From assembly GCA_002729215.1 (NCBI GenBank), contig PBTV01000023.1:4715-44727 (forward strand): DNA of 40,013 bases, given 5' to 3'. Positions 1 through 40,013 of the stretch are shown piece after piece (position 1 is the first letter of the stretch; every line of letters begins with the position of its first letter). This DNA is from Rubrivirga sp. Its GTDB lineage: Bacteria; Actinomycetota; Actinomycetes; S36-B12. The notes below the pieces were generated by a model. It ran no database searches and had not been told where the DNA came from. It saw only the letters and a program-made list of their open reading frames with translations. Made by a program: the position numbers and the translations under genes.

Positions 1-625
1 CGGCCGCGTACAGGGGCCACGGAGCGTGCTGGTTGGGGGTCCACCAGGTGCGGCGGGCCGCGTAGGAGTGCAGCCCCCACCGCGCGGTCAGGAACACCTC
101 CAAATCGGTCGGCTCCACCGGCTCACCCACGCGGGCCTGAAGGGTCATGGACCCTCCCCCGCGCGGGCGTCGTCGCTCGGATCGCCACCACCAGTGATCG
201 CCCCGCTGGCGAACGCTCATCGACGCCCACGTGTAAGGCAGCCGGTAACCCCAGCGTGCTGCCAGCGCAGTGACGAGCCGAGAGGCTTCCAGGCTTCGGA
301 ACACCACGCCGTGATTACCCTCGTCATCGACCGAGTACAGCCGCACGTTGCACTCCACGAACGTCCCCCACCACGGCATCGGGTGGCCTCGCCCCAAGCC
401 GGCCCCCGACATCCGGAAAGGAACAAGCGCGACGTAGGTCGCACCGTCGAACTCATCCGGTCTGACTCCCGGCGGCATGAAGGGCGCGACATCGGATGGA
501 TCGACCGGCCAATGCAGGAAGAACACCGACTCCCACCGCTGGTCGAACATGAACGGCCCCGGGACCGGGGGCGCCACTGGCGACACACCACCGAAACGAC
601 TCGCGTCGTCGGTGCCGGCACTCAT
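1..625 (-). CDS. DUF2071 (YqjF-like) protein, cut by window edge
   Basis: This reading frame has no stop before the left window edge, so only the first 208 codons are seen. It starts with ATG at 625, overlapping the TGA of the upstream DCC gene by four bases (ATGA), which suggests translational coupling. The translation carries family hallmarks: FLHWPVDP near residue 35, PFMPPGVRPDEFDGATYVAL, a WWGTFVECNVRLYS segment, VVFRSLEASR, ARWGYRLPYTWA, and near the edge FLTARWGLHSYAARRTW and TPNQHAPWPLY. These are characteristic of DUF2071/YqjF proteins, which are about 230-250 residues long and have no established biochemical function. The fold is predicted to resemble acetoacetate decarboxylase (family knowledge, not tested here). 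Only the C-terminus is missing. The family assignment is secure; the role is unknown. Confidence 0.9.
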   Translation of the reverse strand, partial: MSAGTDDASRFGGVSPVAPPVPGPFMFDQRWESVFFLHWPVDPSDVAPFMPPGVRPDEFDGATYVALVPFRMSGAGLGRGHPMPWWGTFVECNVRLYSVDDEGNHGVVFRSLEASRLVTALAARWGYRLPYTWASMSVRQRGDHWWWRSERRRPRGGGSMTLQARVGEPVEPTDLEVFLTARWGLHSYAARRTWWTPNQHAPWPLYAA

Positions 626-990
626 CGAGGTGACACGGCGCAGGCGGGTGTGGATCCTGGGAGTCGGTAGCGGTTACGGGCAACCAGGCGGTACACGGAC
701 GCGGCGATGGGTGCGATTCCCGGGGCGTCCGCGAGTGCGGCGATCCACGGCCACGGGCGGTTGGCTGTTCGCAGCATCCCGGTCACCGCGCGACTCCCCG
801 AGTGAACGCGGCCATCAGCGGTGACGAATTGCACCGCCTCTACGCACTGCTCGTCGGTCAATCCGTAGTCCGCGAGATCGAGGAATTGCCACGGTTGAAT
901 GTCAACTCTGGGTCGGATCCATCGGCGAGTGAATTCCACGCACGCGGTGCAGAAACCGCAGTCGCCATCGAAGACCAAGACCGCGCCCAT
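622..990 (-). CDS. DCC (DUF393) thiol-disulfide oxidoreductase-like protein
   Basis: A 122-residue protein beginning MGAVLVFDGDCGFC. The DGDCxFC motif near residues 8-14 defines the DCC/DUF393 family, thioredoxin-like proteins predicted to carry out thiol-disulfide exchange through the two cysteines. Later family features are the WIRPRVDIQPWQ segment and a C-terminal VYRLVARNRYRLPG. The frame stays open upstream to 1113, but the ATG at 990 is preferred. It matches the N-terminus of the family, and a -10 hexamer TACACT ends seven bases before it, placing transcription start on the A of the ATG. The upstream codons would lie outside that transcript. The gene is coupled to the DUF2071 gene. The pair may act on the same membrane or redox process, but the function is not known. 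Confidence 0.88.
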   Translation of the reverse strand: MGAVLVFDGDCGFCTACVEFTRRWIRPRVDIQPWQFLDLADYGLTDEQCVEAVQFVTADGRVHSGSRAVTGMLRTANRPWPWIAALADAPGIAPIAASVYRLVARNRYRLPGSTPACAVSPR

Positions 991-996
991 ATGGGC

Positions 997-1002
997 AGTG
1001 TA
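997..1002 (-). promoter_or_regulatory. -10 element of leaderless promoter for the DCC gene
   Basis: The minus strand reads TACACT, followed by six bases and then ATG at 990. With the usual -12 to -7 placement the transcript would start on the A of the ATG, so the mRNA would be leaderless. No Shine-Dalgarno sequence is present. No clear -35 was seen. Confidence 0.6.
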
Positions 1003-1097
1003 CGAAGGTCTCACAGTTTCGGCAGGGTCGATCATGGCTGCTGATTCTCGTCCGTGACCCTCAACTGCGGGACTCACCATGGGGGTCTGGGACCACC

Positions 1098-1103
1098 TAC
1101 ACT
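1098..1103 (+). promoter_or_regulatory. -10 element of leaderless promoter for the DUF2834 gene
   Basis: TACACT, identical to the hexamer of the divergent DCC promoter, ends eight bases before the ATG at 1112. Predicted transcription start is two bases before the start codon or on it. There is no ribosome binding site, which fits a leaderless transcript. Confidence 0.6.
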
Positions 1104-1111
1104 CGCGTGAC

Positions 1112-1480
1112 ATGAAACCATCTACTACTGGAGACTCGACACCGCCCGCACGTCCGCCCGGGGTTTTCTGGCTCTACCTCGCGGTAGCGGCTATCGGCCT
1201 GGTCGGGACCGCATGGTTCAACATTCGCAGCGTCGTCGAACCCAGTGGAGATACGTTCTTCGCCGCGTGGTTCGCGAACCCCGCGGTCAGTTCCTTGTCG
1301 ATTGATCTCTTGATCGTCGCCGCGGCCGCGTCAATCTTCATCATCATCGAAGGTCGTCGCCTAGGGATTCGCTGGTACTGGGTGTATGTCGTCGCCTCGT
1401 TCGTCACGGCCATCGCGTTCACGTTTCCGCTGTTCCTGGCGGTGCGAGAACGTCACCTGGCTCGCACGCCCGAGGCGTAA
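1112..1480 (+). CDS. DUF2834 small membrane protein
   Basis: A 122-residue protein with a short proline-rich N-terminus and three hydrophobic segments at about residues 17-36, 62-80 and 90-110. The pattern of an AWFANPAVSSLSIDL loop, an IEGRRLGIRWYWVYV stretch and a closing FPLFLAVRERHL matches DUF2834, a family of small bacterial integral membrane proteins of unknown function. Upstream in-frame starts (from 1079) are rejected because the -10 hexamer lies between them and the ATG at 1112. The gene is divergent from the DCC gene and convergent with the GNAT gene, so it is probably monocistronic. Topology and family are well supported; no function can be given. Confidence 0.82.
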   Translation: MKPSTTGDSTPPARPPGVFWLYLAVAAIGLVGTAWFNIRSVVEPSGDTFFAAWFANPAVSSLSIDLLIVAAAASIFIIIEGRRLGIRWYWVYVVASFVTAIAFTFPLFLAVRERHLARTPEA

Positions 1481-1494
1481 CTGCGGCAGGCGGG

Positions 1495-1511
1495 CTGACC
1501 TGTCAGGTCAG
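1495..1511. terminator. Palindromic terminator between convergent genes
   Basis: CTGACCTG-T-CAGGTCAG is a perfect 8+1+8 inverted repeat between the convergent DUF2834 and GNAT genes, overlapping the GNAT stop codon. On the plus strand it is followed by the T-rich GTTCTTCT. It could terminate both transcripts. Confidence 0.5.
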
Positions 1512-2006
1512 GTTCTTCTCGAAGGCCAAGAGCGCGACTTCGGGAACCGGATGCCAGTCGCGCTCGGGCAGGCGCTGGAAACCGTGACGTGCATAGAGCG
1601 TCATCGCGGCTGCGTTGATGTCCCGGACACAGATCACGAGTCGATTCGACCCGGTCGAGCGCGCGTGCTCCTCGCACGCTGCCACGAGGGCGTTGCCCAC
1701 GCCGTACCCCCACGCCTCGGGCGCAACAGCCAGGAATCGGAACTCGACTTCTCCGTCGCGGCCAATCTCCCGAAACGGTGATGCCGGCGGGCAGATCGTC
1801 ACCGTCCCCACCACCTGGCCCTGCCGAACAGCCACCAGCAGCAACGCATCGCTCTCGCGGGAGCCGGTGTCAGCGAGCACCGTGCCGTAGAAGCCGTCCG
1901 GGCCGTCATCGAGTTGCCCGGCACCGACGTAGGCCTCGACACCGATCCGGGCCGCCGCCGACAGATCGTCGACCGTGGCGCGGCGCACCACAACGGGGTT
2001 GGTCAT
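1503..2006 (-). CDS. GNAT-family N-acetyltransferase
   Basis: A 167-residue acetyltransferase from the ATG at 2006; an AGAGG lies four bases before it, and the upstream in-frame TTG at 2030 is less likely. The N-terminal VVRRATVDDLSAAARIG is the usual first strand and helix of the GNAT fold. EFRFLAVAPEAWGYGVGNAL (about residues 87-106) is the acetyl-CoA pyrophosphate-binding motif with the G-x-G pair, and AAAMTLYARHGFQRL is the C-terminal motif B. The protein should transfer an acetyl group from acetyl-CoA to an amine on a small molecule or protein; the substrate cannot be read from the sequence. It is a single gene convergent with the DUF2834 gene. Confidence 0.87.
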   Translation of the reverse strand: MTNPVVVRRATVDDLSAAARIGVEAYVGAGQLDDGPDGFYGTVLADTGSRESDALLLVAVRQGQVVGTVTICPPASPFREIGRDGEVEFRFLAVAPEAWGYGVGNALVAACEEHARSTGSNRLVICVRDINAAAMTLYARHGFQRLPERDWHPVPEVALLAFEKNLT

Positions 2007-2128
2007 GACGCCTCTATCGCGACTCGGCAACCGTCAATGCTGTCGCACCATCCCACGGTTGCCATAGGTCGATTGTTGCAAACCAGGCCACGGCGCGGTC
2101 GGATTCCGGACAGCGTCGATCCGTGCCC

Positions 2129-2150
2129 GGCTCACCGGTGCTGGTGAGTC
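2129..2150 (-). terminator. Hairpin downstream of the PPOX gene
   Basis: CTCACC (2131-2136) pairs with GGTGAG (2143-2148) around a six-base loop, with GG/TC flanks extending the stem. It lies 23 bases beyond the stop of the leftward PPOX gene. No U-tract follows, as is usual in actinobacteria. The remaining sequence to 2007 holds no gene. Confidence 0.4.
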
Positions 2151-2172
2151 CAGGGGGCGACAACGATCGCGT

Positions 2173-2718
2173 CTAGGGCAGCGCGGGCAGGCCGTCGAGG
2201 CTGACGGTGTTGTTGTCCTGCCGGTACGTCTCGAGTCCGTCCGCTCCGCGCTTTGCGTGATCTAAGGGCAGGTTCTCGCGCTCGCGAACGAATTCCATTG
2301 CCGGGACGCCGTAACCGCAGGAATCGGACACCCGGTCCACGGCAATGCGCACGATCGAGCGGGCGCCCAGGTAATCGGCGAACCGATCGGCCAGTTCGCA
2401 GAACTCCGCACTTCCCGCCTCGACCACTCGTGCGGTGCCGTGCAGCCGGACGATCCGGGGACGCTTGGTGAACGCGCAGAACATGATCACGATGCGGCCG
2501 TTCTCTTTCACGTGGGCGATCGTTTCCGCTCCGCTGCCGGTGAGGTCGAGGTAGGCGACCTCGTTCCCATCGAGCACCGCGAACGTGCCCGGTAGTCCCT
2601 TGGGTGAGCAGTTGACGTGCCCGTCTGCCGACATCGGCGCGGTGGCAACGAAGAACAACGGTTGCGCCGCGATCCACTCGGCTAGCCGTTCGTCGATCCC
2701 GTCGAAGACTTCCGCCAT
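2173..2718 (-). CDS. Pyridoxamine 5'-phosphate oxidase-family (split β-barrel flavin) protein
   Basis: A 181-residue protein with the PPOX fold. The N-terminal PLFFVATAPMSADGHVNCSPKG is typical of the putative flavin-binding members, followed by VAYLDLTGSGAETIAHVKENGRI and the barrel strand IVRLHGTARVVEAG. This subgroup usually binds FMN or F420, but its substrates are mostly unknown. A role in vitamin B6 synthesis is not implied: the C-terminal PdxH dimerisation region is not recognised. It starts 18 bases after the DUF1479 stop and is probably in the same transcript. The family call is confident, the cofactor and reaction are not. Confidence 0.85.
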   Translation of the reverse strand: MAEVFDGIDERLAEWIAAQPLFFVATAPMSADGHVNCSPKGLPGTFAVLDGNEVAYLDLTGSGAETIAHVKENGRIVIMFCAFTKRPRIVRLHGTARVVEAGSAEFCELADRFADYLGARSIVRIAVDRVSDSCGYGVPAMEFVRERENLPLDHAKRGADGLETYRQDNNTVSLDGLPALP

Positions 2719-2736
2719 GTCCTGCTCCCGTGCCGT

Positions 2737-4029
2737 TTAGTCCGCGATGCCGAAGCCGCGGCGGCCGCGGTCGTTCAACTCTTCGACCGAGAAGCGATCC
2801 GGCCACTGGCGCTCGTAGTGCTCCGATGGGAAGTCGCTCGGGCTCGACCCGGTGGCGAACGCCTCGAACGCGATCGGCGCGTACTCACGGTTGCGCGGAC
2901 ACCACGGGGCGGCCGGGATGTACATCACGTTGCCCCAGCCTTGTTGATCGAACACCGGCGCAACGCCGTGCACGAGATCGCAGTGCCACCACACCGAATC
3001 GCCGGCGCGCACACTCGGGATCCCACTCAAGGCTTGCATCGGCAACTCGTGCCACTTCTCGTTGATCGGGAACACCTTGTTGACCATCACGCCGCACATG
3101 TCGTCATCGTCGGTGTCGTCCAACATCGGACGCAGCAGCAGGTACGCCATCGTTTCGGGGATCGGTATCGCGTGCAGGACACCCTGGTCGAAGTCCATGT
3201 CCGATAGCGCCGTCCAGCCCTGGAAGGTGCGAAAGGCCGAGCACATCGTCGTACCGGGGTATTGGGGGCCTTCGGTTCGAAACGTCGCATCCCACGGGTC
3301 GTACTCTTCGATGGAGCCGTCGTAGACGTGACGGAAGGCCCGCTGGTAGGCCTTCGTCATCCACAAGTCCAACGTTCCCGTGTCGATGTGTGTTCCCAGG
3401 CCGGCAGAGTCCGCGCCCTCGGGTCGGCGCCGAATCCGATCCGGATACAACGAATCGCGCTCGGGGTCGAACCACTCGACATCCATCGATGTGCTCGTCC
3501 AGAGGTTGTTCATGAAGGACTGCACCGCGGCCATCCGGTCGCTTTGCCGCGCCTGCATTTGGGCGTGCGACCAGTAAATCGGGTAGATCTCCGGACGGGA
3601 ACCCACCGAGGCGAAGAAGTCGTCCCCCGATCCCCGGTAGTCCTCGAAGAAGTGGTTGCCTTCGACGTAGGTAAGGATGGACCGGTCCCATTCCAACGCC
3701 TGCTCAGGGTCGAAGTGGCCGCGCACCACAAGGCACCCCCGCGCTTTGACCAGATCTCGTTGCGCCTTTGTGACGGTGCCTTGCGCGATGTCGTCGAAGT
3801 CGATCTCCGGCCAGATCGACTCCCCCGCGGCCTTCGCCGCGTCGATCACCCGCACGCGCTCGGCGATGCGCTCCTCGAGGGCCTGCGCGACCTGCTCCAC
3901 CGATCGGCCGCTCGAATCGATCGACGCGCGGATGGCCGACTTGATCTGGCGGATGGCGGCCGGGAGATCGTCCGGGGTCTCCTCCCAGTGGGGCAGCGCT
4001 TCCACCGAGGGTGAAGCAGACACGGTCAT
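2737..4029 (-). CDS. DUF1479 family protein (YbiU-like, probable Fe(II)/2OG-dioxygenase fold)
   Basis: A 430-residue protein covering the full length of DUF1479. Family segments include PAAIRQIKSAIR near 24-35, ARGCLVVRG near 96, LGTHIDTGTLDLW at 211-223, AFRTFQGWTALSD at 265-277, and WWHCDLVHGVAP at 347-358. His214, Asp216 and a distal His (349 or 354) would form the HxD...H iron-binding triad of the cupin-like dioxygenase fold; this assignment is by motif, not experiment. The start ATG has a strong GAGGAG ribosome binding site. No substrate is known for the family. The PPOX gene downstream is probably co-transcribed, and a Gfo/Idh/MocA oxidoreductase is divergent, which may hint at oxidative breakdown of a small molecule (inference). 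Confidence 0.88.
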   Translation of the reverse strand: MTVSASPSVEALPHWEETPDDLPAAIRQIKSAIRASIDSSGRSVEQVAQALEERIAERVRVIDAAKAAGESIWPEIDFDDIAQGTVTKAQRDLVKARGCLVVRGHFDPEQALEWDRSILTYVEGNHFFEDYRGSGDDFFASVGSRPEIYPIYWSHAQMQARQSDRMAAVQSFMNNLWTSTSMDVEWFDPERDSLYPDRIRRRPEGADSAGLGTHIDTGTLDLWMTKAYQRAFRHVYDGSIEEYDPWDATFRTEGPQYPGTTMCSAFRTFQGWTALSDMDFDQGVLHAIPIPETMAYLLLRPMLDDTDDDDMCGVMVNKVFPINEKWHELPMQALSGIPSVRAGDSVWWHCDLVHGVAPVFDQQGWGNVMYIPAAPWCPRNREYAPIAFEAFATGSSPSDFPSEHYERQWPDRFSVEELNDRGRRGFGIAD

Positions 4030-4073
4030 GGCATCTCCTCACGTGCGGCGTCCACCGGGTGCTGGTGCACCAG

Positions 4074-4079
4074 AGAGTA
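4074..4079 (-). promoter_or_regulatory. Candidate -10 for the DUF1479-PPOX operon
   Basis: The minus strand reads TACTCT about 45 bases before the ATG at 4029, leaving room for the GAGGAG ribosome binding site at 4035-4040. No convincing -35 was seen. Confidence 0.35.
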
Positions 4080-4126
4080 ACGCGATCCAAAACCCGCGAT
4101 GCGCAAAAACCCCAGTTCACGACCGC

Positions 4127-4132
4127 TAGATT
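4127..4132 (+). promoter_or_regulatory. Candidate -10 for the Gfo/Idh/MocA gene
   Basis: TAGATT lies 32 bases before the ATG at 4165, giving a short leader with a GAGG-type ribosome binding site at about 4153. The divergent intergenic region (4030-4164) thus holds opposite promoters that could share one regulator. Confidence 0.4.
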
Positions 4133-4164
4133 CACTCGGCACGCCCAACCGATGAGGACGACCA

Positions 4165-5325
4165 ATGAACGCACCCAAGGACGTATCACCCGCCGTTGCC
4201 ATCGTCGGGACCGGGCAGATCGGCGCAGTGCACGTGGAGTGCGCGCGACGAGCCGGAGCAGTGGTGGTGGGCCTAGTCGGTTCGAGCCCGGATCGGGCGC
4301 GAGCGAAGGCAACGGCCTGGGGCGTTCCGGTCGTCTACTCCGATCTTGAGGAGCTGCTCGAGCAACCCGATATCGACGTCGTGCACATCGCGAGCCCCAA
4401 CCATGTGCACGCATCCCAGGCGATCGCGGTCGCCAACGCAGGCAAGCACGTCATTTGCGAGAAGCCGATGGCGTTGGACTCTGCGAGCGCGGGCGCCATG
4501 GTCGATGCAGCCCAGACTGCCGGAGTCGTTCATGCGACCTGCTTCAACTTTCGCTTCTATCCGCTGATGCATGAAGCGCATGCCATGATGCGCTCCGGCG
4601 AGCTGGGAGAGCCACGCTTCCTCACCGGGTCCTACCACCAGGATTGGTTGTTCGAGGACACGGACTGGAATTGGCGCTTGGACGCCGAGCGGGCGGGAGA
4701 TCTGCGTTCGGTGGCCGACATCGGCTCGCACTGGCTGGACCTGATGTCGTGGATCTCCGGGCGGCGCGTCACCGAGGTGTGCGCGGATCTGCACACGTTC
4801 ATCCCTGTGCGGTATCGACCACACGGGGAGGTCGAGACGTTTAGCGGGGCATCCGTAGCCGGGGGCGAACCCGTGTCCATCGACAGCGACGATGCGGCCA
4901 GCGTTCTGTTGCGCCTCGAGGGAGGCGCCCGCGGCTCGTTCTCGGTGTCCCAGGTGTCGGCGGGCCGCAAGAACGATCTGCGATTCGAGCTCGCGGGATC
5001 ACAACGGGCGTTGATGTGGAGTTCAGAAGCCAGCGACACGTTGTGGATCGGTCGGCGCGGCCGAACCAGTGAGGTCCTGCTGAAAGATCCCGTGCACCTG
5101 TCCAACGAGGCGCGCTCAGTGGCGTTCTACCCGGGTGGTCACATCGAGGGGTACGCCGAGGCGTTCACCGCTTTCTTCGCGAGCGTTTACGACGATGTCG
5201 CTCGCGGTGAGCCCGCCGATGCGCCGCGCTACCCAACCTTCATCGACGGCTACCACGGAGCGTGCGTCGCGGACGCCATCCGGGCCAGTGCCGCCTCGGG
5301 TGCGTGGACCGAGGTTCGGTACTGA
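4165..5325 (+). CDS. Gfo/Idh/MocA-family oxidoreductase
   Basis: A 386-residue NAD(P)-dependent dehydrogenase. The N-terminal Rossmann motif VAIVGTGQIGAVHVE lies at about residues 11-25, the conserved AGKHVICEKPMAL with the catalytic-region EKP near 91-103, and the substrate-side VADIGSHWLDL with its conserved His near 182-192. The family oxidises or reduces sugars, inositols and related polyols or bile pigments; the substrate cannot be predicted here. It is divergently transcribed from the DUF1479-PPOX pair. The 105 bases after its stop hold no gene and lead into the TPP riboswitch. The family call is firm. Confidence 0.93.
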   Translation: MNAPKDVSPAVAIVGTGQIGAVHVECARRAGAVVVGLVGSSPDRARAKATAWGVPVVYSDLEELLEQPDIDVVHIASPNHVHASQAIAVANAGKHVICEKPMALDSASAGAMVDAAQTAGVVHATCFNFRFYPLMHEAHAMMRSGELGEPRFLTGSYHQDWLFEDTDWNWRLDAERAGDLRSVADIGSHWLDLMSWISGRRVTEVCADLHTFIPVRYRPHGEVETFSGASVAGGEPVSIDSDDAASVLLRLEGGARGSFSVSQVSAGRKNDLRFELAGSQRALMWSSEASDTLWIGRRGRTSEVLLKDPVHLSNEARSVAFYPGGHIEGYAEAFTAFFASVYDDVARGEPADAPRYPTFIDGYHGACVADAIRASAASGAWTEVRY

Positions 5326-5430
5326 TGCACTGTCCGTTCGGCGGAGTATGCTGCGTTCCGACACCGAAATACCTGTGGCCGTCGGATGTAGGTCACACCA
5401 GCAACCTGAAGTGTTAATAACTGAACACAA

Positions 5431-5524
5431 CCAAGGGGAGCTCACGCGATAGCGGTGGGCTGAGAGGGCAGACGCGTCTGTCGACCCGCTGAACCTGATC
5501 TGGGTAATGCCAGCGCTAGGGAGG
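5431..5524 (+). promoter_or_regulatory. TPP riboswitch (THI element)
   Basis: The conserved aptamer blocks are in order: AGGGGAGC (5434-5441), GGGCTGAGAGGG (5457-5467), GACCCGCTGAACCTGATC, then CTGGGTAATGCCAGCG (5500-5515) and TAGGGA. These form the two parallel sensor helices of the thiamine pyrophosphate riboswitch. It lies directly upstream of thiB. Its conserved 3' end merges with the ribosome binding site GGGAGG (5519-5524), four bases before the ATG, so ligand binding could block initiation by pairing the Shine-Dalgarno in helix P1. A candidate -10 (TTAATA near 5414) lies upstream. High TPP should switch the thiamine-uptake genes off. Confidence 0.95.
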
Positions 5525-5528
5525 AAAC

Positions 5529-6614
5529 ATGAAGCGCATTCCCGCAGTTCTCGGCACCGGATGTCTGACGTCCGTGCTCGTACTCGCCGCCTGCAGTTCC
5601 GGGGCATCCGACACCGAACCCGAGGCCGCGAGCACCGCGGACCTCGCCGGTCAAACCGTTCAACTACTCACCCACGACTCGTTCGCGCTCAGCGACGACG
5701 TCATCGCTGACTTCGAGGCATCCACGGGAGTCACCCTGGAGCTGGTGTCCGGCGGTGACGCGGGATCGATGGTGGCTGGAGCCATCCTGGCCGCCGGAGC
5801 GCCCACCGCCGACGTCATCTTCGGGGTGGACAACACCCTCGTGACGCGGGCCTTGGACGCGGACGTCTTCGAGGCCTACACCTCGACCGAGGCGCAGGCG
5901 CTGCGCCCCGAGCTCGCCGAACGGTCCTTCGATGGTCGAGTGACGCCGATCGACTTCGGCGATGTGTGCATCAACATCGACGACACCTGGTTCGCCGCCG
6001 AGGGCATCGCTCCCCCGACCACCCTCGACGATCTCGCCGACCCGCAGTACCGCGACCTGCTCGTGGTCCAAGACCCCGGCACGTCGTCCCCGGGCCTCGC
6101 TTTCGCCCTGTCCACCGTGTCCCGATACGGAGACGGTTGGGTCGACTACTGGCAACGGCTACGCGAGAACGGAGTGAAGGTCGCCGGCTCGTGGAGCGAT
6201 GCTTACTACGGCGACTTCACCTTCGGCGGTGGTGGCGACCGTCCCATCGTCGTCTCGTACGCCACCAGCCCGCCGGCCGAGATCGTCTACGCCGAGGGTG
6301 AGCCGCCCGAGGTGCCCTCCACATCGGTGATGACCGATGGCTGTTACCGGCAAGTGGAGTACGCCGGGATCCTCGCCGGGACCAACCAGCCGGAGGCCGC
6401 CACGCTGGTCATCGACTGGCTGCTCTCCCCGGGCGTGCAAGCGGACATTCCGCTGAACATGTTCGTCTTCCCGGCCCGGGACGGTACGGCCTTGCCTGAG
6501 GTGTTCGAACGCTTCGCGCCGCAGGTGCCTGACGCCGAGGAGTTGTCCTCGGAGTACATCGCGGACAACATCGACGAGATTCTCTCCGAGTGGGGTGCAG
6601 TGATGGGCCGCTAG
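5529..6614 (+). CDS. thiB: Thiamine ABC transporter, substrate-binding lipoprotein
   Basis: A 361-residue solute-binding protein with a lipoprotein signal: positively charged MKRIP start, hydrophobic core and lipobox VLAAC with Cys22, so the mature protein should be anchored to the outer face of the membrane. VQLLTHDSFALSDDVIADFE, TADVIFGVDNTLV, PIDFGDVCINIDDTWF and QDPGTSSPGLAF match the ThiB subgroup of periplasmic-binding-protein family 1, which binds thiamine and its phosphates. The TPP riboswitch immediately upstream supports thiamine as ligand. It is the first gene of thiB-thiP-thiQ, with a GGGAGG ribosome binding site that is also the 3' edge of the riboswitch. Confidence 0.95.
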   Translation: MKRIPAVLGTGCLTSVLVLAACSSGASDTEPEAASTADLAGQTVQLLTHDSFALSDDVIADFEASTGVTLELVSGGDAGSMVAGAILAAGAPTADVIFGVDNTLVTRALDADVFEAYTSTEAQALRPELAERSFDGRVTPIDFGDVCINIDDTWFAAEGIAPPTTLDDLADPQYRDLLVVQDPGTSSPGLAFALSTVSRYGDGWVDYWQRLRENGVKVAGSWSDAYYGDFTFGGGGDRPIVVSYATSPPAEIVYAEGEPPEVPSTSVMTDGCYRQVEYAGILAGTNQPEAATLVIDWLLSPGVQADIPLNMFVFPARDGTALPEVFERFAPQVPDAEELSSEYIADNIDEILSEWGAVMGR

Positions 6615-6650
6615 CGCTCCTCACGCACACGTTCTCGAGGGCAGAACACG

Positions 6651-8219
6651 ATGACAGCACCGACCTGGTTGCGGTGGGCGTGGATCGCACCCGCCGGCTT
6701 CCTGCTCGCGTTCATGGTGGTGCCGCTGGTCTCGTTGGCTGGGCAAGTCCTCTCGCCGGGGACGATCGAGTACGTATCGGACTCGCTTCCGTGGCGAGTA
6801 GCTGGACTGGCGACGGTGCAAGCACTGGCGAGCACCGCTGTTTCGCTGGTCGTCGGATTGCCCATGGCCAACGTGCTGACCCGGTACCGCTTCCCGGGAC
6901 GTCGATGGGCTCTGGCTCTGGCCACCGTGCCGTTCGTCCTTCCCACTGTGGTGGTCGCGTTGGCGTTTCGATCGCTGGTCGGCTCCGATCTCGGTTCGGG
7001 TTTCCTCATCGTCGTGCTCGCGCACGCGTACCTGAATATGGCGGTGGTGGTGCGGATCGTGGGTGCCCGCTGGTCCACCATCGATCCTCGACTCGATATC
7101 GCCGCGAGGACTCTGGGCGCATCACGGTGGACAGCGTTTCGCACCGTGACACTGCCTGCCCTCGGTCCTGCCATCGCTTCGGCCGCGGCGATCGTGTTCG
7201 TCTTCTCTTTCACCTCGCTGGGCATCGTGCTACTGCTCGGAGACTCCAACACGCGCACCCTTGAGTCGCTGGTGCTTCGACAAACCTCCATCCTTTTGAA
7301 TTTCCAGGCCGCCGCGGTCAGCGCCGCCATCCAGGCGATCGTTGTCGGCTCGGTGTTGTGGTGGGCCGCTCGAACGCGCAACGCGATCCCCAGGGGTGCG
7401 CTGCGCACCTTCCGCCTGCGGCGTCCACTCGGATCGGCCCGATGGGCTGTCGGCATCGTTGTCGCAGCAACCGTCGTCATCGTTCTCGCCCCCGTGTCCT
7501 CACTGGTGTGGTCGTCGGTGCGATCGTCGTCCGGCTTCACGATGAGTTGGTGGGCGATCTTCGCCGGTTTTGAGACGATCGACGCTGGAAGCACTCGGAT
7601 CGGGTCACCGCTCAGCGCCATGGCGCGGTCCTTATCGTTCGCACTCGTCACCGGGCTCGTTGCAGCCACTGTCGGTGGCCTCGCCGCGATGAGTGTGCTG
7701 GCGCATCGTCTCGGACGGGCCTTCGCTCTTGCGACGGCTCTGCCGCTGGGCATATCGGCCGCGACGCTGGGCCTGGCAACGATGCTGGCCTACGGGCGTC
7801 CCCCGGTGGATCTTCGCGCCACCGGTCTGTTGATCCCGATCGCCCACGCTCTCATCGCCGTTCCGCTCGTCGTCGCGGTCGCCACCCCGACGCTGCGTTC
7901 CACCGACGCCCGCCTCGTGACCGTCGCCGCCACCCTCGGCGCCCGGCCGTCGCGAGCGTGGTGGACTGGCTACGGGCCGACCCTGAGGACAGTGATGATC
8001 GCGGCCGGGGGTCTCGCCTGCGCGGTGTCTCTCGGAGAGTTCGGGGCTGCCTCTTTTCTCGCTCGAGCCGACGGCCCTACGGTTCCCCTCGTGATCGCGC
8101 GACTTCTCGGTCGTCCCGGTGAAGCATCCTTCGGGGCGGCGGCGGCTATGGCGGTCGTTCTCGTCGTCATGACCACAACGCTTGTCGCGGCCGTCGACCG
8201 AGGAGGTCGACGATCATGA
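6651..8219 (+). CDS. thiP: Thiamine ABC transporter, permease
   Basis: A 522-residue, highly hydrophobic protein with two fused permease halves, as in E. coli ThiP (about 536 residues). Each half has an EAA-type loop that contacts the ATPase: AARTLGASRWTAFRTVTLP (about residues 151-169) and VAATLGARPSRAWWTGYGP (about 425-443). About twelve transmembrane helices are expected. It starts 37 bases after thiB with a GAGG ribosome binding site, and its TGA overlaps the thiQ ATG. It forms the membrane channel of the thiamine importer and should be under the same riboswitch control. Confidence 0.94.
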   Translation: MTAPTWLRWAWIAPAGFLLAFMVVPLVSLAGQVLSPGTIEYVSDSLPWRVAGLATVQALASTAVSLVVGLPMANVLTRYRFPGRRWALALATVPFVLPTVVVALAFRSLVGSDLGSGFLIVVLAHAYLNMAVVVRIVGARWSTIDPRLDIAARTLGASRWTAFRTVTLPALGPAIASAAAIVFVFSFTSLGIVLLLGDSNTRTLESLVLRQTSILLNFQAAAVSAAIQAIVVGSVLWWAARTRNAIPRGALRTFRLRRPLGSARWAVGIVVAATVVIVLAPVSSLVWSSVRSSSGFTMSWWAIFAGFETIDAGSTRIGSPLSAMARSLSFALVTGLVAATVGGLAAMSVLAHRLGRAFALATALPLGISAATLGLATMLAYGRPPVDLRATGLLIPIAHALIAVPLVVAVATPTLRSTDARLVTVAATLGARPSRAWWTGYGPTLRTVMIAAGGLACAVSLGEFGAASFLARADGPTVPLVIARLLGRPGEASFGAAAAMAVVLVVMTTTLVAAVDRGGRRS

Positions 8220-8857
8220 ACGGTCACACTCTGACGTGCGAGAACCTCACCATCGGATACGAATCCGCGTTGGGAGAACCCGTGACCTTCACGGTGCCGC
8301 CTGGGAGTGTGCTGGCCGTCGTCGGGCCGAGTGGCTGCGGCAAGTCGACGCTGCTGTCCACGATCGCGGGCGTGATCCCCGCTCGCTCGGGTCGGGTTCT
8401 CATTGACGGGGTCGATGTAACGCAGATGCCCACACACGCCCGCAAAGTGGCCATGGTGTTTCAAGAGCCCTTACTGTTTCCGACGATGACGGTGCGTGAC
8501 AACGTCGCGTACGGTCCGCGTCGATCCGGCGCGTCGGCGAGTGAAGCCCGGAGCACAGCAGATGAGCTCTTGAGTTGGGTGGATCTCGCGGGCCTCGGCG
8601 ACCGGAACATTGATCAACTCAGCGGTGGCCAGGCGCAACGGGTGTCGCTCGCCCGTGCACTCGCGTCCGACCCCGCTGTTGTGTGTCTGGACGAACCGTT
8701 CAGTGCCTTGGACGCGCCACTGCGATCACGCCTGGCTGCCGACGTCCTCGCCCTGGTTCGCCGCACCGGCATTCCCGCCGTGCACGTCACCCACGACCCC
8801 GACGAGGCAGAGACGATGACCTTGAATAACTCCTCCGGGTCCATACTTTCTTTGTGA
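8216..8857 (+). CDS. thiQ: Thiamine ABC transporter, ATP-binding protein, short C-terminus
   Basis: A 213-residue ABC ATPase with all catalytic motifs: Walker A GPSGCGKST (37-45), Q-loop Gln83 in VFQEP, signature LSGGQ (135-139), Walker B VVCLDE (155-160), D-loop SALD and switch His193. It energises thiamine import with ThiP. Start and stop are both overlapped by neighbours (ATGA with thiP, GTGA with the FUSC gene). It ends about 20 residues after the switch His, with MTLNNSSGSILSL replacing the usual tail that continues through a DGR strand. E. coli ThiQ has about 232 residues. No alternative frame restores the tail, so a real shortening is likelier than a read error. Confidence 0.92.
   Translation: MNGHTLTCENLTIGYESALGEPVTFTVPPGSVLAVVGPSGCGKSTLLSTIAGVIPARSGRVLIDGVDVTQMPTHARKVAMVFQEPLLFPTMTVRDNVAYGPRRSGASASEARSTADELLSWVDLAGLGDRNIDQLSGGQAQRVSLARALASDPAVVCLDEPFSALDAPLRSRLAADVLALVRRTGIPAVHVTHDPDEAETMTLNNSSGSILSL
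8822..8849 (+). promoter_or_regulatory. Candidate internal promoter before the FUSC gene
   Basis: TTGAAT (8822-8827), a 16-base spacer and TACTTT (8844-8849) lie inside the last codons of thiQ, four bases before the GTG of the FUSC gene. No Shine-Dalgarno is visible. This could give a leaderless transcript independent of the riboswitch, although the spacing to the start codon is about two bases short of ideal. Confidence 0.4.
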
Positions 8858-9909
8858 GAGGCGAACGGCTACGCAAGCGAGCGGCGCGGATCGATCGTTC
8901 GTATACCCGGATCGCGGCGGCTACATCGCTCGCTGCCTTCCTGGCGTACATCGTCGCGCAGGCACTTCCCTTGGCCAGCGCTGTTCCTGCGGCGATCACC
9001 GCAGTGATCGCCACCCAGGCGAGCTTCCATCAGGCAACCAAGGGTGCGTTCATCCAGGTCACCGGAGCCCTCGTCGGTGCCGCCGTCGCGTTGGGGATCG
9101 TGTCGGTTGTCGGGAGCGGGGCGGTGACGATCCTCTTGTTGGTCGCCTTGTGCTTTGTTGTCGCACGACTCTTGCACGTCGCGAGTCCTGACGAATCCCC
9201 GCTGGTGGCGACCGCTCTTGCCGTCACCGTGATCTTGGTCATCGGAACAAACCTGACCACCGAACTCGCCGTCGAGCGATTCGCGGGAATCGTGATCGGC
9301 GCCATCTTTGCGGTCCTCGCCAGCTACGTCGCGTCTCCGACAAAGGCCACTCGCAATTTGGAAGACAAGGCCGATGACGTGCAAGAGCGCCTCGGGCAAC
9401 TCTTGGAACGCATCGCCGTCGAACTCCGCACCGATCCCGGTCCGGAAACCGTGCGGGCCTGGTTCGACGAAGCCGTCGATTTGCGCAATCAGGTTCTCGG
9501 TTTAGCCGCCGCCCTGGAAGACCTCAAAATGAATCGCCGCTGGAGCATTCGGGTGACCACCTCGGACCTGCACGCCGTCCAAGCCGAAGTCGACGCCTGC
9601 CAGATCATGTCCACCCGCGCGTTGTCGTTGGCATCGGATCTACGTCGCGCATCGACGAGCAACACGGACGGTTCCGGTGCCCTTCCACCGGCGGCGCTGT
9701 CGCCGCTGGCAGACCTAATCGCGGCGACCGCTGCGAACCTGGCCACCGACGACCCCACGCGGACCATCGGCAAGACCGCCGCCCATCAAGCGGTGCGGGA
9801 GGCCGAACGAACCGCACAGATCGCACTCATCGGCGGCATCGTGTCGCATATGGAGCAGATCAATCAGGCGAAGGTGGACGAAGAAGAAGCCGGACCTCTG
9901 CCTCGGTAA
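8854..9909 (+). CDS. FUSC / aromatic-acid-exporter family membrane protein
   Basis: A 351-residue protein starting with GTG at 8854, overlapping the thiQ TGA. After a basic start (RGERLRKRAARIDRSYTRIAAAT) come five or six hydrophobic segments up to about residue 170. A long hydrophilic, probably helical cytoplasmic part follows, with DDVQERLGQLLERIAVELR and further heptad-like stretches. This architecture, with QASFHQATKGAFIQVTGALVG and LVIGTNLTTELAVERFAGIVIG, is that of FUSC/ArAE proteins, a family that includes exporters of aromatic carboxylic acids. The substrate is unknown. Its place as fourth gene after a TPP riboswitch is unusual; whether it handles a thiamine-related compound is speculation. 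A strong hairpin follows. Confidence 0.8.
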   Translation: MRGERLRKRAARIDRSYTRIAAATSLAAFLAYIVAQALPLASAVPAAITAVIATQASFHQATKGAFIQVTGALVGAAVALGIVSVVGSGAVTILLLVALCFVVARLLHVASPDESPLVATALAVTVILVIGTNLTTELAVERFAGIVIGAIFAVLASYVASPTKATRNLEDKADDVQERLGQLLERIAVELRTDPGPETVRAWFDEAVDLRNQVLGLAAALEDLKMNRRWSIRVTTSDLHAVQAEVDACQIMSTRALSLASDLRRASTSNTDGSGALPPAALSPLADLIAATAANLATDDPTRTIGKTAAHQAVREAERTAQIALIGGIVSHMEQINQAKVDEEEAGPLPR

Positions 9910-9978
9910 GCCGGTCTGCGGAGGAATCCTGAGAGGACAGACGCGCCCGATACGGAATCTGCACGAGGTGTAGAGGGT

Positions 9979-10018
9979 ACTGCGGGTGCGCGGGTCTCGG
10001 GCCCCCCGCACCCGCAGT
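9979..10018 (+). terminator. Strong GC hairpin ending the thiamine operon
   Basis: ACTGCGGGTGCG (9979-9990) pairs perfectly over 12 bases with CGCACCCGCAGT (10007-10018), with a mismatch and three more GC pairs inside. There is no U-tract. It lies 70 bases after the FUSC stop and before the convergent ahpE end, so it may stop transcription from both sides. The rest of 9910-10086 holds nothing recognised. Confidence 0.7.
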
Positions 10019-10086
10019 GCTCTAAGTCCACCGTTAATTCGGTGATCGCGCATCTTGAGATGACGAGCCCGCTCATCGGGGCCGGA

Positions 10087-10545
10087 TCAGCCCAGCGCCG
10101 CCAGGGCGCTGGCATAATCATCGGCGTCCCGCGCCTCACCCGGACCGTTGACCACCGACCACCGGATGACTCCGTCGCGGTCGAGGACGTACGTCGCCCG
10201 CGTCGCGAACCCGGTCTTCTCCCAGAAGGCTTCGTATGCCCGGGACACTTCCCCGTGCGGCCAGAAATCGCTCAGCAGTTGGTGGGTGAGGCCTTCGGTC
10301 TCGGCGAACACCTTCAACGAGGCCGTCGGATCACACGAGATACTGACCATCACGGTGTCGTCGTTGTCGAAATCACCGATCCGATCCTTGATCGCACACA
10401 TCTCACCGATGCAGATGCTGCTGAAGGCGAACGGGTAGAACATCACCACGACCTTCTTGCCGCGAAAATCCGACAGCGACACTTTCTGTCCGAACTGATT
10501 GCGCAGCGTGAAGTCAGGGGCGGTCGTGCCAACCTCGAGTGCCAT
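10087..10545 (-). CDS. ahpE: AhpE-type peroxiredoxin
   Basis: A 152-residue thiol peroxidase starting MALEVGTTAPDFTLRN behind a strong GGAGG. FYPFAFSSIC places the peroxidatic cysteine at residue 45, the same number as in M. tuberculosis AhpE. LLSDFWPHGEVSRAYEAF and the C-terminal GEARDADDYASALAAL are AhpE signatures. It reduces hydroperoxides and is recycled by mycothiol/mycoredoxin or thioredoxin-type partners in related species. A second Cys50 (five residues on) and Cys85 are present; AhpE is usually described as a 1-Cys enzyme, so a resolving role is possible but unproven. It lies just downstream of the DUF3052 gene but has its own candidate promoter. Confidence 0.92.
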   Translation of the reverse strand: MALEVGTTAPDFTLRNQFGQKVSLSDFRGKKVVVMFYPFAFSSICIGEMCAIKDRIGDFDNDDTVMVSISCDPTASLKVFAETEGLTHQLLSDFWPHGEVSRAYEAFWEKTGFATRATYVLDRDGVIRWSVVNGPGEARDADDYASALAALG

Positions 10546-10589
10546 GGGTTTCCTCCGGGCCGTGGTGCGCCCCGTGCACACCTAAAAGG

Positions 10590-10619
10590 ACGTTAGCGCT
10601 TGGAACGCGGAGCGACCAA
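10590..10619 (-). promoter_or_regulatory. Candidate promoter of ahpE
   Basis: On the minus strand TTGGTC (10614-10619), an 18-base spacer and TAACGT (10590-10595) form a plausible sigma-70-type promoter. The -10 contains the stop codon of the upstream DUF3052 gene. It gives a leader of about 40 bases with the GGAGG ribosome binding site. Confidence 0.5.
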
Positions 10620-11027
10620 ACGTGTGCCCTGCCAAAAGGAGCCGGCGCTGATGGTGCTCGTTTGCTGCAGCCCCGCCGTCGGAGCGGCGTCAGCGATGTC
10701 CTCGGACTCGATGTGACCTTCACGCCCCGGTTTGGGAGTCATCAGCCAGATGACTCCGTGATCGGCGAGCGGTCCGATGGCGTCAACGAGACCGTCCACC
10801 AGGTCTCCGTCGTCATCGCGCCACCACATCACCACCGCGTCGACAACGTCATCGAAGTCCTCGTCCACCAGGTCGCCACCGATGATCTCCTCGATACCCG
10901 ACCGGATGACGGGGTCGGCGTCTTCGTCCCAGTTCAGTTCCTGGACGGTCATACCCGCATCCAGATTCAAGGCAGACGCACGACGCTGTGCCTCTTCCAG
11001 GTCGATCGACCCGGCATCCGCGCTCAC
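10593..11027 (-). CDS. DUF3052 family protein
   Basis: A 144-residue acidic protein starting at GTG 11027, chosen because AGGAGG stands seven bases upstream; the open frame extends further without a ribosome binding site. The N-terminal EEAQRRASALNLDAGMTVQELNWDED, the VMWWRDDDGDLVDGLVDAIGPLADHGVIWLMTPKPG core and the C-terminal TAGLQQTSTISAG with a basic last stretch match the actinobacterial DUF3052 family. It is found beside aceE in many actinobacteria and is divergent from it here. The function is unknown; its conserved place suggests a link to pyruvate dehydrogenase or its control (inference). Confidence 0.9.
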   Translation of the reverse strand: MSADAGSIDLEEAQRRASALNLDAGMTVQELNWDEDADPVIRSGIEEIIGGDLVDEDFDDVVDAVVMWWRDDDGDLVDGLVDAIGPLADHGVIWLMTPKPGREGHIESEDIADAAPTAGLQQTSTISAGSFWQGTRLVAPRSKR

Positions 11028-11313
11028 GTGTTTCCTCCTGAACGGCCACGACGACGCCCCTTGCGTCGCCTCGAGTGTGCCTAGTCCACCGAAAGTCCCC
11101 GGCCTACGCAAGCAGTTCCGGCCAACTCGTTCGCGATACTCCCCGCAACTGCCCCGCCAGCGCCACACTTTTTCCTCTTGACTCGCCCCGGTAGGGCGCG
11201 TGGCGACTGTCGGCGCCCATACGCGAGAATGCGCCTACACACAGTTCACCACCGATGACACGGCCCCGGGGCGACCCCTCGGGAACGTCAGACGAAAGAG
11301 GGTGCGAACACCA
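11028..11313. other. Divergent DUF3052-aceE intergenic region
   Basis: These 286 bases hold no gene. They must contain the divergent promoters, but no convincing -35/-10 pair was found for aceE: TTGACT at 11178-11183 lacks a -10 at proper spacing. An inverted repeat GGGCGC (11194-11199) and GCGCCC (11213-11218) could be an operator or leader hairpin. Confidence 0.4.
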
Positions 11314-14100
11314 ATGGCCCCTGAGAGCGACTCTTCCGCTCCCCTGGCGGGCGGCTTGCCGACCCAGTACGTGGACGTCGATCCGGACGAGACCCGCGAG
11401 TGGATCGACTCCCTCGACGCACTGGTCGACACCTCGGGCAACTACCGCGCCCGCTACATGATGCTCTCGCTGTTGCGCCGAGCGGCAGAACGCAACGTCG
11501 GTGTGCCGAGCCTGCGCAGCACCGACTACATCAACACCATCTCCCCCGAACGCGAGCCCTGGTTCCCCGGGGATGAGGCCGTGGAGCGGGAGATCCGCCG
11601 GATGATCCGGTGGAACGCCGCCATCATGGTGCACCGAGCGCAACGTCCCGGCGTGTCCGTCGGAGGGCACATCTCCACGTACGCGAGTTCGGCGACGCTG
11701 TACGAGGTCGGCTTCAACCACTTCTTTAGGGGCCCCGACCACCCCGGCGGCGCGGACCAACTCTTCTTCCAAGGCCACGCGTCCCCCGGCATGTACGCGC
11801 GAGCCTTCATCGAGGGTCGGATCACCGAGTCCCAGATGGATGGCTTCCGCCAGGAACTCTCCCACCCCGGTGGTGGCCTTCCTTCCTATCCGCATCCGCG
11901 ACTCATGCCATCGTTCTGGCAGTTCCCGACCGTCTCGATGGGCCTGGGGCCCCTCAACGCCATTTACCAGGCACGGTTCAACAAGTACCTGCAGAACCGC
12001 GGCTTGGCCGACACGTCACAGCAGAAGGTGTACGCCTTCCTCGGCGACGGCGAAACCGACGAGGTCGACGCCGTCGGCGCGCTGTCCCTCGCGGCGCGGG
12101 AGGAGCTCGACAACCTCGTCTTCGTCGTCAACTGCAATCTTCAGCGCCTCGATGGACCCGTTCGCGGCAACGGCAAAATCATTCAAGAACTCGAGTCGCT
12201 TTTCCGCGGCGCCGGATGGAACGTGATCAAGGTGGTCTGGGGACGAGCCTGGGATCAACTGTTGGCGGCGGACCGCGATGGTGCGTTGGTCAATTTGATG
12301 AACAACACCCACGACGGCGATTTCCAGACCTACAAGGCCGAGAACGGAGCCTTCATTCGAGATCACTTCTTCGGACGCGATCCGCGAACCGCGAAACTCG
12401 TGGAGACCTGGAGCGATGACCAGATCTGGTCGTTGCAACGTGGCGGGCACGACTACCGCAAGATGTATGCCGCATACGAGGCCGCCACGAAGGTCAAGGG
12501 TCAACCCACCGTCATCTTGGCCAAGACCATCAAGGGTTGGACGCTGGGATCACACTTCGAAGCGAGAAACTCCACGCACCAAATGAAGAAGCTCACGGTG
12601 GAGGATCTGAAGGAGTTTCGCGATCGGCTGCACATTCCCATCGCGGACTCACAGCTCGACGAGTACCTGCCCCCGTACTACAACCCGGGTCCGGACAATC
12701 CCGCGATCCAGTACATGCTCGACCGACGCACGACCCTTGGTGGTTTCCTGCCAAGTCGACGAACGACCGCACGTCCGCTGCCTCAACCACCGGACTCCAC
12801 GTACGAGGTAGTCCAACGCGGATCGGGCAAGCAGCCGGTGGCGACAACCATGGCGTTCGTTCGACTTCTGAAGGAACTGATCCGCGACGAGGGCATGGGC
12901 GCACACTTCGTCCCGATCATCCCCGACGAGGCGCGCACCTTCGGCATGGACTCGTTGTTCCCCACATTGAAGATCTACTCACCGAACGGGCAGCAGTACA
13001 CATCGGTCGACAGAGAGCTGATGCTGTCATACAAGGAATCAGAGACTGGACAGATCCTGCACGAAGGGATCAACGAGGCGGGTTCGGTCGCCTCCTTCAC
13101 CGCCGTCGGCACCTCCTACTCCACCCACGACGTGCCGATGATTCCGATCTACATCTTCTACTCCATGTTCGGTTTCCAGCGGACCGGCGACGGCTTCTGG
13201 GCGGCGGGGGACCAAATGGCACGCGGCTTCGTCCTCGGAGCGACTGCCGGTCGGACCACATTGAACGGCGAGGGGCTCCAACACGAGGACGGCCACAGCC
13301 AACTGCTCGCGAGCACCAATCCCGCGGTGGTGGCCTACGACCCAGCGTTCGGCTACGAGCTCGGGCACATCGTCAAGTCCGGGCTGCAACGCATGTACGG
13401 GGACCCCGATCCCGATCCGACATACAGCGAGTTCGATCTCCTCGACGAGCACCGTGGGGAATCACCCAACGTGTTCTATTACCTGACGATCTACAACGAG
13501 CCCTACCCGCAGCCGGCCGAGCCAGACCCCTGCGACATCAAGGGAATCATCAAGGGAATGCACCTGATCAGCGAGGGGTCCGGCGACGGTTCCCCCGTTC
13601 AACTGCTGGCCAGCGGCGTCGGAGTGAATTGGGCGCTGCGCGCCCAAGAGCTGCTGGCGCAGGACTGGGGAGTCGTTGCGGACGTCTGGTCGGTGACCAG
13701 TTGGAATCAACTCAGGCGCGACGGCCTGGCCGCCGACCGCCACAACATGCTCAACCCCGAGGACGAGCCACTCGTGCCCTTCGTCACCCAACGCCTGGAG
13801 GGCCGCCCAGGCCCAGTGGTTGCGGTGTCCGATTGGATGCGCGCGGTGCAAGACCAGATTCGTGAATGGGTTCCGCAGCCGTTCGTGTCCCTGGGTACCG
13901 ACGGTTGGGGTCTGTCGGACACGCGCGGCGCGCTGCGCCGGCATTTCCTGGTGGACGCTGAATCGATCACGGTGCAAGCACTCGCCATGCTCGCGCGTTC
14001 GGGAGACATCGACGCAGAAACCGTCACTCGAGCGATCAAGACCTACCAACTCGATGACCCATCCGCCGCAGACGCGGGAAATACGGAAGGATCAGGGTGA
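11314..14100 (+). CDS. aceE: Pyruvate dehydrogenase E1 component (homodimeric AceE type)
   Basis: A 928-residue thiamine-diphosphate enzyme that decarboxylates pyruvate and acetylates the lipoyl group of E2, feeding acetyl-CoA to the TCA cycle and lipid synthesis. The start ATG ([10 protein letters not shown]) is chosen over an open frame reaching back to 11200, because family proteins begin close to the [15 protein letters not shown] segment. Key regions: [20 protein letters not shown], the ThDP/Mg motif GDGE (244-247) ending in NCNLQ (from 273), the [10 protein letters not shown] and KTIKGWTLG segments, and the C-terminal [13 protein letters not shown]. Length and motifs fit actinobacterial AceE. 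A hairpin follows the stop. The fatty-acid operon lies 2.5 kb downstream, on the same strand. Confidence 0.97.
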
Positions 14101-14102
14101 GT

Positions 14103-14125
14103 CGGCAAGTCCAGACGTCTTGCCG
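14103..14125 (+). terminator. Hairpin after aceE
   Basis: CGGCAAG (14103-14109) pairs perfectly with CTTGCCG (14119-14125) around a nine-base loop, three bases after the aceE stop. Without a U-tract it may be a terminator or a processing/attenuating hairpin before the VIT1 gene. Confidence 0.5.
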
Positions 14126-14162
14126 CACGAGTATCGAGTCGATTCCCGGATAAGGAGGGCGC

Positions 14163-15299
14163 GTGTCCAACGATCCACGACGTTTCCTTCGTTATCTGGA
14201 TGCCGAACGCAATGCGTCCCTGCTGTATCGGGCTCTGGCCGAATCCACCGACGGTGACCAGCGGGAAGCGCTGCTGGAGTTGGCTGATGTCGAAGACAAG
14301 CACGCCCAACACTGGGTGGACAAACTCACCGCTTACGGCGTCGAAATTCCGCCGGCGCCCACGGTGCTCAACGCCGATGATGAGCAGTTGGTGCGACGGG
14401 CGCGATCGCTGGGATTGGTCTCCGTCCTAGACAACCTAGAGCAGAACGAAGGCGCAGACGCCGGCATGTACGACGACGAGCCCCAGGCCTTGCCCACAAT
14501 GCCGTCCGATGAGCGAGAACACGCGGATGTGTTCCGAGCACTTAAGGGAAGCGAGCCGGAGCGATTTCCGCACCGAGAACGTTCGACCAAGGGAGCCGAG
14601 CCGTGGCACCGAACGGACAAGTCCGGGTCGGTGCGCGCCGCCGTCTTCGGGGTCAGCGACGGACTGGTCTCCAACACCGCTCTCGTCATGGGATTCGCGG
14701 GCGCAAGCCTGGCGGGTGCGATCGAGAACTCCGTCGTGCTGTTCGCTGGCTTGGCTGGGCTGCTGGCCGGAGCCTTCTCGATGGCGGCGGGTGAGTACGT
14801 ATCTATGGCAAGCCAGCGCGATCTGTTCAAGCGAGAAATCGACCTCGAACGACAAGAGTTGCTGGAAAAGCCAGAGGAAGAGCGTCTGGAGCTCGAACTC
14901 ATCTACCGAGCCAAAGGGCTGCCCCGCGAGCAGGCGCGAGCTGTGGCCGATCAGATCATAAAGAATCCAGGGATTGCGTTGGACACGTTGGCGCGAGAGG
15001 AGCTGGGCCTCGACCCGAACGAGTTGGGCTCGGCGTGGAAGGCCGCGGTCTCGAGTTTCTTCTCCTTCGCGATCGGCGCATCCGTCGTGGTTGTTCCGTA
15101 CGCACTGTTCGCCGGCATGACGGCGTTTGTTCTGGCCGTCGTTCTCGCCCTCGTCAGTTTGATCGTGGTCGGTGGCCTCGTGGGCTATCAATCCGGACGC
15201 GGAGTCGCCTTCAGTGCGGGGCGCCAGGTTCTGTGGGGTGTCGGTGCTGCGGCTGTGACATACCTCGTCGGCAGCCTTGTCGGCGTGAACGTCGGATAG
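14163..15299 (+). CDS. VIT1/CCC1-family metal transporter with N-terminal ferritin-like domain
   Basis: A 378-residue protein starting at GTG 14163 behind AAGGAGG. Residues 1 to about 135 form a rubrerythrin/ferritin-like helical domain with Glu/His motifs such as ADVEDKHAQHW and DEREHADVF that can bind two metals. The rest is the VIT1/CCC1 (DUF125) membrane domain: VRAAVFGVSDGLVSNTALVMG, a GAFSMAAGEYVSMASQRD motif, the acidic cytoplasmic ELEKPEEER-like helices, and three more hydrophobic segments to the C-terminus. The family moves Fe2+ or Mn2+ out of the cytoplasm. The ferritin-like fusion is a known variant resembling MbfA-type iron exporters. It lies between aceE and fasR, possibly as a separate unit. 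Confidence 0.9.
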   Translation: MSNDPRRFLRYLDAERNASLLYRALAESTDGDQREALLELADVEDKHAQHWVDKLTAYGVEIPPAPTVLNADDEQLVRRARSLGLVSVLDNLEQNEGADAGMYDDEPQALPTMPSDEREHADVFRALKGSEPERFPHRERSTKGAEPWHRTDKSGSVRAAVFGVSDGLVSNTALVMGFAGASLAGAIENSVVLFAGLAGLLAGAFSMAAGEYVSMASQRDLFKREIDLERQELLEKPEEERLELELIYRAKGLPREQARAVADQIIKNPGIALDTLAREELGLDPNELGSAWKAAVSSFFSFAIGASVVVVPYALFAGMTAFVLAVVLALVSLIVVGGLVGYQSGRGVAFSAGRQVLWGVGAAAVTYLVGSLVGVNVG

Positions 15300-15316
15300 C
15301 CGGATACTCGGATAAC
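15293..15316 (+). repeat. Three tandem 8-base repeats CGGATANN before fasR
   Basis: CGGATAGC, CGGATACT and CGGATAAC follow each other without gaps, from the VIT1 stop codon to two bases before the fasR ATG. GATACT in the second copy could serve as a -10 giving a leader of only a few bases, as no ribosome binding site is present. The array could bind a regulator, perhaps FasR itself. Confidence 0.5.
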
Positions 15317-15318
15317 GC

Positions 15319-16482
15319 ATGCGAACGCCGCTCGACGCCGGCTTCATCGATCGGCTTACCGCGGCTGCGGGCGACCTCGCCACCCAGGCAACGGTCCGAA
15401 TGGAGTCCACCTACCCCTGGTACCGCCAACTGTCGGCCGATGAGCGCGCGTGGGTCTCTCTCGTCGCGCACGCCGGTATATCCGCCTTCCTGGAATGGGC
15501 GTCCGACTCGAACGAGTCGCCGCAGCTGACCGCGGACGTCTTCGGTTCCGCACCACGCGAACTGGCGCGCATCGTGTCGCTCGAGCAGACAGTAGCCATG
15601 GTTCGGACCACCATCGACGTCGTCGAATCCGCGATCGATGCCCTGATCGACGAACCGGAGCGCTCGCTGGTACAGGAAGCGACCCTGCGGTACTCGCGCG
15701 AGATCGCTTTCTCCGCCGCCGAGGTCTACGCGCGTGCGGCCGAAGCCCGCGGCGCCTGGGATGCTCGACTCGAAGCATTGGTCGTCGACTCGATCCTGCG
15801 CGACGAGATGGACCCGATGGTCGCCTCGCGCATTTCCGCCCTCGGGTGGTCCGACGCGGCACCGATCACCGTCGTCGCGGGTTACGCACCTGTGTCGGAC
15901 GTGGAAGGCGCACTCGATGTCTTGCGCCGCGCATCGCGCAACCACGACTTGATGCTGCTCACCGGAATGCACGGGGACCACCTCGTAGCTCTCGTCGGTC
16001 GGATCACCAGCGACGAGGACGCATCACGCGCGGCACGACTCCTCGCACCGCACTTCGGACCCGGGCCGGTGGTGATCGGTCGACGAGCCATGGACTTCGA
16101 CGCCGTGGGTATCAGTATTCGCGCCGCGACCGCAGCGGTGCATGCCGCCGACGCCTGGCCCCAGGCACCGCGCCCGGTCTCCACCGACGAATTACTTCCC
16201 GAGCGGGCCATCGCAGGTGATGCTCTGGCACGGGCCGAACTCATCGAGTCCGTTTACTCCCCGCTCGCGGGAGAGGAGCACCTCCTGGCTACCGCCGAGG
16301 CGTTCTTGGAGCAAAGCCCCTCCTTGGAGGGAACGGCCCGCCTGCTGTTCGTGCACCCCAATACGGTGCGTTACCGACTAGGCCGCATCACCGACATCAC
16401 CGGGTTCTCGGCAACCGACCCTCGCGGGACGCTCACCCTGCGCTTGGCCCTGATGCTGGGGCGAACATCCTCCGTGGACTAG
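15319..16482 (+). CDS. fasR: FasR-like PucR/CdaR-type transcriptional regulator of fatty-acid synthesis
   Basis: A 387-residue regulator. The N-terminal two thirds (starting MRTPLDAGFIDRLTAAAGDLA, with an RYSREIAFSAAEVYARAAEARG helix near 130-150 and a GGDEF-like region around 180-265) resemble the middle domains of PucR/CdaR proteins. The C-terminus has the PucR helix-turn-helix with FVHPNTVRYRLGRI near residues 345-360. In Streptomyces coelicolor the orthologous-looking FasR gene sits directly before fabD and activates the fabD-fabH-acpP-fabF operon (established knowledge). The identical position here supports that role. The effector is not known from the sequence. Confidence 0.88.
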   Translation: MRTPLDAGFIDRLTAAAGDLATQATVRMESTYPWYRQLSADERAWVSLVAHAGISAFLEWASDSNESPQLTADVFGSAPRELARIVSLEQTVAMVRTTIDVVESAIDALIDEPERSLVQEATLRYSREIAFSAAEVYARAAEARGAWDARLEALVVDSILRDEMDPMVASRISALGWSDAAPITVVAGYAPVSDVEGALDVLRRASRNHDLMLLTGMHGDHLVALVGRITSDEDASRAARLLAPHFGPGPVVIGRRAMDFDAVGISIRAATAAVHAADAWPQAPRPVSTDELLPERAIAGDALARAELIESVYSPLAGEEHLLATAEAFLEQSPSLEGTARLLFVHPNTVRYRLGRITDITGFSATDPRGTLTLRLALMLGRTSSVD

Positions 16483-16569
16483 TCTTTGTAGGATTCCTCC
16501 AAAGCCTCTCGGCGGACTTTGGTCGGTAAGTCGAGAGTTCTTTGTAGCCATCCACGGAAGGCTAAGTGC
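16483..16569 (+). promoter_or_regulatory. Probable fabD promoter/operator region
   Basis: The 87 bases between fasR and fabD hold a 9-base direct repeat TCTTTGTAG (16483-16491 and 16539-16547) and an inverted repeat CCAAAG (16499-16504) with CTTTGG (16517-16522). TTGGTC (16519-16524) could be a -35, but the -10 at proper spacing (TTGTAG) is poor, which fits a promoter that needs an activator. A GGAAGG ribosome binding site lies at about 16556. FasR is the obvious candidate ligand (inference). Confidence 0.5.
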
Positions 16570-17772
16570 GTGCTGGTAGTCGTCGCGCCCGGTCAGGGCG
16601 CCCAAAGTCCCGGCTTTCTCACTCCGTGGCTCGACGTCCCGGGCGTGCACGAACGCCTCGAATGGCTGTCGGCGGTCAGCGGCATCGATCTCGTCGAGCA
16701 CGGGACCACCTCCGACGCCAACACCATCAAGGACACTGCCGTCGCCCAGCCGTTGATCGTGGGAGCCGGACTTGTCAGCCTGCTGAGCCTGTTCCCGCAC
16801 CCATCCACCGCCTATTCCGCGATCGGAGCCGGCGCCGGTCACTCCGTCGGCGAAATCACCGCAGCCGTCGGTGCCGGAGTACTCACCGCCGAGCAAGCGA
16901 TGGTGTTCGTGCGCGAGCGCGGATCCGCCATGGCCGATGCCGCCGGCCGCACGGCGACGGGCATGAGCGCCGTCCTCGGCGGAGATTCCGACGCCGTCGT
17001 CACCGCCTGCGACACCGTGGGGTTGACGGCCGCAAACATCAACGGCGCCGGCCAGATCGTCGTCGCGGGAACGCAAATCCAGCTCGCAGCTTTCGCCGAT
17101 AACCCACCCGAGGGATGCCGGGTCCGTCCGTTGGAGGTCGCCGGCGCATTCCATACCCAACATATGGCACCCGCCGTCGGTCACCTCGACAAACTGTCCA
17201 ACGCCATAACGACCCACGACCCGCGCATCCCTTTGCTCTCCAACGCCGATGGCCGCGTCGTTCACGACGGCCGCGATGTCCTTCGACGCCTGGTGCACCA
17301 GGTCAGCAATCCCGTCCGCTGGGACCTGTGCATGGAAACCATGGACGATCTCGGTGTCACCGCGATTCTGGAAATCCCCCCAGCGGGAACGCTGACCGGT
17401 CTCGCCAAGCGGGCGCTGCCCGGAGTCGAAACACTTGCGGTCAAGACACCCGACGATCTCGATGCCGCATGGGCGATGATCCAAGCCCACGGGACCGTTT
17501 CCGATCTGGACTCCAATCCCACCTGGCGCATGCTCGTGGCACCGGGCAAGGGCACGTTCCAACGGACCCTGGACGCGGTCGCCGGAGACGAACTTCCGCA
17601 GTCCACGATGGTTGGGAGCATCGACACTCTTCGTGGCTCGACACCTGTGCACGCACCACACGGCGGGGTGCTCGTGGAATGGCTGGTCGAGGACGGGGAT
17701 CCTGTATCACCCGGCCAACCCCTCGTGCGCTTGCACCCGATCAGCGATCACAGCCAGGGTGTGTACGCGTGA
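16570..17772 (+). CDS. fabD: Malonyl-CoA:ACP transacylase with extra C-terminal biotinyl/lipoyl-like domain
   Basis: A 400-residue protein from GTG 16570, set by a GGAAGG eight bases upstream and the family-like start VLVVVAPGQGAQ. Residues 1 to about 300 are a complete transacylase: GQGAQ near 8-12, nucleophile Ser92 in GHSVGE, and catalytic His195 in GAFHTQHM. It moves malonyl from CoA to ACP. Typical FabD has about 300-315 residues. The extra tail (about 321-389) reads LVAPGKGTF, then VHAPHGGVLVEWLVEDGDPV, GQPLVRL, the pattern of a biotinyl/lipoyl carrier domain. The hinge, where BCCP has AMKM, is TLRG, with Arg355 aligning to the modified Lys by eye. The stop overlaps the fabH GTG. Confidence 0.93.
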   Translation: MLVVVAPGQGAQSPGFLTPWLDVPGVHERLEWLSAVSGIDLVEHGTTSDANTIKDTAVAQPLIVGAGLVSLLSLFPHPSTAYSAIGAGAGHSVGEITAAVGAGVLTAEQAMVFVRERGSAMADAAGRTATGMSAVLGGDSDAVVTACDTVGLTAANINGAGQIVVAGTQIQLAAFADNPPEGCRVRPLEVAGAFHTQHMAPAVGHLDKLSNAITTHDPRIPLLSNADGRVVHDGRDVLRRLVHQVSNPVRWDLCMETMDDLGVTAILEIPPAGTLTGLAKRALPGVETLAVKTPDDLDAAWAMIQAHGTVSDLDSNPTWRMLVAPGKGTFQRTLDAVAGDELPQSTMVGSIDTLRGSTPVHAPHGGVLVEWLVEDGDPVSPGQPLVRLHPISDHSQGVYA

Positions 17773-18773
17773 GCGCCCCGATCAAGGCACCCGAGGGCGC
17801 ACCGTTCGCCCGCATCCTCGCAACGGGCAGCTACCGACCCTCGCGTGTTGTCACCAACGACGAGATCTGCCAGACCATCGATTCATCGGACGAGTGGATT
17901 CGGGAACGCTCGGGAATTACCGAACGCCGCTGGGCAGGTGACGACGAGACCGTCGCCACCATGTCCGCCGCTGCTGCCGAGAAAGCCCTTGCGGCCGCAG
18001 GGCTCGCCTCCCAGGACGTCGACGTCATCATCGTCGCCACCTGCACGCACCCGTACCAGACCCCCTCGGCGGCTTCGGAGGTCGCCAGCATGATCGGCGT
18101 TCCTACCGCCGCTGCTGTGGATATCAGCGCGGCCTGCGCGGGATTTGCCTACGGCTTATCGATGGCGCAAGACATGATCCGGGGCGGGAGCGCGGGGCAC
18201 GTGCTCCTCATAGGAGCGGAGAAGCTCAGCGCCTTCACCGACATCTACGACCGCAGCACCGCCTTCATATTCGCCGACGGCGCCGGAGCCGTTGTCGTCG
18301 GACCATCCTCAACACCGGCGATCAGCCCGGTCGTGTGGGGCGGCGATGGCGACCAGTTACAGGCGATCAACATGACCCAGAACTGGGTGGATTTCAAAGC
18401 CAACGGCTTCGACATCTTCCCCACGATCTCGATGAACGGCCAGCAGGTCTTTCGCTGGGCTGTCTCGGAGATGACCCGAGTGTGCAGAGAATCACTTGAC
18501 ACCGCCGGCGTCACCGTCGAGGACCTCGACGCCTTCATTCCGCATCAAGCCAACAACCGCATCACCGATGCGCTGGTACGTGCCCTCGAACTCCCGGATT
18601 CCGTTGCGGTCGCCCGCGACATCATCACCACCGGGAACACCTCCGCAGCGTCTATCCCGCTAGCCATGGACCGGATGCTGGCGAGCGGTGAGATCCATCA
18701 GGGAGGAAACGCCCTTCTGGTTGGATTCGGCGCGGGTTTGGTCTTCGCCTCGGAGGTCGTCACCCTCCCCTAG
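17769..18773 (+). CDS. fabH: 3-oxoacyl-ACP synthase III
   Basis: A 334-residue condensing enzyme that joins an acyl-CoA primer to malonyl-ACP to start each fatty acid. It starts at GTG 17769, overlapping the fabD stop (GTGA). The frame is open much further upstream, but that part is antisense-like shadow of fabD. The catalytic triad is visible: Cys123 in DISAACAGFAYG, His259 in FIPHQANNR and Asn290 in TTGNTSAASIP. The N-terminal FARILATGSYRPSRVVTNDEI and SDEWIRERSGITERRW are standard. The primer preference (acetyl or branched) cannot be judged reliably. Confidence 0.96.
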   Translation: MSAPIKAPEGAPFARILATGSYRPSRVVTNDEICQTIDSSDEWIRERSGITERRWAGDDETVATMSAAAAEKALAAAGLASQDVDVIIVATCTHPYQTPSAASEVASMIGVPTAAAVDISAACAGFAYGLSMAQDMIRGGSAGHVLLIGAEKLSAFTDIYDRSTAFIFADGAGAVVVGPSSTPAISPVVWGGDGDQLQAINMTQNWVDFKANGFDIFPTISMNGQQVFRWAVSEMTRVCRESLDTAGVTVEDLDAFIPHQANNRITDALVRALELPDSVAVARDIITTGNTSAASIPLAMDRMLASGEIHQGGNALLVGFGAGLVFASEVVTLP

Positions 18774-18829
18774 CCCCACAAGTGCAGACTTCCGGGAGTC
18801 GGATACAACTACATAGTTCGCCACAACGA

Positions 18830-18846
18830 CGACGGAAGTTCCGTCG
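18830..18846 (+). promoter_or_regulatory. 17-bp dyad between fabH and acpP
   Basis: CGACGGAA-G-TTCCGTCG is a perfect 8+1+8 inverted repeat, 18 bases before the acpP ATG and just before its ribosome binding site (AAAGGGAAA). A GATACAACT sequence (about 18801) could provide a -10 upstream. The dyad may be an operator giving acpP its own control, or an mRNA hairpin protecting the abundant acpP transcript. Confidence 0.45.
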
Positions 18847-18864
18847 CCAACGAAAGGGAAACAC

Positions 18865-19104
18865 ATGAGTCAGCAGGAAATCCTCGCCGGTCTCGCCGCG
18901 ATCGTGAACGAGGTAGCCGGAGTCCCCGTGGAGGATGTCCAGCCGGACAAGTCATTCGTCGACGATCTGGATGTCGACTCACTGTCGATGGTCGAGGTTG
19001 TGATGGCCTCGGAGGACAAGTGGGGCGTGAAGATCCCCGACGAGGAAGTCAAGAACCTCAAGACCGTTGGTGACGCTGTCGCCTACATCGAAGCCAACTC
19101 GTAA
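18865..19104 (+). CDS. acpP: Acyl carrier protein
   Basis: A 79-residue acidic protein that carries growing acyl chains on 4'-phosphopantetheine. Ser39 in the DVDSLSMVEV motif is the attachment site. Helix 1 (QEILAGLAAIVNEVAG) and the VGDAVAYIEAN C-terminus are typical. It has its own strong-looking ribosome binding site and a 91-base gap from fabH containing a dyad, and is followed by a GC hairpin before fabF. Both could raise ACP output relative to the enzymes of the operon. Confidence 0.97.
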   Translation: MSQQEILAGLAAIVNEVAGVPVEDVQPDKSFVDDLDVDSLSMVEVVMASEDKWGVKIPDEEVKNLKTVGDAVAYIEANS

Positions 19105-19113
19105 ACCCGCGGA

Positions 19114-19152
19114 GCGGGGCGCACGGCCGTCGAGGTTCGTCACACGCCCCGC
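19114..19152 (+). terminator. Intercistronic hairpin between acpP and fabF
   Basis: GCGGGGCG (19114-19121) pairs perfectly with CGCCCCGC (19145-19152), with a 23-base loop and no U-tract. It may partly terminate transcription or stabilise the upstream mRNA, so that acpP is expressed more than fabF and accD. Confidence 0.5.
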
Positions 19153-19181
19153 ACCCGTGAGATGTGTCAGGGAGCCGCACA

Positions 19182-20417
19182 GTGAGCACGCCAGAGGTAG
19201 TCGTCACCGGTTTGGGAATGACCACACCGGTCGGCGGAGACGTCGCTAGTAGTTGGTCGGCGATTCTCGCTGGACAATCGGGGGTCCGCCCGATCGCTGC
19301 GGAGTGGATTACCGAGCAGCCGTCACGCATCGCGGGTCAACTCGCGGTGGAGCCGTCCGAGGTGCTCACCAAAGTCGAAACACGTCGACTCGACCGCTCC
19401 CAACAGGCAGCGGTCATCGCCGCTCGGGAGGCGTGGCAGGACACAGGTGCACCGGCGGTGGAACCCGAGCGACTAGGCACCGTCATCGGCACCGGGATCG
19501 GCGGTGTCACCAGCCTGCTCGAGGCGTACGACACGTTAAACGAGCGTGGATGGTCACGCGTATCCCCACACATGGTCACGATGATCATGCCCAACGGGCC
19601 AGCTGCCGTTGTTGGCCTGGAGATCGGCGCCCGCGCCGGAGTGCATGCTCCGGTCAGCGCGTGTGCATCCGGAGCCGAGGCGATCGCAAACGCCGCCCGA
19701 ATGATCCGCGACGGTCGGGCCGACGTTGTGCTCACCGGCGGCACCGAAGCGGTGATCTGTGGAATCACCATGGCGGGCTTCTCCGCCATGCGCGCACTCT
19801 CCACTCGAAACGACGACCCCACCGCGGCCTCTCGCCCGTACGACACCGATCGAGATGGCTTCGTCATGGGCGAGGGAGCCGGCATCGTGGTGCTGGAGTC
19901 TCGCGATCATGCCAAGGCTCGCGGAGCCACCATTTACGGCGTTTACGGCGGGGCAGGAATGACTTCCGACGGTCATCACATTGCCCAACCCGATCCCAAG
20001 GGCGGTGGCGCCGCCCGCGCGATGACCGCGGCTCTCGCGGACGCAGGTGTCTCCGCTGCCGACGTTCACCACGTGAACGCGCACGCCACCTCCACTCCGC
20101 AAGGGGACATCGCCGAGGCCGTAGCCATTCGCCGGGCTCTGGGTTCGGCTGCCGATCAAGCGTTGGTCACCGGAACGAAGTCGATGACCGGCCACCTACT
20201 CGGCGGAGCGGGTGCCATCGAATCGATCTTCACCATTCTGGCCCTTCGGGACCGCACCGCACCCCCCACCATCAACCTCGAGAACATGGATTCCGAGATT
20301 CATCTGCCGGTCGCGGCCAATCGCCCCCACGAGCTGCCGTCGGGCGACCTCGCCGCCCTGAACAACTCGTTCGGTTTCGGCGGCCACGACGTCGCCCTGG
20401 TCTTCCGGAGCGCCTAA
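19182..20417 (+). CDS. fabF: 3-oxoacyl-ACP synthase II
   Basis: A 411-residue elongating condensing enzyme. GTG 19182 is chosen over 19164 because GGGAG lies nine bases before it and the protein then begins STPEVVVTGLGM as in the family. Catalytic Cys161 lies in PVSACASGAEA, the first His in NAHATSTPQGD and the second in KSMTGHLLGGAGA; the C-terminal NNSFGFGGHDVAL is the usual glycine-rich loop. It condenses acyl-ACP with malonyl-ACP. Only one FabF/KasA-type gene is present, unlike the kasA-kasB pair of mycobacteria, so this cluster shows no sign of mycolate elongation. The TAA is immediately followed by the accD GTG. Confidence 0.97.
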   Translation: MSTPEVVVTGLGMTTPVGGDVASSWSAILAGQSGVRPIAAEWITEQPSRIAGQLAVEPSEVLTKVETRRLDRSQQAAVIAAREAWQDTGAPAVEPERLGTVIGTGIGGVTSLLEAYDTLNERGWSRVSPHMVTMIMPNGPAAVVGLEIGARAGVHAPVSACASGAEAIANAARMIRDGRADVVLTGGTEAVICGITMAGFSAMRALSTRNDDPTAASRPYDTDRDGFVMGEGAGIVVLESRDHAKARGATIYGVYGGAGMTSDGHHIAQPDPKGGGAARAMTAALADAGVSAADVHHVNAHATSTPQGDIAEAVAIRRALGSAADQALVTGTKSMTGHLLGGAGAIESIFTILALRDRTAPPTINLENMDSEIHLPVAANRPHELPSGDLAALNNSFGFGGHDVALVFRSA

Positions 20418-21845
20418 GTGACCGCACCCACAACGGCATCGAGCACTTCACCGCAGGAGTCCACCGAGGTAGATCCGCGCTCGCCCACGGTTCGCCTCGG
20501 GATGTTCTTCGACGACGGAGAGTTCGAGCTCATCACTCCCCAAGACGACCGAGGCGTGCTCGTCGCCGTCGGCCGAGTGGCGGGCGCGCCCTGCGTCGCG
20601 TTCGCAACCGACCCCACAGTTCAAGGAGGGGCGATGGGCAACGACGGTTGCCGCGCCATCGTCACCGCATACGACCGAGCCTTCGCCGACTCGGTGCCGG
20701 TCGTGGGAATCTGGCATTCCGGCGGTGCGCGTCTGCGCGAAGGTGTGCTGAGCCTCGACGCAGTCGGACGCGTCTTCGCAGCGATGACCAGAGCCTCGGG
20801 GAAGGTCCCGCAGATCTCCGTCGTCCTCGGCCCTGCCGCCGGTGGCGCTGCCTACGGTCCCGCTCTAACAGATCTCGTCATCTTGGGCCCCAAGGGCCGC
20901 ATCTTCGTCACCGGCCCGGAGGTCGTGAAGTCGGTCACCGGCGAAGCCGTCGACATGGACATCCTCGGAGGCCCGGAACCGCATGGACGACGAAGCGGCG
21001 TCGTGCACATCACCACCGACACCGATCAAGGTGCGCTCGACGAGGCGCGCGCACTGGTGAGCCTGCTTGAGCAGCAGGGTTCGCTGAACGTCGAGAGCGT
21101 CGAAGACACCAATCTCGGGGCGCTCATGCCGGAATCATCACGCCGGGCCTACGACGTGCACCCGTTGATCGAAGGATTCGTTGATCAAGGAACTTTCACC
21201 GAATTGCACGCCAAGTGGGCACCCAACATCGTCGTGGGCCTGGGGCGCCTGGGCGGGCGCACGGTGGGCGTCATCGCAAACAACCCCTTGCGCCTGGGTG
21301 GGTGCCTGGACTCTTTCAGCGCTGAGAAGGCATCGCGCTTCGTGCGTATGTGCGACGCCTTCGCCGTGCCGCTGGTCGTCCTTGTCGATGTTCCCGGCTA
21401 TCTTCCCGGCCTCGGTCAGGAGTGGGAAGGCGTCGTGCGTCGCGGTGCCAAGCTCCTGCATGCGTTCGCCGAATGTGTCGTCCCTCGCGTCACCGTCGTC
21501 ACGCGCAAGGCCTACGGCGGCGCCTACGTCGCCATGAATTCAGCCTCGCTGGGAGCGACCAAGGTGTTTGCCTGGCCCGAAGCCGAGGTGGCCGTCATGG
21601 GTGCCGTCGCCGCAATCCGCATTCTGCACCGCAAGCGTCTCGCCGAGGTCCCACCTGAGTCACGCGAGCAGGTGGAACTCGAACTCGCAGCGGAGCACGA
21701 GGTTATTTCCGGGGGGATCAAGCGCGCGGTCGAGATGGGCGTCGTGCACGACATCGTCGATCCCGCAGCGACCAAACGTGCCGTGGCTCAAGTCCTGTGG
21801 GACACCCCGGGTGTTCGCGGGCAGCACGGCAACATTCCGCTGTAG
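20418..21845 (+). CDS. accD: Acyl-CoA carboxylase, carboxyltransferase β subunit (AccD6-like)
   Basis: A 475-residue carboxyltransferase of the fused crotonase-fold type, starting at GTG 20418 directly after the fabF stop. Conserved features: GIWHSGGARLREGV, the acyl-CoA oxyanion region VLGPAAGGAAYGPALTDL, the second-half LGRLGGRTVGVIANNP, and VVTRKAYGGAYVAMNS near 365-380. Mycobacterial AccD6 (about 473 residues) occupies the same place at the end of the fab cluster and makes malonyl-CoA with a biotinylated AccA3. No biotin-carrier subunit gene is nearby here. Substrate choice (acetyl versus propionyl) is inferred from context. It is convergent with vapC, leaving four bases between the genes. 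Confidence 0.94.
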   Translation: MTAPTTASSTSPQESTEVDPRSPTVRLGMFFDDGEFELITPQDDRGVLVAVGRVAGAPCVAFATDPTVQGGAMGNDGCRAIVTAYDRAFADSVPVVGIWHSGGARLREGVLSLDAVGRVFAAMTRASGKVPQISVVLGPAAGGAAYGPALTDLVILGPKGRIFVTGPEVVKSVTGEAVDMDILGGPEPHGRRSGVVHITTDTDQGALDEARALVSLLEQQGSLNVESVEDTNLGALMPESSRRAYDVHPLIEGFVDQGTFTELHAKWAPNIVVGLGRLGGRTVGVIANNPLRLGGCLDSFSAEKASRFVRMCDAFAVPLVVLVDVPGYLPGLGQEWEGVVRRGAKLLHAFAECVVPRVTVVTRKAYGGAYVAMNSASLGATKVFAWPEAEVAVMGAVAAIRILHRKRLAEVPPESREQVELELAAEHEVISGGIKRAVEMGVVHDIVDPAATKRAVAQVLWDTPGVRGQHGNIPL

Positions 21846-21849
21846 ATCG

Positions 21850-22224
21850 TCAGGCCCGCACAACGTCGACGTGGTAGGCACCAAGGTGCGGGTCGCGACT
21901 GAGAATCACGCAGCTTTCTTCCATCGCTTGCGCAACGAGCATGCGATCGAACGGATCTAAGTGATGAGGCGGAAGCTCAGAGATGCGGCGCGCATGTGCC
22001 CAGCGAACGGGCAACACATCAAATCCGCTGTCGGCGATCAACTCAGGTAGATCTGACGGTGGCTGGAGTCGACCCTTCGATTCCTTAATGGAGATTTCCC
22101 ATCTGGACACGACCGACACGAGCACGTCGTTTCCGAAGTCCTCGAGCACTTTGTTCGCTTCCTCACTGAGAGGTTGTCCGTCGATCCACCACAGCAATGT
22201 GTGGGTGTCGAGCAGATAACGCAT
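21850..22224 (-). CDS. vapC: PIN-domain toxin (VapC-like)
   Basis: A 124-residue PIN-domain protein, predicted Mg2+-dependent ribonuclease. Acidic residues expected in the active site are visible: Asp6 in YLLDTHTLLWW, Glu43 in SRWEISIKE, Asp in HLDPFDRMLVAQA and Asp in SRDPH. The subgroup is the one often annotated as type II toxin-antitoxin VapC with Phd/YefM-type antitoxins. The ATG at 22224 overlaps the antitoxin TGA (TGATG), and a GTG three bases earlier is an alternative start. It has four bases to the convergent accD end. RNA target unknown. Confidence 0.9.
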   Translation of the reverse strand: MRYLLDTHTLLWWIDGQPLSEEANKVLEDFGNDVLVSVVSRWEISIKESKGRLQPPSDLPELIADSGFDVLPVRWAHARRISELPPHHLDPFDRMLVAQAMEESCVILSRDPHLGAYHVDVVRA

Positions 22225-22466
22225 CACGCCTCGCCGGCGAATGCTGCTTCAATATCAGGCATCGGGTCATCAAAGTTGTCGGCGATCCACATGCGGCCCT
22301 TTGCAGCACCTCGTCCCGGGCGCGCACCCACCCGTCGCTCAACCGGCACCAGGCGGACAACGGGCTTACCTGCTCGGGCAATCACCACGTCCTCGCCCGC
22401 CTCGACCTGCTTCAGCAGTTCGGACAAGGTCGTCTTCGCCTCGTAGACATTGACCATCACACTCAT
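22224..22466 (-). CDS. Phd/YefM-type antitoxin
   Basis: An 80-residue protein: N-terminal DNA-binding Phd/YefM domain (VNVYEAKTTLSELLKQVEAGEDVVIARAGKPVVRLVPV) followed by a flexible, charged tail (GRGAAKGRMWIADNFDD) that should wrap the toxin. The start ATG 22466 is fixed by a promoter whose -10 ends seven bases before it, so the mRNA is probably leaderless. A second in-frame ATG at 22457 is possible. The open frame upstream to 22502 lies inside the promoter. It should repress its own operon by binding the 25-bp palindrome between -35 and -10. Confidence 0.9.
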   Translation of the reverse strand: MSVMVNVYEAKTTLSELLKQVEAGEDVVIARAGKPVVRLVPVERRVGARPGRGAAKGRMWIADNFDDPMPDIEAAFAGEA

Positions 22467-22472
22467 GTCGAG

Positions 22473-22512
22473 AATGTAGTTGACTAGACTAAGTCTAGTC
22501 AACCTTAGTCAA
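22473..22512 (-). promoter_or_regulatory. Toxin-antitoxin promoter with embedded 25-bp perfect palindrome
   Basis: On the minus strand TTGACT (-35, 22497-22502), an 18-base spacer and TACATT (-10, 22473-22478) precede the ATG by exactly the distance for a leaderless start. The -35 and the whole spacer form a perfect 12+1+12 palindrome (22479-22503, arms GTTGACTAGACT). A third TTGACTAA half-site lies just upstream (22505-22512). This is the expected autoregulatory operator. Confidence 0.85.
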
Positions 22513-22543
22513 GGGAAGGTTGGTAATGCACTCCCCGGCGAAA

Positions 22544-23731
22544 TCAGTACGTCGGCTTGCCCGGCTCGAACTCCGAAACCCAGGCGTTGATGCCACCACC
22601 GACATGAATCGCGTCGAATCCGGCTCCCTTTGCGGCCACGAGCGCCTCTGCAGATCGACCACCCGACCTGCAGTAGAGAACCACCTGCTTGTCTTGCGGC
22701 AACTTCTCGAAGGCCTCTCCCGTGAGGAATTCACCTTTAGGGATGAACTCCGAGCCATCGATAGCGACGATGCTCCACTCGACGGGCTCGCGAACATCCA
22801 CCAGCACAAAATCCCGACTGCCGGCGTCTCGCTCGTCGAGCATCGCCTTCAAGTCTTGAACGGAAATCGTGAAGTCCTGAACTGCATCAGCTGCCGGATC
22901 TGAGGTCACACCGCAGAATAACTCGTAGTCGATCAGTTCAGTCACCGTCGGGCTTTCCCCGCACACCGCGCAATTCGGATCCTTGCGGATTGTCACCTGG
23001 CGGTAATCCATCTCACGGGCGTCGTAGACCATAAGTCGTCCCAGCAGTGAGTCTCCGATCCCGGAGATCAGTTTGATCGCCTCGGTCACCTGGATGGAAC
23101 CGATCGATGCGCACAGGACGCCGAGGACGCCGCCCTCTGCGCACGACGGCACCATCCCCGGCGGTGGAGGCTCGGGGTACAGGCACCGGTAGCACGGTCC
23201 GTGCTCAGCCCAGAACACGGATGCTTGGCCGTCGAAACGGTAGATCGACCCCCACACGTATGGCTTGCCCAGGAGAACGCACGCGTCGTTGACCAGATAG
23301 CGGGTGGCGAAGTTGTCCGTGCCGTCGACAATCAGGTCGTACTGCGCGAAGAGCTCCATCGCGTTGGAGGAATCCAGGCGCTCGATGTGCAGGTTCACCT
23401 GCACGAAGGGGTTGATCTCCGTGACTGACTCACGAGCACTCTCCGCTTTGGAACGCCCAACGTCTCTTTGCCCATGAATGATCTGGCGTTGCAGGTTCGA
23501 TTCATCGACGACGTCAAACTCGACGATGCCGAGGGTGCCCACACCCGCTGCTGCCAGGTACATCAACACCGGTGATCCGAGGCCACCCGCCCCAACACAC
23601 AGCACCCGGGCGTTCTTCAAGCGCTTCTGACCGCCCATCCCCACGTCGGGGATGATGAGGTGGCGGCTGTATCGGCGCACCTCGTCCATGGAGAGGTCTC
23701 CGGCCGGCGCAACCAACGGCGGCAGACTCAC
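22544..23731 (-). CDS. moeZ: MoeZ-type adenylyltransferase/sulfurtransferase (ThiF/E1-like plus rhodanese)
   Basis: A 395-residue two-domain protein from GTG 23731, set by the GAGGAG ribosome binding site (an upstream TTG at 23749 is rejected). The N-terminal ThiF/MoeB domain has the ATP loop GAGGLGS (47-53), FDVVDESNLQRQ near 72-83, the VPSCAEGGVLG conserved cysteine loop, and two zinc CxxC pairs (CYRC and CAVC). The C-terminal rhodanese domain has active Cys354 in YCRSGGRS. MoeZ adenylates and then thiolates the C-terminal Gly-Gly of sulfur-carrier proteins for molybdopterin, thioamide or cysteine synthesis in actinobacteria. No carrier-protein gene is adjacent. Confidence 0.94.
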   Translation of the reverse strand: MSLPPLVAPAGDLSMDEVRRYSRHLIIPDVGMGGQKRLKNARVLCVGAGGLGSPVLMYLAAAGVGTLGIVEFDVVDESNLQRQIIHGQRDVGRSKAESARESVTEINPFVQVNLHIERLDSSNAMELFAQYDLIVDGTDNFATRYLVNDACVLLGKPYVWGSIYRFDGQASVFWAEHGPCYRCLYPEPPPPGMVPSCAEGGVLGVLCASIGSIQVTEAIKLISGIGDSLLGRLMVYDAREMDYRQVTIRKDPNCAVCGESPTVTELIDYELFCGVTSDPAADAVQDFTISVQDLKAMLDERDAGSRDFVLVDVREPVEWSIVAIDGSEFIPKGEFLTGEAFEKLPQDKQVVLYCRSGGRSAEALVAAKGAGFDAIHVGGGINAWVSEFEPGKPTY

Positions 23732-24007
23732 GGCATCTCCTCGATTCAACCGAGCTGCTTGATCCTTCAGCGAAGGCTAACGACTCCTCACTGATCAGCG
23801 TTCCCGCCCTCAAGACTTGCCGACCTCTCGAACGGTGGCAGACCGCCCTAGGTCAGGAAGTTGAGTAAGGGCATCGCGCCACATCAAGCCTGCCGCGTCA
23901 CTCACGAGTATCGCCTCTCGCTGATCGAATCGACCATCGCTCCCGCTCGTCGCATACGGTAGACCTACACACCCCAGCTGCGCCCACTTCGGGAAAGAAG
24001 GTCACGA
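23732..24007. other. Divergent moeZ-DUF2505 intergenic region
   Basis: These 276 bases hold no gene. TACGGT at 23955-23960 is a candidate -10 for the DUF2505 gene, with a GAAAGAAGG ribosome binding site before its ATG. On the other strand TAGCCT (about 45 bases before moeZ) is a weak -10 candidate. No operator-like repeat was recognised. Confidence 0.35.
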
Positions 24008-24508
24008 ATGGCCAATGAATTCACCTACCGTCAATCTTTCGAAGCCGATCCGGCCACGGTTTTCGCCATGCTGCGCGATCCGGAATATGTTCAAGTCAAA
24101 TGTGCCGCTACCGGTTCCCTGGAGACGACGGTGGAAGTGAACGCCACCCCCGATGATGCGGTGACCATCACCTCGACCAGAGTCTTGCCTGCTGACGTGC
24201 CGGCCCCAGCGAAGAAGTTTGTCGGTGAGACGATCTCTGCGACCGAGACGCAGGAATGGTCAGCGGCAAGTCCTGACGGTTCCAGAACAGCCGACGTGTC
24301 CGTCGACTTCAGCGGCCCACTGTCCTTTTCTGGGTCCTTATCCCTCACCCCTGCTACCGACGGTTCCTACGTGGAAACGCGGGGAACATTCAAAGCGTCC
24401 GTTCCCTTCGTCGGCGGCACTATCGAATCGGCCGCCGCGGAACAGACGGAGAAGTACCTGAAGGCGGAGGAACGCGTTGCGGCTGAGTGGCAACGCAACC
24501 GCGGTTAG
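24008..24508 (+). CDS. DUF2505 family protein (SRPBCC fold)
   Basis: A 166-residue protein beginning NEFTYRQSFEADPATVFAMLRDPEYVQVK, the standard start of DUF2505, an actinobacterial branch of the START/SRPBCC lipid-binding superfamily. The C-terminal PFVGGTIESAAAEQTEKYLKAEERVAAEWQ helix closes the hydrophobic pocket in such folds. Family members are of unknown function; ligand binding is inferred from the fold. It is monocistronic, with a 16-base direct repeat across its stop codon. Confidence 0.88.
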   Translation: MANEFTYRQSFEADPATVFAMLRDPEYVQVKCAATGSLETTVEVNATPDDAVTITSTRVLPADVPAPAKKFVGETISATETQEWSAASPDGSRTADVSVDFSGPLSFSGSLSLTPATDGSYVETRGTFKASVPFVGGTIESAAAEQTEKYLKAEERVAAEWQRNRG

Positions 24509-24544
24509 CGGGAGCCAGAATGCGTGCGACCGCGGTTAGCGGGA
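24498..24544 (+). repeat. 16-base direct repeat spanning the DUF2505 stop codon
   Basis: ACCGCGGTTAGCGGGA occurs at 24498-24513 and again at 24529-24544, 31 bases apart. The first copy contains the TAG stop of the DUF2505 gene. The second lies in the 47-base gap before the convergent patatin gene. It looks like a local tandem duplication; the AACCGCGGTT core is self-complementary and could help end transcription. Confidence 0.6.
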
Positions 24545-24555
24545 CTTGAGTAGTT

Positions 24556-25551
24556 TCACCCCGCCAGTCGTTCCGCGAACTCATCTCGCCATGCGTGCGC
24601 GCTGGTGCGCAAGGAAGTATCAAGAACTAGTTTGCGCCGACTGGAGTCCATCAGATTGGCACCGATAGCCTCCAGGTCCTCTCGCCCGGGACCGAGTGCA
24701 TAGACCCGAGCACCGGATGCGCGCACCAAGGCCAGTTCATCTCGGCACACCTTCGTGACTTGAGCTCGCCATCTGCGCTCGAGTCGCGCGGGAATGCCCG
24801 ATGGCGAATCCATCTCGAAAGACACCATGGGAGCGATGACGTAGACCTCGTCGAGACCAGAGTGGGCAATGACGTCGACCGATGTGGCCGAGACCGCTCC
24901 CCCGTCGACGTACGTGCGTCCACCGATATCTACCGGAGTGAACCATCCGGGGATTGCGCACGATGCCATGACAGCGCTGGAAAGCGGCGCCACGGGAGCT
25001 CCCGATCTGCCGAAGACCACGCGGTGCCCATCGGTGTAGTCCATGGCAACGACCCACAGATTTTGGTGGGAAGACCATTCGCCGAACGGCGTCACCGCGT
25101 CAATCAAGTGACCGACACGATCGAGGGATCGAACGCCCTCCGGCAGGAACGCCGAGAGAACGGTGGTTGCGGGCAGTTGGCCCAGGTGCCGAAGACTCGA
25201 TCGAATGAGCGCCGGTGAGCCAGGCCCTCGCAACCTCGGGACTCCAGGCTTATGTCCACCTGTGGCTCGATCCGGATCCCATTGATACCCGGCGAGAGGC
25301 CCCGTTGTGACCTGCTCGTCCTGGTAGTGGGCAATGAGTTCGTCGGTGCTGGCACCGCAGGCGACCAGTGAGGCAAGTACCGACCCAGCACTGGTTCCCA
25401 CGAGTATGTCAGCGTCTTTGGCGCGCAACCCCGTCGTTTGTTCCCAGGCGGACAAGGCACCGACAGCCCAGGTGCCTCCCAGCACTCCACCACCGCCGAA
25501 CACGATCGCCCGACGAGGAGTGCGCTCAACAGACCGAGATTGCGAGGTCAT
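24556..25551 (-). CDS. Patatin-like phospholipase / lipid acyl hydrolase
   Basis: A 331-residue patatin-domain hydrolase. The oxyanion glycine run GGGGVLGG (19-26), nucleophile Ser54 in GTSAGS and the partner Asp216 in YVDGGAVSA form the Ser-Asp dyad. No signal peptide, so it is probably cytoplasmic. Members cleave acyl groups from phospholipids or triacylglycerol. Its ATG overlaps the stop of the upstream WS/DGAT gene (ATGA), so the two are translated together. A role in turning over the neutral lipid made by that enzyme is a reasonable inference, but no substrate evidence is available in the sequence. Confidence 0.9.
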   Translation of the reverse strand: MTSQSRSVERTPRRAIVFGGGGVLGGTWAVGALSAWEQTTGLRAKDADILVGTSAGSVLASLVACGASTDELIAHYQDEQVTTGPLAGYQWDPDRATGGHKPGVPRLRGPGSPALIRSSLRHLGQLPATTVLSAFLPEGVRSLDRVGHLIDAVTPFGEWSSHQNLWVVAMDYTDGHRVVFGRSGAPVAPLSSAVMASCAIPGWFTPVDIGGRTYVDGGAVSATSVDVIAHSGLDEVYVIAPMVSFEMDSPSGIPARLERRWRAQVTKVCRDELALVRASGARVYALGPGREDLEAIGANLMDSSRRKLVLDTSLRTSAHAWRDEFAERLAG

Positions 25552-27002
25552 ACTGCGTCGGCCCTACCCGGGATGATGCGAAGTCCCGACTCCTTAGACG
25601 CGGCTTCCTTGAGTTCAGACAATGCATCTGCCAGCCCGTCAATGATCACGCTGACGTCGGCAAGAGCATCTCGGTCTGCGGTAAGCCCAACAAACATCGA
25701 CCCCTGATATGAAGTCAAGCCGATACCGAGCGCCTGTCCCTGCACAAGCGGAGAGAACGGGTACGCCGAGATCATTTCGCTTCCGGCCGCATACAAAGGA
25801 CGCTGCGGGCCAGGGACATTGGTGATCGCAACGTTGTAGGCGCGATTGGACAAAGAAGCGCCCACCCGGGCGCCGAGGGCGTGGAGTGTGGGCGGCCCAA
25901 ACCCCGCAATGCCGGCGAGCGCACGGGCGCCCACCAAGCGCTCGGTGTTCCCCAGGTCCCGCATGTGAAAAGCGATCTGGTGAAGTCGCACGATCGGGTC
26001 GGCCTCGCCAACGGGAAGGTCGATCAAGAACGCTCCCACCTGGCTGGCAACGTTCGTTTCTCGCCGGGATGTGCCCTCGGACTGAATACTCACCGGGACC
26101 AGAGCCCTCAGAGTTGCGGACGCATCGAGCACGCGTCCGCGATTCATCAACCACTCACGCAGAGCCCCGGTGACAACGGTCAAGACGACGTCATTCACCG
26201 TTCCCACGCTCGTTCCGTGAACCTCTTGAAGGTCTTCCAGGGAGAGTTCTGTCCTCGCGAATCGGCGTTGAGCGCCGATGCGTGTGTTCAGGGGGCTCTC
26301 AATCGGCGAACGGATCATGGAGACGGCAGACTTGGCTAGACCCACGCTCGTGTCTTTCACCCAGATCGCCACAGCCTCAGCAGCGGCACCAACATCGCGA
26401 ACACCGGTGTTGAGGACATCCCACGCGACCGTCGGACGCGTCAACACACTGGACAGAGCAGATCCGATCAACTCCGGATCCGACGGCTCCGGTCGGGGAT
26501 TCCACACATCCGGGGTGTCGTCGGGGACTTCAGCATGCGAATCGAGCATCACCTGGGTGATATCGATGGCGCCGGTCCCATCCACAAGAACTTGGTGGCT
26601 CTTCGTCACAACGGCGAAGTTCCTGTTCTCCAAACCTTCGATCAGGTACATCTCCCACAGGGGTCGCGACCGGTCGAGCGGACGAGCCATCAGCCGTGCA
26701 ACCAACTCATCCAATTGATCGCGCGTACCCGGATTCGGTAGCGCGGAACGTCGCACGTGGTACGCGACATCGAATGCGGCATCGTCGACCCACACGGGGC
26801 GCGATAGCCCCAACGGCACCTCGCGGATCCGCTGCCGATATCGGGGAACGTGCGCGATGCGATTGCGGATCAGGCGAACAAGTCGCTCGTGATCGAACCC
26901 GCCCTCCGGTGGCCGAAAGATGGCGACTCCGCCAACGTTCCGGGGCGTAGAGGTGTTCTCGGCAAACCACAACGCGCTGTCTGTCGCGTCCAGACGATCC
27001 AC
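25548..27002 (-). CDS. WS/DGAT family acyltransferase with altered active-site motif
   Basis: A 484-residue protein from GTG 27002, which has a GAAGGGG ribosome binding site; GTG 27026 is an alternative. The family esterifies acyl-CoA to fatty alcohols or diacylglycerol, making wax esters or triacylglycerol. Recognisable parts: RLDATDSALWFAE at the start, PLDRSRPLWEMYLIEGL, TVNDVVLTVVTGALREWL, and NVAITNVPGPQRPLY near 390-405. The catalytic HHxxxDG motif reads HQVLVDG: the second His, regarded as the general base, is Gln. The rest of the fold appears complete, so activity may be changed or lost. It is translationally coupled to the patatin gene. Confidence 0.9.
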   Translation of the reverse strand: MDRLDATDSALWFAENTSTPRNVGGVAIFRPPEGGFDHERLVRLIRNRIAHVPRYRQRIREVPLGLSRPVWVDDAAFDVAYHVRRSALPNPGTRDQLDELVARLMARPLDRSRPLWEMYLIEGLENRNFAVVTKSHQVLVDGTGAIDITQVMLDSHAEVPDDTPDVWNPRPEPSDPELIGSALSSVLTRPTVAWDVLNTGVRDVGAAAEAVAIWVKDTSVGLAKSAVSMIRSPIESPLNTRIGAQRRFARTELSLEDLQEVHGTSVGTVNDVVLTVVTGALREWLMNRGRVLDASATLRALVPVSIQSEGTSRRETNVASQVGAFLIDLPVGEADPIVRLHQIAFHMRDLGNTERLVGARALAGIAGFGPPTLHALGARVGASLSNRAYNVAITNVPGPQRPLYAAGSEMISAYPFSPLVQGQALGIGLTSYQGSMFVGLTADRDALADVSVIIDGLADALSELKEAASKESGLRIIPGRADAV

Positions 27003-27233
27003 CCTGACCCCTTCCCAAGTACCCACAAGTGTTACATGCTGGCTCCACGAATGGTGGAAGCATCCACCGATCAGCCAGGGCGGCGTGAGTCAACGAGTAC
27101 ACCCAAGGGACGATCGAAGCATCTGCCGTTGTCGTCGGTGCGGCACGATCGCATGCAGTTGCCCTGCGGATGGAGTCTGGGCCCGGAGCCTGGCTGGTCA
27201 CAGCCATCGATTTTCGCTGAGAACGGTTCAGCG
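27003..27233 (-). other. Gap between secA and the WS/DGAT gene, with a weak hairpin at the secA stop
   Basis: About 225 bases without a gene. CGCTGA (27228-27233 side) pairs with TCAGCG (27215-27220 side) around a seven-base loop, using the secA stop codon itself; it is a weak candidate terminator. A second short hairpin GGCTG/CAGCC lies at 27192-27205. The promoter of the WS/DGAT operon must be here, but no clear -35/-10 pair was seen. Confidence 0.35.
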
Positions 27234-30062
27234 ACGCTTCTTCTTTTTTGAGGTGTTCTTGCGATTGCTCCGCTCTGCGCGGCGCCGCTCAGCACGAGAT
27301 GCGTTCGGGTCCACCTCCACGATGCCGTCCTCGTCAGCGTCCATCTCTCCATGCATGATTCCGCCGGATTCATCGGGCGCGGAGTACTCCATGTGGTCAG
27401 GTCTCGAGGGACCCAACCCTGCAGCCTCGATCGTCGGGCCTTCTTGTGCTTTCTGCGACTGCGTACCTCCAGCAGAAACCGCAGCGGCTATCGCAGCTCC
27501 AGCCTCACTCTCACTCGCGTCGGCCAGCACCTCGATCTGCTCCGCGACTTCCGGCGCGACCTGGGGCTTGACCTCGACCTCGACATTGAAGGCGTAACCG
27601 ACCGTCTCCTCCTTGATGCCATCCATCATGGCGGTGAAGAGGTCGAATCCTTCACGCTGATATTCCACTAGCGGATCACGTTGCGCCATTGCCCTGAGGC
27701 CAATGCCGTCGCGGAGGTAATCCATCTCGTACAAGTGCTCACGCCATTTGCGATCGAGCACGGTCAAAATGACCTTGCGCTCCAATTCCCGGGTGACGTC
27801 TTCCCCTAGTTCTACTTCCCGTCGACCGTAGGCTACTTGCGCGTCAGCGACGAGAGTCTCCGCGAGGAATTCCGAACTGATTCCGGCGCGGCCGCCACCC
27901 GAATCCTCTTCTACCTGCTCTACGGTCACCGACACCGGATACAACTGCTCGAGAGCCGTCCACAGTTGCTCGAAATCCCAATCCTCGGGATAACCCTCGG
28001 CCGTGGCCTGCGAGACGTAACTGTTGACCGTGTCGTCAAGGAAAGAGCGAATCTGGTCTTCGATGTCTTCGCCGTGGAGCACTCTCTTGCGCTCCCCGTA
28101 GATGACCAGACGCTGGCGATTGAGGACGTCGTCGTACTTAAGAACGTCTTTGCGGATTTCGAAGTTCTGCGATTCGACCTGCGACTGGGCGGATCGGATC
28201 GCGTTCGTCACCATCTTGGCTTCGATAGGTACGTCATCAGGGACGTTGAAGCGACGCAGGAAGGAATCGACCATGTCGGCCTTGAACAAGCGCATCAGAT
28301 CGTCTTCCAGCGACAGGTAGAACTGCGACTCACCAGGGTCGCCCTGTCGACCCGAGCGGCCACGCAGCTGGTTGTCGATACGTCGAGATTCATGGCGCTC
28401 GGTGGCCAGAACATAGAGCCCGCCGAGCTCGATCACTTCGTCGTGCTCAGCCTGGACAGCCTCCTGGGCGCTTGCCAACGCCTCGGGCCAGGCTACTTCG
28501 TAGGCATCGGGATCATCGACCGCTGACAAGCCCTCCTGGGCGAGTTGCACAGACGCCATGAAATCGGGGTTCCCGCCAAGCATGATGTCCGTACCACGGC
28601 CCGCCATGTTGGTAGCAACGGTGACCGCGCCCTTTCGGCCAGCTTGAGCCACGATCGCCGCTTCACGCTCGTGGTTCTTGGCGTTCAGGACCTCGTGCGG
28701 AACGCCGTTCTTCTTCAATTCATTGGACAGGTGCTCGGACTTCTCCACGCTGGTTGTTCCGATCAAGACCGGTTGACCCATCGCGTGCCGCTCGACAACG
28801 TCTTCGACGACCGAGTCGAACTTCGCATTCGCCGTTCGGTACACCAGATCTGGCTGGTCTATACGGACCATCGGGCGATTCGTCGGAATGGGGACGACTC
28901 CCAGGTCGTAGATCTGATTGAACTCCGCTGCTTCTGTCATCGCCGTACCGGTCATGCCCGACAACTTGTTGTAGAGGCGGAAGAAGTTCTGCAATGTCAC
29001 GGTGGCAAGAGTCTGATTCTCCGCCTTGATCTCCACACCTTCTTTGGCCTCGATCGCTTGGTGTAGACCCTCGTTGTAGCGACGCCCCTTGAGAATGCGA
29101 CCAGTGTGCTCATCGACGATAACGACTCCGCCATCGAGCAGCACGTAATCACGATCCTTCTTGAACAACTCTTTCGCTCGAATCGCGTTGTTGAGGAAGC
29201 CGACAAGCGGAGTATTGACCGTGTCATAGAGGTTGTCGATACCGAGCTGATCCTCGACTTTGTCGATTGCATTCTCAAGAACGCCGATCGTGCGCTTCTT
29301 CTCGTCGACCTCGTAGTCCTCGTCTAGCTTGAGAGTCTGCACGATGCGGGCAAACTCCGAATACCAGGCGGTCGGTTGATCAGCCGGGCCACTAATGATC
29401 AGCGGCGTTCGGGCCTCGTCGACCAGGATCGAGTCAACCTCGTCAACAACGGCAAAATTGTGGCCTCGCTGGACCATCTCAGCCTGGGACCACGCCATAT
29501 TGTCGCGGAGGTAGTCGAACCCAAACTCGTTGTTGGTCCCATACGTGATGTCCGCGGCATACGCGGCGCGGCGTTGCGTCGGGCTCATCTGGCTGACGAT
29601 GACACCCACTTCTAGGCCCAAGAATCGGTGAATGCGCCCCATCCACTCTGAGTCACGTTCTGCCAGGTAGTCGTTGACCGTCACGACGTGGACCCCGTCC
29701 CTGGACAACGCGTTCAGGTACGACGGGAGGGTGGCAACAAGCGTCTTGCCTTCGCCGGTGCGCATCTCTGCGATGTTGCCGAGATGCAGGGCTGCACCCC
29801 CCATGATCTGAACGTCGTAGTGACGCTGACCCAACGTTCGCTGGGCCGCTTCGCGTACGGTTGCGAACGCCTCGGGCATCAGATCGTCAAGGCTCTCCCC
29901 TTCGGCGTAGCGTGCCTTGAACTCATCGGTGAGCCCGCGTAACTCGTCATCAGACAAAGACGTGTAGTCCTCTTCGATGGAATTGACGGCCTTCGCGATC
30001 GATTCCAACTTCCGAAGGGTCTTGCCTTCTCCCGCGCGCAGGATCTTGTCCAGCACTCCCAC
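27228..30062 (-). CDS. secA: Preprotein translocase ATPase SecA
   Basis: A 944-residue motor that drives unfolded preproteins through SecYEG. It starts at GTG 30062 ([14 protein letters not shown]), set by GGAAGG seven bases before; the frame stays open upstream to 30764 but overlaps the divergent regulator gene and is not coding. Walker A MRTGEGKT (100-107), DEVD (207-210), [37 protein letters not shown] and [17 protein letters not shown] are all intact. The C-terminus ends in a lysine/arginine-rich tail without the CxCxnCH zinc motif, as in SecA1 of mycobacteria. Its neighbours mtrAB-lpqB are the usual actinobacterial context. Confidence 0.97.
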
Positions 30063-30200
30063 GTTGCGACCTTCCCGTACTGCTGCGTTGCCGCGGCCCG
30101 GATTGCGGGCTCTTCCGTCCCGCACTTGCCTGTCATGACTTTGCCGCGTAGGCCGCGGCGCCGTCAGAGCATCGTAGTTGCCACTGGAAGACTGGTCCGC

Positions 30201-30863
30201 ATGGCATCCGTCACACCCGTCACCCTCAGCGATGGGCAGATCCAACTCGATCCCGAACCTGGCGAGGAGGACTCCGTCACCTGGAGCGTCCACCGTGTGG
30301 GCGGCTCTCCCCTCCTGGGGCGGCTGACCCTCCGACAGGAGTCCCCGGCGCCGCACGGAGATCCCTGGTCCCGGGCGCGCCTTCACGTCCAGGTGGAGGC
30401 TCCCGTGGATTCGGCACTCGTGTCGACCTTGTCGATGGCGGTCAGTTTGAGTTGCCAGTGGGCCTTCTCGGCACTGGGAATCTCGGTGATCACCTGGATG
30501 GGGCCACTGGATCCCACACTCCGCTCGATCGTCGATGGAGGGGGTTTTCGGGTTCATTCCCTGCCACACCGAAACGCATGGGACGGCGAGAAGGGACCCC
30601 AGGACGCCTGGTTCGCCGATGCGATCGCCTCCGATGCGCAGCAGCGTGAATTTCGCCCGCTGACCGCCCGAGAGACCAGTGTCTTGACGCTTATCGCTCG
30701 CGGATACACCAACAGTCAGATTGCCCAATCGTTGGGGATTTCTGAAAACACCGTCAAGAATCATGTTCGAGCGATCCTGGATGCGCTCAGGGCCACGTCA
30801 CGAACCGCAGCTCTCGTCGTTGCCCTCCAATCAGGTCTTGTCAGCCTGTCGTCAAAGGAGTGA
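30201..30863 (+). CDS. Degenerate GNAT-like domain fused to a LuxR-type helix-turn-helix
   Basis: A 220-residue protein from ATG 30201. The C-terminal part (about 150-220) is a clear LuxR/Ger[24 protein letters not shown], then [17 protein letters not shown]. There is no receiver domain. Instead residues 5-145 follow the strand order of RimJ-type GNAT acetyltransferases: [64 protein letters not shown] and a closing DAWFADAI. The acetyl-CoA loop (Q/RxxGxG/A) is not recognisable, so it may be a sensor rather than an enzyme. It is divergent from secA and convergent with lpqB. DNA target and signal are unknown. Confidence 0.8.
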
Positions 30864-30952
30864 TCCGCGAACAGCGACCCATTTGCTTGCAGGAATGGAC
30901 CTCGTTGCCGTCGCAACCATCGCCGGTACTCCCTAAAGCGCGTTCAGCGGGT

Positions 30953-32671
30953 TCAGCCCGGATATGCCGGTGACGCGGCATTGACGCGCCCCGACCACGT
31001 TCCTGAAGTGTTGTCGTAGATGACGCCGTCGGCCGCCGCGACCAACGTGGGAAGTCCTGGAGCTGCGGCGAGAGACACGGGCCCTTCCGGCGCACCCTGG
31101 GTGAAAAGCGATCCCCGACCGATGCTGACATCGATAACCTGCAGCGTTCCCACACTCTCACTTCCCAGAACGGCAAGCGAGTCGGCGCTCGACCAAGCAA
31201 CGTCCACTACCTCTACGAGTTTCGACTCTACTCGGATGGGCTCTTGGACCTCGATTCCGACACGGCCGGTGGGTGAGGTTCGGACGATGCGAGCCAGAAG
31301 CAGATCGGTTCGCGGACCGGATTCCACGAGCAGGGCTGCTCGCGTTCCGTCTCGGGAAGGAATCGCTGCCCGTAGGACATCGCCGCTCGCCAGGCCTCCC
31401 ACTTCGATCGGGAAAGAGCGCCCCGTCGGCGAATAGAGGGTCAGATTCCCCGAGAGATCAACAATCCAAAGATCATCAACACCGTCGAACGCTAATCCCA
31501 CAGGTTCTTTGACCGCAGGCAGAGAGAACAGACTCGCTTCCGGCACCAAAGCTCCCGACCACGTTTGACCCTCGACATCGATTCCCGCAATGCGCGCGCC
31601 CAATTCGGCAATCGCGATGTTGGCCAACAGCGGATCCCGGGTACCCGCCTGGCCATCCACGGGACGAGTACCGCCCTCGACAAGTTGTCGGACGCCAATC
31701 GTGGACGCTACGTACGCGGCTGCATCAGCGTCCAGACCCGACGGGTCAACGCTCGGCCAGGCGTCCCTCGACTGAGGGTTCGCAACACCAGGAACAAACA
31801 GCGGCTGGCCCGCAGCGGTCAGGTTGACGGCCTGCACGTCCGGGAGTTGCTTTAGGGTCCAGACCAGTTGCTGCGAGAGCGCCTGGCGCGACGCGTCATC
31901 TGCCAACTGCGCCGATGCATCGAGATCCACCTGGGCAACACCCGCATCGACGAGAACAGCGTCGATATTCAGGTCGACTCCGTCGGGAAAGCCCGTGCGG
32001 ACCGCGGGTCGAAGCCACTCGTTCGGGCCTTCCAGGAGGCGACGCACCAACGTCGTCGCCAGTCCGGGACCAACAACCGGGATCATTCGAGAATCGGGCA
32101 CCAGAATTTCGAACGACGGCTCAAAGAAGTACAGAGAATAAGAACGGAACGCACGATTGACATCTGTCTGCGATAGGACTAAGCCATCGGGCAATTCATC
32201 GATTCGCAACCCCTCATCGGTGCTGATCACACGAAAAGTCGTGGTGAACTCGGCGCCCGGCTCGCCTACCTGATAGCGACCGTCCGGTCCGATAGCTCCT
32301 GCTTGCGCCGCATCAAACTGAACATTCAGTCCCGACTCTGCGAAGACCGGAGCGCCTTCGTACACGACTACCTTCGATGTCGCGTCCCACTGCTCACTCG
32401 CCGGTCGCGTGAGGTATTCGCGCGCAACAGCATGATCGTCAGCAAAAGACGCGCTCGCGTCGAGGAAACCTTGCACAACTTCGATTGCTGTCATGTCTGA
32501 GCGAGGTGGCCGAGCGATGACGCGGATGAACTGATCGACGTTACTTCCCGACACCTGTTCGCCTTGTTGAATCGGACCACTGGTGGGGACCTGAGCAGTG
32601 AAGGCTTGAGGCACGTTTCCGCACGCCGTCACCAGGAGTGACGACACCAGCAAGAACAGGATCTTCTTCAT
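30953..32671 (-). CDS. lpqB: LpqB lipoprotein, MtrAB accessory protein
   Basis: A 572-residue lipoprotein with the signal MKKILFLLVSSLLVTAC; the lipobox LVTAC puts the lipid on Cys17 and the protein on the outer membrane face. It has an N-terminal LpqB domain, a GerMN-like domain (about 190-290) and a C-terminal β-propeller-like part with repeated strands such as DDLWIVDLSGNLTLYSPTG. In mycobacteria LpqB binds the extracellular domain of MtrB and modulates its signalling. Its ATG overlaps the mtrB stop by four bases, making it the last gene of the CPBP-mtrA-mtrB-lpqB operon. Confidence 0.95.
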   Translation of the reverse strand: MKKILFLLVSSLLVTACGNVPQAFTAQVPTSGPIQQGEQVSGSNVDQFIRVIARPPRSDMTAIEVVQGFLDASASFADDHAVAREYLTRPASEQWDATSKVVVYEGAPVFAESGLNVQFDAAQAGAIGPDGRYQVGEPGAEFTTTFRVISTDEGLRIDELPDGLVLSQTDVNRAFRSYSLYFFEPSFEILVPDSRMIPVVGPGLATTLVRRLLEGPNEWLRPAVRTGFPDGVDLNIDAVLVDAGVAQVDLDASAQLADDASRQALSQQLVWTLKQLPDVQAVNLTAAGQPLFVPGVANPQSRDAWPSVDPSGLDADAAAYVASTIGVRQLVEGGTRPVDGQAGTRDPLLANIAIAELGARIAGIDVEGQTWSGALVPEASLFSLPAVKEPVGLAFDGVDDLWIVDLSGNLTLYSPTGRSFPIEVGGLASGDVLRAAIPSRDGTRAALLVESGPRTDLLLARIVRTSPTGRVGIEVQEPIRVESKLVEVVDVAWSSADSLAVLGSESVGTLQVIDVSIGRGSLFTQGAPEGPVSLAAAPGLPTLVAAADGVIYDNTSGTWSGRVNAASPAYPG

Positions 32672-34389
32672 CTGCCCGATCCACCCTCGCCGTCGATAGG
32701 CACCGTGAACGCCAGGGAATCGGCCGAGGGGGGGTCGCTCGGGGCGCTACCCCTGGGGTGATCCGGAGAGTGCTCGCGTGAACCAACTGACTCGTCTCTG
32801 GTCGCATCGGATGACTCCTCGTCATCCGACACCTCATCGGATAAGGGAAGAACGGCGTGCGTTACCGCAGCCCCGGCCACCCGCGGCAGCGTCAGTCGGA
32901 AGCACGCTCCGATGCCTGGCTCACCCCATGCCTCCAGCCACCCACTGTGCAAGTGCGCATCTTCCAATGCGATCGCAAGCCCTAGGCCCGTTCCTCCTGT
33001 TGTCCTTGCTCGGGCCGGATCTGCCCGCCAGAAGCGATTGAAGACCAAGGCGGCTTCGCCTGGACGCAGGCCCACTCCAAAGTCTCGAACGGTGAAACTG
33101 ACGACATCGTCGTCACCAGCAAGCTCGACGAGAACCCCTTTCTCATTTCCGTGTTCGACAGCGTTGTCCACCAGATTGCGAATGATTCTTTCAATGCGAC
33201 GGGCGTCGCACACCACGTTGCACGGTCGCTCATACGAGGCGAAGCGGACTCGAAGGTTGTGACTTTGCGCCAAGGGTTCGGTCCCATCGATGACGTGCTG
33301 CACCAACGTGGCGACGTCGACCGAGTCACTATCGAGTTTCGCTGCACCTGCGTCGAATCGCGAAATCTCCAACAGATCGCCCAGCAACGCCTCGAAGCGA
33401 TCCAGTTGGTTTTGCAGCAATTCAGCGGAGCGAGCTGTCTCCGCTGTCAATGACTGACGTGATTCGAAGAGGACGTCTGCCGCCATCCGAATCGTGGTCA
33501 AAGGGGTGCGCAGCTCGTGGGAAACGTCCGATACGAATCGCTGCTGCACCCGGGAGAGTTCTTCCAATTGAGTGATCTGCGCGTCGATGCTTTCGGCCAT
33601 GGCGTTAAAGGAGCGAGCCAACTGATCGAGGTCATCGTCACGGCGAATGGGCAAACGCTCGTCAAGGTTGCCCGACGACAGCCGCTCAGCGGTCTTAGCC
33701 GCCGCGCGAACCGGCACGACGACTTGCCGCGTCACAATCCACGCGACCACACCAAGGAGCCCAACCAGAACGATTCCCGCAGTCAAGATCGAACTACTGA
33801 CAAGGTCGAGCGTTTGCTGCTCCTGGCTGAGAGGAAATAGGTAATACAGCTCATACGGCCCCACCGTGGGAATGCTCAAGGGGGCTCCAACGACGAATCC
33901 GGGCGAGTTTCGTCCGTCGAGGAAACGGATCTCGGTGAACGTCCACGACTGGCGCCGATCCTGCGTCACCGCGTCGCGAAGTTCGGGCGGAATGCTGGAC
34001 ACAGCAACGAGGTTGGTTCCACGTTCCGGTGCACCAATGTCGGGCAAGGTCGACAACAGCAGCACGTCGAAGGTGGCGGGTGATCCGGCACGGGTGGCCA
34101 GTGACGTCACGACGGTGTCGACCAGGCGCGACGGTGAGGGGGTGGACGGGCCCGTATCCGCCGCGTCCAAAAGACGCTGGGCTTCGCCCAATCCTGCTGA
34201 CGCTTCGCTGACAGCACTTCGCTCCTTGGCTTCCAACAGTCCGGTGGTGACACGCGACAGCAGAAGGAAACCCAGGGCACCGACGACAGTGATCGAGAGA
34301 ACCAGGGTCAAACTCGCGACACGGATAAACAACGACCGACGCCACAGACGCCGGACGGCTCGAGGTAAGAAAAGAAGAACCCGTCCCAT
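32668..34389 (-). CDS. mtrB: MtrB sensor histidine kinase
   Basis: A 573-residue membrane kinase. A transmembrane helix at about 22-46 and another at about 199-220 flank an extracellular domain of about 150 residues; a HAMP linker (VPVRAAAKTAERLSSGNLDERL) follows. The phosphoacceptor His291 lies in SHELRTP, and the ATPase domain has RIIRNLVDNAVEHG (N box), FTVRDFGVGL (G1) and GGTGLGLAIA (G2). A proline/aspartate-rich tail ends it. ATG 34389 is preferred over TTG 34395; no ribosome binding site is evident and coupling to mtrA seems likely. It phosphorylates MtrA to control cell-wall and division genes. Confidence 0.96.
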   Translation of the reverse strand: MGRVLLFLPRAVRRLWRRSLFIRVASLTLVLSITVVGALGFLLLSRVTTGLLEAKERSAVSEASAGLGEAQRLLDAADTGPSTPSPSRLVDTVVTSLATRAGSPATFDVLLLSTLPDIGAPERGTNLVAVSSIPPELRDAVTQDRRQSWTFTEIRFLDGRNSPGFVVGAPLSIPTVGPYELYYLFPLSQEQQTLDLVSSSILTAGIVLVGLLGVVAWIVTRQVVVPVRAAAKTAERLSSGNLDERLPIRRDDDLDQLARSFNAMAESIDAQITQLEELSRVQQRFVSDVSHELRTPLTTIRMAADVLFESRQSLTAETARSAELLQNQLDRFEALLGDLLEISRFDAGAAKLDSDSVDVATLVQHVIDGTEPLAQSHNLRVRFASYERPCNVVCDARRIERIIRNLVDNAVEHGNEKGVLVELAGDDDVVSFTVRDFGVGLRPGEAALVFNRFWRADPARARTTGGTGLGLAIALEDAHLHSGWLEAWGEPGIGACFRLTLPRVAGAAVTHAVLPLSDEVSDDEESSDATRDESVGSREHSPDHPRGSAPSDPPSADSLAFTVPIDGEGGSGR

Positions 34390-34396
34390 GATCAAG

Positions 34397-35110
34397 TCAG
34401 GAGGGACCGGCCTTGTATCCGACTCCCCGCACGGTGAGCACGATCTCGGGGGCTTCGGGGTCGCGCTCGATCTTGGCCCGCAGGCGCTGGACGTGCACGT
34501 TGACCAATCGTGTGTCGGCCGCGTGCCGGTAGCCCCACACTTCCTGGAGTAGAGCCTCCCGAGTAAACACTTGGCCTGGCCGCTTCGCGAGGCAGGCGAG
34601 AAGGTCGAACTCCAGCGGCGTCAGAGCCAGGACCTCACTACCCCGCCGCACCGTATGACCACCGATATCGATCGACAATTCACTAATCGTGAGGACTTGG
34701 GATCCGACGTCATCTGTGCGACGAATGCGAGCCCGGATGCGAGCGACGAGTTCTTTCGGCTTGAAGGGCTTGACGATGTAGTCGTCGGCCCCGGACTCCA
34801 GCCCTACGACGACGTCGATGGTGTCCGACTTTGCCGTCAGCATGACGATCGGTGTGCCCGATTCGGCACGAATTGAACGGCAGACGTCTATTCCATCTCG
34901 CCCCGGCAGCATGAGGTCAAGCAGGACGACATCGGGCTTCGACGCTCGGAAGGCGTCAACGGCGGCGTTGCCGTCGGCGCAGAAAACGGGATCGAACCCT
35001 TCGCCGCGCAGGACGATGCCCAGCATCTCAGCGAGGGCAGCGTCGTCGTCGACAACGAGAACGCGCCCACGCGCCCTGGGGGCGCTCAGGCCGCCGGGCT
35101 TCTCCGTCAT
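34397..35110 (-). CDS. mtrA: MtrA response regulator (OmpR/PhoB type)
   Basis: A 237-residue regulator. Receiver domain: acidic pocket Asp21-Asp23, phosphoacceptor Asp65 in LLDLMLPGRDG and Lys114 in YIVKPFKPKELVARI. C-terminal winged helix: EVLALTPLEFDLLACLAKRPGQVFTREALL, WGYRHAADTRLVNVHVQRLR and VRGVGYKAG. These match MtrA, essential in M. tuberculosis, where it controls division, peptidoglycan hydrolases and replication-linked genes. It starts four bases after the CPBP stop and is followed directly by mtrB. Confidence 0.96.
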   Translation of the reverse strand: MTEKPGGLSAPRARGRVLVVDDDAALAEMLGIVLRGEGFDPVFCADGNAAVDAFRASKPDVVLLDLMLPGRDGIDVCRSIRAESGTPIVMLTAKSDTIDVVVGLESGADDYIVKPFKPKELVARIRARIRRTDDVGSQVLTISELSIDIGGHTVRRGSEVLALTPLEFDLLACLAKRPGQVFTREALLQEVWGYRHAADTRLVNVHVQRLRAKIERDPEAPEIVLTVRGVGYKAGPS

Positions 35111-35114
35111 AGCC

Positions 35115-35945
35115 CTATGGTGTCACCTCGGGAACCCCAAGGAGCACAACGAGGGCAGCCGGGGTGTTATTCACCCCGTGGGCAACCATGGAGGCCCCTA
35201 AAGACCCCGTCTTCCACCGCACCCATCCGTAGACGACTCCAATAGGCAAAAGGAGGAAGAATCGGACCGGTTCGAAGTGGAAAGCGGAGAACGCGACCGT
35301 GGTGATCGCGATCGTCCACACGGCTCCGACGCCACGTTTGCGCAGCGAGTTGTAGAGCATCCCGCGGAAGGCGAGCTCCTCGACGATCGGCGCCCCCACC
35401 ATCACCATGATGGCGAATACCAGCAACGCCCAAAAAGGCCCCGCTTCTCGCAACTCCCCAGCAATCTCACCGGCGGCTGAGGAGAAATCTCCGGCGATGG
35501 CCTGGGTGATGACAGCGACGATGCCGGCCAAGATCAATCCCACGACACCGGCGGCCACTCCCCAACCGACATCGCTCCAGGTCAGGCGAATGCCGAGATC
35601 GATGCGCGGTCCGTTGCCCCGAAGGCGGGTGACGAGCAGCGGCCAGCCGGCAAGGCCGATCCAGGGCACCACCGTCCCCACCAAGGCGGTAATGGGCAGC
35701 GGCGCATCTAACAGCAACAGAGGAATCGCCGCCGCCAACCCGAGAACAATCGCGGCAACGATGGACACGACCGCTGAACCAATCCCCCACTGCGGGGTGC
35801 GCAGAACCTCACCGCGCGACATGGCCTCCGCGACCGTCGCTGGGCACCCGGGATAAGAACCTGGACCGTCTGGGCGAGCCTCCACAGATGCGTCGTTTGG
35901 TCCGCCGTTTGGTCCGTCAGTCGATCCGTCGTTCACTGGACTCAT
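35115..35945 (-). CDS. CPBP (CAAX-like) intramembrane metalloprotease
   Basis: A 276-residue protein with a hydrophilic start and about seven or eight transmembrane segments. The ABI/CPBP active-site motifs are present: EELAFRGMLYNSLRKR (EExxxR), FSAFHFEP (FxxxH) and MVAHGVNNTPAA (HxxxN). Such proteins cleave or bind prenylated or other membrane proteins and peptides; the substrate is unknown. ATG 35945 is taken, with GTG 35948 as an alternative. The gene ends four bases before mtrA, so it is probably the first gene of the mtrAB-lpqB transcript and might process an envelope protein under the same control (inference). Confidence 0.9.
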   Translation of the reverse strand: MSPVNDGSTDGPNGGPNDASVEARPDGPGSYPGCPATVAEAMSRGEVLRTPQWGIGSAVVSIVAAIVLGLAAAIPLLLLDAPLPITALVGTVVPWIGLAGWPLLVTRLRGNGPRIDLGIRLTWSDVGWGVAAGVVGLILAGIVAVITQAIAGDFSSAAGEIAGELREAGPFWALLVFAIMVMVGAPIVEELAFRGMLYNSLRKRGVGAVWTIAITTVAFSAFHFEPVRFFLLLPIGVVYGWVRWKTGSLGASMVAHGVNNTPAALVVLLGVPEVTP

Positions 35946-36012
35946 CACGAACCTATTGTGCGGGTCGCCCCCGACATTGCCGACGCTGCGTCCGACGTGA
36001 GATCAGCGAACG

Positions 36013-36333
36013 TTATGCAAGCACCATCGATAGTTCTGTCAGTCGCGTCGGCAGGACTCGGTACCACGTCCAGTACCCACGCTTCTCGGTGCTGACGAGT
36101 CCGGCCCCGACAAGGACCTTCAAGTGGTGACTCACTGTCGGCTGTGACAGCCCGAGAGCGTCGGTGACGTCGCACACGCACGCTTCGCAATTGAGCTTCG
36201 ATCGCAAAAGCGCGAGTATCTGCAGACGAGCGGGGTCGGCTACGGCTTTCAGTAGCCCGGCCAGTTCTTCCGCCGTCGACCGCGAGATCGGAGCTCCAAG
36301 TCCGCCCGGACAACATGCCGGACCGCTGGTCAC
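36013..36333 (-). CDS. arsR: ArsR/SmtB-family arsenic repressor
   Basis: A 106-residue winged-helix repressor from GTG 36333, chosen for the AGGAGA seven bases upstream and the family-like N-terminus VTSGPACCPGG. The frame is open to 36447, through the promoter region. The recognition helix is LSQPTVSHHLKVL, followed by the wing EKRGYWTWYRV. Adjacent cysteines 7-8 plus a CEACVCDV motif resemble the As(III) site of Corynebacterium ArsR, made from two adjacent N-terminal cysteines and one near residue 55. Arsenite or antimonite should release it from DNA, turning on the divergent aqpS-arsC genes. Confidence 0.9.
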   Translation of the reverse strand: MTSGPACCPGGLGAPISRSTAEELAGLLKAVADPARLQILALLRSKLNCEACVCDVTDALGLSQPTVSHHLKVLVGAGLVSTEKRGYWTWYRVLPTRLTELSMVLA

Positions 36334-36382
36334 CCGACCGTCTCCTGGAACCGTCGAACAACCTTCGCGTCGCGTGTGAGGC

Positions 36383-36437
36383 GAACTCGTGGCAACAGGC
36401 ACGAGTTCATATTGACATACATCTATATGGATGACAA
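36383..36437. promoter_or_regulatory. arsR-aqpS divergent promoter with two inverted repeats
   Basis: A perfect inverted repeat GAACTCGTG (36383-36391) / CACGAGTTC (36400-36408) with an 8-base spacer adjoins a second one, CATAT (36408-36412) / ATATG (36425-36429). A consensus -35 TTGACA (36412-36417) points to aqpS but its -10 is poor. On the other strand TTGTCA (36432-36437) with CAATAT 17 bases on could drive arsR. These are the best operator candidates for ArsR. Confidence 0.55.
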
Positions 36438-36446
36438 GGTGACGCA

Positions 36447-37142
36447 ATGGTGCGTCGCCTGTTTGCCGAGTACCTCGGAACCGCCATGCTCGTCGCCGCC
36501 GTCGTGGGCAGCGGAATCATGGGATCCGCCCTCTCCGGCGACGCGGCCGTCATCTTGATCCTCAACATGATGAGCACTGTTCTCGCTCTGGGCGTGCTCA
36601 TTTGGATGCTCGGACCGATCTCCGGCGCCCACTTCAACCCCGCCGTCACCACCGTGACGCTGGTCAAACGCGAAGTCCGGCTCCTCGAAGGCCTCGGCTA
36701 CATCGTTGTCCAGATACTCGGAGGGCTGTGCGGGGTCGCTCTCGCCAACATCATGTTCGACCTACCCGCTTTCGACCCCTCTACCAATGCCCGCAGCGGC
36801 TTTCCCATCTGGCTGGGAGAGGTTGTCGCAACCGCCGGCCTGATCGCCATCATCGGGGTCCTGACGCGCACCGGTCGAGGGCACCTCGGCCCGATACTCG
36901 TTCCAGCGTGGATCGGTACCGCCTACTTCTTCACATCGTCGACATCCTTTGCGAACCCCGCCGTGACAATCGGTCGATCGATGACCGATACATTCACCGG
37001 CATCGCGCCCAGCGATGTTCTGCCGTTCATCGCCTTCCAACTCATCGGTGCCGCTATCGGATCGCTCCTCACCGATCTCCTCTATCCCCGCAAGAATCCT
37101 GAACCTCTCGACCTACCCCAACCCGTTCACGAAAGAAGCTGA
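36447..37142 (+). CDS. aqpS: MIP-family aquaglyceroporin, probable arsenite channel
   Basis: A 231-residue membrane protein with six hydrophobic segments and the two NPA half-helices of aquaporins: AHFNPAVTTVTL near residue 62 and SFANPAVTIGRS near residue 170. The Arg after the second NPA motif, part of the selectivity filter, is kept (NPAVTIGRS). Between arsR and arsC, MIP proteins such as AqpS serve as arsenite channels in some bacteria, letting As(III) made by ArsC flow out; this role is inferred from context. There is no Acr3 or ArsB pump in the window. AAGGTG precedes the ATG. arsC starts two bases after its stop. Confidence 0.9.
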   Translation: MVRRLFAEYLGTAMLVAAVVGSGIMGSALSGDAAVILILNMMSTVLALGVLIWMLGPISGAHFNPAVTTVTLVKREVRLLEGLGYIVVQILGGLCGVALANIMFDLPAFDPSTNARSGFPIWLGEVVATAGLIAIIGVLTRTGRGHLGPILVPAWIGTAYFFTSSTSFANPAVTIGRSMTDTFTGIAPSDVLPFIAFQLIGAAIGSLLTDLLYPRKNPEPLDLPQPVHERS

Positions 37143-37143
37143 C

Positions 37144-37548
37144 ATGTCCGACAAGCCCTCCGTCCTCTTCGTCTGCGTGCACAACGCCGGCCGGTCCCAG
37201 ATGGCAGCGGCCTACCTGGCGCACCTGTCGGGCGGTGGCATCGAGGTTCGCTCCGCTGGCTCGGCCCCCGGGGAACACGTGAATCCCGCCGCCGTCGAGG
37301 CAATGGCCGAAGAAGGCATCGACATCAACTCTCAGACTCCGAAGGTGCTCACCACCGACGCTGTTCAGGCCTCCGACGTTGTCATCACCATGGGATGCGG
37401 AGACACCTGCCCGGTCTTTCCGGGTAAGCGCTACGAGGACTGGGAGCTCGACGATCCGGCCGGCAAAGGAGTGGACTCGGTTCGACCTATCCGAGACGAG
37501 ATCAAGACACGAGTCCAGGCGCTGATAGACGAACTGTTGCCCACCTAA
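37144..37548 (+). CDS. arsC: Arsenate reductase, low-molecular-weight phosphatase type
   Basis: A 134-residue protein with the phosphatase P-loop CVHNAGRSQ (Cys11 to Arg17) at its N-terminus and the late EDWELDDPAGKG acid loop. It reduces arsenate to arsenite. Additional cysteines occur in MGCGDTCPVFPG, as in thioredoxin-coupled ArsC. In actinobacteria related enzymes form an arseno-mycothiol adduct, and which mechanism applies cannot be decided here. ATG 37144 lies two bases after the aqpS stop with a GAAAG ribosome binding site. The next gene, pxpA, has its own promoter candidate. Confidence 0.93.
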   Translation: MSDKPSVLFVCVHNAGRSQMAAAYLAHLSGGGIEVRSAGSAPGEHVNPAAVEAMAEEGIDINSQTPKVLTTDAVQASDVVITMGCGDTCPVFPGKRYEDWELDDPAGKGVDSVRPIRDEIKTRVQALIDELLPT

Positions 37549-37564
37549 AACCGTCACCTAGGCT
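37537..37564 (+). promoter_or_regulatory. Leaderless promoter candidate of pxpA
   Basis: TTGCCC (37537-37542), a 16-base spacer and TAGGCT (37559-37564) end seven bases before the pxpA ATG, so transcription should start at or one base before it. There is no ribosome binding site. The -35 lies in the last arsC codons. Confidence 0.55.
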
Positions 37565-37571
37565 CGCGTGC

Positions 37572-38345
37572 ATGCCGATCATTGATCTGAACGCGGACGT
37601 CGGCGAGGAATGCGGCAACGACGCAGCCCTCCTCGATGTCGTCACATCGGCGAACGTCGCAGCCGGCGGTCACGCGGGCGGAGACCAAGTCTTGCGCTCG
37701 ACGGTCGAGCAATGTGCGCGTCGAGACGTCGCCGTTGGGGCACACCCCTCGTACCCGGACCGAGCGAATTTCGGTCGCGTGTCTATCAAAGACGAGTACG
37801 AGGTCACCCACCTGACCGATGTTCTTCGACACCAGATCCGTGCGGTGGCGGCGGCCTGCTCGGTTGCAGGAACCTCGCTCACCCACGTCAAGGCACACGG
37901 AGCGCTCTACCACGATGCCACCAACGACGATGCCATTGCCGAATCCTTCATCGCTGCAGTCACGAAAGTCTCCACCGAAATCGAAGTCGATCTTTACGTC
38001 ACCGGGACGGCGGGATCGCGCTTGCAGGACGTTGCCGAGGCGTCCACTATTCGCTTTGTCGCTGAGGCCTTCGTCGATCGGGCCTACAACGCCGACGGAA
38101 CGCTCGTGCCCCGTTCCCAGGCGGGAGCCGTGCACGACGACCTACCGGTGGCAGTGTCACAAGCTCTCAGCATCGCACTCAACGGACAGGTCGACACGAT
38201 CGATGGCACCGTCATCGACCTGGCAGCCCGAACCCTGTGTGTGCACGGAGACTCCCCCGAAGCCGCGGCAATGGCGGGTGCCGTTCGCACAGAACTCATC
38301 GCCCGCGGCGTCACCATTACTCCCATCGCTGATGTTGACACGTAG
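37572..38345 (+). CDS. pxpA: 5-oxoprolinase subunit A (LamB/YcsF family)
   Basis: A 257-residue TIM-barrel-like protein opening IDLNADVGEE, then ANVAAGGHAGGD with the conserved His, GAHPSYPDRANFGR, and THVKAHGALYHDA. The C-terminal VHGDSPEAAAMAGAVR is also conserved. With PxpB and PxpC it forms the prokaryotic ATP-dependent 5-oxoprolinase that opens 5-oxoproline (pyroglutamate) to glutamate, removing a spontaneous glutamine breakdown product. It heads pxpA-pxpB-pxpC and has a leaderless promoter candidate inside the end of arsC. Confidence 0.94.
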   Translation: MPIIDLNADVGEECGNDAALLDVVTSANVAAGGHAGGDQVLRSTVEQCARRDVAVGAHPSYPDRANFGRVSIKDEYEVTHLTDVLRHQIRAVAAACSVAGTSLTHVKAHGALYHDATNDDAIAESFIAAVTKVSTEIEVDLYVTGTAGSRLQDVAEASTIRFVAEAFVDRAYNADGTLVPRSQAGAVHDDLPVAVSQALSIALNGQVDTIDGTVIDLAARTLCVHGDSPEAAAMAGAVRTELIARGVTITPIADVDT

Positions 38346-38371
38346 GTCGGTGTCGTGATCCGGGTGGCATC

Positions 38372-39037
38372 GTGACCACGCACAAGACCGCGTGGTTCGG
38401 CGATCGTGCTGTCGTTATCGACGTTGCGTCGCCACTCGATCGCGAGTTGGTCGCGCCAATCGTGATGCGAGCACTGCCCGAGGCCGTCGTCCGTCGAGGC
38501 ATCTCGTCGCTCATGGTCGAACTGCCCAGACCAGACATCAATCTACTTGCCGACGTTCGACGAGTTCTTGCCTCCGTCGACGAATCACGGGAAGCATCGG
38601 AGCCCTCGGAGGCGCCCGCAGCTGATGCGACCATCTCGATCGACGTGGCCTACGACGGACCCGATCTCTTGCCTACCGCGACCTTCTTCGGTATCTCCGA
38701 CACCGAATTGGTCCAGGCACACACCTCGCAGCGGTGGCGCGTGGCAATGATGGGCTTCGCTCCCGGGTTCGGCTATCTCGAACCGATCGAGGCTCCCCTC
38801 CTGCCCTGGTCCTCCCTGCCGAGACGAACGACGCCTCGAGCGACGGTTTCCCCGGGCAGTGTGGCCCTTGCAGCCGGAATGAGCGCCATCTACCCGACGT
38901 CCTCCCCCGGGGGCTGGCACCTCATCGGCACCAGCCGGCGCATACTTTTCGATCCCCACAACGACAGCCGACCGACCCTTCTCATACCCGGTGCCAGCGT
39001 GCGCTTCGCCGCGATCAACCACGAGCCCACGCCATGA
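38372..39037 (+). CDS. pxpB: 5-oxoprolinase subunit B (KipI-like)
   Basis: A 221-residue protein from GTG 38372. The carboxyltransferase-subunit C/D family N-terminus AWFGDRAVVIDV and the signature RVAMMGFAPGFGYLEP, RRTTPRATVSPGSVALAAGMSAIYPTSSPGGW-type region match KipI/PxpB. Together with PxpC it probably handles the ATP-dependent step of 5-oxoproline opening. It starts 26 bases after pxpA and its stop overlaps the pxpC ATG (ATGA). The B. subtilis homologue KipI was first described as an inhibitor of the sporulation kinase KinA; that role is not expected here. Confidence 0.93.
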   Translation: MTTHKTAWFGDRAVVIDVASPLDRELVAPIVMRALPEAVVRRGISSLMVELPRPDINLLADVRRVLASVDESREASEPSEAPAADATISIDVAYDGPDLLPTATFFGISDTELVQAHTSQRWRVAMMGFAPGFGYLEPIEAPLLPWSSLPRRTTPRATVSPGSVALAAGMSAIYPTSSPGGWHLIGTSRRILFDPHNDSRPTLLIPGASVRFAAINHEPTP

Positions 39038-39969
39038 CGTCGTCGCTCGCGGATGTGCCTATCGCCACGATCGACGCCGTCGGGCTCGCCACCGTTCAAG
39101 ATGCAGGTCGAGAGGGATTCACCGACATCGGCGTCCCACGGTCAGGCGCATGGAATCAAGGACGACACCGTCTCGCTCACGCACTCGTCCACGGCACCCT
39201 CGACGGCCCTCATCCAACGCTAGAAATCCTCGGTTCGGAGCTGACGCTCACCATCCACCAGAGGCAAACGTTGGCGCTGGTCGGCCCGGCGGATCTGACT
39301 GTGGGCAGTCATCGGGCGCCACACGCCGTGGCGGTCGACGTCCCGCCCGCAACAACGGTGACCATTCATCACCGAGGACCCGGACCGGCATACGTGGCAC
39401 TCTCCGGCTGGCAACCCCGCACCATTCTGAAATCCGCCGCAACCGACTCCTTCTCGCACCTTGGAGGTCCGAGGGGAGATGGCTCGCCACTATCCCCAGG
39501 TGAGGTGCTTATGGGCTCCGCCAGCAGCCAGGACGATCGCGTTGGGTGCTTCGTGCGTACCGAGGAGTCGGCACCGGGCGAGATAGCGGTGGTGGCCTTC
39601 GACCAAAACAAAGTCGAATCCCTGTGCGCCGGTGCCTGGCAGGTCGATGACTGTGCGCGCTCGGGACTACGTCTGAGCGGCCCGCACATCCCCGCATCGG
39701 ATCCCATCCAGAGCATGCCAGTCGCGCCCGGTGCGATCCAACTTCTCGACGATGGCACCGTCATCGTCCTCGGCCCCGACGGCGGCTTGACCGGCGGCTA
39801 CCCCGTCATCGGAGTCATCGCGAGCGCCCATCTGGACTTCATGGCGGACCTCATCGTTACCGCGACCGTCGCGTTCACGTCGATATCCGCGCCGTCGGCA
39901 ATCGAGGAACTCGCTGCGCGCGAGGAATGGTTGGCCCGAGCGCTGGTCAACCCCCACGACCTGCCCTAG
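39034..39969 (+). CDS. pxpC: 5-oxoprolinase subunit C (KipA-like)
   Basis: A 311-residue protein of the biotin-dependent carboxyltransferase-like family (no biotin involved). ATG 39034 is set by overlap with the pxpB stop; the frame stays open upstream as a shadow. Typical segments are VGLATVQDAGREGFTDIGVPRSGAWN near 16-41, a HLGGPRGDG loop, and DGTVIVLGPDGGLTGGYPVIGVI near 250-275. Subunit of ATP-dependent 5-oxoprolinase with PxpA and PxpB. The last 44 bases of the window after it hold no feature. Confidence 0.93.
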   Translation: MTSSLADVPIATIDAVGLATVQDAGREGFTDIGVPRSGAWNQGRHRLAHALVHGTLDGPHPTLEILGSELTLTIHQRQTLALVGPADLTVGSHRAPHAVAVDVPPATTVTIHHRGPGPAYVALSGWQPRTILKSAATDSFSHLGGPRGDGSPLSPGEVLMGSASSQDDRVGCFVRTEESAPGEIAVVAFDQNKVESLCAGAWQVDDCARSGLRLSGPHIPASDPIQSMPVAPGAIQLLDDGTVIVLGPDGGLTGGYPVIGVIASAHLDFMADLIVTATVAFTSISAPSAIEELAAREEWLARALVNPHDLP

Positions 39970-40013
39970 CCGGACCCGGTCGGATAACGCGCTTGCTTAG
40001 ACAAACGTCGGGG

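Follow-up and report, generated by a model that had tools for sequence, protein, structure and literature searches.

The gene divergent from secA in the stretch of DNA analysed here (40,013 nucleotides, hereafter the window) encodes a protein in which a LuxR/GerE helix-turn-helix (HTH) follows the remnant of a GNAT acetyltransferase (Table 1). The reading that we favour, with a probability of about 60%, is that this protein is a one-component regulator assembled from two neighbours of secA, in which a GNAT half devoid of its CoA motifs has been retained for a structural or binding role, and which acts at the promoter region of secA and of its own gene. The ancestral parts would have been a stand-alone RimJ-like GNAT gene and the DNA-binding domain of a secA-linked NarL-type response regulator.

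Table 1. Features of the regulator gene and of its neighbourhood in the window.
Feature	Position	Strand	Remarks
secA, divergent neighbour	27228..30062	-	Pfam SecA_DEAD, E 1.4e-129
putative secA -10 box TACGAT	30171..30176	-	kept upstream of secA with or without regulator
putative regulator -10 box AAGACT	30188..30193	+	7 nt before ATG, leaderless type
GNAT-remnant/LuxR-HTH regulator gene	30201..30863	+	220 aa
degenerate GNAT domain, residues 1-150	30201..30650	+	beta strands, alpha3/alpha4 kept; alpha1-alpha2, CoA motifs gone
LuxR/GerE helix-turn-helix, residues 153-208	30657..30824	+	PF00196, E 7.7e-18
lpqB, convergent neighbour	30953..32671	-	Pfam
mtrB-like sensor kinase	32668..34395	-	Pfam
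mtrA-like response regulator	34397..35110	-	Pfam

The reading frame of the regulator is uninterrupted up to its stop codon, and Pfam matches to the neighbouring genes bear out the position given by the first-pass annotation, divergent from secA and between secA and the mtrAB-lpqB genes. Its 3′ end faces that of lpqB across 89 bp (30864-30952). This interval had been proposed as a footprinting target, a proposal that we do not retain: it lies between two 3′ ends and offers no obvious promoter region for either gene. In most other members of the genus, comF is located between the regulator and lpqB, in the orientation of the former (L113-L116, L118 and L120); no comF was detected at 30864-30952 in the window, nor in L117.

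The C-terminal end is the LuxR/GerE DNA-binding domain that had been recognised from the sequence, with a GerE score (64.3 bits) well above the gathering cut-off of 23.5. As initially described, there is no receiver, PAS or autoinducer-binding domain, and also no GNAT domain, among the 25 Pfam families listed for the protein at E ≤ 10, and no family was listed for residues 1-150 even at this threshold. The domain expected of a quorum-sensing LuxR protein is thus missing from this list, and a profile of the receiver, the domain that bears the acidic pair and the phospho-Asp in response regulators, gave zero matches to the ORF. The best NCBIfam row, a MadR-family response regulator, was dropped because its score (51 bits for a cut-off of 300) came from the HTH only; a literature search on MadR returned Enterococcus MadRS and unrelated work only.

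The N-terminal half could be identified by comparison with its relatives. A profile built on intact sister GNATs matches residues 78-148 (E 5.6e-11), corresponding to the C-terminal half only of the GNAT profile, which stand-alone GNATs encoded beside secA match over their full length. In the alignment with intact sisters, about 45 residues carrying α1-α2, the region that shapes the acceptor side in GNATs, are missing from the window protein. The acetyl-CoA motif of GNATs is R/Q-x-x-G-x-G/A. The corresponding loop is of the R-G-x-G type in the intact relatives, with the arginine present in 21/21 intact sister proteins and R-x-x-G in 18/21, versus V-D-S-A-L-V in the window protein, and the motif is retained in none of the eight members of the genus; these loops were compared by eye (L030, outside the search pattern, being read separately), and the alignment places that of the window genus with gaps. 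A G-N pair that is invariant in 11 intact proteins is likewise replaced by G-P-L-D. The loss of the acetyl-CoA loop, announced as apparent by the first-pass annotation, is therefore confirmed and extends to a second motif. The protein does not reach the gathering score of the Pfam GNAT families (PF13302/PF00583), which the intact sisters do match. Judging from the loss of α1-α2 and of both motifs, the GNAT half in the window genus has most likely ceased to be an acetyltransferase.

Structure prediction, proposed earlier as a check, also places this half with the RimJ-type GNATs. The AlphaFold2 model (mean pLDDT 85.7) has the succession β-β-β-β-α-β-α-β-β, with strands at residues 14-19, 25-32, 38-46, 58-65, 96-102, 123-129 and 132-142 and helices at residues 71-91 and 105-113, i.e., a predicted GNAT core (β1-α1-α2-β2-β3-β4-α3-β5-α4-β6-β7) minus α1-α2; the folding alignment included intact GNAT relatives, so that the model is not independent of homology and may have been drawn to this fold. 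The best VIA-align match is to 2fck (Z 14.6, 133 residues, rmsd 2.6), and the predicted N-terminal fold also resembles that of RimJ/RimL-type GNATs (PF13302) such as M. smegmatis RimJ (6c30/6c37; for 6c30, Z 14.5 over 142 residues, rmsd 2.3); Foldseek matches to RimJ/RimL enzymes are around 1e-6. Unlike these enzymes, the window protein has no α1-α2, R-x-x-G loop, G-N motif or Pfam GNAT match, and carries an HTH. The model of an intact sister protein (pLDDT 89.1) contains the missing helices and matches GNATs at about 1e-12. The structure alignment does not include L032, whose sequence has N's.

The same two-domain architecture, with the same synteny with secA, exists in relatives, as the first-pass annotation had suggested searching for. 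Among 195 related genomes, the nearest relatives are full-length proteins of the window genus (g1), with 46-91% identity, and the next best are proteins of 250-270 aa from sister genera of the same family (f1), composed of an intact GNAT and the same HTH. Intact Acetyltransf_3 (PF13302, E 9e-22 to 7e-26) and GerE domains are present in 8/8 sister proteins scanned, whose genes have the same place and orientation at secA as the window gene. A profile of the intact form (E ≤ 1e-40) detected the fusion in 30 of the 85 f1 genomes (28 full length and two partial, G078 and G045) and in none of the 81 other genomes of the order. Outside f1, no fusion spanning both domains was found among the matches listed for 396 genomes of the phylum, nor any fusion among those listed for a class sample of 394 genomes, in which few candidates were scored per genome at E ≤ 1e-40 and weaker fusions could be missed. 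One contig titled as a Bifidobacterium breve MAG (CAMCSO010000001.1, L036) carries the f1 GNAT-LuxR/secA locus and looks mislabelled.

The scan of contigs beyond f1 returned NarL-type response regulators, most of them with secA a few kb downstream. We scanned 100 secA-upstream regions with HTH, GNAT and receiver profiles. Families outside the order often encode an intact receiver-HTH protein there, in the order comF-hpf-regulator-(AlkZ-like)-secA, where AlkZ-like is the name that we presume for the gene accompanying the stand-alone GNAT. Receivers that have lost key residues occur in families f3, f4 and f7 and in the f1 genera g8 and g11; the GNAT-LuxR fusion is present in g5, g6, g9, g12, g13 and g14, and its degenerate form in g1; g2, g3, g4, g7 and g10 have no regulator at secA. 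At this position, f7 and a number of other families of the class, including a genus whose genomes measure 6-11 Mb, have a stand-alone GNAT pointing away from secA. Twelve of the 19 phylum-wide loci found by their GNAT match (L211-L230 minus L225, the window's own) have secA in their short flanks and seven do not, nine of the 12, or more, being from one genus. Tandem or multiple GNATs were also observed beside secA in other actinobacteria (L044, L074, L205, L206 and L338).

In the GNAT tree, built on 72 rows, the 21 fused GNATs make up a single clade (94/92), whose sister group consists of five stand-alone GNATs from the f1 genera g7 and g8 (99/97). Together with four further class-level rows, all originating from secA-bearing loci, they belong to a clade of 30 rows (96/91). 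The fused GNATs were likewise nested among secA-linked ones in a first, quick tree, which still contained three long GNAT rows of the 'other' category that were dropped from the 72-row tree. The closest stand-alone GNATs of g8 and g7 have no secA within 6-9 kb and an AlkZ-like gene alongside; the AlkZ-like gene thus accompanies the stand-alone GNAT both by secA, in several actinobacteria, and away from it, in g7 and g8 (L188, L189, L191, L199 and L328-L332). The stand-alone GNAT genes pointing away from secA in other Actinomycetota share position and orientation with the window gene and encode the nearest GNAT relatives of its product, but have no HTH.

The HTH points to the other neighbour. 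For 17/17 HTHs of the fused and window-genus proteins, the best score to secA-linked regulators is 173-209, versus 125-149 to 22 other LuxR HTHs; the HTH tree itself is poorly resolved, with 67 columns, long branches and non-secA rows among the fused ones (one-clade test, p-AU 0.109). The secA-linked NarL/LuxR-type response regulator has the closest HTH and the same neighbourhood as the window gene, but it includes a receiver and has the opposite orientation relative to secA. The accessible part of a study on Streptomyces describes a transcription-factor cluster within the mtrA-mtrB-secA synteny (PMC13118837), and the factor in question may be this regulator. As far as that part goes, this transcription factor near mtrA-mtrB-secA is all that the literature searched yields on a GNAT-LuxR fusion or a secA-linked regulator.

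In the SecA tree (38 rows), g1 and all of the fusion genera share a clade of 22 rows (98) that excludes g8, g11, g7 and f4; the genera nearest g1 are g10, g2 and g4, all without a regulator at secA. The simplest history compatible with these trees would be a single fusion, later lost in g2, g3, g4 and g10, with decay of the GNAT in g1. Since g2, g3, g4 and g10 do without a regulator at secA, the latter is dispensable. The receivers suggest an earlier step: within the order, the acidic pair is kept in 0/27 secA-linked receivers and the phospho-Asp in 13/27, versus 15/15 outside the order for the acidic pair, phospho-Asp, Thr/Ser and Lys (counts from 9 of the 67 loci L044-L110 and from the secA-upstream regions, L194 and L184 being doubtful). 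Receiver decay thus seems to have preceded the HTH-GNAT fusion, itself followed by decay of the GNAT in g1. Because they have lost phosphorylation residues, the secA-linked regulators found throughout the order (L150-L164, L174-L181, L188-L194 and L210) are candidate phosphorylation-independent regulators.

This succession of decays, with receivers without acidic pair throughout the order and then a worn GNAT in g1, and the lack of any regulator in the three genera nearest g1, would fit a relic nearing loss, whose HTH is left with an eroded input domain and little function. We consider this improbable. The frame is open in all eight genus members with the whole gene (among the ten g1 genomes, the contig of G008 ends before the gene and G001 covers residues 1-116 only), and the spacing of the promoters is constant in all eight. 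Furthermore, dN/dS of residues 1-150 is 0.19-0.21 in all six pairs of four g1 genomes (four of the eight; L005, with N's, and L007-L009, too diverged, were left out), indicating that selection still acts on the protein sequence of the eroded GNAT half.

In the reading that we favour, the dead GNAT half would be a folded and selected scaffold for dimerisation or for binding of a partner or ligand, setting the binding of the HTH to DNA. The first-pass annotation went further and saw in it a dead acetyltransferase used as a ligand or protein sensor, which could link secretion to MtrAB envelope signalling. A true sensor, in which binding of the remnant to a protein, or to a ligand resembling CoA or the acceptor, controls DNA binding, is a possibility to which we give less weight. 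The remnant retains the β core, α3, α4 and the GNAT strands of the C-terminal end, all under purifying selection, and conversion of an enzyme into a sensor has a precedent in ROK repressors such as NagC/Mlc, where an enzyme fold is reused with an HTH; but both CoA motifs and α1-α2, on the acceptor side, are gone. BirA is another enzyme with an HTH. Like the window protein, NagC/Mlc and BirA combine an enzyme domain with an HTH, but their folds are unrelated to it and sensing is proven for them only. GNATs also occur in multidomain signalling proteins, such as PatA with its cyclic-nucleotide domain and AAPatA, described in the accessible part of PMC8007912 as GNAT enzymes with regulatory domains. 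There, the additional domain controls the enzyme, whereas the partner of the enzyme domain in the window protein is one that binds DNA. Further GNAT architectures are presented in the accessible parts of PMC8007912 and PMC11254643.

A box A[CG]ACT located 6-7 nt before the start codon is typical of leaderless transcripts in actinobacteria. The arrangement A[CG]ACT-N6-7-in-frame ATG/GTG is found in 26/27 fused loci, versus a mean of 0.075 in shuffled sequences, these loci being related and not independent. The ATG at 30201 is thus the likely start of the regulator, and this spacing makes the upstream starts TTG 30126 and ATG 30135 less likely. No consensus sigma-70 promoter or intrinsic terminator was found in 30000-31100. 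On the secA side, TACGAT would most simply be the -10 box of secA. A conserved CATCGTAG motif, which is TACGAT when read towards secA, was considered as the operator of the regulator and rejected: TACGAT is also present upstream of secA at loci without regulator (e.g., L121, L129, L137, L182 and L195), and as a general secA promoter it is no evidence of an operator.

In 8/8 genus members, 11 nt separate the two predicted -10 boxes, which face opposite ways on the two strands. This region, between secA and the regulator, is the likely site of action, where binding or transcription on one promoter side would affect the other; two polymerases could hardly use both boxes at once, so that autoregulation would probably affect secA as well. 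The regulator might instead control other genes (its own, comF or a distant regulon), its adjacency to secA being only inherited synteny, a reading to which we give no more weight than to that of a true sensor. The order of the locus is ancient, and in other members of the genus comF follows the regulator with the same orientation; against this, the predicted promoter of the g1 regulator overlaps that of secA, so that autoregulation would touch secA. As for the linkage to secA, it is old and extends over the whole phylum, and thus does not in itself suggest that the dead domain has any particular role.

A broader scenario, which we put forward as speculative, is that of an old secA/translation regulator at the Actinomycetota secA locus, whose HTH was kept and whose input passed from receiver to dead receiver, then to acetyltransferase and finally to dead acetyltransferase. 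With the intact fusions, the output of secA would be set directly by acetyl-CoA or by acetylation, and the window form would represent a subsequent state, independent of acetyl-CoA. The intact GNAT-HTH form is a potential acetyl-CoA-responsive regulator, open to testing.

The locus provides, within one order, an ordered series in which a receiver was lost, the enzyme of a neighbouring gene gained and the active-site motifs of this enzyme lost in turn. It exemplifies how the sensing half of bacterial regulators may be altered or eroded, the DNA-binding one being retained, and raises a testable question: do DNA-binding domains persist for the sake of their target, with inputs that can be exchanged? 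Furthermore, it provides a candidate for the regulation of secA in uncultured actinobacteria, in which, to our knowledge, the control of this gene has been little studied.

Other genes of the window include one for a wax ester synthase/diacylglycerol acyltransferase downstream of secA (25548-27026, minus strand) and one for an Rce1-like CAAX protease adjoining mtrA (35115-35948, minus strand), both recognised by Pfam. A second Acetyltransf_3 match is located at about 1575-1856 of the window, on the minus strand (G000 C4:6289-6570), and the genome sequence from which the window comes has three Acetyltransf_3 and two GerE matches in total.
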